Positions 1-64,000 of a stretch of DNA of 64,000 nucleotides are shown here, piece by piece (position 1 is the stretch's first letter; each line of letters opens with the position of its first letter). The stretch comes from Isoetes taiwanensis. Its lineage: Eukaryota; Streptophyta; Lycopodiopsida; Isoetales; Isoetaceae. A program made the translations under genes and the position numbers. The DNA lies in the NCBI GenBank assembly GCA_021234155.1, contig JAJEKV010000062.1:7394425-7458424 (forward strand), read 5' to 3'. The notes under the pieces are model-generated. The model saw only the letters and a program-made list of their open reading frames with translations. It made no database searches and was not told the origin of the DNA.

Positions 1-50
1 ACGTTGAAAAAGCAAAATAAGTAAATAAGGTCTTAATACAAATAGTCTGG

Positions 51-124
51 ATAGCAAATAATATACAATTCGCCACTAGAATTTATTATAATAGCAAACA
101 ATATACAATTCGCCACTAGAATCT
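51..124. repeat. Tandem duplication of a 40-bp AT-rich unit
   Basis: Two adjacent copies (51-90 and 91 to about 124) of an AT-rich unit that contains CGCCACTAGAA. The second copy runs into the 5' end of the first Helitron. I see nothing coding in 1-121. Confidence 0.7.
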
Positions 125-275
125 TCTTATATTATAAAAATATAGCGTGTGTCTTCCATGGAGACCTAGATCGAACGGTTGAGGATTTGATCGACCGACG
201 GTGATGATAACATGTGCGTGATTTCAACCAAAATTTTATCTTGACTATTGCTTCAATAAGATTCACTCAATCCGA

Positions 276-1895
276 CAGTGAAGGGGTAAAAGGGAAAAGG
301 AAAAAGGGAAAAGAGAGGAAAAATGAAGAAAAAAAGAAAAAGGGAGGGGAAAAGGACAAAAGGAAAGGGAGAAAGGAAAAAGGGGAAATAGAAAAAAAAT
401 AATAATAGATAGATAGATAGATAGATAGACGAAAATAGAAAAAGGAAAGGGGAAAGTGGGAAAAAGAAAAAAAAAGGGACGTGAAAAAGGGAAAGGGAAG
501 GAGAAAATGGAAAAAGGGAGGGCAAAAGGGCCGAAGGAAAAGGAGAAAGTGAAGGCAAAAGGGCCGAAGGAAAAGGGAAGGGGAAAAGAAAAGGAAAAAA
601 AAAGTGGAGAAAAAGGGAAGGGAAAAAGAGCATAGAAAAAGGGAAAGGAAAGGGAAAAGGAAAAGGAAAAAGGTGGGGAGGTGGGAAAATGAAAGGGAAA
701 AAAAGGGAAGAGAAAAAGTGTTGGGAGAGGAGGAAAATGGGATGGAAAAAGAGCCATCAAGAAAAGGGAAAGGGAAAGGGAAAGGGAAAGGGAAAGGGAA
801 AGGGAAAGGGAAAAGGAAAAGAGTGAAAGGCACGGGAAAAAAGGGAAGAGGAAAATGGTGAATAAAAGGGAAAAGGGAGGGAAAAAGGGTATGAACAAAT
901 GGAAGGGAAAAAGGAGAAAAGAGGAAGGATGAGGAAAGAAGAAAAGGGAAGAGAAAATGGCATGGGATAAGGGCACCGAAAAAAGGGGAAGAGTGAAAGG
1001 TTGGGAAAATAAGGAAAAGGGAAGGAAAAAGGGAACAAAAAAAGGATGGGGAGAAAGGAAGGGAAAAAGGGCATGGACAAAGATAAAGAGAAACGAAAAG
1101 AAAAAAGAAAAAGAAAGGGGGAAAGGGAAGCTAAAAAAAGGGAAGAGGGAAACGGGAAGGGGGAAAGGGCACGAGATAACGGGGAAGCGGATAAGGAAAG
1201 GAAAAAGGCATGGAAAAAGGGAACGCGAAAGAAAAAAGAAAAAGGGAGGGGAAAGGGAACTTGAAAAAAGTGCACGAAGAAAAAGGGAAGAGGTAAATGG
1301 GAAAAGGGAAGGGGGAAGGGCATGGGAAAAAGGGGAAGAGGGAAAGGGTGAAGAAAGGGAAAAAGAGCATGCAAAAACGGAAGCAAAAAAGGGCATGGGA
1401 AAGAAAAAAAAAGGGAAAAAAAAAGGGAAAAGAAAAGGGAAAAAAGGCATGGAAAGAAGGAAAGCGAAAGGAAATAAAATAGAAAAAAAAAAGGAAAAGG
1501 GAACTTGGAATAAGGGCATGAGAAAAAGGGAGGGAAGGGGAAAAGGGGGCAAAGGTGGGAAAGAAAATAGGGATAGAAAAAAAGGGAAGAGAAAAAATGT
1601 GGAGAAAAGGGCATGGAAAAAGGGAAATGGAAAAAGAAAGGAAGAGGAAAGGGAAAAAAGGCACAAAGAAAGGGGAAGACGGAAGGGGTCGAGAAAAGAG
1701 AAAAGTCCATCAGGAAAAGGTAGACGGGAAAGGGAATAGGAAAGGAAAGCGGAGGGGGGAAAGGGGTGGAGAGAAAAAAAAGGGAGGGGGGGGGAGAAAA
1801 GAAAGCATGTAAGGAAAATGAGAAAAAAAAAGTAAAAAAAAAGTAAAAAAAATGGAAGTGTGTAGGGAAAAGAAAAAAGAAAAAAGCGAGATAGA
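276..1895 (+). repeat. 1.6-kb purine-only (GGGAAAAGG)n tract
   Basis: The plus strand is almost entirely G and A, built from degenerate GGGAAA/GGGAAAAGG units with occasional GGCATGGGAAAAAGGG and GGCACG interruptions; a perfect hexamer run GGGAAA lies around 766-812. A (GATA)n run sits at about 406-430. Open frames through it on either strand encode only Lys/Gly/Glu/Arg or Phe/Pro/Ser/Leu strings and are composition artefacts, not genes. Confidence 0.9.
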
Positions 1896-1992
1896 GCATA
1901 TGACATAAGGGACGAGAAACGACGTCGAATGCTTTAATAGTGGAGCTCTTTTAGGTTATTCTCTTATTGCTACAATATATCATTTATAGATT

Positions 1993-2019
1993 CTCAGCTT
2001 TGCTGGGCACCGTTCCTAG
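1993..2019 (+). repeat. Helitron B1 3' hairpin and CTAG terminus
   Basis: Stem CTCAGC (1993-1998) pairs with GCTGGG (2002-2007), with one T-G wobble and loop TTT. CTAG follows at 2016-2019. The next base, T2020, is also the first base of the following Helitron. Confidence 0.65.
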
Positions 2020-2175
2020 TCTTATATTATAATGTTATAGCGTGTGTCTTCAATGGAGCCCTAGATCGGACGATCAAGGATTTGATTGAACAACGGTGGA
2101 GATGATGTGTGCGTGTCTTCAACTAAAGTTTCATCTTGACCATGGCTCCAATATGATTCACTCAATCTGAGTCGA

Positions 2176-3640
2176 ACGATGAAAGGGAAAAGGGAAAAAG
2201 GAAAAGGGGAAGGGAAAAGGAGAGAAGGAAAAGGAAAAGAGAGAGAGAAAGGACAAAAGGAAAAAAGGAAAAGGGAAAAGGGAAAAGGAGAAATAAGAAT
2301 ATGAAAAAATAAAAAATGGAAAAGGAAAAATAGAAAACAAAAAAGGGGAAGAAGGACAAGGAACAAAAAGGGGTAAGGAAGGGGAAAACAAAAAGAGAAG
2401 AAGAAAAGGGAAAAAGAGAAGATAAAATGACTGATGGCCAAAATTCACTCAATCCAATAGTCAAAAAGGGAAATGGGAAAAGGAAAAAGGAAAAGGGGAA
2501 GGGAAAAAAGGAAGAGGGAAATAAAGATAAAGGGAAACAAAAACAAGAGAAAAAAATGGAAAAGGAAAAAAAGAAAATGAAAGAGGGAAAAGGAAAAAAA
2601 AGAAGGAAAGAAGGAAAAAGGTAAAAAGGGTAAAAGTGAAAAAGAAATGAAGTGAAAAGAAGTAAAGGAAAAAAAATAAAAACTAGAAAGGACGAAAAAG
2701 GAATTAGAAAGGATGAAAAAGGAAAGATGGGAAAAGGAAAGGAAAAGGAAATAGAAAAGGGGACAGAAAAGGAGAGGTAAAAGGGCATCGGGAAAAGGGT
2801 AAGAAAATAAGGTGGGAAAAGGAGAAAAAATTAAGGGAAAATAAGAAAAGGTGGGAAGAAGGGGACAAACAAAGCGCATGGAAAAAGTGAAATAGAAAGG
2901 AAAAAGAAAAAGAGACGGAGGAAAGGAGCAAAAGAGAATCTGGGAAAAGGGCACGAGGAAAAGACTAAAAGGGAAAGGGTGTGGAAAAAACGTGAAGAGA
3001 GAAAGGGTGAAGAAAGAGGAAAAGGGAAGCAAAAAGAGCATCTAGAAAAAGGGTGAGGAAAAAGATAGAACAGAAAAGGGGGAAGGGAAAAAGGGCATGG
3101 GACAAAAGGGAGGAAGAAAAGGGCGAGTAAAGGGGAAAAAGAAAGGAAAAAGAGCATGGGAAAGGGAAAGGGAAAATAAAAAAGAAGCGGGAAGGGAAAG
3201 GAAAGGGAAAAAGGGCACGGGGAAAAATGGGGAAAGAATGAAAAGGGAATGTAAAGTTGAAAGGACAAGAAAAGCAGAAAAGGGAATGTAAAGTTGAAAA
3301 ATGGCACAAAGAAAAGGGGAGAGGGAAATGGGAAAAGAGATGGAAAAAAGGTCACGTGATCAAGAGGAAGAGGGTGGGGAAAGGAAGAAAAGGGCCACAT
3401 AAAAAGGTGAGCAAAAGAGAACGAAAAAAAATGCATGGGAAACGGGAAAGAGAAAAAGAATAGGAAAAGGAAAAGGAAGGGAAAAAACAAAGGGAAAAAT
3501 AGAAAGAGCTGGGGAAAGATAAAAAAGAAAGGAAAAAAGCCCATCAGAAAAAAAGAGAAAGGGAAAAAGGGGAAGGGGAAAGGGAAGGTAAAGGGAGGGA
3601 CAAGGGGATTAAAAAAAGAAAAAAAGAGAGAACGAAAAAA
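2176..3640 (+). repeat. Second purine-only tract
   Basis: Degenerate GGGAAAAGG/GGAAAAAGGAAAAG units on the plus strand, same style as the tract in the previous Helitron. Long open frames here are low-complexity artefacts. Confidence 0.9.
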
Positions 3641-3684
3641 TGGTAGAATGAATAGGTTTTTGTCCGCACAGATTCCTAATTTAT

Positions 3685-3712
3685 GCCCAGCAACGCTGGG
3701 CACCATTACTAG
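3685..3712 (+). repeat. Helitron B2 3' hairpin and CTAG terminus
   Basis: Perfect 7-bp stem GCCCAGC (3685-3691) / GCTGGGC (3695-3701) with loop AAC, seven bases, then CTAG (3709-3712) and a T, as expected for an A^T insertion. Confidence 0.85.
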
Positions 3713-3899
3713 TTTATTATAATGGTCTTAATATTTATGATTCAATAGCTACATAGATTCAATATTATCCTATATTATAATGTTTTGTTGTGTTGCATCC
3801 AGCCCTAGATCCAACGACTCAGATCTAGAGCTGTAGATCTGACGGCCATGGTAAAACGAACAAAAAGAAGAAAGCACCAGAATTGAGCTCGGAAGCATC

Positions 3900-4476
3900 T
3901 TTTGAGCTTAACATCGCTCTGCCATAGAACGCCGTTGAAGACGTGAACTTAACCTTGGTCCACGAGGATAATCTTCATGCATCTAAATCTTCACATGTAC
4001 GTCTGTCTAGCTCAGATGCTTTAATTATGGTGGAAAAAGCTGTCCAATCGTCAATTTCATGCCCTGTAGATGATTGCAGGAAGTTGGAAAGAAACCGGAT
4101 TGGCGTCTTAAAACTGAAGAAAAGCTAAGATGGGCCAAACGCATTATTGAATCTGGATCTTCCTCCCCTGCACCACAACTTTACTAACCGGCATTCAAGA
4201 ATGCCTCTATTTTTGTCAAGTGGGTTCTCATCATTCCATGCAATTCTTCTTTTCAAATTATTCATCCGTAGTTGATTTGCTTAAACTAGTAAGGAATGAG
4301 TGCAGAAGCTGCGAAATAATGGAGCAGATGTTCTGGATTTTCATATACCAAGAAGGGGAGAAGCCCTTGCTGCATGAAGGACCCCTAACAGGAATCTACT
4401 CAACAGAAGGAAGATTTATGCAGCAGTTATACAGCATCATGTTTGTGACTAAGAATCCCCAAGAGGCAAGCATGTT
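3900..4476 (+). pseudogene. Exostosin-like GT47 glycosyltransferase, 5' fragment
   Basis: Translated pieces match the N-terminal half of plant exostosin-family GT47 enzymes (Golgi type II membrane glycosyltransferases of wall and glycan synthesis). The clearest is IYQEGEKPLLHEGPLTGIYS, followed by EGRFMQQ and NPQEASMF (about 4337-4476). Upstream, KLRWAKRIIES (around 4110-4150) fits the stem region of this family. Stops and frame changes lie between the pieces. The reading frame is cut at the codon for the F of ASMF by a transposon and resumes at 16065. It lies inside Helitron B3, so it is probably a captured copy. Confidence 0.75.
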
Positions 4477-4507
4477 CACACTCACCCCGGTTTTTGGTCC
4501 ACTGTTG
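4477..4507 (+). repeat. CACTA-like element 1, left terminal inverted repeat
   Basis: Begins CACACTCACCCCGG and continues through TTTTTGGTCCAC. It is the reverse complement of the right end with four mismatches, and is preceded by the target duplication GTT. Confidence 0.8.
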
Positions 4508-4639
4508 AAAACATCAGTTTTGGTAGGTCTACATGTCCTGTTTTCAAAGAATCCTACATGTGGATTTGTGAAGGTATGGTTTTGTTCGATAATGGTGTTC
4601 TTTTTTCAGTGGACTAAAACATCCACTGTTGTTTTGTAG

Positions 4640-5190
4640 TTTCTTCTATTGTGACATGTCATTTTATAATACAATCCACTGTAGGAAAGAGTACTTGAAT
4701 TTCTACATGTCTAATAATTCTATTGTCACATGTCTTTATAGATGTAGGAAAGAATATTTGATTCTCTACATGTCCTATACTTCCATTCACATGTCTTTAT
4801 AGTAGTAGGACAGAGTATTTTATTTGCTAAGGCATTGTAGGAAAGAATACATGAATTTCGACATGTGTAATACTTCTATTGTCACATGTCTTTATAGAAG
4901 TCGGAAAGAATACTTGATTCTCTACATGTCATATGCTTCCATGTCACATGTCTTTATAGTAGTAGGACAAGTACTTTATTTGCTAAGGCATTGTAGGAAA
5001 GAATACATGAATTACGACATGTGTAATACTTCTATTCTCACATGTCTTTATAGAAGTAGGAAAGAGTACTTGATTCTCTACATGTCCTATCCTTCCATAT
5101 CACATGGTCTTTATAGTGGTAGGACAGAGTACTTGATTTGCTACATGTGATGCACGCACCCATCACATGTTCTTATACTAGTATTCCATG
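4640..5190 (+). repeat. Tandem array with ~157-bp higher-order period
   Basis: Monomers of about 50-55 bp containing TCACATGTCTTTATAG and AGTAGGAAAGAGTACTTGA are organised in a higher-order unit: the segment starting CATTGTAGGAAAGAATACAT recurs at 4832 and 4989. The open frame through it is a repeat artefact. Confidence 0.8.
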
Positions 5191-5244
5191 TAACACAAGT
5201 TACTTCAACTACTTCAATTACTTAACACCTATTTTTGCATAACG

Positions 5245-5870
5245 TGGCACCAACATGCCAAGGTGGCTCTAACATGCCACCTAGGCTCAAACATGCCAAG
5301 GTGGCTCAAACATGCCACCTAGGCTCCAACATGACAAAATGGCTCAAACATGCCACCTAGGCTCCAACGCGTGCTCAAACATGCCACGCAGATCCAACAT
5401 GCCACCTATGTCCAACTTGCCAAGGTGGCTCAAATATGCCACGTGGGCTCCAACATGCCACCTAGGCTCCAACATTCCTAGGTGGCTCAAACATGCCACA
5501 TAGGCTCAAACATGCCATGCAGGCTCACTTAGGCTCCAACATGCCAAGGTGGCTCCAACATGCCACCTAGGCTCAAACATGCCAAGGTGGCTCAAACATG
5601 CCACCTAGGCTTCCAACATGCCACCTGTGCTCAAACATGCCGTGGCTCAAACATGCCAAGGTGGGCTCAAAACATGCCACCTAGGCTCCAACAAACATGC
5701 CAAGGTGGCTCAAACATGCCACGTGGACTCCATAATGCCACGTGGGCTCCAACATGCCAAGGTGGCTCCAACATGCCATGCGTGTGCTCCAACATGCCAA
5801 GGTGGCTCGCATGCCACCTAGTCTCAAGCATGCCACCTAGGCACCCCAAGTGGTGACATGGCATGCCAAG
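5245..5870 (+). repeat. ~20-bp minisatellite, left arm
   Basis: Dozens of copies of a unit such as CATGCCACCTAGGCTC or CATGCCAAGGTGGCTC. The same unit appears in inverted orientation at 9940-10260, so this is one arm of a large inverted repeat. Confidence 0.85.
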
Positions 5871-5965
5871 TAAGCAAGGTCAAGTTTTGACTAGGCCAAA
5901 AAACCAAAGATGTCCATCTTTGGTCTTTTCATTGGGTGATGTTGGCAAATTTTAGGTGACATGGC
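5830..5965 (+). repeat. Unique part of the left inverted arm
   Basis: About 135 bp containing GACTAGGCCAAAAAACCAAA, the palindromic AAAGATGTCCATCTTT, and the stretch ending in GGTGACATGGCTAGATGATGG. Its reverse complement is at about 9826-9965. The arms enclose the tandem arrays at 6060-9740. Confidence 0.8.
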
Positions 5966-6059
5966 TAGATGATGGTGACATGGACCTTGGATGTGCTGCA
6001 AACACCGGTGCACTGCACCTCGACGGCCCCCTTTCTTGTGAAGGGGAGTCTCCGAAAGG

Positions 6060-8905
6060 TATATATGCTGGGTGCATTTTCTCTTATGTATGCAGCCATC
6101 ATGCTTTTATCCCGCCAAGATTTCACCTTTTTCGAGACCCGGATTTTTATCTGCGGCTTTTCTTTGTGTTTATGCTCGGAAATTCATAATTAATGCATGG
6201 GGCAGGAAAAATCCTGGTTTTCAGCCAGCTGGCTTGCCAAGTGGCCCCCGAGAGTAGGAAAATCCCCGTATTTCCGGATGAGTTTTAGGCCCTCGATTTT
6301 TATTGGGATGGCCGCTTGGCCCCGACAAGGTTTAGACCACGCTTTTCGATTTTGGGGCATGGAGGAGGCCCCTGATTGGCGATCCGACCTGCAAGGCCGT
6401 CCTCCGAACGGCGAAATTACCCTAGGGGACAAGTTCCACGGGCGAAGTTTTCCTGTGGGATCAATCACTTACCCCTCACTAGGAGGTATTCAAAGATCCA
6501 CCTCCATGCCAATTGACTACAAGTGTGTAGTAAACCACCTACTTTGGCGTTTCTTGAGAGGGGGTGGTCTTCTGCCCACGAAACTTGGTCCCCTAGGTAA
6601 TGGGGATGTTCCGGGTCCATTGGCGAGCCAGCCTCTGCCCTGAGTGGGGGTCCAGCCCGCCCTCACCCAACCTTGGACTAGCCTCATGAGAACAAGATAC
6701 TTGGGGTTCACCCCGAGGCCCCGGTAGAAGATTGAAGTGAGAATAGCAGCACTAGGACTGCTAGGTGGTATACATGTGACCACGGAGAAGCAAAGCTAGC
6801 TCCACTACCTAGTAGGGCGCACCGACCCTCAAGGGTCTCCTGGAAGGGGTTGGCTCCTGGCTCGCCTCATGCCTCTGCTTGTGCTTCTATTGCGGTGCAT
6901 TTTCTCTTGCGTGTGCAGCCATGCCGCACATCCCGCCAAGATTTCACCTTTTTCGAGACCCGAATTTTATCCGCTTTTCTTTGTGTTTATGTCCGGAAAT
7001 TCATAATTAATGCATGGGGCAGGAAAAATCCTGGTTTTCAGCCAGCTGGCTTGTCAAGTGGCCCCGAGAGTATAGGAAAATCCCGGTATTTCTGGATGAG
7101 TTTTAGACCCTCGATTTTTGATTGGGATGGCCACCGCTGGCCTTGACAGGTTTAGACCACGTTTTCGATTTTGGGGCATGGAGGAGGCCCCTGATTGGCG
7201 ATCCGACCTCGCCGTCCGGAACGGCAAAATTACCCTAGGGGACAAGTTCCACTACGAAGTTTTCCTGGGATCAATCACTTACCCCTCACTAGGAGGTATT
7301 CAAAGATCCACCTCCGTGCCAATTGACTACAAGTGTGTAGTAAATGACCTACTTTGGCGCTTTCTTGGAGAGGGGTGGTCTTCTGCCCAAAAACTTGGTC
7401 CCCTAGGTAATGGGGATGTTCCGTCCATTGGCGAGCCAGCCTCTGGTTCCTGAGTGGGGGTCCAGCCCGCCCTCACCCCCGCCTTGGATTAGCCCGGCAA
7501 GAACAAGATACTTGGGGTTCACCCCGAGGCCCCGGTAGAAGATTGAAGTGACAATAGGAGCACTAGGACTGCTAGGTGGTATACATGTGACCACGGAGAA
7601 GAAAAGCTAGCTCCACCGCCAAGAGGGGGGCGTTATCCACCCCTGGGCCTCCCGAAAGGGGTTGGCTCCTAAGCTCGCCTCATGCCTCTGCTTGTGCTTC
7701 TATTGTCCGGTGCATTTTCTCTTGCGTGTGCAGCCATGTTACATATCCCGCCAAGATTTCACCTTTTTTCGAGACCCGGATTTTTATCTCGTATTTTTTT
7801 TGTTTATGCTCCGAAATTCATAATTAATGCATGGGGCGGGAAAATCCTGATTTTCAGCCAGCTGGCTTGCCAAGTGGTCAGCGAGCCGCATGAGAAAATC
7901 CCCTGGTATTTTCGGGCGAAGCTTTAGACCCTCGATTTTTGATTGGGATGGCCACCGCTGGCCTCGGCAGGTTTAGACCACGCTTCGATTTTGGGGCATG
8001 GAGGAGGCCCCTGATTGGCGATCCGACCTCTCCACATCGCCGGAACGCCAAATTACCCTAGAGGACAAGTTCCACTACCAGTTTTCCTAGGGGATCAATC
8101 ACTTACCCCCACTAGGAGGTATTCAAAGATCCACCTCCATGCCAATTGACTACAAGTGTGTAGTAAACGACCTACTTTGGCGTTTCTTGGAGAAGGGGTG
8201 GTCTTCGCCCACCTAAACTTGGTCTCCTAGGTAATGGGGATGTTCCGGTCCATTGGCGAGCCAGCCTCGGTTCGAGTGGGGTCCAGCCGCCCCTCGGCCC
8301 CACCTTGGACTAGCCTCGAGAACAAGATACTTGGGGTCACCCCGAGGCCCCGGTAGAAGATCGAAGTGAGAATAGCAAAGACTAGGACTGCTAGGTGGTA
8401 TACATGTGACCACGGAGAAGCAAAGCTAGCTCCACTGCCCAGGAGGACGTTACCGACCCGGTGGCCTCCGGAAGGGGGTTGGCTCGGAAGCTCGTCTCAT
8501 GCCTCTGCTTGTGCTTCTATTGCCAGTGCATTTTTCTTTGCGTGTCTGGCCATGCTGCACATCCCGCCAAGATTTCACCTTTTTTCGAGACCGGATTTTT
8601 ATCCTCGGCTTTTCTTTGTGTTTATGATCCGGAAATTCATGATTAATGCATGGGGCGGAAAAATCATGGTTTTCAGCCAGCTGGCTTGCCAAGTGGCCCC
8701 GAAGCCATGATAGGAAAATCCCCGGTATTTCCGGGTGAGCTTTAGACCCTCGATTTTTGATTGGGATGGCCACCGCTGGCCTCCGACAGGTTTAGACCAC
8801 GTTTTTGATTTTGGGGCATGGAGGAGGCCCCTGATTGGCGATCCGACCTCTCCATGTCATCCGAACGCCGAAATTACCCTAGGGGACAAGTTCCACGCCC
8901 CTCTT
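6060..8905 (+). repeat. Four tandem copies of an ~815-823-bp unit
   Basis: The anchor TGCAGCCAT and its context (TTTTCTCTTGCGTGTGCAGC, then CGCCAAGATTTCACC) recurs at about 6091, 6914, 7729 and 8544. Each unit also has GGGGCATGGAGGAGGCCCC, AAATTACCCTAGGGGACAAG and GGTGGTATACATGTGACCAC. Copies differ by many small insertions and deletions, so no reading frame is conserved between copies. The short open frames are not credible genes. Confidence 0.85.
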
Positions 8906-8929
8906 GATCGAGGGAGGAGTTATCCCCAG

Positions 8930-9740
8930 TATAAATCCTACCAAACCCTAGGGTTTGGTAGGGTTTACATCTCGAAGGCCAAGACGGAGACTAACACATC
9001 CAAACTTTGCATGGAGTTCTCTCAGGTATGCTCGGGGACCATGCCCGAGATGGGTCAAATCCCCTAAAGATGCATGCTTTTCCTGCACTCCTTCACCGAA
9101 AGGGGCTTGTGAAGGGGAGTCTCCGAAAAGGTATGCTTTGCACCGAAATTTGGCTCGCCTCCCGCTGCCATGAGGGTAATCCAAAGACGGGTATTCCACG
9201 CCGATCCTCGGGCCCTGTCGGGTCATCTGAGCATCCCCAGATGTAAACCCTATCAAACCCTAGGGTTTGCTAGGGTTTACATCTCGAAAGGCCAAGACTG
9301 AGACTCACACATCCTAAACTTTGCATGGAGTTCTCTCAGGTATCTCTCGGGGACCATGCCCGAGATGGGGTCAATCCCCCTCAAGCAAAGATGCTTTTCC
9401 CAGACTCCCCTTCACCGGAAAGGGGCTTGTGAAGGGGAGTCTCCGAAAGAATTTGGCTCTCTCTCCCGCCATGAGGGATAATCCAAAGACGGGTATTCCA
9501 CGCCGGATCCTCGGGCCCTCCGGGTCATCTGAGCATCCTCCGAATGTAAACCCTATCAAACCCTAGGGTTTGCTAGGGTTTACATCTCGAAGGCCAAGAC
9601 GGAGACTCACACATCCGAAACTTTGCATGGAGTTCTCTCAGTATGCTCGGGGGACCATGCCCGAGATGGGGTCAAATCCCCCCAAGCAACATGCCGATCC
9701 GCACTCCCCTTCACCGAAAGGGGCTTGTGAGTTCTCCAAG
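8930..9740 (+). repeat. Three tandem copies of an ~300-315-bp unit with palindromic telobox
   Basis: Anchor ATGGAGTTCTCTCAG occurs at 9011, 9325 and 9627. Each unit begins with a palindromic AAACCCTAGGGTTT followed by TAGGGTTTACATCTCGA, and includes GGACCATGCCCGAGATGGG and GGGGCTTGTGAAGGGGAGTC. No conserved frame is seen. Confidence 0.8.
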
Positions 9741-9825
9741 ATCCTTCTATTCTATCCCTTGCCAAACTCCCCCTCATACAAAAATTTCAAAGGTTATCAT
9801 ATTTCTTGCATAAAGTCCTAGTCAC

Positions 9826-10260
9826 GCCACCACCATCTAGCCATGTCACCCAAAATTTGCCAACATCACCCAATGAAAAGACCAAAGATGGACATCTTTT
9901 TTCATTTTTGGCCTAGTCAAAACTTGGCCTTGCTTACTTGACATGCCATGTCACCACTTGGAGTGCCTAGGTGGCATGCTTGAGCCTAGGTGGCATGTTG
10001 GAGCCACCTTGGCATGTTGGAGCCTAGGTGGCATGTTGGAGCCTAGGTGGCATGCTAGAGCTCACGAGGCATGTTGGAGCCTAGTTGGCATGTTGGAGCC
10101 CACGTGGCATGTTGAAGCCCGTGTGGCATGTTGGAGCCTAGGTAGCATATTTGAGCCACCTTGGCATGCTTGAGCCTAGGTGGCATGTTGGAGCCAACTT
10201 GGCATGTTGGAGCTCACATGGCATGTTGCAGCCCAGGTGGCATGTTATAGCCTAGGTGGC
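9826..10260 (-). repeat. Right inverted arm: unique part plus minisatellite
   Basis: 9826-9965 is the reverse complement of the unique left arm (CCATCTAGCCATGTCACC, AAAGATGGACATCTTT). 9940-10260 is the ~20-bp minisatellite in reverse orientation (GGCATGTTGGAGCCTAGGT). Together with 5245-5965 it makes a fold-back structure about 5 kb across. Confidence 0.8.
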
Positions 10261-10261
10261 C

Positions 10262-12640
10262 AGACCCCAGGAGACGGACATCACAAAGGTTACCGAGGCA
10301 GCTTTCCTACCGGTGCTCCTCCGGGAGGGCAAATGCCAATGCCTCCCTTCCCGTAACCCTGGTTTCCTATCCCGACCGCTGAATTCTCTATTCGTAACTT
10401 GCTTCGAAAGCAGTGCTCAAAAATTCAAGATCTGTCCCGAGAAACATATCCGCAAAAGTGTCCCGGTCGGACCGCGTGTAGAAACCCAAGTGTTTTGTCG
10501 TTCGGACAAGACAAAGGCTCCTAATGGAGATTTGACTTCGCCATGTCGTCCGAAACAGCGAAATTACCCTAGGGACTCCTTTTTTGCAGCAAAAGAAACA
10601 CGAACCCTCTACATGGCAGTATTCTGCACCCTCCGCTAAGGCCAATTCACTACGAACGTGTTGGACATGAGCTACTTTGGCGCCTCGAGTAGGGGGTGGT
10701 CTTACGCCCACGAAACTTGGTCTCCAGGGTAATGTCAATGTTTCGAGTCCGTTGGAAGAGTCAGATCACAGTTCCGGGGTGGGAGAGTTGCCCGTCCGTG
10801 GCCAAGGACCCTCCAGAGAGGACCTTTGGGACAAACTTCTTCTGGAAGGTTTTAGGGCTCCGTCTTCTGGCGTCAACGCCCTCCCACTACCTCATGACAT
10901 TGTGCAAGATCCTCGGTCCAATCTGGTTGGTATGGCCTCCAAAACGTAAACCCCCGTGGTGTTGCTAGGTTATTGTAGGGTTTACGTTATGGAGGTCGAA
11001 GTTTTATTCGGGCTGCACTTGAGACATGGTCGAGAAGCCGCAGCTTGAAAACAAGAAGCAATAGAAACCCGTTTAAATGGGGTTTGGATTTACCGAGGCA
11101 AGTGCTTTCCTACCAAGTGCTCCTCCTCGAGGGCAAATGCCAATGCCTCCCTTCCCGAACCCGGTTTCCCTATCCGACCGTTGAATTCTCCATTCAAGTA
11201 ACTTGCTTCGAAAGCGTGGCTCAAGAAAATTCAAGATCTGTCCGGAGAACATATCCCTCCGCAAGTGTCCTGCAATCGAATCGTAGAAACCCAAGTGTTT
11301 TGTCGTTCGGGCAGTACAAAGGCTCCGGAATGGAGATTTGACTTCGCCATGTCGTCCTAAACAAATGAAATTACCCTAGGGACCAAGTTACACGGCCATT
11401 TTTTGCAGCAAAAGATACACCTACCCTCTACATGGCAAGATTCTCGCACCCTCCGCTAAGGCCAATTCACTACTTAACATGTTGGACATGAGCTACTTTG
11501 GCGCCTCGGGAGCGGGGTGGTCTTCTCGCCCACCTAAACTTGGTCTCTAGGGTAATGTCGATGTTTCGAGACCGCTGGAAGAGTCGATCACAGCCCGGGG
11601 GGAGAGAGAGTTGCCCGTCCCTGGGCAAGGACCCTCCGCAGAGGACCTTTGGGACTAACTTCTTCCGAAGGTTTTAGGGCTCCGTCTTCTGGCGTCAACG
11701 CCCCCCACTACTTCATGATATTGTGCAAGATCCCGGTCCAATCAAGCTGGGGTATGGCCTCCAAAACGTAAACCCCGGTGCGTTGCTAGGTTATTGTAGG
11801 GTTTACGTTATGGAGGTCGAAGTTTTATTCGCTTGCACTTGAGACATGGTCGAGAAGCCGCAGCTTGAAAACAAGAAGCAATAGAAACCGACGAAAATAG
11901 GGTTTGGATTTACCGGTGGCAGCTTTCCTACCAGTGCTCCTCCCGAGGGCAAATGCCAATGCCTCCCTTCCCGGAACCCGGTTTCCTATCCGACCGCTGA
12001 ATTCTCCATTCAAGTAACTTGCTTCGAAAGCAGTGCTCAAGAAAATTCAAGATCTGTCCCGAGAACATATCCCTCCGCCAAAAGTGTCCCGCAAATGAAT
12101 GTAGAAATCCAAGTGTTTTGTCGTTCGGGGCATACAAAGGCTCCTAATGGAGATTTGACTTCGCCATGTCGTCCAAATAGCAAAATTACCCTAGGGACTA
12201 AGTTACACCTGGTCATTTTTTGCAGCAAAAGAAACACGAACCCTCTACATGGCGTGATTCTCACCCCTCCGCTAAGGCCAATTCACTACTTAATGTGTTG
12301 GATATGAGCTACTTTGGCACTTCCTGAGAGCAGGGTGGTCTTCTCGCCCATGAAACTTGGTCTCCGTGGTAATGTCGATGTTTCGAGTCCGCTGGAAGAG
12401 TCGATCACAGCCCGGGGTGGGAGAGTTGCCCGTCCAGCGGGCCAAGGACCCTCCGAGAGGATTTTTGGGACGAACTTCTTCCGAAGGTTTTAGGGCTCCG
12501 CCTTACCGCTCAATGCCCTCCCACTACCTCATGACATTGTGCAAGATCCTGGTCCAATCTGGCTAGGGTATGGCCTCCAAAACGCAAACCCTGTGCCTTG
12601 CCAGGTTATTGTAGGGCAAATGCCAATGTCCCCCCTCCCT
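10262..12640 (+). repeat. Tandem copies of an ~805-816-bp unit, diverged relative of the 6-9 kb array
   Basis: GGGCAAATGCCAATGCCTCCC-type anchors (one base variable) lie at 10327, 11131 and 11947, with a partial fourth at 12614. The units share segments with the array at 6060-8905: AAATTACCCTAGGGA, GCTACTTTGGCG, GGGTGGTCTT and GAAACTTGGTCTCC, in the same order. They also contain GTTATTGTAGGGTTTACGTT. No conserved reading frame is apparent. Confidence 0.75.
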
Positions 12641-13555
12641 CCCGGAGCTCAGTTTCCCTATCCGACAGTTGAATCCGGCATTCAAGTAACTTGCTTCGAG
12701 CAGGTTCAAAAAAATCCAAGATCAGTCCAGGAGAACTTATCAAAACGCGAAGCGTTCTGCGGTACGACAGTGTAGATGTACCATATATATCCCTTGATCT
12801 TTATTAGCTTACAAAATGTAACATCACTTATTAACTTAATGTGCATAACACTATGCTCCAACAACCCACAATGTGACATTAAAATCTTATCATGCATTAA
12901 TACCGTATCGTTACAAGCTTAGCCATTTGTGACCAATCAAGTCACCAAATCTATCTTTCCAATATTATCACATAAGTAGCACAATATAGGATCACACTAG
13001 ACCTAGATTTCAAGAAACAACACTTCACAAAGATCGCTCAATGTGCATCCATCGCCAAACAAATGTATTGTTTAACAATCAGTAATGCCAATCATATGGT
13101 AAATATCACAAATTAAACCCTTTTGGTTCCAAATTTTGTTTTTCAAAAAAGAGTGATTAGCACAAGTCCATCCTTTTTAAAAAGCAAGAAAACCCAAAGG
13201 CTTAGAACCATGGTGGAGCAATAATGGTCACTTAGCTTGAACAAAGGGCTTGAAGACCAAGGTGGGTAATAAGTGAAGGGTAAATAAAAGGAAAAGATCA
13301 TAAAAGGAAAAGATCACACGGGGGCAATAGGAAATGGTGTGTTGGAAATGCCATTTTTACAAATGCGTGGTACAAGAACTAGGTACAAGAGTATTTGGAC
13401 AAAGGCAATGGTGGTAAAATTTTAATAAAGGGCATGGGTGGAAATGTAAATATTGGCTAGGCAAAAATATTTAAACACTAAATATAAGGCAAAAGAAGCA
13501 CAATGAAGGTGAAAGAAAATGATTAAGCTAAAAAATATAAAGGTGGGCAGAGATG
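12641..13555. other. No gene seen
   Basis: AT-rich sequence inside CACTA-like element 1, without recognisable coding, RNA or repeat structure beyond short AAAGGAAAAGATCA duplications near 13285-13320. Confidence 0.5.
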
Positions 13556-13680
13556 AAGGGCCAAGATTAAGATCTTGGGCCCTAACATCCTATTGGTTTA
13601 TTTTAACGGCAGAGATGAGGCAGAGATGAAGGGCCAAGATCTTGATCCTGGTCCTGATCATCCTATTGGTTTAGGTTAAA
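13548..13680 (+). repeat. Imperfect direct duplication (~60 bp)
   Basis: GGCAGAGATGAAGGGCCAAG followed by AGATCTTG and CATCCTATTGGTTTA occurs at about 13548-13600 and again at 13618-13675. Confidence 0.7.
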
Positions 13681-13689
13681 TTTTTTTTT

Positions 13690-15050
13690 CCCACGTCGAT
13701 TTTGGCGCCGATTTCGGGCGCCTTTGTTTCTTGGCGCCTTGCCTCGCTTTCTTGGGCTTTGCCTTTCTTGTTTCTTGGCGCCAGTGCTCCTTGCATGATT
13801 ATCTTGCGCCTTGAGATTGAGATTGCAGCTCTCCAAAGCAATGCAAAGAGCGAATCTGAGCAAATGAGCCGCCTAGCCCGCCACCGATGAATACATGGAG
13901 CTCAAATTTTTGGCGGATTGGATTGCTAGCCAATCTAATAGACGAGGCACCTAAACTGGCGGCCCACAGAAATGTCGGATTTGAAGTCGGCATACACAAA
14001 TGGGTCGCCTCATGATTTGTAGTCGTTTGGATTCGTTGCACCTGCTAAAACACAGTTTCAGATATGCATATTGCTATGCTACCGGATTTGTTGCCGAAGA
14101 TGTGTCGGCTTGTGACAGATAGTGCATTTGGCGTCTGCATAATCCTTTGTTTCCTAATCTACAGGGCAGAGATAAGCTTTGCTAGAAATACAGTTTTGAA
14201 TCTATTTACCAGCATATGCTGGTCGGCCTGTTCAAGACCATAACAGTTCTCGTGATCGATTTATGATGGATTGCTTGTACCATGCCTGTGCCACTTGCCT
14301 GAGCTCTAAACTGCTCGAAATCCATAAGGTAACATTTCAGCAGGTCAAATAATCTTGGCCCACATTAAGGTTTGGGTTGATTTCCCTTAAACATCTACAT
14401 TTTTGCTTGGAAATGGTAGTTGGATTTGTGTTTTAACTAAAACTTGGTTGTCTAGGGATGCCCAAATGTGTTTTTTGGCCTGCAAACAGCTTATGTGTTG
14501 GGCTGATATTCCGCGGGGCCAGATCTATTACTATGGAACTGCCCTCTAATGATGTTGGATAAGACGGAGATGCTTTTGTATATCATGGTATGATGCTATC
14601 TTTTCTTATTAATTTATTTAAAGCTGGAAGCATGAGAGTCGTCCCGGGTTCTCATTGTCTATTAGAACCCTAACTGAATTAGAAAGTTACAGATAAATAT
14701 GGTGTAGTTCAAGTCTTGCATATGGTTTTCAATATGGTGCGAATCTTGCATACACTTGACCACTATTCTTTTATAATTCTTTGGCAGGTTTGACAAAGTT
14801 TATAGCTAGAATACAGCATAGACAAAGATCTGCTCCGGCAAAATATTGTAACTGGTCTGTTTTGGCTAAATATGCTTCTGCCAGCTATGGTTTGCTCCGG
14901 AAAGAGTACATTACAAGCAATTATTACAAGCAGCTAGTTTTGCAACCTCCAAGGATTTCAAAATCCCATGAATTGAATAGGCAGATAGAGTGAGGATATG
15001 AAAATCATGGTTTTAGTAATTGGAAACAGGATTTTTGAATCAGCTTCTTA
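13690..15050 (+). other. Unassigned interior of CACTA-like element 1
   Basis: Higher-complexity sequence with scattered short open frames, the longest being 70 aa at 14781-14993. I recognise no family in it. It could be decayed transposon coding or a captured host fragment; the frames are interrupted and no splice-consistent model is evident. Confidence 0.3.
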
Positions 15051-15169
15051 TACTTGAAATACATGCATTGGGTTATTTTGAACAAATTCAATAGATGAAA
15101 TGTTTCTTTCCACTTTGAAGGAATGACAAGTTATAAATTGCAAAACTTGCATGAACAATTTCTTGGAAA

Positions 15170-16033
15170 ATAGCAATTGATTGTAATCGAAAACAATACT
15201 TAAAAAACTTGTCATTTAACCATGGCATTTAACCATGTTGTTTATTGAAGAAAACAACACTTAAAAATATTTATTTGACATGTTGTTTATTGAAAATTCT
15301 ATAAAACAACATGTGCATTTTATGTAAAATAATACTAAAAGACAACACCTATTTTTGAAAAATTACATTGCCACATATCCACATATAAGAATGAGTGCCA
15401 CGTGTCAAGATTTGATTGCTTAAAAACATGTCTACGTGTAAACCAAACGTGTTGTTTTTGTAAAGTTAAAAAAAGTCCACGGATATTTTATTTTGATTTT
15501 CTTGCAAAAACAACACTTGTAAACAACCAATTTAAGAAATAACGTGTCGTACTTTTTAATAGCTACATATAATATTGAGGAAAACAATATTTGAAAATAG
15601 TAATTATTTTTAAATGCAACATGTGAATTTCTTTAAAAACAAAACATCTTTCTCTAAGAAAACAATGTCAACTTTTAAAAACTACAAGTAGAGGAAAAAA
15701 ACAAAACGCATAGAAAAAAATAAAAAGATATATTTTTTTTACTTCTTCATTAGTAGTAATATGTAAATCTACGCGTGTACTTTTCAAAAAAACAACGCAT
15801 GACTTCTTACAAAAACAACAGTGACAAAAAAACCACACGTAGAAAAAAACTGATAAAAACAATAGTGAAAAAAAAGGACACATTGACAAAAATGGCCAAA
15901 AGACCACCGTGGAAAGTTTCTGCCAAAAACCACTGTCTCTTTGTGCAAATCCGGATAAACGGGCCACGTGGACTTTTGGGGCCATTTTGGTGTTGTTTTT
16001 GGCATAAAACAACACTTCCGTACAAGGAAAAAA
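15170..16033 (+). repeat. Right subterminal motif cluster, AAAACAACACTT-like
   Basis: About fifteen variants of AAAACAACACTT or its complement lie between about 15190 and 16035, for example near 15252, 15306, 15451, 15510, 15795, 15860 and 16006. Such clusters next to a CACTA terminus are typical transposase-binding subterminal repeats; the binding role is inferred. Confidence 0.6.
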
Positions 16034-16064
16034 CAACTGTGGACCAAAAATTGGGGTCAGTGTG
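16034..16064 (-). repeat. CACTA-like element 1, right terminal inverted repeat
   Basis: The reverse complement begins CACACTGACCCCAATTTTTG. It is followed by the target duplication GTT (16065-16067). Confidence 0.8.
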
Positions 16065-16868
16065 GTTCTTTTTGCCATACAGCGTTGTACATATGGTGGA
16101 TTTGCTCTATGTACCAGGCTCGCATTCCATGCTTCCTCTTGCCACATTCATCAAAGATTATGTGAATTTAATGGCCATGAAATACCCATTCTGGAACCTG
16201 ACTAAAGGCTCTGATCATTTCTACCTTTCCTGCCATGATTGGGTGAGTAATATATTACACACACAAACTGATTCTGATTCTGAATTTATTGAATAACCGA
16301 AACTGATTTACAGGGCCCTGCAATGGCAAGAGATCATCCAGAACTGAGAAAAAATGCAGTAAAAGTAGTGTGCAATGCAGATCTAACAGAGGAATTTGTG
16401 CTAGGAAAAGATGTATCAGTGCAAGAAATATATCTGCATGAATTGAAGTTACCAAAAAGACTGGGAGGGCCAGGAGGAAGGAAGAGGCCGTATCTTGCAT
16501 TTTTTGCAGGGCAGATGCATGGAAGGATGAGGCCAGTTTTGATCAAATACTGGAAAGATAAGGATTCAGACATGCAAATTTATGAAGTATTGTCTGAGAA
16601 GGGGAGGAGAAAAACTGAAGCATATGTGAACCACATGAAATCTAGCAAGTTCTGCATATGTGCCATGGGATATGAGGTTAACAGCCCTAGACTGGTTGAA
16701 TCTATATACTATGACTGTGTTCCAGTTATCATTGCAGACCATTTTGTTCTCCCCTTTAGCAATGTTTTGAACTGGGACATGTTTTCCATTACCGTTGAGG
16801 AGAAAGATATACCCAATTTGAAGGAGATTTTAACTCGAGATGCACTTTCCATTTCTTACAACATTTAA
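16065..16868 (+). pseudogene. Exostosin-like GT47 glycosyltransferase, 3' fragment
   Basis: This continues the exon cut at 4476: FFLPYSVVHMV, YVPGSHSM, then YPFWN, DHFYLSCHDW. A 71-bp intron (16243-16313, GTGAGT...CAG) leads to an exon starting GPAMARDHPEL at 16314. That exon holds FFAGQMHGRMRP, SSKFCICAMGYEVNSPRLVE, YYDCVPVIIADHFVLPF, NVLNWDMFSI and EKDIPNLKEIL, the conserved exostosin C-terminal block. Stop at 16866-16868 after SISYNI, earlier than the usual family C-terminus. The family transfers sugars in the Golgi. With the upstream half disrupted this copy is most likely non-functional. Confidence 0.85.
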
Positions 16869-18068
16869 AGCATAAGACACAGATGTTTGACGAAATACCA
16901 TGTGCTTTTCTGAATGTGGCATGTGTTTCATCCACGTCTTATATGTACCTTGATACCTTGATACCAATAGACCATGGCTAAGTAAGGTAAAAGTACCAAG
17001 ACTGTTAGGAGATTGAAGTTTCCAGTCACATGATTTATGTATAACTTTAGTTGCAGCAGGCATCTTATCAAGCAGCTTGTATATTGTAGGTATTTATGGA
17101 ACCTGGATCCGATCGATACCGCCTGTTGGAGGCATAAGCAAGCAAGCAGTTTATGACATATGCCCAAATTGGGTCTATTTGTCATCATGTAGCAGCATGA
17201 AGAATATGGCTTGAATAAGAAGCTTAAGTATTTCATGGAAAGTTTTTCACTCTCTCTTTGCAAGCAAATGCGTCATTTGCCGTGAACACCCAGCCAGGCC
17301 TATCAAAACTTGCTTCAGAGTTTTTAAATTTCGTTTGTATGTCAAGACTGAGAGGTGTACTAGAACATGATATAATTGTAGTTGTCAAATGCTTCAAAAT
17401 GCAATATGCAATCACAATGCCAACTATGGTAGTGCTTATACAAAGAAGGCTGTATCTTTATTTTTGCAAAACACTTGATTCAGAACTCCGTAGCAGTAAC
17501 AGACATTGCTGCAAGCATGGCAAGGTGCAACACTTTTTTGCACAAGTCTCAGCATAATGATGCAACTTTTAAGTCTTCCAGTCTTTCCACACTATTGTCC
17601 TCATCTACATGCTTGGCACGCCCTTGATAACCATGCACCAAGTTGCTCTAAGAAAAATCTCACGAACTTTTTTTTGTTAATAGACAACATATAACTTCGA
17701 AGATCTTTAGTTCAACTACATAGCGATTCTTTTTTGGAATACGCGATATAGATGCTTTAGTAACTAAAATTGCAAATTCGTGGTTGGTGCTCACGAATGA
17801 GATTTTGTTCATGGTAAGTTGATGTTACTGATACACTCTCATATCCCCAAAGTAGTGATATAATAGTACATGTTATTCCATTTGTTTCAATTAGGTGTTC
17901 GTGTTTTTAATTTAACTACGTTTTTCAACTACTTTATTATTATTGAAAATGTCCTCCCCTTCGCAGGATAGATAGTTCCGAATGAAATTGAAACCAATTA
18001 CTATCTTCCCATGTTCCAGCTAAAGGTTGAGCACATCACGCTGGCCCAGTTGAGTGTTTATTATACAA
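16869..18068. other. No gene seen; tail of Helitron B3 body
   Basis: AT-rich non-coding sequence between the GT47 fragment and the nested minus-strand Helitron. Short open frames show no recognisable domain. Confidence 0.5.
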
Positions 18069-18486
18069 CATGAAAAAGTGCCCAGTGTTGCTGGGCTTTT
18101 CGTCGGGCATGTATTCAGATACTAATAAAGATTGCAGACTTAAAATGCGAACATCAAAAAAGGCAAACTTAAAATGCGAACATCAAAAAAAAAACAAAAA
18201 CTATGATCGTAGAGATGTAAAAGCTTGAAATTATGCCAAGCCCGACTATGCGTCGAGCCTATGTTCAATAACTGTTGCACCTGCCTATATACAAATACAA
18301 GCATCGTTGCCGACATTCACTCGTGTTATATACTCTAGTTCTTCCCTATAAATAATTGAATGTCACCCCATTGCAGAAACCCACAAGGTCAAGACTACAA
18401 AACTGTCAACAGAAGAGGGTCTCCCATGGCCATAGACTTAATAATATGAAAGAACTCAGCCTCAATCTTTGCTTTCCAAGGGTACA

Positions 18487-18862
18487 CTATACTGAGTAAA
18501 GAGTAGAAGGCTCCATTCTTGAAGCATCGTTTATGTAAAGAGCTTTAGATAATGCTTCTTTGTCAAATTCTTCAACACTGTCCATCAAAAAAATCAGTGG
18601 TATTGCAAGCTCATGCTTAACCTTAGCCTTGAAAGCAACTGATGCCAAGTCAAGAAAGTCTCCAATTCGGTGTTGTGGAATCAAAAAATATATCAGATGT
18701 ACTGAACACAAACCGTTCCTCCCCCATGTTCCTTATGTACGTAGTTTTGAACTTTTCTGGTAATTTCGACAAAGCATTTTGAACTGTACTTTTGAACCCA
18801 GTTTTTATATACCACTCTTCGCCAGAATCATTGAACATTACAGTTTTCCAAGATGCCTCCAT
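18487..18862 (-). pseudogene. STELLO-like Golgi glycosyltransferase, C-terminal fragment
   Basis: An exon after a TGCAG acceptor begins at 18862 and encodes EEWYIKTGFKSTVQNALSKL, then VFSTSDIF, then (after a frame change) IPQHRIGDFLDLASV, HELAIPLIFLMDSVEEFDKE and ALSKALY. This resembles the C-terminal region of plant STELLO (DUF288) proteins, which act with cellulose synthase complexes in the Golgi. One extra base in the A-run at 18683-18688 explains the frame change. The central part of the gene is missing between this exon and 19140, consistent with partial capture or internal deletion. Confidence 0.6.
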
Positions 18863-18869
18863 CTGCAGA

Positions 18870-19139
18870 TAACAGGAAAGCAAACAAGCTGTCACGGATA
18901 TGTAGTGATTCGTAATATAAAAACAAAAAAGGAACAAAACATCAGTCACATTGAATTCAACTTCCAGTAGTCTTTGCATATGAAGATAAGTTAGACCTCT
19001 GAAATGTTGTAGAGAACTAACAGGATGTATGTTACATATTAGTTAAGGACTATTCACTTTAAGAACAAATGCGAGGCAAATTAAGAACATCTATGCTTGC
19101 CTACTGCTATGCTTAAACTTTGTTCTTTAGAGTCCATTA
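18870..19139. other. Intron-like gap between STELLO pieces
   Basis: AT-rich non-coding sequence. The middle exons of a STELLO gene are not found here. Confidence 0.4.
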
Positions 19140-20192
19140 TGCCATAAGCTTAAGACCTAGCATAAAAGATAGTACCCCCAAGCCTGCGGGTATGATAAAA
19201 TACTGAGTCACTATCTGGGAGACCATTGATAAGCCCTTGTTGTATGAAATGAGTACCTCCGGGCACTTGATCATAAAATATCTCTGCATATATCTTTGGC
19301 ACAGAAGTCAAGAAAGTCCTCGGGGCCACACAGCACGTTGGCCATAGTGTATGAATGGATTGACTACTGTTCTGTTTGACAGGGGCTTCGGACTGGACAA
19401 ATTCAAATCAAACATCTTGCCAAGGTCGGTGTACATTAAAGAGGATCTACTATCTGCATCATAAATTCTCTTAGCACCATGTTGAATAGAAAACAGATAA
19501 CCTATGCTCTTTCTCACATATGAATTATATGGCATGAACTTCTGGATTCTATAACCAAGTGTTGCCTGTTGTTCAGTAGAGAGGAAGATGGCTCCTTTTA
19601 CTGCCCAGTCCTTTGGGGCTTTTATCTCCCCAATTGCCAGCACCTGCCACTCATGCATGTTTGCAACCATGGCCTTGACAGTATCTGTTGGTGCCTCATT
19701 CACAGAAATGACAACCCAATTTTCAGCTTTCACCAAAGAATGCCTGCCATTGTCCTCAAGTCTTTTCACTTCTTTAAAATTCAGATCTGGATATGGTACT
19801 TTCTTCTTTCTAAACCTTGGGTCGTTGCATGTCACATTGTCCCTCCTTCTTTCAAGCAGAACCAACAAAATTATGCGAACCAACAAAATTATGCTTAAAC
19901 CCACAGCAGCAACAAATAAGAACTTGGCTCTGCTGTGCCTAAGAACCCCATATACTGAATTTGAAACCTTACCAACCAACAATCTCCCAGTCCCGTTCTG
20001 CTTCGTCTCCTGTTGGTTCTCAAATTTGTGCTGTTCTTCAGATCCACCAACCGCATCATATTCTACTCCATTACCCAAATGCCGATCTCGAGATTGTATT
20101 TCCATAGCTGATTTGAAGGCGAGACAGGAAAATGCAGAGATACATGTAACAATTACCCAGACTACTTTATCAACAAGAGAATAGTGGTACAC
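19140..20192 (-). pseudogene. STELLO-like glycosyltransferase, N-terminal half
   Basis: A 294-codon open frame (20192-19308) has a polar N-terminal region, a hydrophobic segment (FLFVAAVGLSIILLVRIILL, about residues 90-110), then the DUF288 block: NWVVISVNEAP, WQVLAIGEIKAPKDWAVKGA, IFLSTEQQATLGYRIQKFMP, SYVRKSIGYLFSIQHGAKRI, YDAD, NRTVVNPFIHYGQRAVWPRG. After a frame change near 19310 the similarity continues to about 19140 with GGTHFIQQGLINGLPDSDSV, FYHTRR. The family is a type II Golgi protein of cellulose synthesis. The frameshift, the missing middle and the position inside a Helitron mark a captured pseudogene. Confidence 0.75.
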
Positions 20193-20199
20193 AAAGAGA

Positions 20200-22150
20200 G
20201 AGTGCTTCCAGAAAATGAGAGTTCAAATCTGTGTTCCTTCATAGCCAAATTGCATTTATATGTAATATGGCCTAATGCAGGCTCCTGTGGTTTTTTGAGC
20301 CTACAAAGTGAAATGAATTTGCTGTGACCCATTCTTTTAGGTACATAACATGAATAGTTCTATAAATATGAGAAAGCCAGTAAGATTGGCAAGTTAGCCC
20401 TCCCCATTAGAGTTCAAGGCATAAAACCCAGATAAATGATCATGGCCAAGTTTCTGAAGATGCCAAAGCCCTCCATCTCGGACCCAAAAAAAATAAGGGC
20501 ACTAGGAGAACATGAAGATAATAGTAGGAAAGAAAAATGTTCCCATACATCAGTAAGGAAGTCGACCATTTTCTGTAACAAATGAAGTGCAGGCCTTGAT
20601 AACTCAGCCAATCACAAAGCAAGACTATGGATTTCAACTTACAGCTAGAGGAATAGGTTGCAGAAAATGCTGATTTGTTGAGAGGAGATCCTCATAGTTT
20701 GCGCTCCAACTAATGGAAGACAAACTCTTAGATACACAAAGAGCAAACACAGAGCTCAAGGCAATCACAAGGCTAAAAAGGAAAAAAGACTGCTAACAAG
20801 CAGAAACAAATGGGTTGAGAAAAGTAGAACATGCCAGAACAATCGACACAACCCTTCAAAACAATTAACTATGCAAGCAAATATAGAAAAGATGAATAAA
20901 GTGCATTTTCATGATTTGGAAAAAGCAAAAGCACGAGGCTTGAATTCTAAAAACCTATTTAAGCAAAGTGCACAACAATGCAGTATAGTTGTTGTGACAA
21001 ACCTTAACACAGGCTCACAACGTTCTTCTAAACGATTTCTTGGGCGGTTGCCAACCCCACAAATCTATACCTGACAGTGACAGTGATCCAATCGTGTGAG
21101 AAAGCATTTGAGTGTAATGGGCCTGCAATCAAATTCAATCAACGCTCTTGTAAGAGAAAGTCTTGCAAGTCAGTTTTTGCAAGCAATTGAATTCAACCTT
21201 TCCCCTGCTATCTAACATCACCCAAGATGCTTGCGGAATCAGGCTATAGGGCCTCAAGCAATTTACAGTCATGTCTGTAACAGAGTCACAAAAAGATTTC
21301 GTTGCCTTTTGCAAATCAATCGGTCCTTGAATTCGGGGTCTAGACCTATTTGTATATATCCAAAACTACAGCTTGCATGTAATCCCATGCAAACCCGACT
21401 TCCCCCAGGTGGATTGCATGTCTGGGCATGCATTGATTAGAGGTGAATCTATTCTCTGCCACCCAGCACAGATGTATCCTGAAGAGCCTCAAAAAGATGT
21501 GTGAAAAGCAGACTTGTGGATTTCATGGTCGGGCCTTTTAAGCTAAATTTCAACCTGCATCTGGCCATCGCCGATCAACACAACTACAAAATCCAAACCC
21601 TAAGCGGGTTGCTTACAAAAGTAACACATACTTCAACTTACGAAATGAATCAGAGAGACATTTGAAGCCATAAAATGGAAAGGAAGAAAAACATTTCTAT
21701 TACCTTAAAAAGAAGATATCCAGGGCTTGCCGGATGCGCTTGTCTGCTCTGCCATAGAGGAAATACGATTGTCTGGCGATGCCACATGATGCAAATCCAA
21801 TGCATCATGATTTAAAGATGATTTAAAGAATCCGGCTCCTCCTTTTTTGCCAAAACAAAAAACAATATGAATGTTTCGTAATGTTCCGTATGAAGGAAAG
21901 AAGAAGTGGAAGAGCCAGCCGCCATTGGAAAAGGGAAGGAACGCACCACATCCGGAGGCCCAACTGCTCATAGAAAAAAAGAAAACGCATCTCGACCATC
22001 TATTCAATCCAATGGCCAAAAATGCGCACAAACTATCATAAAACGCCATTATTATACATATCTGACGGTCCAAAATGAAAGCTGTGGGAAAAGAAATTGA
22101 CGGCCGAGATGCTCTGCACAAACTACATTTTGCTTTTATTACTATATATA
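20200..22150. other. No gene recognised; 5' part of Helitron A1
   Basis: Mostly AT-rich sequence with small open frames of no recognised family. It may include promoter or 5' UTR sequence of the captured STELLO gene, but nothing shows this directly. Confidence 0.4.
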
Positions 22151-22775
22151 GATAATAAAATAAATAGAATAGAATAATAAAATAAAGCAAACATAAAGTG
22201 ATTATGTAATGGCATAACAATTGAAATTAATATGAAGGCAACTTATAGAATAATCGACAACTTCCCAAAGAATTGTCTCATATTTTAAGAGGTAGCAAAC
22301 TCTGCCCACTTGGGATGACCAAACAAAAATAAACCAACCTTTCTATATATAGTCCATACCAAATGAAGGCTAATTAGTTCTTTCTGTTGAGAAATGTAAG
22401 TGTTTATAATGATTTACTAAAATCTAAACCTTGATGCCACTATAAATGACCCTTTACATAAACAATTATTTAATAAACAAGGTAATTTTTGCACCTTGAC
22501 TTCAACCTCAGCGCATAGCCTACCATGCACACCCTTCTACAAATGATCCCATAGAAGCTTTGAAATATGAAAAGCATCTAGCCTTAAAAGGGCACACCCT
22601 TCTATAAATGATCTTGCAGAAGCTTTCAAATAAGCTTTAAAAGGGTAATTAAAGCAAAATTCTTAGAACATAGGTAGGGACACCTTCCGAGTTGGGAGCA
22701 TTGCTGCCCTATCATTTATTGCACCTTTTGAGTTGCAAGCATTGCTGGCCTATCATTTACATGTCCCAAATTTAT

Positions 22776-22803
22776 ACCTAGCAACGCTGGGTACCCTTAC
22801 TAG
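22776..22803 (+). repeat. Helitron B3 3' hairpin and CTAG terminus
   Basis: Stem ACCTAGC (22776-22782) / GCTGGGT (22786-22792) with loop AAC and one T-G wobble, then ACCCTTA and CTAG (22800-22803), followed by TTTATT as after the CTAG at 3712. Confidence 0.75.
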
Positions 22804-23260
22804 TTTATTGAATAATATTATTCGCATACATTTGTTTGAATAGTTTTGGGTTTCTTACATTACGTTACCATTATATTATATTGTAGAAAATGTGCCTAAG
22901 GCACAATTCTTATTTTAAGGTAAAAAGATTAACTTTCCAAATATCATGCATGATATACTATAGACCTTAGTTGATCCATCTTTTAAGGTATATTTAGGAT
23001 ACAAAATAGGGACAAGTACTCTTTGATGCACATGATCATCTTCCATAGTTCCTAACACTAAGTTCTCCTTCCTTCCAAAAGGTTTACATAGGCTTAATAG
23101 ATTATATGCATAAGTTTACATAGGTTTAATAGGCTTTCATAGGTTTAATGCATAGGTCTACAAATTTTTAATACACAGGTCTAGATAGGTTTAATAGGTC
23201 TTGTGATCCAATGGTACCTCTGCAAAAATAACCTATGGCCCTGAAAACTGCATTTATCAC
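22804..23260. other. No gene; short AGGTTTAATAGG repeats
   Basis: AT-rich spacer between two Helitrons. 23085-23205 holds loose repeats of CATAGGTTTAATAGG and CATAGGTCTA. Confidence 0.5.
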
Positions 23261-23264
23261 TTTG

Positions 23265-23760
23265 TGCTGCCTTTCTCGACTTGCGAGTCGAGAAAGGCCC
23301 TCAGACTTGCGTTTTTCACTCTGAGCTGCCTTTCTCGACTCGCGAGTCGAGAAAGGCCTTCTGACCCCTAAAACCTGTGTTTTTCGCTTTGAGTTGCCTT
23401 TCTCGACTCGCGAGTCGAGAAAGGCCTTCTGAGCCCTAAAACCTGCGTTTTTAAACTTTGGTTTGCCTTTCTCGACTCGGAGTCGAGAAAGGCACTGACC
23501 CCAAAACTGCGTTTTTTAAGCTTTGAGACGCCTTTCTCGACTCATGAGTCGAAAAAGGGCCTCGACTCTAAAACTCGCATTTTTAAGCTTTGGTACCTTT
23601 CTCGACTTCGCGAGTCGAAAAGGCAACCCCCTAAAACCCGCGTTTTTAAACTTTGAGTCGCTTTTCTCGACTCGCGGTCGAAAAGGCCTTCCTCGACTGT
23701 TTTTCCCTCGAAGCGCTTTTCTCGACTCGCGAGTCGAGAAAGGCTCTCAGGCCTGTGTTT
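23265..23760. repeat. Palindromic minisatellite, eight copies
   Basis: About eight 60-70-bp units, each with a near-perfect dyad around TCTCGACTCGCGAGTCGAGA, extending to CTTT/AAAG on either side. The spacer is of the type CCCTAAAACCTGCGTTTTT. Several copies keep full symmetry (first half dozen), others have lost one or two bases at the centre. Each copy could form a stable hairpin. Confidence 0.9.
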
Positions 23761-23999
23761 TCCAAAAATGGCCCTAAGAACTGTGTTTTATTTTTATTTT
23801 TTTTTTGCCTGTAGCATCACTTGACTAACTTGATTTTGTCTTTTGCAGTCCTTATCTCGACCAGATAGTACACTAGAAAAAGTGCCCAGCGTTGCTGGGC
23901 TTTTTGTAGGGCATAAAATATTGGAATTTTATTACAAATTTTGATTATGTGAGGGCAAAGATTATCTTCTCGAATAATTCTGAGTTGCATATAGAATGC

Positions 24000-26230
24000 T
24001 CTTGGGCTTTAGCAGTTTGTCAAGAAATTGGAAAATAAAAGTTATAATGCATTTGATAATACGGTTGTGAAAGATGTCCTGTAAGTAGAGCAACGTAACG
24101 CACATCCAGCATTGCTTTGTAACAAAGAATTGACGTCTTCTGTTGCTTGTGCTTATATACGTTTTTGTGATACTTACTATCTTATTTAGAGGAGAAGTGC
24201 ATTTTTTTCAAAAGATGAAGTTGCAAGGATGTACTTATATTGGAGGGTGGTGAAACATGTCAAAGGTAACTGAAGAATGCAAAAACGTTGTTTTAATTTG
24301 AATACAATTTTAATTTTGAATATATTTTTTCGAAACTATATTTATAATTTCTATCCATCTTGGCAAAAAGCAAACAAAAACTGAAATTGTATAAATAGTT
24401 CTTCTCATTCCACACATTTGGTGTGATTTTTTGAATAACACTCCATAATTATTTTTTGTAGGACATTGCCAACCTATAAAAAGATAACATGGGGTATGGT
24501 TCTTAGTTTTGAAAAGTTGTAAGGCATAGGTACAGTTGTCCCAAAGTGTTATAAGATTTTGATTTGTAGATGTGCATCTGCCATTGTGACTTTGTAGATG
24601 TGCATCTGCCATTGTGATGCATATGCATTATATGTACTATAAGCATCCATGAAGTTGTAGAGATATGTATGAAGTTGTTGATCGTACTTTTGTTGAGAAT
24701 GTTGAGAGAGGGAGTTGTAGGAGTTTAAATGTTGACACTTTTGAAATAGAAGTCACAAGTATTGTTGAAGTGTGTGAAAGGAGTTGATAAAATTTCAGAA
24801 TGATGTGTTTAGTTGTTGTTGGTTGTTGTGGCTTTGTTAATTGTAAATGGACCTACATATTTATTAAAAAAAAAATGTATCGTGTTAAGGCACTCTCATA
24901 ACACAAATATTTTTTTCGAAGCTTCATCTTTTGGAAAAACAGAGATTTAGCTTACACAACAATACATTTTGTAAAGCATTCAACATAGCATAAGGCAAAA
25001 GATATGGGTCCTGTAGACATTACAAAATAAATGCCCAATGTTTTGGATATCTAAAACTATCATGTACCAATGAAAACATAACTAACAAAGCCCAATAAAT
25101 TGGGTCTTTTATAGAGCTTAAGAAACCATGAATCATGCCCAGTGATTCTTCTGTAGCAGATAAATTCCTCTGGAGCAAATAAATTTGAATGTACATAAAT
25201 TCATGCCAGCCCTAGCAGCGCTTCATTTCTCGCATGTTTGCGATCTCTTATAAAGGGCAATGGCCAGCGTTCTAATTTGCCCGGCGATCCACATTAAGAC
25301 TTCCGAGAGAACTTTGGTTTATGAACTGTTTGCTCCATTTGGGCTTATCTCATTCGAACTCCCTAAATCGGCCTAAATCTGTGAGTAAACATCAAGAATA
25401 GATAGATGCATGCAGCATCTACATTTTGATGTAGCATTCCGTCAGAGCCGATATCTCTGTAATTTGTCTACTATAGGAGTGAGAAAGTGCAAAAGAATTA
25501 CCCAAGTGGCATTAACCATGATTAACCAAACAAATTATGCCCATCGTGCGCATGGTCTTTAGCAAAATTATAGAAAACGATTTATAAGACGACCTCTGTG
25601 TGATCATAATCATATGCAGTAAGTGCTACACTTTATGATACGATCCAAAGAGTGGTTCATATATAAGCTACTTGACAGAAAAGAAAAGATGATAAATTAG
25701 CCTTTTATTTCAGTCTTTGCTTTTGAAAATGTCTTTTTAGAGCCCATCAAACTTCTAAAGGCAACCTATCGACATCCCGTCGACCGAGGAGATAGTATAT
25801 AAAAGCTTGTTTATATAATGCTTATGACATTGTTCTGAAAGGCCTGCCCTGAAAGGCAGAAGCATGGGTCATTTCCCTAAAGATAATAGTCATTCCTTTG
25901 TCTGAATTCCATGTCCTCTGCTGTGAAACCACGAATCTTTCAAGACCAGCCTAAACACATCACAGCCCTCTTAGTGAAACATCTATATTTACATACTCTA
26001 AGCTTTCCTTTCTCACCATTGCCAGTCTGCAAACACAGTAGACATCTCTTTTCTTACATTGACAATGGGTTGCATATAATGGTTATGACAATTTCAGCTC
26101 AAATAATTTTCAATGGCTTTGGGATACACATATTCTGAGGCATATCACACCTTATAATGCTATATAGCAGATATGCCTCTACAAACTATGTTTTGCTTTC
26201 TTGCATCTAGAATTAATATAGGTCTTCAAC
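24000..26230. other. No gene recognised within Helitron A2 3' half
   Basis: AT-rich, short frames only. Nothing I can assign. Confidence 0.4.
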
Positions 26231-26254
26231 AGACTTATCTAGCTCAAGCACATG

Positions 26255-26505
26255 TACCAAATAATAGTAACAAAAGTTGCCTGACCTGGTACAACACCTT
26301 CCAATTGCATCTGTGCAAATAAAATAAGGAAGCCCTTTCTTTTACTATGCTGAGAAAATGCTGCAATCATCAGAGTCCATGTGAATACTTTTCTTGTAAT
26401 CATTATGTTGAAGACCCTCCAAGCATCTTCAACCCTCCACATTTGGCATACATGTTTATAATTGTATTTAACATAAATATGTTTGGATCTAAAGCATAGA
26501 GTCAA
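26255..26505 (-). pseudogene. Pentatricopeptide repeat (PPR) fragment 1
   Basis: The minus-strand frame contains VEDAWRVFNIMITRKVFTWT, LMIAAFSQHSKRKGFLILFA and QMQLEGVVPGQATFV. This follows the PLS-type PPR pattern (VEDAxxVFxxMxxRxVxxWTxMIxxxxQ...QMQxEGVxPxxxTFV). PPR proteins bind organellar RNA. Only about two repeats are present, with no start and no partner exons, so this is a relic, probably captured by the Helitron. Confidence 0.65.
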
Positions 26506-27799
26506 TACTTATAGCAAGAGATTCATCATTGAACATCCTAGAAACGTGATGGTCTCATCAAGATCTCTGGTCTACTCTGCTCTCACTCCTCAACTCTCCA
26601 TAGTTATCGAAGAATGAAAACCATACTGCTCAAAACATCTCAATTTGCAATATGGCATCCCTTTTAAATTACCATATGATAACAAAATAAGTCCTGCAGT
26701 TAAATCAGCATTCTATAATCATACTTCAACTTGCTCTAAACTGATTCTAAGCAATTTCAAAATAAATCGCTCACAGCGGCTTCTCCTTAATATATGGCAC
26801 TGCAACAGAAGAGAAAGGGTGGTAAGAAAAGGAAGTACTTTGAGATTATAGAAGGAGATGTAATGGGCTTATTTTCTGGTGTACAAAGCCGACAATCTCT
26901 CCAAGAGGAGTTTGAGATGGCTTCTTCATTTGTCCCAACACTGTAGTGTCTGCAACAGTCATCTTTGTTTTCTGTTTGATGGATCATGAGCTTGCACGAT
27001 GTAGAACTGTATTAAATGTGCAAGTAAAAGAGCCGTCTTACCACTGATTATGTTGGTGAAATGAGCATGCCCAAAACTTGTGCAGAATTTTGAGAATCAA
27101 CAGATTAGGCTCTTTGCAAATTACTAAATACATTCTTTCATAGCTGGCTCTAATCTGTTATAATTCAGGCATCCAAGAAAACACCCAAAAGGAGCACCCA
27201 AAACACTCTTCTAAACATGAACAAATCCTCTAAACAAATCGGCCTGCATAATTACTCCAAAGCTTCATGCCTAGAACTGAAGACCCACCCTGCTGGTGAA
27301 GCAAGAGCGCAGGAAGAAAAGTAGCAGCGACAAGTCGAAATGGCTGTGGTAATTACAAACCCTTACAAGGACTTAGGGAATCTTGTTGTTCTAATATAAT
27401 GTTGTCACATCAACGCAACTGTCGGTATTCAAACTGGCCAAAAAGCTCCATTATTATATTCATTCTTCAAAAAAAAAAAAAAAATCAACAAAACTGACCT
27501 CATAAAAACCCGATCTTAATTTTCAACATGGCCTGCCTTTAGCTGTTATTCTGTGCTTAGGATTTGTTCCCCTATATTTTATGCACTGGAAGCATAAGTG
27601 CTTGCGACTTCCCTTTCCTCATCCTTGTACCTTCCAGTTTAGTCTAAAAGTTCATTGTCATATCCCGCATCCAATCAATACAAGCATAACATTAAAGGCT
27701 GCATATAATAAGAAGTCAAACTCTGTTATGCACTTCTTCAATATACTCTGCACTTCGTCAATCTACTGATAGGCACAATGACCATGCTTTAGCAGTTCT

Positions 27800-27998
27800 C
27801 TGTTTCTTTATATACATCAGAAATGCTATCTATCTTCATTATTTCAATTACTTTACCTGACTCGAGTTTCTCCTGTAAGCATTTATAAGCTTCCTCGTCA
27901 GGGACCCAACCCTTGTCAAACATTTCTTCAAAAATCTTGAACGCCTCATCAATCTTGTTAGTCTTGTGAAGGCCATATATTAACGCACTGTAAATCAC
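27800..27998 (-). pseudogene. Pentatricopeptide repeat (PPR) fragment 2
   Basis: The minus-strand frame has YSALIYGLHKTNKIDEAFKI, FEEMFDKGWVPDEEAYKCL. This is a P-type PPR motif (YxxLIxGLxKxxxxxEAxxxFxEMxxxGxxPDxxxYxxL) followed by a C-terminal tail and stop after ENC. It differs in type from the other PPR fragment, so the two probably come from different genes. Confidence 0.65.
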
Positions 27999-28219
27999 AA
28001 TATTTGGCTCACAATCATTTTATATACCATTCTAAGATATTCTTTTGGCCATACCTCTATCTGAACCTTTGCATCCACTGGTACAATGACATTTTCAGTC
28101 CGGAACATGGAACTTTGTGCTACAAAAATGGGCTAAATACCCAATTTTCTTGCATTCTATTGCCACCAACAAACTGCAAAAAACAAATGCAAAAGTCAAA
28201 ATTCTCTTGACATCCAGTT

Positions 28220-29725
28220 TGTGTAGCCTTCGATACAAATAGACCTAAACCCGTCAAAGAAGGCCTATGCTAAGAGATATGGCGAAACGACATGCAAAGT
28301 TCCTTAGTGGACAAAGATCACATTGCTCGGAAATCTCCTTAGGCTTTCCAAACCGTCAAATTTTCAATAAACAAAAAACTCCATAAACATTAATTTATCG
28401 AAAATGAAGAGCTCAGTAGCACAGATCAAGCTTTCAAATCTAAAGGTATGGCCAGCATTAATGAAGAACGGCGTAATATGCAGGCTTGAAAAATTTCCTA
28501 GTAAATGCAGGCTCAAAATAATTCTGCTTCAATTCACCGAAAGCATCGATTTAAACCTTCTTCCCCGAATCTGACGCTATTTGGATTTGGAGCAGCTATA
28601 TATGGGTCTTTTCAAGGGGTTTAGCAGCACTTATGCAATATTTGTATTATCATTAGCACCAGCACAATTTCTACTCGATCCCATCCATTTCTTTCCATCC
28701 CTAACTCAAAATAAATAAATTTTCCAATCAGAGCTAGGCATCCAATAATCATCTAACTGCATGTATTTCTATGTTCAACAGGAGTAAATACGCACAAGGA
28801 ATGTGACAGACAGCACCGAACAAAAATTAAAAAAACAAACGAAGGAATCCTTACCTTTGCTTCGTGTTGATGAGCTCTGGCAACAAAAATCATAGGTGTG
28901 GTATCATCTAATTGATAGGGCAAGAGTAAATAGCTTCCCATTGCACAAAAAGCCACCAGATTCTAGACTTCAATGTAGAAGACTTGCAATTACATGGTTG
29001 CTTACATGGTATATAAAACCTTAGAATTCTTACCAGAGGAAGTTCAACATAAGAAGGTCCTGATAGATGTCCTTTAGAAATTCATATGAATTTCATGAAG
29101 GTATCAGAATTGAAATATCTAAAATAGCCATCATTCTAAATGTAAGCTCTATATGCCATATAACAAAGGTGCAGGATGTATGCAAGCAATAGTTGTAGAT
29201 GAAAACAGAAGCAAAAATGTGACATTTACTTGTTCATGGATCCATTTCGCTAAGCATGCCCAAGTGCAGCAGAAAATTAAGACCAAAGGGTAACAAAAAG
29301 CTTACCGTCTTTTGCGGGAGCTTGTTTGTCGAACATGCAAAAAAAGCTGTCGCCAGCAAATCCAAGCGAAATAATGCAAATATCTGCAGATGACCATAGC
29401 TACAATTTTTAGGGGAAACATTGATAGCTCCATAGCTCCATAGACATAACCTTCGACACAAAACCAGTGTAAATGACCTTGTTCAAGCCCCCCAAAAGGA
29501 TGCTTTGTAATCGATCCCTATTTACAGGAGAAATAAGAAGTGAGCATTTCCAAAAACATACTTCCGGTCAATAGGACAATAGGATGTCGTTTCGGGAATG
29601 CATTAACCTAGGCAAAATAATAACTAATTATTGAACGGCTTAAAATTGATATTTTTACACACAATAAAATTAACGGACAAGATCGCGCACAAACTATCCT
29701 AAAACGGCTTTATTATTATATATAG
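28220..29725. other. No gene recognised within Helitron A2 5' part
   Basis: Possible exon remnants on the minus strand near 28956-28855 (ending at a GTAAGG donor-like site) and 29400-29310, neither assignable to a family. Confidence 0.3.
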
Positions 29726-29726
29726 A

Positions 29727-29999
29727 TATAGATGCTTGGGAGCAATGAAAAGAAAACTTCATTGAAGAAAGGTGCCGAGAAGAGGGTGGTGACATCAGTT
29801 GAACATACAAGCACGTGACCCATGAAGGAACTCATACAAATTTCTATCGTCTGTAAGTTGCTCCGTGACTTGGAGAGAGCTCCACGCGCCCTTTGCACTA
29901 GGTGGTTCATGTGTGAAGAGGGTGTAATCATTGTGCCCATACGACCACTATGGTCTCTTCACCCACTGTAATATCTATATCTATCTATCTATATCTATA
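29727..29999. other. 273-bp spacer between two head-to-head Helitrons
   Basis: Contains an unassigned ~70-codon minus-strand frame and ends in a (TCTATA)n run at 29970-30000 next to the following Helitron's 5' end. Confidence 0.5.
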
Positions 30000-30009
30000 T
30001 CTATATATA

Positions 30010-30775
30010 GTAATAAAGGAGTTTTGGGATAATCTGTGCGCGCATTTTGGGCCGTGGATTTTTTTAGGTTATTTTGGTCCCTTGATTAGACGGTTTGTTT
30101 GGACGGCTTCTTTTTCTTCTGCGTTGATGCGATTGAGGGGAAGTCGGATCCATGCTCGAGACGGAACATGAATGATAGCATGCCCGAAAAATTTTCCTGC
30201 TCGAGACAAAACATGAATGATAGAGGAACTTTGTCTATTTTCTTAAGAATAGACCTGATTCAGTTCCAGAACCTTGGGTAACCAGTTACCACATGGCTGT
30301 CAAACCGACACCATAGAAAAGCTCAACGCTTACAGGCTATTCATACGAAAACATGTGGGTTCACATTTTTTATTTTGCTACTTCCAGCTCCAGTCTGTCG
30401 TTGCATCCCCGATTCCCTAGAATGGCCAAAGAGTTGTCTACCACAAGATGCGTCGCTGAGACATTGGAGAAAACTGGTAAGGTCTTTTTTAGGAAATCTA
30501 TGGCTGTGATTTGAAAGACAGCAGTCTAATACCTTGTTTTGCATCATCCTTGTCTTCACAATGTTTGGTTGTGAGAAGTTTTTGTTAGAATTGGAAATGC
30601 GGCATGCTAAGTCCCGAATGGGTATCTTTACTACCAAAGTTCAGAGGAATTCCAACTTGGCAAAACTTGAGGCTGGTTCAGTTTGAAATTTGTAGGTTAC
30701 CAGTTTTGAATTTTATTCTGTAATGCATTCTATAGACAGGCTCGATACACTAAATATATTGCATATATTATGCAG
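30010..30775. other. No gene recognised in Helitron A3 5' part
   Basis: Contains GGGATAATCTGTGCGCGCAT, shared in outline with the 5' regions of the other two A-type Helitrons. The rest may be intron or 5' sequence of the SCAPER-like fragment. Confidence 0.4.
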
Positions 30776-31423
30776 GGATTGCCAGACTTGCGAATGGAGT
30801 CTTTCCATCTTGTTAGCTTTCTCCTTTCATACTGCACGTGCAAATGGAAGAATGTTTGCTGATCGGTAATGCGGGTTGCGAGTAGTATGCATACCCTAAA
30901 GTGCATGAGTTAGTTGTTTGCTGTAAGGTTTTCAATCACTACTGTTTGTAACTGTTAAAGAAGACAACTATATCCTTCCTAATTACTGAAGAAGAACTAT
31001 ATCCTTCCTAATTACTGTGCTGTCTTGATAGGTTGCATCATTGTTCTCGAGACACCTTTGCTCTGCTTGGGTATTTTGGTTTGCTTCATCCGGAGAACCG
31101 TGCGCTTCTTCGTTGGGGTAAAAGTCCAACTATACTCCACAAGGTAACCCTCTATTTTACACTTGCATCTATTTGATTTGCTTTAATGAATTGGTTTTTT
31201 GCCCTATGCAGATCTGCGACTTGCCATTTGCTTTTTTCAGTGATGCACATTTGATTCCGATATTGGTAGGAACACTTTTGGCAGTATGTTATGGAAGTGA
31301 ACGTAATCGGGATGTGATCCAACAAGAGCTGAGCATGGAAATGTTTCTTTCCTTTTTCCAATCTTCAAAGGCTGATGTCATGTCCAACACAGCCTTGAAA
31401 CAAACTAAGTCTGGTGAAATAAT

Positions 31424-31425
<2 letters not shown>
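30776..31425 (+). pseudogene. SCAPER-like gene, C-terminal exons, part 1
   Basis: Three exon-like blocks: LPDLRMESFHLVSFLLSYCT then CKWKNV (30780-30850); FALLGYFGLLHPENRALLRW then GKSPTILHK (about 31048-31142, followed by GTAACC); ICDLPFAFFSDAHLIPILVG then TLLAVCYGSERNRDVIQQEL (31211-31420). These match the C-terminal region of plant homologues of SCAPER (S-phase cyclin A-associated protein in the ER). The first block has an extra T that puts a stop (TGA) in frame after the K-N-V codons. The third is broken by a LINE at about 31425. Confidence 0.65.
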
Positions 31426-31458
<33 letters not shown>

Positions 31459-34207
31459 GAGGCAAGGTGTGACTTCTATTCATACTTAAAGATTACATAA
31501 ATAGGGAATATACCATAGAAGGTATATCAGTAGAAAAAAAAGCACATTCCTAATACTAGGAATAGTGCCAAAAAAATCTGATCGTGGTCAGATAAAGAGT
31601 ACTTATACAAGTATCGGCATCATAAACAGTTTAAGTACTTCAGAACAAGGTTCTCACTGTGCATCAATTAGATCCTGCATGGTCAGATCCTGCACCCTGT
31701 TCCTGCCAAATATATTCAGTAGCTCATCAAGCTACTGAATGGGCAGGGGATGGGGAGTTATTCTGTATGGCTCTCCAAATCATCTTAGCAGCCAGAGCTT
31801 GTGCCTGTAGAAATAAATCTTTGCATCCCATCCCACCTTCTTTCTTGGGCTTAGTTAGATCATTCCATGCAACTTTATGGACCCCCTGCCAGATGAATTT
31901 CCTGATAACTGCTTCGATCTTACCATATGATGCTTTATCCCCAATTACAGCCGAGGAGAAGTATACATGAGTGCTGCCTATAACAACATTTGCTATCTGA
32001 ATTCTGCCTGCTAAGGACAGAGAGGAGGAGTATGATCCCAGCTTCTTTTTGATCCTGGTTACAATTGGATCCCATAGACCTTTCAAAGTGGAGTTTAGTG
32101 CCAAAGGAATACCTAATATGACCGTACCTGCATCTTTACTTAACACTTTAATCCCTTGCATGGTTGCCTCCTCAGAATCCAATATAATAGCACTTTTATT
32201 TTTGTTCAAACAAACTCCAGAAACCAGTCCAAATCTCTCCATTGCTGCAAGAAATTTTTGGAGGCTTTCTCCTTCTTCAAAAACACAAAAGTGTCATCAG
32301 CATATTGCATTATGGAAAAAGTACCTTCCCCTTTTGGTAGTTGCAGTGATTGGATATCTCCTTTGTCTTGCATTTGTAGTACTAGTTTTGTAAGTACTTC
32401 TGCAACAATCAGAAAAAGGTAAGGGGCTAAAGGGCAGCCTTGCCTTACCCCTCTCCTACACTGGAATTTGTCAGTAGTTGCACCATTGATAATTAAAGCT
32501 GAGGTTGGTGTCGAGTTGAATCCCAAGACCTTTTGATACACCTTTCCTGATAGCCCCAGATGGGCCATAGCTTTTTCCAGAAACTGCCAACTGATAGTAT
32601 CATATGCTCTTTTGAAGTCCAATTTGAGCAGTAGGCAATCTTGCTTGGACAACTTATTCCAATGTATTCCTTCAGCAGCCCCAATATAATTGTCAAGAAT
32701 ATGCCTTTGAGGGAGGAAGGCAGATTGACATGGATTTATAACATTTATAAGGCAAGCCTTTAATCTGTTAGCAAGGATCTTGGCTAATACCTTATAAGTG
32801 GTATTTGTTAAAGATATTGGCCTCCAGTTTCCTATATTGATTGGACACCCCACTTTAGGAATCAAAGTGATTTGACCAGCATTAATTGATGGATGTAGAA
32901 ACCTGGCTTGCCATGCTCCCTGAATAAACTTTATGAAATCATCCTTCATGATTTTCCAGAACTCCACATAGAATTCTGGTTGAAATCCATCTGGACCCGG
33001 GCTCTTACCATGTGCCATTGACCTTAAAGTCTCAGCTATCTCCTTCTCTCCTGGAGTTTTCAACATGTCTTTATCTTCAATTTCTGGCCCCTTGGGCAGT
33101 TCCTTGAAGAAGTCCTCAATTACTTTATTCTCTACTTCATATTTGCTGAAAAGGGCTTGGTACTCTTTGTGGAAATAATTCTGAATCTCTAATTGGGAAT
33201 CCAGTGATTTCCCTTGCTCATCCATGACCTCTACTATTCCATTATTCAATATACGACTCTTGGCTGTCCTGAAGAAAAAGGCTGATCCAGCATCATCCAT
33301 CTCATTCAAGTATTTACATTTGCTTCTAATTGCCAAACTTTTGGCTTCTTCCTCTTCAATCTTCTTGACCTTGATCTCCAATTCTGTCTCCTTTTGTTGC
33401 CACATACTATTATTTTTATCCTGGAATAGAAATTGTCTGGTTTCCCTCATGGCCTCATAAACTTCCTGCTTCTCTTTTTTCTTTTTCCTATTCCACTCCT
33501 TTCCCCAAACTTTAGCCCAATCTTTTATTTTCCTGAGATTCTGCACAAAGGCATTCATTGATTCAGTGAGGGTGACCCTGGGGAGCTGATTATAGAAGAT
33601 TGTGAAGTCTTCACAAAACTTTCTGTTATTTAGCATCCCTGTGTTAAATTTGAAAGGTGTATTGAATCCTCCCTTTTGTGGAGTGGCCATACTTTCTAGA
33701 AACTGGGGGAAATGGTCTGAGATAGAGTTACCAACATCAGAAGAGGTAATCATGTTATCCCACTCTTCTAGACCATTATTGCTTAAATAAAACCTGTCCA
33801 GCAGACAAAAGGTTCTATGCTCCCCTTTTCTTTTGTTACTCCAAGAGTATTGATGAGAGGAGGATGGGGGAATATATATGAAGTTTTCCATCAATCTGTC
33901 CCATGCCTTTCTTTCTCCTTTTGTCATATTTAATTGTTTACCAAGTTTTTGGTCCCAACTTGGTGTATTGTTGAAATCTCCAGCCAAGAGCCAATTGTTG
34001 TTTTGGTGTGCTTGTAACCACTTATCCATTTGTGTCCATTGTTGCTCTCTTTCTGCTGGATCAGTTGAGGCATATACATTTATAATTCCAATTGCATTCT
34101 TCCCTTTCTTTAGAATGGCAACAGTCCATCTTCCACCACTATCTTTATACTTTTCCTCACATTGGAAGCCTCTCCACATCATACTAATATTCCAAATGCA
34201 TTCCAAA
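31426..34207 (-). mobile_element. 5'-truncated L1-type LINE
   Basis: Minus-strand non-LTR retrotransposon with a 32-base poly(A) tail (poly-T at 31426-31457). The sequence begins inside the endonuclease domain at about 34207. No target duplication could be identified. It sits in an exon of the SCAPER-like fragment. The 3' zinc-finger region usual in plant L1 ORF2 seems absent. Confidence 0.85.
31727..34207 (-). pseudogene. LINE ORF2 endonuclease/reverse transcriptase, frameshifted
   Basis: 34207-32206 encodes the C-terminal part of an AP-type endonuclease (GDFNN and SDHFP motifs) and then a reverse transcriptase: GPDGFQPEFY, NIGNWRPISLTNTTYKVLAK, LKLDFKRAYDTISW, RRGVRQGCPLAPYLFLI and the catalytic YADD (about 32296-32307). 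Just after FVFLKK the frame is lost. A different frame (GESLQKFLAAMERFG and onward, 32270-31727) continues the domain, so there is a one-base frameshift near 32278. The product would copy LINE RNA by target-primed reverse transcription. 5' truncation plus frameshift make it inactive. Confidence 0.85.
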
Positions 34208-34376
34208 GGCAAAGCATAGTGATGGAAGCTATTGTTGAGGAATCTGAGGAGGACTTGCAGCAGGTAGATATTCCTACCGAGTTGAAGATGGGGCCCAATG
34301 ATTCGCAGGAACTAGAGTCTGACCCCTCAGTCCTCAAGCGTTCTGGAACTCCTGTTAATAAAGATACAACCAGATG
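34208..34376 (+). pseudogene. SCAPER-like gene, C-terminal exon, part 2
   Basis: Directly after the LINE the frame reads QSIVMEAIVEESEEDLQQVD and ends NKDTTR-stop (34374-34376). Its acidic C-terminal tail character and its place right after the interrupted exon suggest that it completes the last exon of the SCAPER-like fragment. Assignment rests mainly on position. Confidence 0.45.
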
Positions 34377-34559
34377 AAGCTTTTTCAAACGAGATGAGCC
34401 ATTATTTGGATGGCCATCTGGCTATGCCTTTATAATCCTGCCTCATTTTCCTTATAGATATACATGGAGACCGTTCTATTCAGCCATAGCAATCCATGAG
34501 ATCAAGGATGTAATCTTTCTCTTATAAAGCTGCCAGTAGTTTGTAGTTTGATTTATGCT

Positions 34560-36200
34560 CCCAAGGTAGTTTGAACAACTTCCTGCTCTTGCTCCCTATA
34601 TCCCCACAAGCAATCCACAACTACGTGACACAATATATGAGGTAATGAGGAATGACTTTTTGTTGTCAATAGTTAGTTTTCAGTGATTGTTCTTCCGAAT
34701 CTGATTTATTAATTGTGTCTTCCAGATGGTTTTGAATGCATTTGTCACCAATCCTCGCCAACCATGAGCAGTTTGTTAACAACCGTCACGATCCTCGGCG
34801 CCAACAATTTATTACGTTCCAACAGCTTATTACAGCTATTGAGTTACAACTAAATTCTATTTCATAGTCCTCTATTTTGTCGAGGTAAGCACAACAACAA
34901 AATAATATCACCGAATCTTAATAATCAGTTTTTATAGCTAATTCTATGGGCTTGTTTGTGTTATAGGCATAGGTGAGCTCTATAGGCTTTGTCAATTTAT
35001 TTGGAGGTGAATGTCGCAATGTCTTTATTCGTCGTAAGTAGAAGATTTTGCTCATGTTGAACATGCTTTGTCATTTACGCAGTTGGGTAAGGATGGCGTA
35101 TTCGATTTTATTGAGAGACACAATTTGTACAACTGTTTACATGGTAAAGTAAGTGGTTAATGGTGGCTTAGAGAATGTTCACTTGATATTTTCATTTTGT
35201 TCATTTGATCCAACTTTGTGGTTTAGGTATTACCGCTTTGAAGGGTGGATGGCAAAGGGCGAAGACATTACTTTTGCAACAGAGAGAATGTCTCTATGGC
35301 GGAGGTGGTTGAAGAACTACTAAAAGTCAAGCGATGATGAAACTTACGGATATCTATTGCATTTGTACCGCATTCTTTATTTGAAAAGGACCTACAATTT
35401 GGAAAAGAATTTCATGGCTTACGGTACCATAGCCTATCTTTTGTTGGTTTCAAATTCATTTACTACTTGTGCAAGATTTAATCACGAGTATGCCACTTAT
35501 TAATTTTTGTAGGTGGAGCTTTATGCAGAGTATGAACCTAGGCTTTTGTTACGCTTTTTAGAAGCGTTGATTACTACTCTTTAGATAAGGTGTTAACTAG
35601 CTCCCATAAATTGTTGCCATCGTTATTGGCCCTTGGAACTGACACATGTTAAGCATTCTATAGGCATATGAATTATGCACCAGAAGAGCGTTGACAAAAG
35701 AGCAATTGTTCATCCTTGGTCGCATGGGTAACTCTCGAGAGGCATTGGCCCTTATTGTTAAAAAAAAATTATGGGATATGCAAGAGGTGAGGACCGAGGC
35801 GGTGTTTCCGTGTTGGAGGTATATTATTAGATAATCACCAACACCATATGCAATGTTTGCAGGCTATAGACTTTGTTAAGACACAACATGTTGAAGAGCT
35901 TTGGGAAGAGTTAATTAACCAGTGCCTACATGACCCAGACATGGTGGGTGGATCATACACACTTGTTATGTTCTCGAATAGCATTTTAGTTTTTTCTTGT
36001 CATGTTACCATTAATTGCTAATATTGCTGCAGGCTGATTGTGTCAACCTACAAGCAAAGAAGTTCGGTGTTGCTCGTCATGGCATTCATGTTGGCGGCAA
36101 AGAAGCTACTAACAAAGTTGTCTTTGGCTGGCTCTCTGCGAAACTATTACTCTTCCAGATCGAGAAGATGTTCTTAGTCGAAATGTAAAAATGGACCGGA
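34560..36200 (+). pseudogene. VPS41-like gene fragment
   Basis: Exon-like blocks in order: LAPYIPTSNPQLRDTIYE (about 34585), MVLNAFVTNPR (34732), GKDGVFDFIERHNLYNCLHG (35092-35150), GYLLHLYRILYLKRTYNL (about 35345), ELYAEYEPRLLLRFLEA (35516-35570), AYELCTRRALTKEQLFILGR then MGNSREALALIV (35666-35760), FVKTQHVEELWEELINQCLH then DPDMV (35870-35945), ADCVNLQAKKFGVARHGI (36035). This is the C-terminal CHCR region of VPS41, a HOPS-complex subunit in vacuolar trafficking. Several blocks have frame changes and stops (for example TAG after the block at 35570), so it is a captured, non-coding relic. Confidence 0.8.
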
Positions 36201-36319
36201 TTATCCGACATGAGTGGTAGTGGTCGGTGCTTTGCATATGTTTAGACCCACTTGATTTACTGAGGATGTTGGGGTGGTGACATTTTTCTGCATACATGTC
36301 TATCACTCTACTTGTTTAA

Positions 36320-36660
36320 ATGATACTTCTCATCCAAAACCCGAAAAAATTCAAAATGTTGCGGATAATAAGAGAAAATTCAACATGTTCCTTACAAGCA
36401 AGTCAGATAATAAATGAGGGCCGTTTTTCCTCCATCGAAAATTGTATATATCCCCGTGACCAAGCACCGGAAAGGTTTAAGCTCCCCTATGGTGGTATGC
36501 ACGGTTTGATAGGTAAATGGACCTCATCTACGCTCCATGCGTGGCATTTCTTCAGTGTGGATAGAATCTTTGAATAAAGGCAGTACGATGATGCTCATAA
36601 GATGCGGATAATTCATGCTCTTGAAAGCACCTTTGTTCGACGATTTTGTATGTAAACGTA
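36320..36660. other. No gene recognised
   Basis: An 85-codon plus-strand frame (36320-36577) has no recognisable domain. Confidence 0.3.
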
Positions 36661-36664
36661 TACT

Positions 36665-36910
36665 GGGCAAAAGTATGCTGGTGGGTATCAAAAAACGCCC
36701 CAAAGACTTAGATCAAGACTGGATGTACTATTCTATCATAGTATTCCACTTGTCATTCATTGGAGCTGTTACATATTTCTATTGATTACCTAATTACCAT
36801 GTGCTAGTACCAGTAACACCCTAAACAAGCTGCCATATGGGGTGCTATATGAGTGCTGTCAGCATGCGTCCGGACGCATGCTTTTGATACCCACCAGCAT
36901 ACTTTTGCCC
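36665..36910. mobile_element. 246-bp MITE with perfect 29-bp inverted repeats
   Basis: The left end (36665-36693) begins GGGCAAAAGTATGCTGGTGG and its exact reverse complement is at 36882-36910. Flanks are TACT on both sides (36661-36664 and 36911-36914), a possible 4-bp target duplication; a 3-bp ACT/TAC reading is also possible. No coding. The superfamily cannot be settled from this copy. Confidence 0.85.
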
Positions 36911-36914
36911 TACT

Positions 36915-37585
36915 ACCAATTCAATTATTTTTATTCTAAAAAAAATAAAAACTCATATGTTATGCTTTGATGACATACCTTGTATACCTATAAGTGTTTT
37001 GCCTTATGTTGCTATTATTACCAATTAGAAGTTCTAGATTAAATGATGAAGATCCACATTCAATTGGGGTGTTTTTCAATCTCCAGATTGATTTCTAAAA
37101 TTTTTGCTCCGTAGCCATGCATTTGCATCTAAAGCATTCGAGCATAATCAGTTGCTTTGCTTTAAAGCCCTTTTTTATGTGAATTCGAGCTAAATCAAAT
37201 TTCCCTTGTCGAATAGCTCTAACTTTCGATTGGGCTATCTCACGCAGAGATAAGAATTGGAGTTTGTGTTTAAAACGGTGCAAGATTGGCTTAAAACGAT
37301 TATTATCTCATGCTTTTGCATTCTTTATGTTATGGAATAATATGCCTTTTGCATATAGAAGGTTGTGAAAATAGATGTGCTTTGCATTTTCTATCAACCT
37401 AAATACGCAAATCTTTGGAATTTTTCTGATGTGGCCATACTCAAAACCGTCCGATCTATAATTTTATGAATCTATGGTCATGATAGAAATAACCATGTTA
37501 CAAAATAATGGAAATGACAATTTATATGAATTGGCATGCCTTAAATTATAAATCATCTTCTTATTAACTATTGAATTTAATCTCG
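36915..37585. other. No gene; 3' part of Helitron A3
   Basis: AT-rich with no recognised coding. Confidence 0.5.
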
Positions 37586-37592
37586 ATGAAAA

Positions 37593-37620
37593 GCCCAGCA
37601 ACGCTGGGCACTTTTTCTAG
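37593..37620 (+). repeat. Helitron A3 3' hairpin and CTAG terminus
   Basis: Perfect stem GCCCAGC/GCTGGGC with loop AAC, then ACTTTTT and CTAG (37617-37620). Confidence 0.85.
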
Positions 37621-38460
37621 TATATTGTAATGAGCCCATTTATAAACATAAGGTATCTCAAAACTAGTATTTTTTGGTGATTAAGTAAACAATTTGCTTA
37701 ATTTTTGTTGGAATTTGAGATCTCTTTGGTTTCAATATGTAATGAAATTTCTATGTTTGAGTTGCATTGTTCTTGTTCTCGACTCGCTATCCGAGAAAAC
37801 TGGAAGAAAGCTTGGATGCACACTAACAGACAAAAATTCGAATTATGGACAGTTTTCGGGTCGGGGTGCTCCTTTTTGTGTAAAATAACAGGGTTCCAAA
37901 AAAAAGTGGGAATGGAATGAGTCCCACTTTAATTAAATACGACTTAAAAGTGCGCACATACTTCAACCTATACAATCGGACATCTTACTACCAATCATAT
38001 CAAATTAATGATTTGTATGGTCTTTGCATCTAATCAATGCATAACATATTCAACTATCAAATTGTCTGTCTTCTAGAGCCTTTCAAAATGTTATCTTCCT
38101 AGGATGGGTCCTGATTTATAAACAACTGGCAAAGTGAAGTGGTGTTCTCATTGAGCTTTTGAAAAACCTTGAATACAAAGAGCCCTTATAGGGTGGATGA
38201 AAAAATGCTTAACAATATATGCTCCGAAATATAGACAATTCTCGAGAGCATTTAATCTGCCAAACAATCCATGGATGCAAATAATCCATGGAATCCAGTA
38301 TATTTTGAGTTTCCCATTGGAAAGCATTGCACTCCTATTGGCCTTCTGGAACTTGTATCCAATTCTATCTTCAGCAGTCCACTACAATCTTGTTAAGAGA
38401 TGATAAGAAATTTGTTGCTAGTTTTCACAATTTCATGAGTTTGCCTCGTACCTGGGAGTG
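37621..38460. other. No gene seen
   Basis: AT-rich intergenic sequence. Short open frames without recognised domains. Confidence 0.4.
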
Positions 38461-38464
38461 GGTA

Positions 38465-39130
38465 TTCGATCACTGTTTTCTGTGCCCGTGCTTGATGTGC
38501 CATTTTAGGAGATGAAGTGAGAAAATTACCATCAAACTCTAGCATTGCCATTTTAGGAGATGAAGTGAGAAAATTACCATCAAACTCTAGCATTGCCATT
38601 CTGGGAGATGAAGTGAGAACATTCCCATCTTTTTATGAAATTTATACAAGTTAATCATCCTTGTTTAACAGTGCGCAATGTAAAATGGATATTCCGGGAT
38701 ATTCTCAGGTTCAGCGCATTTCTCATGTTCAGCTTAAACTGGGCCTAATGGGCCGACTTGACTCAGTATTATGGGCATTTATGGGCCGATTAGAACTGAG
38801 CAGTGGATAGAGTCAATCTTCTCTTGTTATAACAATGTGCTCATTCTTTGGTAATCGATCACTCCTTTCTGTGCTCATGCTTGATGTGTCTTCCAGGAGG
38901 TGAAGTGAGAACATTCCTATCTATCTATGCAATTTATGAAGTTAATCGTCCTTGGTTAACAACGTGCAATGTAAAATGTAGATTTCTCACGTTCGGCCCA
39001 TTTCTCACGTTAAATAAACTGGGCCCAATGGGCGGACTTGACTGAGTAGTTATGAGAATTTATGGGCCGACTGGACTGAGCAGCGTTGTAATTTATACGT
39101 CAATCTTTTGTGGTATAACGGTGTGCAATA
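38465..39130 (+). repeat. Segmental tandem duplication (~389 bp) containing a 48-bp tandem repeat
   Basis: GATCACTGTTTTCTGTGCCC (38468) and GATCACTCCTTTCTGTGCTC (38857) start two related segments. Both contain GATGAAGTGAGAA or GGTGAAGTGAGAACATTCC, CTGGGCC[TC]AATGGGC and TTATGGGCCGA. In the first copy GCCATTTTAGGAGATGAAGT and its context is repeated at 38499, 38547 and 38595 (period 48). Confidence 0.75.
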
Positions 39131-39199
39131 TATTTGTCACGTTCACAAAACTGGGCCCAATGGGCATATTTGTCACATTGCCCCAATGGCCCGACTAGA

Positions 39200-40080
39200 T
39201 AATTGTTGGGCAAAATCAGAGGAACAGAACCCATTGAAATTCCTCCATTAAAATTTAACCTAACGGAATATAGTATGAACCTCAACTATCTTGCACCGTT
39301 ACCTTAATTGTGCCGTTATTTTTTAACCCCATAATCTTAACGGAATTTTTTAACGGAAGCCAATGTGAAGCACAGTTAAGTTAATTTTTTTAACCTAACA
39401 ACACTTTAACGGCCAATGTGAAGCGACCCTTTGTTACACAGATGGTTCTGAAATACCATGTAGAACTACAGAATGCGCTTGGAAGGACAGAGTGGAATCA
39501 ACTTGCCATGTGTCTCAACTTGTTGTACAGGTAATGGATATTCTGTTATGCTGGTTTAATTCCATACTTTGCCTTATTGCTCAGTCTCTTTGATGCTCAG
39601 ATCCGTACTTTGGATAGCATAATAAGGTGGAAAAAACTCCTCCTCTCAGAAGAAACAGTAAGCTACCTAACAAGTATCAAATACCACTAACAAGAAATAG
39701 AATTTCAACTCTTAAAATATGCTCAAAACGTGCCAAAACAACTACACCAATTGAAACCAAAACTCCACTTGTAACCAGACTTCCCCAACTCTATTTGGCA
39801 ACCAAACCTCTACATGACTATGTCACCAAATATGTAACATTGAAATTCGCGAGCACATGCAACTTTAGCAAGCAAAACCCTTGGAAATATCACGCCCCAA
39901 CTCTTGAATCTTGCATGGAAAACATAAGAACAAAGCACACATTTAGCCTCATGACAGCTCGAAGCAATGTTGTGTATGGGCGTGAGATTCCACTATGTCC
40001 TTAGGTCGGCTAATAATGCAAGGTCATCTAATAATATCTTATGCTCAAGTCCAAAAAATCGTTTGTTAAAATATGCAATA
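39200..40080. other. No gene recognised
   Basis: Includes a 125-codon plus-strand frame (39627-40004) of biased composition (Lys/Thr/Pro-rich) without a recognisable domain, which I do not call as a gene. Confidence 0.35.
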
Positions 40081-40086
40081 TAGACT

Positions 40087-40160
40087 ACTTATGCTTATGC
40101 CTTGGGTAGGGGTGCTTTTGGTGTTGTCTATACAGGCATATTAGATTTTACCTTTAAAAG
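40087..40160 (+). pseudogene. Protein kinase glycine-rich loop remnant
   Basis: The plus-strand frame reads YALGRGAFGVVYTGIL. This is the ATP-binding loop (GxGxFGxVYxG) typical of plant receptor-like kinases. No catalytic loop or DFG motif follows, so only a small relic remains. Confidence 0.55.
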
Positions 40161-40164
40161 TTCC

Positions 40165-41150
40165 TTTTTATTATTGCTTGCTTGTGGTTATATATTAAAT
40201 TTATGTAGCAAGTATTTTATCTGCACTCATGTTACATTTCACTCATTAGCTATGCTCAACTCAACTATGCTCTAATGACTTCTTAGTTAGGTTAATATAT
40301 AACATAATAACAGGGGGTTTTCTTTGTGTTTTTGTACGCTTTTCACTAAGGTTTTCCTATGATTTCGTGATGTATTCAAATGGATGTACTAATGCGTACA
40401 TCTAGAGTGCACCATTTCTGAGCCATTGATTTTAGCCTTTTTTTTTCAATGGTCAACAACCAATGGCTCACAACAAAAGCCCTTTTTTTGTGCGTGTGGT
40501 GCATAATGGGCACATGAAGGCTTGAAGGGTGCAATGTAGTGCAGTTTCCCCGCCGGCAACACATTTCTTATCATAACTTTTGATCCAGAGCTCTGTTTGA
40601 GATGGTTTTTATTGCGTTGGAAAGCTCTCTCCGAGATCTTTTTGATAGTGTATGATATAGATATGTTTGGTTAAGTTATATATGCTAAAACAACAATTTT
40701 TTGGCCGGGTTTGGTAGGCTTTCACATCCTACCAGCTGATTAATACAGGATTGCGCTATTGGATATTGTTTTATGGCTCATTCCGAATGAAGCTTGCAAA
40801 AAATTACCATGCATTTTTAGATTTTGAGGCAGTTATTAAGCAAATTCCAAGGCTTCTAGATCCTTGTGCTAACAAGCAGAAAAGTTTCCCACTTTGGTTT
40901 CTCACCACAAGAATCCATGGAGGCCAAAGGCTGCTGTTAAATTCCAGTTGAAAAATGTTTGTGTATGGGTGTTGCAAATTTTATGACTTTCAGAATAATG
41001 GGATCAATCTGCTCTTTCTTTATGGCAACTTTTACTTATGTTCTATTTGTTTTATTGTGATCAAATTCAAAAGCTACAGGTGATGAAAGCCTCAAATGAA
41101 TTCTAGTTTTTTTCTAGTTTGAATTCTAAAATTTTTGTCACACTGGGGGG
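40165..41150. other. No gene recognised
   Basis: AT-rich. A 66-codon frame (40751-40951) has no identifiable domain. A G-rich run (GGGGGGGAGGGAGGGGGGG type) is at 41145-41163. Confidence 0.4.
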
Positions 41151-41164
41151 GGAGGGAGGGGGGG

Positions 41165-41640
41165 TGACGTCGTTAAGGCCCCAAAGGGGCCAAAATTTTT
41201 TTTTTGCAACACAAACCATTAACATCCAACATATAAAAATTAAATCCCCCAACACATAACAACCAACACATAACAACCATTGACATTAACAACCAACACA
41301 TAACTACCATTGGGTCCAACACATTTAAATTAAAATCCCCCTTAAACCCCCTTTGGTTTGGGTGCATATTCACACAGGGGGTCAGGGGGTGACATAGGGC
41401 AGCGAGAGCCCTCATAATTGTATTTTGCACGTACGAAATCAACACCATATAGTATTCCGCTTGAAATCTTATAGTATTTTGTGAATCTTGTTATACAGTA
41501 TAGCAAATTTTGTACTTGCATACCCCATAAACGAGGAACTTTACGTACGGTGTAGATTAAGGAATAAGGGGTGAATATGCCTATCCAACAGCTCTCGTTG
41601 CCCGAAGTCACCCCCCGTGTGAATATGCACCCAAACCAAA
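41165..41640. mobile_element. Fold-back element, copy 1 (degraded)
   Basis: Starts GTTAAGGCCCCAAAGGGGCC then a T-run and ACACATAACAACC-type repeats. GGTTTGGGTGCATATTCACA (41353 onward) is matched in inverse by GTGTGAATATGCACCCAAAC (about 41618-41637). It has the same arms as the fold-back element at 49734-50240 but is more diverged. Confidence 0.7.
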
Positions 41641-41849
41641 AACAAATCCAATGCATAACTTGCCCTTTTATAGACTATATAGTGCTCTGTGAAGACAAAT
41701 TTAACATTAGCATTTTATAGAAAGGTCACGTTAGTACTTTTCTCTTGGCTATTTTGTTACTGGGGACTATAGGAACATACTATTACCATGATCTCAGGTG
41801 GTAAAAAATGTCATTGCCTTGCTTTGCAGTTAATTACCTGGATGTCCAG

Positions 41850-42170
41850 ATAACTATTGTTTAGGCATTGAGATATGGCAACAGACAGGAGGCATTGTTA
41901 TTTCACAAAAAAAGTACATTAAAGACTTACTACAACAGTTCAACATGCAGAATTGCAGGTCAGTTGCTTCTCCATTTGAGCCGGGCCTCAAACTTGATCT
42001 CAATCTTGATGAGACTGAATGGAATAATACCTTGTATCGTAGCTTTGTTGGTGCGCTCATCTATTTGCAAACCAGATATTGCTTTTGCAGCTGCGCTTCT
42101 TAGTCGCTTTATGGCCCTGCCTAGGAAATCTCATTGGCTTGCTGCCAAACGCGTTTTGGCCTACTTAAAA
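41850..42170 (+). pseudogene. Ty1/copia reverse transcriptase fragment (piece 1 of 4)
   Basis: Reads LGIEIWQQTGGIVISQKKYI, KDLLQQFNMQNCRSVASPFE, then WNNTLYRSFVGALIYLQ and, after a frame change near 42065, RPDIAFAAALLSRFMALPRK, SHWLAAKRVLAYLK. This is the C-terminal end of a copia reverse transcriptase. It is cut after the YLK codons by a MULE; the coding resumes as KGTLDEG at 49706. The upstream part of the element (gag, protease, integrase, 5' LTR) is not found. Confidence 0.85.
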
Positions 42171-42910
42171 CGGTGCTACTATCGGCTCCCTAGATTAACT
42201 AGGGGAGCCAATGGGATTCGCTTGAGCGAATCCCTGGGATTCGCTTGAGCGAATCATGGGGATTCGCTCAGGCGAATCCTCTCGAATCCTCTAGTGACGT
42301 GGCGTCCACGTCCGCCCTCAAAGGGGGATTCGCTTAAGCGAATCCCCAACCCATAGTTAAGAAAAAACGTGTGAAGAAATCCCGCTGGATGTGACGTGCT
42401 AAAAAATTCTTGGGGGGGATTCCCTTGAGCGAATCCCCCTCCCCTGCATTAATGATGTACTTTTTTTCACATGTGTGGGGGGGGGATTCGCTCAAGGGAA
42501 TCCCCCCAATATAATTAAATGTACTTTTTTTCACATGTGTGGGGGGTATGTACTTTTTTTTTGACATGTGGGGGGGGGATTCAAGGGGGAATCCCCCAAC
42601 AATATTGCGCGTTGGGTTCCTCCCCCATGTCTCATTTTTTACAATTTTCTTGTACCTCCTAATTTGTAACACGGGATATGCTTTGAGCGCAAGCCCCCAT
42701 GTGGATCTCGCCAAGGGGGACAAGGGGGCCAGATAAGGACAAGGGGGACAAGGGGGCCAAACGAGTAAGTAGAACGATTCGCTTGAATCGTTCTACCACC
42801 GTTGCAAGGCCGAAGATGTTCTATATAGAACACCTTCGGCCTGATAGAGAAACATCCATTGCAGGCTCTCGGCTACAAGAGGAACCGCCTTTGAAGAACA
42901 CAAAGGTAAT
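42171..42910 (+). repeat. MULE left terminal inverted repeat
   Basis: About 740 bp, inverted relative to 48989-49705. The outer part holds several copies of the palindrome GATTCGCTTGAGCGAATC and relatives (42224, 42239, 42267, 42329), plus GTGACGTGGCGTCCACGTCC. G-runs and TGTACTTTTTTTCACATGTG follow, and the inner end carries a TATA-containing palindrome and a splice donor-like CACAAAGGTAAT. Confidence 0.9.
42808..42841. promoter_or_regulatory. Palindromic TATA region in left MULE TIR
   Basis: A 34-bp dyad centred on TTCTATATAGAA with GGCCGAAG/CTTCGGCC ends. It contains TATATA and lies in the inner part of the TIR, upstream of the plus-strand gene and of a donor-like AAAG|GTAAT at 42901-42910. 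Proposed core promoter; inference from position and motif. Confidence 0.5.
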
Positions 42911-43445
42911 TGTTTTGCATCCATCATATTTTGACTATGATCCCTCCCTCCTCGTCCACCCTTCTTTCAATATTTCAAAACATATTAGAACACTCCTATC
43001 TTGCCATGTTGCCTCAATATGCTAGAACAGTCCTTTCATGTGGCGCATTGCTAGAGGAAATCGCCTGTAACTAATGCTAAAGGATAGTCAAGCTTTTTTG
43101 AGGATTCATTTTGTCCCACCCAATATATAGGCTAGTTTGCGTCAACAATCAACCCTAAAAAGTTTCAAATCAGCTTTCTTGAAAATTCTAAGCCACCACA
43201 TTTTGATGTTTGATAATATATATTGCATTATATACACGCACCAAGTACATAATTAAGTGATCCATTTGTGACATTGCAAATGGCAAATCAAATGCTATTA
43301 TGGGCACCACTTTGCGACGAGTAAAATTAAATTTGTTCACACAATATTATTCAGTTTCATGCTCAAAGCATCCCTCAGGCATTGGCCACAAGTTGAAGAT
43401 CAGATCAGTGAATGAGAACCCACGTGGGCAAAAGGGCTTTGCAAA
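42911..43445. other. Non-coding, presumed 5' intron of the plus-strand MULE gene
   Basis: AT-rich sequence between the TIR-borne donor-like site and the acceptor TTGCAG at 43715-43720. No coding recognised. Confidence 0.4.
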
Positions 43446-43454
43446 GTGCTCGTG

Positions 43455-43637
43455 AGGATTCTCGTGACGTGGCGTCCACGTCCGCGCCCAAAGGGGGGAT
43501 TCACTTAAGCGAATCCTCAATCCATAGTTAAAAAAAACGTGTGAAGAAATCCAGCATTTAATGCACTGGATTTGGCATGCTTAAAAAATCTTGGGGGAAT
43601 TCCCTTAAAAAATCTTGGGGGGATTCCCTTGAGCCCA
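43455..43637 (+). repeat. Internal partial third copy of the MULE TIR
   Basis: Repeats, in direct orientation to the left TIR, the segment with GTGACGTGGCGTCCACGTCC, GGATTCACTTAAGCGAATCC, AACGTGTGAAGAAATCC and CTTGGGGGGATTCCCTTGAG. Confidence 0.85.
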
Positions 43638-43730
43638 ACAAGATAGAGAAACAGTGATTATGGTTAATTCTTTTGTTTAGTGAGATTATACCCTAATCTA
43701 GTACCTGTTTGTGGTTGCAGTTTGCTGCAA

Positions 43731-45019
43731 ATGTCTTCTTCAGAGCCAGTGCCGGTTGCACACATGGACGAGCGACCATTGCCCTTTGACTTAGAAAGCG
43801 GGGCCCAGCATCCAGCTCGCATTGGAAGTATCATATCCTGGTATGCCCAAAACCACTTATCTTTTGCAGAACAATACGTTGTTTGCACTAACTTTTCCAC
43901 ATGTTTTATTGCAGGGAGTACCATGGCATTTGGTGCCTCGTTAGAAGGGTGATTCAAGTGGAAACCGGTCGTGCCCCTTCGGTTGCACAGAGATGGATCT
44001 GCACTGCGGAGGGGTGCACACACTTTCTTGACAGAGTGCGCCGGGATCCTGGATTCCCTGGTCTGACATGGGATGGGGCCTGGGGACACCACCAGAGCCA
44101 CCATCGAGATCACTGGTGGCCCGATGACAGGCACTCCGGTCCTCGTGCCCAGGCACCGAGAAATTCAACCAGAGTCGCAGCTGACCGCGAGAAGGCAGCG
44201 CGAAGACGACAAGATCCACAGATGGCCGCCCGCATGTTGGCGAACGTAGCCAGACACAGAGATGCTGCGAGGCAGGGTGCTACCACAATGCGTTTGCAAC
44301 ATATCCTTACACCCGAGGCGGCACTGGAAGCCTTTCCAGAGGGGCCAGATGCGGTCTTGCACGATGTGAGCACCCAGCACAGGCAAGAGCGCCAGAGGCT
44401 GCAACCATTTCATGAAGGACGCATCAGAGTGCGGTTAGGTACCGCAGATATGGTTGGGCCCGATGATTGGGAAGCACATCAGCTTCTCAATGATTGGGCG
44501 ATTGCGCAGAGATTGGCGGGTCATATGCCAACAGAGCAGGAGTTACTAGCTGAGCTCATCCGAATACGGGGTTCTCACCGAGAGGAGGGTCCAGACCCAT
44601 CTTCACGTTCAACTTCAAGAACTACTATGATCCCCACTCCATCTGATCCCTCTTTTGCAGCGGAGCAGGATAGACTGCATGCCGATATGGCCGAATTTGG
44701 TGCGAGCAGTAGGGACACTAGGTCTCAGATGAGTGGCCCGACTCCAACAGATCCAGAGTCTCCTCTCCCCATGGCATCTGGTCTCCCGGGGGTGGATCCG
44801 ACTCCACCAGACCTATATTTGGCCACCCCTCCTTCTATATGTCGTCTCCGCGGTGATACGGTTGACCCTCCCAGGGGGCGTCAGGTCTTTGATGACATTG
44901 TGAGCACTGCCATGGCTGGCACTGGCATGGCACATACCTTGACCTCGCCATTTCCACCTGATTGTTCTTCTTGTACCACTTTGGTGAGTTTGACAGACAC
45001 ACCATTTGGAGCTACTTAG
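43731..45019 (+). CDS. MULE second gene, 404-aa protein of unknown function (mudrB position)
   Basis: Two coding exons: 43731-43840 and 43915-45019, with a 74-bp GT-AG intron (GTATGC...TTGCAG). They join in frame (Ile-Ser-Trp-Glu-Tyr-His-Gly). The start ATG follows an acceptor-like TTGCAG by ten bases, so a non-coding first exon in the TIR is likely. The protein is about 404 aa: a Trp/Cys-containing N-terminal part (about residues 35-100), an Arg/Ala/Gln-rich helical middle (REKAARRRQDPQMAARMLAN), and a Pro/Ser/Thr/Asp-rich C-terminal third. I recognise no domain. By analogy with mudrB it may assist insertion, but it does not visibly resemble MURB. No stop or frameshift breaks it. Confidence 0.7.
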
Positions 45020-45467
45020 TGTGTGTGTGGCATGCACATTGGATATATCATGCGGCAGCTTGTCCGATGCATATGGCAAACCCAGCTGGCCGCTATTATA
45101 CCCATCACAAGGGACTGGTACACTGCAGGTGATGTGCGCCAGTTTAGGAGTGAGTGGCCTGTGGCCTGTACTAGTTGCTCTCTTGTATTGTAGAGTGTTT
45201 TGGTACCACCAGAGGATTAGTGGCCTCTGGTAGTGCAGTTTGTATGCTACCGAACCATATTATATTGCCGCTCATTGTGATTTCATAGGGTGATCTCAAT
45301 ACAATGAAAACATATTTAATTGAAAAAGTATTGATGCGAAGAAACAGTCAATAGTGTCGCATCTGCCATTTCTGAATGCACAATAAATATTTTAGACTTA
45401 TATCCACATATGATTAGCAAATGCGTTGACAAGTATGAAGTTAATGGACCTAATTAAGGATGATGCC
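45020..45467. other. Intergenic region between the convergent MULE genes
   Basis: The 3' ends of both genes face each other here. An AATAAA-type signal context occurs near 45385 (CACAATAAATATT). No other structure seen. Confidence 0.5.
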
Positions 45468-48400
45468 CTATTGGAGCTCTGTGCGACTCCTTGACCTTCC
45501 GCGAGGCCGTGGGGGGTGCTCCCTCGCTGCACCATGCGATGCATGCCACGGATGAACTCCTGCGCGAGCATGTTGTTGTCTATCGTATCCACCATGGAAT
45601 ATTTGCATGGGAGGGCCAGCTGCATCTCTGTGATACCGGATCTGTCTACGGACCTTTGTCACCATTTCACGCACATCTGCTGGAGCAAGATCACCTACAT
45701 TCTGCAAACTCACTTGTACTGTTTGATGTTCAGCCATGAGCAATGCATCCCATTCCTGTAGCAGTGGTATTAGAACATCCATGTCATTTGCTGGTGCAGG
45801 CGGGCGTGGAGGCATGGGTGGAATGAATTGTCGATTGGGATATAACTCATTGTACAACATGGGGTGACGGCTTGCAATGAAGTAGTCTCCTGCGATGAGG
45901 TGCTTGCACACAGCAAGAGGAGATGGGCAATCGCAGTATCGCATTCTCATATGTTGCGTGTATCTCAGTCCCTCTGTCGTCTGGCTAGCCATTGACAACC
46001 TTAGGTCATTCGCATCGTCTAGTAGGATGGTGTTAGGGTGTTCGTCCAATAAATGAATAAGTGATTGAGCACCTGCATGTCTCTTTGGATATGAACGTGT
46101 ACTATAACGTCCAAACTCAGCTGAAGAGAAGACAACTAGTAAGACTGTGTCATCACACAAATGGGCATATTACACGTAATATACATACCAAGACTCCATC
46201 TTTCTAGGCAGCGAGTCAAAATTGTGCCTCCAGCTGGCAAAGTCCCATCTGGAAAGCCTATGAGATGAGACACGAGCGTGTACATCCTTATATTAACTTT
46301 GCATTGCAAGGTTTGGGTCTTCAATACCCTCCAGTGAGATTCGACGTAATTTGTGGTGTCAATGATTCCGTGGTTGAACATTCGTTTATGTCTTTGCCAT
46401 TTACCATCCCATGTTGCCCCATTGAGCCAGTTGTTATTCAAGTACCTAAATCATATTACATCCTGGTTATTGCAAATGCCCGATTCACACAATTCATAGT
46501 TGTGCACTCACCTTTGTATGACTGGGTTATGTCCGTAATTCTGCTGAAATTCTGCCAATCGAAGATGGTATGATTGGGCCATAGGCTCGGTCATCAATTT
46601 TGATAGCTTCAACGCCACATCTCTCTTTAGCACCTCCCCGTTCAGACGTGGCAGTAGATATCTTTGCCATGCACGCTTCGCATGGAACCAACATGCAAGA
46701 ACATTGCCTGCAATCTGATTTTACAAGCACGATTGTTGTTTTCATCCAGATACACAAAAAAAGCACTTTCATTATACCTGCTCACCATCTTCCCAACAAT
46801 ATTGGTCGGCTTCGACGACCTCAGTGATGGCACGTCTCTCACAACCGTCCATGTCGATCGTGATTGACCTCGGCCTAACTGTACCCATGCGTTCAAATAC
46901 AAGTCGGAGCGCTATCTTCAAGGCATGACGCTGGTGCCCCTCATCGGCCTCTACACTGCAGAGCATGTAGAACACTGGGAACCCCACTCCCCCAGCGATG
47001 GGTACAATGGCTCCGTACAATGGAAACTTCCATAAGTTTGTGCCAAACGTAGAATCCATGGCCCAACCACTACCACCGCTCCACCTTATAGCAGCCTCCA
47101 ACATCTTATCGTCTTGGATGACTAAGATCCATGGACGCATCATCGGGTCCAGGGCATTAGGATTCCATGGCTGGTGGAAAATTACCTTTCCAGATGCTTT
47201 CCAATCGTCTATGCCATTCTCAAGACTCTCCCAATCCGATCCGAGACTGCCTCCTATGAGGTACTATGTGATAAGATTGTAGGAGTGAAATATTTTGGAA
47301 AAGGAAATTATATGATATTTTTTGAAAGAAAAAAGTTGCCATATTGAACCGAAAAAAACAATATCAATAGTTAATTATCCTAATATTGACTATGAATTAT
47401 GAGAAAGCTAAAACAATAGTTGCTCTATGGATGAATAATTTTCAAGGGCGCTTACCGAGAATCCTCTGCCGATACGCTAGTTGCCAAACATCCTCCTGTG
47501 CCATCGTGAAGCGGTAAATGATGCGCTCAATTGGACTTACTGTCATACGTATTTCTGGTCCTCGTGCTCTTGCAAAGTCCCACACTGCACGAGTCATCCC
47601 GATACTCCGAAGCTCTTGTGCAGCAGCCCCTAGTAGTTCAGGATGCACGGGCATTGACCAGTCCTCTGCATTTGTGAAAGGGTCATGTCCTGTATGTTCC
47701 GTGCGTATGTATATTCGTGCAACAGCAGATGATGCATTGTTTCCATGTGGTTTCACAGTCCGCAACCGAAACAAACATCCTCTACGGTGCGACCTTCTGA
47801 TCTGCCTATCCCCGCGAGTCCCTCTTCTACGTGGCTGCCTCCATCTGTGGCAGGCGAAGTCATCCACGATCTCACCTGTTACACCCCTCACACGTTGGTG
47901 AGAATGGACCAATCGAACACGATAAGCCATTTGAAGCTCAACTACCCTTTGTTCGAGGCTGCCCATGGTGCTCTCCTCATAGTAATTGAAGTCAACATCT
48001 TTCATGATTTGGCTGCTTTTGCATGTGCACACTTCCATGCACTGCATTATGTACTCTTGCGGAATGCCATGGGTGTGCACACCAATTTCCCATTCCTCTG
48101 AAATTTTTTGGGAGGTGGCAGTAGTCCGCCGATGGATGGTTCCATCTAGGTGTGCCACGGCAAGTAGCTGGCTCCATAGCTCCACATAAGGCACTAACTT
48201 GTGAGGGCCAGTTATGCGTCTATACAACCAACCGCCAGAGTCTGCATCGCATGCAAGTTCATCACAGTATACAGCCCACCGTTGCATTAGGCGGATATGG
48301 CTCTCGACATGGGCCCGGCCGCTTCTTTGCGGCATCGGGGGTAAGTGGGGATCAGCAGCACTTACTTCCGATGGCATGGGAACATAGTGTTCCATTAAGC

Positions 48401-48695
48401 ACAATCTCATCAACCCATATGCAGATTGGTTGAATGCATAACCATTCCCAGACCTGGCACGAAGCCATTGCACTGGGTCCGGGTAAAGAGCGGCCAATTC
48501 CTGTGCAAGTTGCTGGGGATCTTGGTTGGAAATCATACTCGAGGTAACATGGGCACTTGGACTAGCAACATTGGAAATATTTTCCTCGGTTTCCTCCTCC
48601 GATGTGCTGCAGCCCACGGCATCATGAACGTCATACTCACTGTCATTTTCATCTGAAATCTCACTAATTGAATCATCGGTGTCTGCCTCTGCCAT
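45468..48695 (-). CDS. MULE transposase (MuDR/mudrA-like), 937 aa, five exons
   Basis: Exons 48695-47456, 47253-46786, 46707-46512, 46445-46189 and 46120-45468; all introns are GT-AG and the phases agree, giving one frame of 937 codons. The N-terminal third is acidic, then a long region typical of MULE proteins. The DDE catalytic core follows: D480 in GWAMDSTFGTN, D547/D549 in ITIDMDGCERRA, then ACWFHAKRAW, and E670 in TTNYVESHWRVLK. A SWIM zinc finger (C783, C785, C792, H794 in YCDCPSPLAVCKHL) follows, and then an Arg/Pro-rich tail. It would cut and join at the element's TIRs. Start chosen at the first ATG after the acceptor-like AAATAG; a donor-like site in the right TIR suggests a non-coding 5' exon. 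Confidence 0.9.
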
Positions 48696-48719
48696 GGTCT
48701 TGCACTCTATTTGGAAGGC

Positions 48720-48988
48720 AAATAAAAACTAATGCGCAATGGGCGAGTTCACGAGTAAAATAAATGGAAGAAGCATGACCCTGGTACTTTAACGTTGGCT
48801 GACGCACTAGTGTTCGGACACTTGCCTGTTTGAGTGAACCTACAAGACAACGAGTACATTAAATACAATACATTGACGTAATAGAACACGATGCTATGAT
48901 GCTCTTCGACAGGAGAACTAAAGGGAGCACTCTGTAAAACAGAAAATGATCACCAGCAAAATGAGAAAACAGCTTATTACATTACATG
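48720..48988. other. Presumed 5' intron of the transposase gene
   Basis: Non-coding sequence between the right TIR and the transposase start codon. The minus strand runs from GGTAATC at the TIR edge to an acceptor-like ...CAAATAG just before the start. Confidence 0.45.
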
Positions 48989-49705
48989 ATTACCTTTGTG
49001 TTCTTCAAAGGCGATTCCTCTTGTAGCCGAGAGCTTGCAATGAATGTTTCTCTATCAGGCCGAAGGTGTTCTATATAGAACATCTTCGGCCTTGCCCTCC
49101 TTGTAAAACGATTCGCTCAAGCGAATCGTTCTACTTACTCGTTTGGCCCCCTTGTCCCCCTTGTCCTCATCTGGCCCCCTTGTCCCCCTTGGCGAGATCC
49201 TCACGAGACCTACATGGGGGCATGCGCTCAAAGCATATCCCGTGTTACAAATTAGGAGGTACAAGAAAATTGTAAAAAACGAGACATGGGGGGAGGAACC
49301 CAACGCGTGCAATATTGTTGGGGGGATTCCCTTGAGCGAATCCTCCCCCACATGTCAAAAAAAGTACATGCCCCCACACATGTGAAAAAAGTACATTTAA
49401 TTATATTGGGGGATTCCCTTGAGCAAATCCCCACACATGTGAAAAAAAGTACATCATTAATGCAGGGGAGGGGGATTCGCTCAAGGGAATCCCCCCCAAG
49501 AATTTTTTAGCACGTCACATCCAGCGGGATTTCTTCACACGTTTTTTCTTAACTATGGGTTGGGGATTCGCTTAAGCGAATCCCCCTTTGGGGGCGGACG
49601 TGGACGCCACGTCACGAGAGGATTCGCCTGAGCGAATCCCCACGATTCGCTCAAGCGAATCCCCTTGGCTCCTCTAGTCAATTTAGGGAGCCAATAAAGT
49701 GGGCG
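48989..49705 (-). repeat. MULE right terminal inverted repeat
   Basis: Inverted copy of 42171-42910, somewhat shorter through small deletions. It contains the same GATTCGCTTGAGCGAATC-type palindromes, the GTGGACGCCACGTCACGAG stretch and, at its inner end, the 34-bp palindrome with TATATA. Confidence 0.9.
49058..49091. promoter_or_regulatory. Palindromic TATA region in right MULE TIR
   Basis: Same dyad as in the left TIR (centre TTCTATATAGAA, 49069-49080). It would serve the minus-strand transposase gene; the minus strand has CACAAAG|GTAAT shortly downstream. Role inferred. Confidence 0.5.
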
Positions 49706-49740
49706 TACTTAAAAGGTACATTAGATGAAGGCATTTTTAA
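49706..49740 (+). pseudogene. Ty1/copia fragment (piece 2 of 4)
   Basis: Reads YLKGTLDEGIFK directly after the MULE, including the 9-bp duplication TACTTAAAA, and joins piece 1. It is then cut by the fold-back insertion. GTLDEG is typical of the copia segment linking reverse transcriptase and RNase H. Confidence 0.75.
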
Positions 49741-50240
49741 GATAACAACTAACACATAACTACCATTATAATATTAATTAATATAAACCATTACATCTAA
49801 CAATTTTAAATTGAAATCCCCCTGAAACCCCCTTTTGTTTGGGTGCATATTCACACGGGGGGTTACTCCGGGCAATGAGAGCTGTCAGATGGGCATATTT
49901 GCCCTTTATTCCTTGATCTAGACCATACATAGCGATCCTCGTTTATGGGGTATGCTTGTACAAGTTTTTGTATACTGTATATTGAAGTTTGTAAAATACT
50001 ATAAGGTTTGTCGGATTGTACTTAATGGTGTTAATTTTGTACATGTATTATAAATTTTTAGGGGCTCTCGCTGCCCTACGTAACCCCCCGTGTGAATATG
50101 CACCCAAACAAAAGGGGGTTTCAGGGGGATTTCAATTTAAAATTGTTAGATGTAATGGTTTATATTAATTAATATTATAATGGTAGTTATGTGTTAGTTG
50201 TTATCTTAAAAAAAAAAATTTGGGCCCTTCGGGCCCTAAC
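49734..50240. mobile_element. Fold-back element, copy 2
   Basis: Two near-identical ~150-bp inverted arms (about 49734-49883 and 50064-50212), each carrying GATAACAACTAACACATAAC, CCCCCTGAAACCCCC and GGGTGCATATTCACACGGGG, around a ~180-bp AT-rich loop. The right side continues to a terminal hairpin GGGCCCTTCGGGCCC (about 50222-50236). The left side lacks that end. It is non-coding and inserted in the copia relic. Confidence 0.85.
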
Positions 50241-52379
50241 AAAAAGAAACATAAGTAGAGTTTAAGTTCCTAATATTAACAACACATGCGTCAAAAAACA
50301 ATATTGTGAAAGTGTACATGTTGGGCATGTCTATTGTGATTTAGAGCACAAGCTATGGGATCACACAAGCCATTAATCTCTACACTTAAAACAATCTATG
50401 TGTATTGCCACTTATAACACAAGTTATGGAATCACGCAGACATTATCCTCTCCACTTGAAACAATCTTCATTCAATGCTATATCCTATCTTGATGTATTA
50501 AGAAATTGGGCTTATTCATGCACTAGGAGATGCCAATGTAAGTTGAGAAATGAACACAACAAAAGCAATTGCAGTGATAAAATTATGTTGATTTACTAGT
50601 TCAGCAGTGAAGCAGATCCAATCCAAACCTCATATATTATGGCTTTGTACCATGTTTGTAAATGCTACATGCAACCATAAGTGAACTTCCCACATTGTCG
50701 AAATTTCCCTTCAGTTTTCCTCCCTCCATAAATCTCTTCCAATGCTCTTCCAATGCTGCTAGTTCAAAATGCTTTGCAAGCTAAATCAGAGACATCACTA
50801 TACCAATGTTGTAATGGTTGCATAGCTCCTTTTTAAAGCATCAGGGCCCCTTCCACAAAGCTCCTTACAAGCCCCTGTCTTCTTTTATAGAATGGAAAAA
50901 AGCATAGTGTTCTCAATGCATGGCAGAACACGTCACATGCAAACCTTGTTTAAATTGTTCCCTTGTTTAAATTGTTCCTATGAGTACTGAAACAAAGGAA
51001 TTGGAAAATCCATCATTGTCTATCATTCAGCACCCGCAGTATCAGTATAAACAAAATTTAAAATGTGAACTTTGATTTCAAATAGCAACTATGAGAATGC
51101 CTATTTCTGGCGTACCTACAGCAAGTGTGATATGACAAAATGACTTACAATATCAATGCTGACGAACTCATACCATAATCAGAGCCTTACATTGGTCCAT
51201 TAATTCGGCTGCAGACAAAAATGCCATGAACACATCATGAAAAACTTCAAGCATCAAAGAAACCATAGAAGAAAACAGACTTTCAAGCAGGAAGTAGAAA
51301 ACAAACTTTCAAGCAGGAAGTAAAAAAACCAGGCATTCAATATCGTTGTTGAAGTTAATAGCAAATAAAAACAAGCTATTCACATCTCCGAATGTGCCAT
51401 TCCTGCAGGAATCAAGCTCCTGACATCCAAGAACATGCCATCAAACAAGACACCCTCACCTGTGCAGAAGACCTCTGGATATGGCAATGCGGAAGAACAA
51501 AATAGAGATTCACAAAACACACAAGCTCAAGCTCAGTGGAGCTATAGCTACTCTGGCTCTTACCCTAAGCCGTGTTTTTGCTCGCAAAAGCCTTGGCATT
51601 TGTGCGTAAGATAAAGATTCCCCATGAAAACTCGTCTTTTCAGATGAATTCGGCCATGCATTATCATGAAAATCAAAACGAGCTAAGTTTCTAATTAATA
51701 ACAGAGAAAAAATAATGTTCCTAACCTGGAAACATGCAGCAGCTCCGACTGCTGCCTGTGCGATTGCTGAAAAGGGCAGAGATGGGTGCTTTTCAGAGAT
51801 GGGTGCTTCCGCAGAAGAATATAAATGAGAAATCGGAATGGCCCTTCAATCCGAATAAGGGCCTCCTGTCCTCCCAACGCGAACGCTGCCGAGGACGAAA
51901 GAGCAATGCCCAGGTACACTTGTTATGATCCACAAAACCCCAGGTCTGAACGAAAAATCGAAGTTAGAAGTTGAAAAGCGAGCTACATTTGCAAATGTTT
52001 GTCCAGCAGCTCTTGCCTGATCAGAATCTTAAGCTCTGGTCGTAAGTACTGGCCAATGTGACCATTGCCGAAGTGATTGTGTAAAAGCAGAAAGGGAAGG
52101 CTCATGCAAAGGGGCAAGGTCATGAGAAAAGGGCTTTCATTATAAGCCCTTGGATCTTTTTAGATTAAATAAAAGAGGGCTTTCTTTGTAAGCCCTCTTA
52201 TCTTAACCATTGAGGAGCATGAAACAAAAATTGCACAAATTGCATGCAAAAACTTGGTGCACTCTAGATATACTGATTAGTATGCCTCGTGCAATACGCC
52301 CATGAAATCATATGAAAACCATGCCAAAAAGCGTATAAAATCACAAAAAAAACCCCCTGTTATAATGCTAGATATTTAT
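50241..52379. other. Unassigned sequence inserted in the copia relic
   Basis: About 2.1 kb without recognised coding. It interrupts copia between GIFK and the RNase H part. It holds a short direct duplication at about 51780-51810 (AGAGATGGGTGCTT twice), another near 51290-51330 (ACTTTCAAGCAGGAAGTA twice), and AAGGGCTTTC...GTAAGCCCT repeats at 52130-52195. Possibly a further unknown insertion; its ends are not clear. Confidence 0.4.
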
Positions 52380-52639
52380 GTTAAATCTTCCTATTCAAGG
52401 CTGCAGATTTATACTGATGCAGATTATGCAAACTGTTTAGACTCTAGGAAGTCTACTACAGAGATGGTTATGCAAGTTGGCCCAAATGTGATCACCTGGC
52501 TTAGCAAAAAGCAGTCCACTGTCTCTAAGAGCACAACTGAGGCAGAAATAAAAGCACTAAGTACAGGAGTATAGGAAATGCTTTGGCTTAAGACTCTATT
52601 TGCATATTTGCATGTACCATCATCACAAGCGCTGTATAT
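52380..52639 (+). pseudogene. Ty1/copia RNase H fragment (piece 3 of 4)
   Basis: Reads KSSYSRLQIYTDADYANCLD, SRKSTTEMVMQVGPNVITWL, SKKQSTVSKSTTEAEIKALS, then past one stop (TAG at 52573) EMLWLKTLFAYLHVPSSQALY. TDADYA and STTEAE are the RNase H signature of copia elements. A CACTA-like element cuts it after the LY codons. Confidence 0.85.
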
Positions 52640-52689
52640 CACAAGGCCCCCAAAAATGAACTTGCAGTAAAAATCAGTATTAGAACCAG

Positions 52690-53120
52690 TATATATGTGA
52701 TTTTTTTGTACGACAACTCACAGTGTCAACAAAAACCATGTGTTCATCATGGTTTTGTAAAACCGCTAGTAGTTCATATTGTTTTTTGGTACTAATTCTA
52801 AATTTTTGACTAGTTTCTAGAAATCATCATTAGTTTGTAAGATGGTTTTTAAGCAGACATTAAATTTGGAAAACCATTGCTAGTTTATATCATGTTTACT
52901 TACGTGAGTTCTACGTCGTACATTAGTTTTTTGAAATCATTACTAGTTTCGGAGATGTGTTAAAAAACCAATGCTACTTCATATCATGTTTAATTACGCG
53001 AGTTCTACATCGTATAATAGTTTCCTGCAATCATTATTAGTTTGGGAGATGTGTTGTAAGCATATATTAATTTTGCAAAACTATTGCTAGTTCATACCAT
53101 AATGCATTCTAAGTTTTACA
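52690..53120 (+). repeat. Left subterminal repeats of CACTA-like element 2
   Basis: Variants of GAAATCATCATTAGTTTG, AAAACCATTGCTAGTTTATA and GAGTTCTACGTCGTA recur with a period near 94 bp (GAGTTCTAC at 52906 and 53000). Clustered subterminal repeats support a CACTA-type element. Confidence 0.65.
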
Positions 53121-53990
53121 ATGTGGTTTCTTGAAATCATCATTGATTTATGGGATAGTTTTTACATATGCATTTTCAATATTATAATTTGGGATGCTTC
53201 ACATGCTAGTTGTCATTATCATATATGTTTTTCAACATATATTTTATATACTATCATGTCTTTTCTTCTCAGTTCAAAAAGCATGTTAAATTTCGCAAAG
53301 ATGTTATGGTTTTTGGACGTGGGTATTCACTATGCTCTTAATAGTTTATTATAATCTAGTTATCTTGCAACTTTTATTATAGAATGGCTAGTAATTCCAA
53401 CTTCTATATTACAATTTGTGTGGAGCGTAATTTTTGTAAACATAAATTTCTATTTTTAGCAGGGCCACCTTAATGGGGGTACATTACTTCCTTCCTAAAC
53501 TTTCCACGTGGTTATCCACGTCAGTTAAATTCAATTCTGACCATTATGCATCCATGGCTAGTAAAATTCAAACCCTCTAGAAAATAAGCTCTGGCTCTTT
53601 TGACAACGGCTTTCCCAATCCAATCTGTAGCATGTGCTAGCAACAAAATGAATAGATAGTTCATAGGTACTCTCTCTTATGGTTGGTTTTGTACTTAGGC
53701 TATGCGAAAATATGATTGAGCAGAAGGAAAATTCCCGCATGCAAATCCATTACTTGGGCAATGGGATGACCAATCCATTCATGCATGTGTGAAACCATTT
53801 GCATAGGAAGGGAAATTTGCAATCCCTTGCTTGCCTTTATAAATAGAGAATGCCCTTATCTATATTATGAATATCTAACCATGCTTCAAATTTGACAATC
53901 ATATATCTTAGGTATGGAGGGCAAGAAGTATATATATATATACAAGTTTTTGTACTATGAGGGACTGTACAAAGCCGAATAGAAGCCAAA
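53121..53990. other. No gene seen
   Basis: AT-rich interior of CACTA-like element 2, with a (TA)n run at about 53928-53944. No recognised coding. Confidence 0.45.
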
Positions 53991-53999
53991 TGCATAGCC

Positions 54000-55240
54000 A
54001 TCCGATGAAGATTCTAAAAAGATTCTCTTAGAGTCTCCAAGGCTATAAAAAGATTCCCCAAGGTTCGTTGAGATTCCATCAATGTTCCCTTATATTCCCC
54101 AAGACCCCCTGATGATTCCTAAACATTCCCTTAGATTGCCCAATATTTTATGAAAATTCCCCTGCAAAATACACTTAGTGTGAAAGATTCCCCTAAGATT
54201 CCAAAAAGATTCCCTAGATTCCCTATATTCTTAAGGTTATACAAAGATTTGCCTAGATTTCCAAAGATTCCTCTAGATTCTCCAAGATTCCATGTAGATT
54301 CCCCTAAATTTTCTTAGATTCTAGAAAAATTTCCTAAATTCTCCAAGATTCCATCAAGATTCTTCTAGATTCTCAAAGATTTTTTTAAGATTCCATAGAT
54401 TCCCTAGTATATTCTTGAGATTCCCCTAGATTCTCAAATGTTATCTTAAGATTCCTCTAGATTACCTAAGTTTCTATGTAGATTCTCCTACATTCCCTTA
54501 GATTTTATGAAGATTCCCCTAGATTCTACAAGATTCCATTAAGATTCACTACATTCTCAAGAGGGACTGTACAAATTTGACTAGAAGCCAAATCTAAGTC
54601 GAATGAAGATAAAAAATTTCTACATTCTTCAAGACTCTGGAAAGATCCCCCAGATGCTTTGAGATTCCATCAATGTTCCGTTAAATTCTTTAAGATTCCA
54701 TAAACGTTCCCTTAAATTGTCCAATATTTTATGAAGATTCCCCCACAAAACACACCCAGTGCAAAAGATTCACCTAGATTTCCTAAGATTCCACAAAGCT
54801 TCCCTAGATTCTTAAGGTTCCACAAAGATTTCCCTAGATTTCCAAAGATTATCCCAAGATTTCTCTAGATTCCTCAAGATTCTATGTAGATTCTTCTAGG
54901 TTCTATAAAGATTCCACAAAATTCTCCAATATTCCATCAAGATTCCTCAAAGATTTTGTGAAGATTCCCTTAGATTCCCATAGATTACGAAAGATCTTCT
55001 TCAGATTCCCTTAGATTCCGTAAGATTCTCTTCAGATTCCCTTAGATTCCTAAGTATTATCCCAAGATTCCTCTAGATTTTCCAAGTTTCTATGTAGATT
55101 CTCTTTATATTTCCTTAGATTCTATAAAGATTCCCCTAGGTTCTCTTCTGACTCATAGATTCCCTAAGATTCTTTTGAGATTCCTTTAGATTCTCTAAGA
55201 TCTTATGAAGATTCCCCTAGATTCTAAGATTTGCTTGGAA
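54000..55240 (+). repeat. Degenerate AGATTCC-type tandem array
   Basis: About 1.2 kb of short degenerate units such as AGATTCCCCTAGATTC, CCAAGATTCC and TTCTCAAAGATT. It is organised in two blocks that each begin with a related lead: AGGGACTGTACAAAGCCGAA (53960) and AGGGACTGTACAAATTTGAC (54553). Non-coding. Confidence 0.85.
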
Positions 55241-55700
55241 TTCATCACATTGGCTCCAACTGCCGAACATCAACATGATACATTATCAATATTGAATTTG
55301 GACCTTCGATCTAGCCATATCCCCATATCCAAGTTTGGGGTGTTTGCTTTTTTCTTTGTTGCATAGATCACGGTGTGTTTCTGACACAAATGGCATATCC
55401 AGAGATATGAGGATTAGATGTAAGGAGCTAGAATACTTGCAGACATGGCATATCCAGTTTATAATGAAATGTAAAGAGTTGTTTTTGTTTTCTATGTAGG
55501 GGATTCTTGCTGTGTAGATGGGTTTTTCTTGTTCCTACTTTTGGACTCTACTTGAAGTTTCTAAAGAAAGGATTAAGATATCTCTAATATCTTGAGCTCT
55601 TGATGTTGTCGGTGGAACTGAAGGAGGATTTCGTTCACGAGCAAATGGTGTTAAACCATCTAAATGGGATTCTAGATAACTTGGTATCCACATAGCAGGC
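55241..55700. other. No gene recognised
   Basis: Non-repetitive sequence after the AGATTCC array. No family recognised. Confidence 0.4.
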
Positions 55701-55708
55701 TCCTCCAC

Positions 55709-55924
55709 TTAAGGCTCTTGGCCTTGAGAAACATGAGTACCAAGCTGAGGTAAGATGTCAAAACAATCCTTTTTCCCTTCGATAATGTGTGGTTTGTCCT
55801 TTTCCATTTTTTGATTAACAATGGTATGATGCGCAAATGAGAGCGACAAAAAGAAAAGTGTCACAACAAATGCCAGTGAAGCAGATTTGCATTTTGCTCT
55901 GCTCCTCATGCCAGTGCTATGCAT
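55709..55924 (-). CDS. Possible small secreted protein, 71 aa, unrecognised
   Basis: Minus-strand frame with Met, basic residues (RSRAK), then a hydrophobic stretch (SLAFVVTLFFLSLSFA, about residues 15-31) like a signal peptide, followed by a polar Lys-rich mature part of about 40 residues with a single Cys. No known peptide-hormone or defensin pattern is visible. It lies inside CACTA-like element 2, so it may be a captured exon or a chance frame. Confidence 0.25.
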   Translation of the reverse strand: MHSTGMRSRAKCKSASLAFVVTLFFLSLSFAHHTIVNQKMEKDKPHIIEGKKDCFDILPQLGTHVSQGQEP

Positions 55925-56120
55925 ATCACCAAAATGCAGAAAGGGCTTCGCGTTTTGGCCGAGAAGAGTCTAGACCTCCACCCGTAAATATCTCAAAACA
56001 AGTTTATGCTCGTTACAAGAATATTTGGCCATATACCAGCATATATTCAAAATTCCCTCCGAAACAATAAGAGGAAAGAACGGCAACTGAAAAACCCAAT
56101 TTTATATCGCACGTGAAAAC

Positions 56121-56447
56121 TTAACCAAGCTTACTAAAAATTACAAGGCTGTGAGCACTTACAAAGAGCGTCCCTCTTTGTGCAATAATAGAATGCAACC
56201 TAACGGCAACGTTATCTGGAGCGTGAGGACCTGGCATGTACAGGCCGAAATGAGTCGATTCTGAAACTTCAAACCCGTTTTTGCTTTTACCGGCAACGCC
56301 ATAGCCATAGCGACCATAGAAGAGCTTTTCTAAAACAGAGGAAATTTTCATTTTGAAAGCTTGATGCTGCCCATGCCACCGGAATACATGCTGCTCTAGG
56401 TTTCCAGTTTTTTTTTGGCCATATTTGCAATAGAGGGGTCCAACCAT
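56121..56447 (-). CDS. Unrecognised minus-strand frame, possible captured exon
   Basis: A 108-codon frame with normal amino-acid composition, for example LEKLFYGRYGYGVAGKSKNG, STHFGLYMPGPHAPDNVAVR. It does not match a family I can name. It could be a decayed exon of a captured gene. Evidence is only length and composition. Confidence 0.2.
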   Translation of the reverse strand: MVGPLYCKYGQKKTGNLEQHVFRWHGQHQAFKMKISSVLEKLFYGRYGYGVAGKSKNGFEVSESTHFGLYMPGPHAPDNVAVRLHSIIAQRGTLFVSAHSLVIFSKLG

Positions 56448-56499
56448 GGCAATTTGTTGTAGCGAGACCGTGGGCGATCATCCACAATTTCTTCTTTCT

Positions 56500-56995
56500 T
56501 CTAGCATTTCAAGGTATATGGCTCCGGGATTTTGTTTCTCCTTTGGCTTTCATCGCTTCACTAATCTGTTAAAAATGCACGGGATTCATTAAAGGCATTT
56601 GAAGCTAAAGAGCAAAGGCCCTATCTCTCAAGAATAGACTCTTGATGCAGGCCCCAAATTTTTTTGGCATTGCTTGTCTTTCCTAGGTTCTAAGATGTAT
56701 GAATCTGCAGTACAAATGGGAAACTGTTGGATTCAATTGTGAGGATGGTGTCTATGGTGGCAGCATGGCAGAATATGGAGGGAATCCTTCCGATGGCCTG
56801 TCCTGCGCAAATCATCCTCGGAATCTTAAGGGTTAGTGGATTCTGCAATTTTGAGTTATCTTCCTGTGTATTTTGAATAGCAGCTTAGAAGGCTTAAGTT
56901 GTTGCTGTTTCTGCAATGAACTCTGGTGGCTAGACTTCTTCTAGTCTAGTAGATTCGATGGCCGAAAGTTCTCATAGTCTGGTTTCATGTTCTCA
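56500..56995. other. No gene recognised
   Basis: Low-information region; a plus-strand exon-like stretch near 56735-56835 (EDGVYGGSMAEYGG) cannot be assigned. Confidence 0.3.
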
Positions 56996-56999
56996 ATTG

Positions 57000-57620
57000 C
57001 GACTTCTTAACCACATTCCAAGTGTAGAAGACCAAAACTCGACCTCCATAATGTAAACCCTTCAATAACAGGGTTTACGTTTGGGATACCGAAACATGGT
57101 CATTTTCATGGATAACTTGGTGCACCATCTCTAAACATGTATGCAGAGCCATCAGTTCGGATATATCAGTTGTCCAGAATAATCCCAAACAATGGCTACT
57201 GCAAAAGTGGCTCTTGACTTCTAATTGCCACACCGGGAGGAGAATAGATCCAAATCCCATTCTGTCGGTTCCTATTAGTTCAGTCTTCAACTACAACTTC
57301 TCGACCATTTCCCAAGTGCAAACGACCAAAATGCGACTTCATAACATAAACCCTTCAATAACATAGCAACACACAGAGTTTACGTTTCGGAGACCATATT
57401 CTAGTCAGATTCGACCAAGATCTTGCATAGTGTCATCTTGTAAAGGGACAATGCTGACGCCAGAAGATGGGCCCTTAAAACCTTCTGGAAGTCATTTGTC
57501 TCAAATGCTCTGTCCCTTCCACCTTGGCATGTTAGAGCCCCCATGTTGAGTCCATGTGGCATGTTTGAGCCAACTAGATGGTATGGTAAATCCTAGGGGC
57601 ACAATATATGGTAAATCCTA
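57000..57620 (-). repeat. Inverted, diverged copy of the CACTA-1 internal repeats
   Basis: Contains, in reverse orientation, segments of the 10.3-12.6 kb unit: AACATAAACCCTTCAATAAC, CTGACGCCAGAAGATGGGCC and CCTTAAAACCTTCTGGAAG. CACCTTGGCATGTTAGAGCC and the related GGCATGTTTGAGCC follow, from the ~20-bp minisatellite. The two CACTA-like elements therefore share internal sequence. Confidence 0.7.
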
Positions 57621-57829
57621 AGGGCATGACATGTCTTCACTTGGAGTGCCACATCATTGTCAACTGTTGTATATTTATATTTTCCCACTTACCTTATAGA
57701 AATTGCAAAATGACACTTTACCGAATCATCATGCCAGTTTTGCCATGTCATCATTGTAATTTGACAACTCATTGGCACACGTCACATTTTTACAACTATT
57801 TCTCAATAGTAGTTGCATTTGCCTTGAAT

Positions 57830-58400
57830 TTTTTTTGAAAAGTCCACAAAGGCCTTTGGGATATGGCAGTATCTTAATTCGTTTCCTTTGAGTACTATAG
57901 GTCAAGTACTATAAGGGTGCATCCCCATAAGGAAAGAGTTGGATTTTCTTGACTTGTCAGCACAACCCTGATGCGTTGAAGATAATGGGAATGCTAACTT
58001 TCTGGCGGGGTTTGCCATGTGGCAAAGTCAGGCCAGGATAACGGCCTAATGGGGATGCACCCTAAGCACCTAAAGTCTAGGTATAAGTATATCCAAAACT
58101 CAAAGCATGTAGAATTGAAGTGCATTTAAAATTTCGACTAGACAAAATTATGCAATGCCACTAACCACAAGTGACAAAGTTGAATAACAAAATGAAATTT
58201 GAGAAGCAAATTGAGGCTATGTTTCTAAGATAGAGGTTTGGCCTGCTAACTCCACCCACTTCTGGAAATTCTAGACAAGTGAAACTATTTCCAACCATTT
58301 TTCTAGTTTTGAAAGCAAAAAAATCTGACAAAATACACTATAAAATGCCATATCAATAGTTTTTTCCGGTCATCTTAAATGCGAGGCCGCATTTTCTCTA
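57830..58400. other. No gene seen; short inverted GGGTGCATCCCC pair
   Basis: GGGTGCATCCCCAT (57916) and its inverse ATGGGGATGCACCCT (58050-58064) flank about 150 bp, perhaps a small non-autonomous element. No coding. Confidence 0.45.
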
Positions 58401-58410
58401 GTTACTTAGA

Positions 58411-58842
58411 TTGCTATTTTCAAACCATGATAAATTCCCACAAATAAGTAATAGGCCTACAAGAATTTTAGTTCAAATTATCCCGCCCTCCCACCCAATG
58501 GGCGGGATAAATTTGAAAAGCATGCTTTTATTTTTTTTTTATTCAGTTATTGGATCGAAACCCTATTGTATTCCAACTGCGCCACCAGCCGCCGGCGGCC
58601 TGGCTCCAAATGCGCCCCAATGGCGAATCCATCTCCGGCTCCCTGCTCCAGCATCTCCTTGGCGAATCCAACTCCGGCGCCCTGCTCCAGCATCTCCTTG
58701 GCGGATCCAACTCTGGCCTTCTTCTCCTTTGCGGCTCCCCTGGTTTGCTTCTGATTGTTGTTCTTGTGAGTTTCAGGTTATTTGTATGTTTTCTTTCCTT
58801 TACCTGTGTTTGATTTTCGCCATGAACCAGAGTTCTTGTTAG
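58411..58842 (+). other. GC-richer stretch with a 39-bp tandem repeat
   Basis: An inverted pair ATCCCGCCC/GGGCGGGAT (58480-58510) precedes a Pro/Ala-rich potential frame. Within that, a 39-bp unit around CTGCTCCAGCATCTCCTTGG is repeated (58633-58671, 58672-58710). The TATCCCGCC/GGCGGGATA pair resembles E2F-type sites, but this is only a motif match. Possibly a captured promoter and first exon; no family recognised. Confidence 0.3.
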
Positions 58843-59134
58843 GAGACTCTTTTCTGATTTTTTGTGAACAAGGAGCTGGGCGGCACACCATATCTACTTA
58901 CCAGTACTACGCTTGATCTCTGCCATTCATCATCTTGCTTCTACTATCTTTAGGTTTAAATTTTTTTTGCAGATTGTCAAGAAACACATAGACGCAAGAG
59001 TGATGAAGTTAATGCAGTTTTTTCTAGCGGCCTTGGTTATTTTTCCAGCTTATCCAGATTACCTTAATCTGTTTGAAGTGCGAATGGAAGGCTTGGACCA
59101 GCTGTACATCCAGCACTTAGATCATTGCTTTGCC

Positions 59135-59500
59135 CTGTAAAAGAGGCTACCTAGCATCCGTATATTTGATTCTGCGCTTCCAAGGTAGAGTAGTCTTCCT
59201 GATATTTGTTTGAACTAGTTCAAAAAATTTAAAGTTTTACACTGATTTTCTTTGTTTCATACGTTGAAGGACTGTTTTTTCCTTTGTTTGCAGCAGAGGA
59301 GCTCCTTGGCTGTAAAAGACCTACCTAGCATCTCTAGCTGTATATTTCATTCTAAGCTTCCAGGGTACAGTTCTCTTCCTGATATATAGTTTGAACTAGT
59401 TCAGAAAATTTAAAGTCTTACACACTGATTTTCTTTGTTCCATCCATTGAAGGACTATTTTTCTTTTTGTTTGCAGCAGAAGAGTTTCTTGGCTGATGCG
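59135..59500 (+). repeat. Tandem duplication of ~175 bp
   Basis: Two imperfect copies, from GTAAAAGAGGCTACCTAGCA (59137) and GTAAAAGACCTACCTAGCAT (59312). Each contains TTTGAACTAGTTCA and TTTGTTTGCAGCAGA. The boundary-like GCAGCAG suggests an exon/intron edge was duplicated. Confidence 0.8.
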
Positions 59501-59509
59501 TTGGGGCCG

Positions 59510-60512
59510 CTCTGTGACTAGATTGGGCGGTGTTTTGCCCCCTTTGTTGGCTGCCCCCTTTGTTTGTTTTGTTCTGTCTGTTATATAAAACTAGATCTAG
59601 CAGAACAATTTTCCCTAGGTGGAAATAGTCTAGAGTTTAACGTTTTTTTCTTAGATATTAAAAGTTCTGAATGCTTAATAATCATATGGGAGTGCTCTAG
59701 ATGGATAAACAATTTTTAGCTAGCTTTTGGAAAATAATTTGTTTACATTTGCGTGTAATGGATATGATGTAAGATTGTGATAATATCATATCCTGAATGG
59801 ATCAATTTGGGTTCGATCCCCAAAAGGCTATATTAAAACATAAGCGAAGCACAAGTAAACCAAAAGCATGGATTAAGTAAAGAATTGATCAATAGTAGAA
59901 CAATAAAAAAAATAATGACTAGTTTTCTTAAGAACCGTATTTAAGAAGCATGTAAAACAACCATGGCAATTTTAAACCATGGCAATTTGCCACGTTATGT
60001 GTTGTCCATCAATTACTACAAAATATCACCCATTTTAAATTGCTGGAAAAATTAACTAAAATAATTATGTTATATTACCATGGAGAAAAATAGGGTGAAA
60101 AAAATGATATTAGCATATTTAAACCAAGTACATTTACCATATTGTGTATTCATGATTAATCATTATAAAGCACCATGAAAATTAACTAATGTAAAGCATC
60201 ATGATAATTATGTGCTTAAAATTACCATGTCAATATACTACAGAATATAGATGTGATCAAATACCAGTCTACGAAACTGGACATACTAAACAATAGTACA
60301 TATCATATAGTTTAAGTTGTTACAAAGACCAATTAAGTTTTCCATGTTCAAGTACCATGTCACAAAACAATGTTAGCTTACCACCTTAGAAAAATATGTT
60401 GATGAACCATATTAGATAACTAGACATGGTTTGTAAACTTTTGAACCCACTAACATGTACTGATTTATGGATTTAATTTTCACCAACAAACCATGGAAAA
60501 AAAATCATATTG
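59510..60512. other. No gene; right subterminal part of CACTA-like element 2
   Basis: AT-rich with many short ACCATG/CATGGT-type motifs near the right end (60060-60500), in line with subterminal repeats. Confidence 0.5.
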
Positions 60513-60534
60513 GTTCAATTTTGGGGGCCTTGTG

Positions 60535-60780
60535 TATTGTGACAATCGCAGTGCTATCGAAATGACCAAAGATTACCCTTTCCACAAGACAAAACACTTG
60601 GATATTCTTCTATGTTTCGTTCGAGAATAGGTCCAGCTTCGTAACATGTTCCTTAACTCATTGCTCTTCGATAACCAAGTTGCCGACGGCTTCACAAAAC
60701 CACTTGTGGGTCAGAAATTCATAAGGTTTAAGAAGGCTTTGGGCATGATGAAGTCTCAGCTGAAGGGAGAGAATGCCTAA
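60535..60780 (+). pseudogene. Ty1/copia RNase H C-terminal fragment (piece 4 of 4)
   Basis: Reads VYCDNRSAIEMTKDYPFHKT, KHLDILLCFVRE, stop (TAG, 60628-60630), VQLRNMFLNSLLFDNQVADG, FTKPLV and ends at TAA (60778-60780). CDNxSAI and the KHLDI...VR pattern define the end of copia RNase H. It continues piece 3 across the CACTA-like element. Confidence 0.85.
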
Positions 60781-60874
60781 CAGAATTTTCAGCTTTCTTC
60801 TTCATCAAGAAAACCAAACCATTCCATTCCATTTGTTTTCTTTATGTTCTTGTCTTTTATCCCTCATATGTTTC

Positions 60875-61105
60875 AGAGGGAGTGTTAGATAATGTGAAAC
60901 ATATGGTCTAGAGTGACACGTATCATCCTAGCAGTGACACCACGTTGTGCATGGCACATTAGATTAGTCTTGGACTCTTTTGTACTGTTATTCTGTCAGG
61001 TTTTCTTCAATAAGAGTCGCTTCCTTGTGTCGCATCTTTCCTTGTGTTCAGATCAATCAACCGTAATAGTTAGAGTTCGTAATAGTTAGAGTTCCTGATA
61101 CCTTA
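60875..61105 (+). mobile_element. Copia polypurine tract and 3' LTR (end approximate)
   Basis: CAGAGGGAG (about 60874-60882) directly precedes TGTTAGATAATGTGAAACAT (60883), as expected for a polypurine tract and LTR start. The LTR 3' end is not evident; it probably lies before 61105, near a direct repeat GTAATAGTTAGAGTTC at about 61061-61095. No matching 5' LTR is in the window. Confidence 0.6.
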
Positions 61106-61212
61106 TAATGTGTTGAAAAGTGAGCAGTGTTGGCTGCACTCCAGTACCTCAATCATTTTCCTTTGGTTGATTTGCTTATTAAATTGTCTTGGTTTTTGTT
61201 GCCATTATTGTC

Positions 61213-61421
61213 AGTCGAAGCAACCACTATGGATGCTAGCAGTCCTTGAAGTACTGGCTTTTCTGCCATGGGTCAGTTGTGGAAAATCAGATGCTCCCAT
61301 GGGAATACTTGGATTGGGTCTACCAATCGAATTTATTCTGCTATCAGCAGTGCTAGTAGCTATCTTGGAGTGCGGAATAGTACCATGCAACAATAATGGA
61401 AGAGAGAAAAGTGTACAGTGA
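61213..61421 (+). pseudogene. C-terminal exon-like fragment of a membrane protein
   Basis: After an acceptor-like TTGTCAG the frame reads SKQPLWMLAVLEVLAFLPWV, then LGLGLPIEFILLSAVLVAIL, and ends with a basic tail before TGA (61419-61421). There are two hydrophobic segments. I do not recognise the family. It may be an exon of a real gene, or a relic left beside the copia insertion. Confidence 0.3.
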
Positions 61422-61544
61422 TATAACATTAAGGTTGGACAAAGGCATTAGGTGAAGGACTTTGTCATAAATTGTAAGCACATGGACCAAACTCTGCAGA
61501 AAATACACACTATCCACGAGTCCATGTTCATAAGATTACTTTGT

Positions 61545-62110
61545 TATTGAGCCACCATGTGAATGATACGCGGCTGTAAGTTGTATATAAAAGACCAGGA
61601 AGTCAAGGAGCATAGGCATAGGAATAGGCATAGACATAGACATCTCTCATATACCTATATACCTGGCATTCTCAAATAGATTTAAACTCTGAACCTCAGT
61701 TGGGCAAACGTGCTTAAAAGAAGACACAAGCGAATCATCTCATAATCTCTCATAATATACTTAATGAACCTCAGTTGGGCAAACCTGCTTAAAAGAAGCA
61801 AGCAAATCATCTCATTATCTCTGATAATATACTTTATGAACTTATCTGCAAGAGAGTTTAAAACGGTAATTTAGAGATTCTTTCAGTTCTGTGAACGTGC
61901 TTAAAAAAGAGTAAGCACGTTTACTGTGACTGAGCCACCATGTGAAAGATACTTGGCTCTAAGTTGTATAGGAAGTCAAGGGCCGATGCATAGGAATAGG
62001 CATAGACATAGAAATTTTGCCAATCAAATCAAATCGAATCAATGCTTCGACGCAAATTCTGAACCTCAGTTGGGCAAACGTGCACGTTCTTAACTATTAA
62101 ACAACCAAAG
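61545..62110 (+). repeat. Imperfect duplications upstream of the decarboxylase gene
   Basis: GAGCCACCATGTGAATGATA (61549) with AGGAATAGGCATAGACATAG recurs at 61924 onward. AACCTCAGTTGGGCAAAC occurs three times (61694, 61766, 62062), two of them in a ~72-bp tandem copy. Confidence 0.8.
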
Positions 62111-62269
62111 TTTAGAGATTCTTTAATTCCTCAAATCTTTTTATTGTCAGTGGAGCAGTGGAAATTATAAACCCTGTACTTATAATTAAGAGGCCAGGGT
62201 AGCAAATCGACGACCAGATTAACAAGCCGATGAACAGATTAAGAAATTAAGTAATAAGTAACATGGATG

Positions 62270-62276
62270 TATAAAT
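62270..62276 (+). promoter_or_regulatory. Candidate TATA box of the decarboxylase gene
   Basis: TATAAAT lies 63 bases before the ATG at 62339. Transcription would then start around 62300, giving a 5' leader near 40 bases. Inferred from motif and position. Confidence 0.5.
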
Positions 62277-62338
62277 GGAGAGCTCATCTGAGAGATATGA
62301 AAGCAGTATAAGGCCCAAACAGCTCTGATTCTTCCTCC

Positions 62339-64000
62339 ATGGCGTCGCCGGCATCTCAGCAGATGATTGATCTTACTCCAGCTAGCTGGGATCCCAAAGA
62401 TGTGTATCCTCCGCTGCCCGAAGCTCTCAAATCCGTCGATTTTGGTTTGTCAAAGAGGCTGAAGGATCGCTTCCAGTCGCATTTGTCAGGCGAGGAGCTG
62501 GAAGATCGCAGTGACGCCCTGAAAAAGACACTGGAGTACCTCCAGACGCAGAAGTCCAACTTCATGGGTTACCAGGTTAACCACAAGATCGATTATATTG
62601 ACGACATTCAGAGTTTCATCAATATTCACGTAAGTTGTCTTTATCCTCCTTCTATAGTAGTCTTTATAAAAATAGTATTCTTCTGCTAACAATCTTGTTC
62701 ACGTCTTTTGGTTGCAATGCCCTAAGAGATTGTTCACGTTTTTGGGTTGCATTTAGGGCAAACCTTTAATTTAGGTGCGTTTTTGTTTTGGATGGCCAAG
62801 ATCGTTTTGGAGGGTTTGGGCAATGGGGATTTTGCTAACCTGCTTTTGCGTTAGTCAACGTTATTGGGGTGGGTATTCCTTCTGTCTATTAGCGCGAGGT
62901 GTAGTTACAGCCTAATCTGGCCGTTGATTGTGAGGGTTAAAAACCCTTGTTTGTTGTTGTGTTCTTGGGTCCGGCTCGGCAAAGGCATCCCTCCGTTTCA
63001 ATTATTACTAGGTTTATTCCAGATCTGGTTGGATCTTTGTCGGTGGTTGTTAGGAATTTTGAGCTTCAAGCCTCCACAAACTCAAGCGCTCTACTTGTTC
63101 CGTGTTTTTTTTCTCTGTATTTTTCCTTGGCTCTGGCTTCTTCACGATTTGGGGTATGAGTTTCTTAGGTTTTCAAGACCGTTATTGCTTTGGCTCTGTC
63201 GTTTTCTCACAATTTGAGATCTGGGTCTTCAGCTGCATGGATAAACCTCTTTCTACAACATTGTTTTTGTTTACGAGCAACCCACACTGCATAGCACCAT
63301 TTTTTTTTATTTTTAGTTTTATTTTTATTTTTATTTTTTTGCTTAAGAATATGCTAAAGATTTCTTTAGAATATGTTTTTGTATAAAATATCCCATAGAT
63401 GATAAGCTTCTTGAACTACATTGTTGTGATAAGCTTTACCCTCCCCTCTACCAAATAACCCTCTATCTGCCCGAGGGGAGGCTTAAGCTCCTCTTTAACA
63501 TTTATATGTGATTGATTCAATAATTAACAACACATTTAGCATCATTCCTTAGCATTTATTGTTAATCTCTGGGTGTTCCAAATCTTGAAGTTGAACAACA
63601 TCGACGATGCTTCCCAAGAGGCCTCCCTTCTAGCAAAAAACCCTCTATCTGCCCGAGGGGAGGATTACCTCCTCTTTAACATTTATCTACATACAATTGG
63701 TTCAAGAACTAACGACATATTTAGCATCATTCCTTAGCATTTATTTTTAATATCTAGATGTTTCAAATCTTGCAGTTGAACAACATCGGCGATGCTTTCC
63801 AAGAGGCCAATCTCACCACCAGTACCAAGTTCATGGAACGTGCCGTGCTCGACTACTATGCGTCCCTATGGAATGCAAAGTGGCCACACAATGACAAAAG
63901 AGATGCAGACCCAGAAGGCAACTCCTTCTGGGGCTTCCTCCTCACCATGGGATCCACTGAAGGCAACATGTACGCAATGTGGAATGCCCGAGACTATCTC
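62339..64000 (+). CDS. Group II PLP-dependent amino-acid decarboxylase (serine/histidine decarboxylase-like), partial
   Basis: Exon 1 is 62339-62629 (97 codons; ATG in TCCTCCATGG, donor CAC|GTAAGT). Exon 2 runs from 63776, after TTGCAG, to the window end (75 codons so far). The join is in frame (FINIH-LNNIGDAFQE). Exon 2 has LNNIGDAFQEANL, KFMERAVLDYYASLWNAKWP and SFWGFLLTMGSTEGNMYAMW, the N-terminal cofactor-domain pattern of the serine/histidine decarboxylase branch (TEGN motif). The PLP lysine lies beyond the window. The enzyme removes CO2 from an amino acid to give an amine; the substrate cannot be told. The 1146-bp intron carries a duplicated piece of exon 2. Confidence 0.85.
63446..63814 (+). 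repeat. ~185-bp tandem duplication spanning the intron/exon 2 border
   Basis: Unit 1 (about 63446-63630) and unit 2 (about 63631-63814) both run from ACCCTCTATCTGCCCGAGGG, through TTTAGCATCATTCCTTAGCA, to GATGCTT[CT]CCAAGAGGCC. The upstream copy has AAG instead of CAG at the acceptor position (CTTGAAG against CTTGCAG), so it still ends in AG but has a weaker acceptor. Confidence 0.9.

What the first reader, a model, noticed from the sequence alone, without database searches (positions are those of the whole stretch)
42171..49705. Apparently intact autonomous MuDR-like element with convergent transposase and second gene
The element has a 9-bp target duplication, long TIRs, a 937-aa transposase that splices in phase from five exons with D/D/E and SWIM motifs, and an unbroken 404-aa second gene converging on it. 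Nearly everything else here is decayed, so this element may be young or active. Convergent two-gene MULEs like MuDR are rare outside a few lineages.
Basis: partly seen in the sequence, partly recalled or inferred. Interest (0 to 1): 0.85.

Follow-up and report, generated by a model that had tools for sequence, protein, structure and literature searches.

The report
Two-gene jumping element, one gene broken
This is a plant "jumping gene" of the Mutator kind whose transposase gene still reads through but whose second gene, which in related copies ends in a protease-like domain and faces the transposase, has been cut short here; the family is of interest because it pairs a SUMO-protease-like gene with a Mutator element in what appears to be a quillwort.

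Summary
The element is real: TACTTAAAA flanks 42171-49705, four fetched empty sites lack it, and the inverted repeats match at 668 of 692 ungapped positions. The 937-aa, five-exon transposase reads through with catalytic and SWIM residues. The second gene does not: against sister copies the "unbroken 404-aa gene" has a 46-bp frameshifting and a ~1.0-kb deletion. In relatives it spans five exons (~735 aa) with a zinc-finger-like N-terminus and a divergent ULP1/C48-protease-like C-terminus; here only the last fragment remains. So this is not a complete two-gene copy; "young/active" is unproven (nearest compared copy ~98% identical).

The family is the interesting part. In this genome (size matches Isoetes taiwanensis; inferred), 50 of 50 neighbouring gene pairs converge, both genes show purifying selection and co-diverge (r=0.88), and distantly related MULEs also carry convergent C48 genes (8 of 8 pairs found). 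The C48 assignment is probable, not proven. Convergent and ULP1-bearing MULEs are known in angiosperms: a new variant of a known kind.

The parts
42162..42170 (.). left target-site duplication TACTTAAAA
   Evidence: 4 of 4 fetched empty-site copies
49706..49714 (.). right target-site duplication TACTTAAAA
42171..42911 (+). left terminal inverted repeat; holds TATA-like TTCTATATAGAAC and a candidate 5'-UTR splice donor at its inner end (both inferred from sequence only)
48989..49705 (-). right terminal inverted repeat, 668 of 692 ungapped positions identical to the left
42215..42504 (.). six GATTCGCTYRAGCGAATC-like palindromes in the left TIR (core starts 42216, 42239, 42262, 42328, 42419, 42486)
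   Evidence: genome-wide distribution of the strict 19-mer
49110..49662 (.). palindromes of the same kind in the right TIR: five on the + strand pattern (core starts 49111, 49326, 49475, 49566, 49645), six when the reverse strand is read
   Evidence: five; six
43460..43634 (+). internal partial repeat of TIR sequence upstream of gene 2; similar stretches are matched near some other copies
43731..43840 (+). gene 2 exon 1
   Evidence: homologous exon in relatives
43915..45025 (+). gene 2 exon 2, broken: zinc-finger-like N-terminal region present, 46-bp frameshifting deletion at 44964|44965, 3' part missing from about 45025 on
45026..45193 (+). remnant of gene 2 last exon (Cys-Gly of the C48-like motif and tail; His, Asp, Gln lost)
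47456..48695 (-). transposase exon 1 (with a zinc-finger-like region; label recalled, no Pfam hit)
46786..47253 (-). transposase exon 2 (MULE/RNase-H-like; D480, D547)
46512..46707 (-). transposase exon 3 (CWFH motif)
46189..46445 (-). transposase exon 4 (E670)
45468..46120 (-). transposase exon 5 (SWIM C783/C785/C792/H794) and stop
   Evidence: SWIM Pfam hit E 0.0018, under cut-off, in sister L025

Best explanation
A Mutator-like (MULE) cut-and-paste DNA transposon inserted into a copia-like retrotransposon. Shown: ends, TSD, TIRs, a readable five-exon DDE/SWIM transposase, and a convergent second gene that is broken in this copy. Shown for the family: a longer second gene (about 735 aa by model) with a conserved N-terminal C/C/H/H zinc-finger-like segment and a C-terminal domain with the H, D, Q-x5-C-G residues of ULP1/C48 cysteine proteases; dN/dS below 1 in both genes; co-divergence of the two genes. 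Inferred: each TIR is the promoter of one gene; the transposase binds the TIRs (candidate sites: palindromes largely confined to this family), cuts and reinserts; the second protein is a helper whose ULP1-like domain acts on SUMO-type modified host chromatin or silencing proteins, or on the transposition complex. The window copy could make transposase but only a truncated second protein, so it would need another copy for that function if it is required.
For: TSD, empty site, TIRs. Transposase model, MULE E 2e-4 for exon 2, sister L025 ZSWIM1-3_RNaseH-like E 7.6e-7 above cut-off, SWIM E 0.0018; D480 21 of 22, D547 20 of 22, E670 18 of 19 rows. Gene 2 model from relatives. C48: 8 of 8 sister-subfamily pieces scanned hit PF02902 and no other family, E 0.0005-0.075 (two, six). 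A joint profile of both subfamilies against a five-sequence Isoetes C48 alignment gives E 1.5e-5, Prob 79.7, with H, D, Q, C aligned; 0 of 100 column-shuffled controls score as high. Convergence 50 of 50 neighbouring pairs within 40 kb, the window's own included, 37 of them within 8 kb. dN/dS of the window against L008-L024: 0.18-0.33 in transposase exon 1 (17 rows), 0.10-0.27 in gene 2 exon 2 (14 rows with a value). Co-divergence r 0.884, 0 of 5000 permutations. Lesions.
Against: The window's own subfamily gives no Pfam C48 hit and no PDB sequence hit. Each subfamily's profile alone is weak (E 0.15-0.29; 0.005-0.034), and 1-2 of 100 shuffled controls reach it, so the protease assignment rests on the joint profile, the sister hits and the motif. 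None of the 8 sister hits passes the 20.7-bit cut-off; the best (20.4 bits, L050) comes from a piece in which I joined and trimmed the two exons by hand. No structure was predicted. Active-site letters are not universal among degraded copies (H 11 of 13, D 10 of 14, Q 8 of 13, C 12 of 14 rows with a letter; some misses are wrong-frame readings). In the aligned copies the acceptors of introns 3 and 4 are AG in only 8 and 9 of 21 rows, so the starts of exons 4 and 5 are provisional. Against its nearest copy the window's gene 2 shows no constraint (dN 0.026, dS 0.016). Many dS values exceed 1, near saturation. Catalysis, substrate, DNA binding and promoters were not tested.
Confidence: 0.8

Rival explanations
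1. One reading: an intact autonomous two-gene element whose real second gene is the 404-aa ORF, and the extra exons in other copies are added sequence.
For: The ORF is open from ATG to stop in the window, and sister-subfamily copy L025 also lacks the 3' exons.
Against: Past 44964 the 404-aa reading leaves the frame of the conserved FFLYHFGEFDRHTIWSYLVCV segment, which relatives read in frame. The nearest copy compared (C1034, 2.4% away in gene 2) still has the H and D (L003) and Q and C (L004) letters, with stops elsewhere. Between lineages the part just after the break (first 148-198 codons of the lost region) has dN/dS 0.15-0.25 in L002, L003 and L007 against L008, L010, L012, L013 and L015. 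The window keeps an orphan 3' fragment of the last exon.
Confidence: 0.08
2. Gene 2 is not a protease but a DNA-binding or structural helper whose C-terminus resembles C48 by chance, closer in role to mudrB or a plant-mobile-domain ORF.
For: No Pfam or PDB hit in the window's own subfamily; the N-terminal zinc-finger-like segment is well conserved across subfamilies; single-subfamily profiles barely beat shuffles.
Against: H, D and Q-x5-CG in the same order in two subfamilies whose gene 2 exon 2 is only 29-43% identical; C48 is the only family hit for all 8 sister pieces scanned; joint profile E 1.5e-5 with 0 of 100 shuffles as high.
Confidence: 0.2
3. The C48 gene is a host gene fragment captured recently and independently by these elements (transduplication) without function.
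For: ULP capture by MULEs is described as having occurred independently several times, or as frequent loss, in PMC2528002 section 10.
Against: Gene 2 occurs, convergent, in copies whose transposase exon 1 is only about 39-42% identical (L025-L027), with dN/dS below 1 and co-divergence with the transposase. The joint profile scores better against the two MULE-borne C48 rows alone (E 7.5e-5) than against the single host ULP row (E 0.025), though the row numbers differ.
Confidence: 0.1

Closest known systems
KI/KIU-MULEs of Arabidopsis, and ULP1-bearing MULEs of melon, rice and grapevine (passages of PMC13317346, section 10 of PMC2528002)
   Same: MULE carrying a ULP1/C48-like domain, in KI-MULEs in reverse orientation to the transposase; also reported in TIR-MULEs and in distantly related MULE groups
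   Different: KI-MULEs are non-TIR; here long TIRs with repeated palindromes, a host that appears to be a lycophyte, a transposase below the Pfam MULE cut-off, and a ULP1-like domain that Pfam misses in the window's subfamily
MuDR of maize (mostly recalled; passage in PMC6446971)
   Same: Two genes, convergent (recalled), 9-bp TSD, long TIRs
   Different: No DBD_Tnp_Mut hit; second protein is ULP1-like in relatives; link to mudrB not testable here
Plant MULE groups with antisense PMD ORFs (MUDR, MUDRAVI2, MDR and others; PMC6446971 Table 1)
   Same: A second ORF antisense to the transposase
   Different: No plant-mobile-domain hit in gene 2
VANDAL VANC anti-silencing genes (passages of PMC5735166 and PMC13317346, abstract of PMC10398659)
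   Same: MULE-borne accessory gene, some with a ULP1 domain; short motifs repeated in non-coding DNA of the element
   Different: No sequence link tested; binding or demethylation unknown; motifs here are palindromes in the TIRs

Membership tests
Mutator-like elements (MULE) | target duplication of about 9 bp | tested here: met
   9 bp, with empty sites; also in L035
Mutator-like elements (MULE) | long terminal inverted repeats | tested here: met
   741/717 bp, 668 of 692 ungapped positions identical
Mutator-like elements (MULE) | MULE DDE transposase domain | tested here: inconclusive
   PF10551 E 2e-4 for exon 2, 22.2 bits, under the 27.6-bit cut-off; sister L025 PF21056 E 7.6e-7 over cut-off; D, D, E conserved
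Mutator-like elements (MULE) | C-terminal SWIM zinc-finger residues C-x-C...C-x-H | tested here: met
   C-x-C-x6-C-x-H present, conserved in 16-17 of 18 rows; but the Pfam SWIM hit is in sister L025 and under cut-off, 18.2 against 19.6 bits
MuDR proper | MURA-type DNA-binding domain (DBD_Tnp_Mut) | tested here: not met
   no hit at E up to 1 for the whole protein
MuDR proper | mudrB-like second gene | not testable with these tools
   no mudrB sequence or model at hand
ULP1-bearing MULE (KI/KIU type) | ULP1/C48 domain in an accessory gene | tested here: inconclusive
   motif and profile support for the family, best Pfam 20.4 bits against a 20.7-bit cut-off; the window copy itself has lost the domain core
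ULP1-bearing MULE (KI/KIU type) | accessory gene antisense to the transposase | tested here: met
   50 of 50 neighbouring pairs convergent; the other 50 merged transposase places had no listed partner within 40 kb
Peptidase C48 (ULP1) | His, Asp, Gln, Cys in order with Q-x5-C-G (motif recalled; also seen in the host ULP) | tested here: met
   met in relatives: H 11 of 13, D 10 of 14, Q 8 of 13, C 12 of 14 rows, and in the sister subfamily; not met in the window copy, which keeps only Cys
Peptidase C48 (ULP1) | C48 fold | not tested
   the structure predictor's stated inputs do not clearly cover spliced products of these loci, so none was submitted
VANC anti-silencing protein | binds motifs repeated in the element and causes loss of methylation | not testable with these tools
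   only the motif side was seen: palindrome 89 forward and 90 reverse hits genome-wide against 0 for the reversed control; 40 of the 53 sites listed lie near family hits

The most novel reading that the evidence does not exclude
An old MULE lineage in lycophytes carries its own sequence-specific accessory protein: a zinc-finger N-terminus that recognises the TIR palindromes of the family, plus a ULP1-like protease that strips SUMO-type marks to open silenced copies. This would be a counterpart of VANC/KIU that is either older than the flowering plants or independently evolved, with the same type of partner gene kept by two distant MULE lineages in one genome.
Probability: 0.15. Interest if true: 0.75.

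Novelty: new variant of a known kind. Interest (0 to 1): 0.45.

Why it matters
[quoted passage not shown] One can then ask whether the pairing is ancient or repeatedly invented, which PMC2528002 section 10 leaves open for angiosperms (repeated capture or frequent loss), and why a SUMO-protease-like protein is useful to a DNA transposon. The many diverged but paired copies in one genome give a good data set. The single copy that was flagged matters less than its family, and its second gene is broken.

Tried and rejected
Pfam on the 404-aa ORF gave nothing, which prompted the comparison of copies. phmmer against the PDB with the C-terminal domain gave 0 hits. Apparent strong divergence of gene 2 in L017, L018, L019 and L022 shrank on a nucleotide alignment and is attributed mostly to frame-mixed alignments of degraded copies; the first co-divergence figure (r 0.678, 295 of 300 pairs of 25 loci) was replaced by the nucleotide one (r 0.884, 210 pairs of 21 loci; L001, L020, L023 and L025-L027 were not in it). 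Three 1.1-kb TIR-bearing derivatives (L034-L036) looked like recent copies but align through their flanks, so they are duplicated segments, not independent insertions. The idea that the second gene resembles a PMD protein was not supported by any hit; mudrB was not testable. A transposase phylogeny against MuDR, Jittery and Hop was not made because no such labelled sequences were at hand. Structure prediction was considered and left out. Dating in years was left out for lack of a substitution rate.
Full report
What was checked. The window is part of G000 (contig C1070), a genome of 1,658,258,908 bases in 1110 contigs. Those figures match the Isoetes taiwanensis assembly (1658.30 Mb, 204 scaffolds plus 909 unscaffolded contigs; passages of PMC8566536). 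I therefore infer a quillwort host. This rests on size and record number only.

Ends and insertion. TACTTAAAA lies at 42162-42170 and again at 49706-49714. The joined flanks read as a copia-like frame (...KRVLAYLKGTLDEGIF...; the copia label is recalled from the motif). The left flank has 27 matches in the genome. I fetched four of the 27, and all four run through the site with one 9-mer (one with a single base change in it) and no element. The two terminal repeats align over 741 and 717 bp with 668 matches, 24 mismatches and 74 gap columns. Independent support for the termini comes from L035, a 1.1-kb derivative with the same ends and a perfect 9-bp duplication; its relative L034 has 8 of 9.

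Transposase. Pfam gives only weak support in this copy: MULE at E 0.0018 for the protein and 0.0002 for exon 2, both under the cut-off. A sister subfamily (L025, exon 1 42% identical) reaches E 7.6e-7 for ZSWIM1-3_RNaseH-like, above cut-off, and SWIM E 0.0018, under cut-off. Across the aligned copies D480 is kept in 21 of 22 rows, D547 in 20 of 22, E670 in 18 of 19, and the SWIM residues in 16-17 of 18. In exons 2-4 and the first 110 residues of exon 5 the window protein departs from a >=90% residue at one column of those with at least six rows (I for L). It is therefore a plausible working transposase of a divergent MULE branch.

Second gene. The 404-aa ORF has no Pfam hit. Searching the genome with its main exon gave 124 matches, and with transposase exon 1 gave 105; both are lower bounds, since 111 of 800 and 101 of 1075 first-look candidates were scored. 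After merging, 100 transposase and 101 gene-2 places remain. 50 of the 100 transposase places, the window's own included, have a gene-2 place on the same contig within 40 kb; all 50 converge, and 37 of these lie within 8 kb. A few pairs share one gene-2 place, so they are not fully independent. The other 50 transposase places had no listed partner within 40 kb.

Twenty-seven stretches were fetched. In relatives the gene continues well past the point where the window ORF stops. In L008 I model five exons of 112, 1416, 189, 189 and 312 nt, a protein of about 735 aa. On the alignment of 21 rows the four donors are GT in 19, 17, 18 and 17 rows and the first two acceptors AG in 18 and 18, but the last two acceptors are AG in only 8 and 9, so the starts of exons 4 and 5 are provisional. 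Each of the seven copies whose reading I looked at in full (L008-L014) has at least one stop or frame break.

Lesions of the window copy. Aligned with L003, its closest relative, the window lacks 46 bp at 44964|44965. Aligned with L005 it lacks about 1.0 kb at about 45024-45027, with a few shared bases at the junction. The profile of the C-terminal part (355 positions) finds only positions 6-44 and 282-353 in the window. The His and Asp exons are missing; a Cys-Gly fragment remains, cut off from the frame. The assembly used Nanopore reads polished with Nanopore and Illumina reads (PMC8566536 passage), so single-base indels in repeats may be errors; the 46-bp and 1-kb gaps are less likely to be.

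What the C-terminal domain is. It carries HWMLVAL, WWYFDN and Q-x5-CG. Alone, this subfamily has no Pfam or PDB hit and weak profile similarity to C48. The sister subfamily has GHWYLLVHI, MDSLPG and PAQ-x5-CG. All eight sister pieces that I scanned hit Peptidase_C48 and nothing else, with E from 0.0005 to 0.075, none over the 20.7-bit cut-off (two, six); these pieces are two exons joined by hand. A joint profile of both subfamilies against a five-sequence Isoetes C48 alignment, taken on the columns of a MULE-borne row, gives E 1.5e-5 and probability 79.7, with H, D, Q and C aligned; on the columns of the host ULP row it gives E 0.003. In a control with the C48 columns shuffled, 0 of 100 shuffles reach the joint score in either case, while 1-2 of 100 reach the score of each subfamily alone. 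With the two MULE-borne rows only E is 7.5e-5, with the single host row only 0.025. The host ULP is SENP8-like. These profiles are small, so the values are indicative. I conclude that it is a divergent ULP1-like domain, probability about 0.8.

Constraint and co-inheritance. Window against L008-L024: dN/dS 0.18-0.33 for transposase exon 1 (17 rows) and 0.10-0.27 for gene 2 exon 2 (14 rows with a value; dS 1.0-1.85, near saturation). For the lost region, L002, L003 and L007 against L008, L010, L012, L013 and L015 give 0.15-0.25, but over the first 148-198 codons only, before the His. Among L008, L010, L012, L013 and L015 themselves, over 301-355 codons, it is 0.24-0.38, and 0.65 for the close pair L012-L015. 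Medians over all pairs with dS 0.1-1.2 are 0.33 (244 pairs), 0.38 (171) and 0.44 (90, protease region), with maxima 1.2, 0.95 and 0.74; these include degraded and partly mis-framed copies. Against its nearest copy L003 the window's gene 2 has dN 0.026 and dS 0.016, that is, no sign of constraint since they parted. Nucleotide distances of the two genes correlate at r 0.884 over 210 pairs of 21 loci, 0 of 5000 permutations as high; two main clusters of copies contribute much of this.

Terminal palindromes. GGATTCGCTYRAGCGAATC has 89 forward and 90 reverse hits genome-wide and 0 in the reversed control. The answer listed only the first places; of the 53 distinct sites in that list, 24 lie within 10 kb of a family gene hit, 16 within 2 kb of a TIR hit only, and 13 near neither. 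In the window every copy is inside the element. They are candidate binding sites for the transposase or for gene 2; no binding was tested.

A second MULE group. Comparing 150 PF10551 places with 150 of the 151 PF02902 places (both capped lists) gives 8 pairs within 12 kb; all 8 converge, with 0.33 pairs expected by chance. I read the C48 sequence of three of the eight (L029-L031): they have the canonical motif pieces. So classical MULEs in this genome also have convergent C48 genes.

Known background. PMC6446971 (passages and section 6) lists antisense PMD ORFs in most of the MUDR group and in some others, so a convergent layout is not rare. PMC2528002 (passages and section 10) and PMC13317346 (passages) describe ULP1 domains in MULEs of Arabidopsis, melon, rice and grapevine. 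PMC5735166 (passages) and PMC10398659 (abstract) describe VANC proteins, which bind short repeated motifs and remove silencing marks. Six searches listed no lycophyte MULE with a ULP1 gene among the titles and abstract starts shown; the listings were capped, and most subscription papers are not in that library.

Activity. The nearest copy compared differs by 1.6% in transposase exon 1 and 2.4% in gene 2; the best other exon-1 match in the genome is 97% at protein level. Recent movement is possible but not shown.

Verdict. The element and its transposase are as described, the second gene is broken, and the family is a new, apparently lycophyte, variant of ULP1-bearing, convergent MULEs.

Noticed in passing
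G000 C997, C1078, C932, C1031, C959, C1048, C996, C908; L029-L031: Classical MULEs (PF10551 over cut-off) with a PF02902 match 1.6-10.6 kb downstream in opposite orientation, 8 of 8 pairs within 12 kb.
   Followed up: partly
L034, L035, L036: 1.1-kb non-autonomous derivatives with both TIRs; they lie in duplicated segments, flanks included.
   Followed up: partly
window 43460-43634: Internal partial copy of TIR sequence in the presumed 5' intron of gene 2; the TIR probe also finds such inner matches in C1034, C907 and C941 copies.
   Followed up: no
window 16293-16865 (+) and 19311-20222 (-): ORFs that look (recalled, no search made) like exostosin-type glycosyltransferase pieces, possibly host genes.
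   Followed up: no
window 32209-34311 (-): 701-aa open frame that looks (recalled, no search made) like a LINE retroelement ORF.
   Followed up: no
L025 (C1101): Sister-subfamily copy with long open transposase exons whose second gene also lacks the 3' exons, seemingly a separate loss of the protease part.
   Followed up: partly
33 listed places with a 91-aa frame matching PF02902: A multi-copy repeat that carries a C48 fragment; its element was not identified.
   Followed up: no
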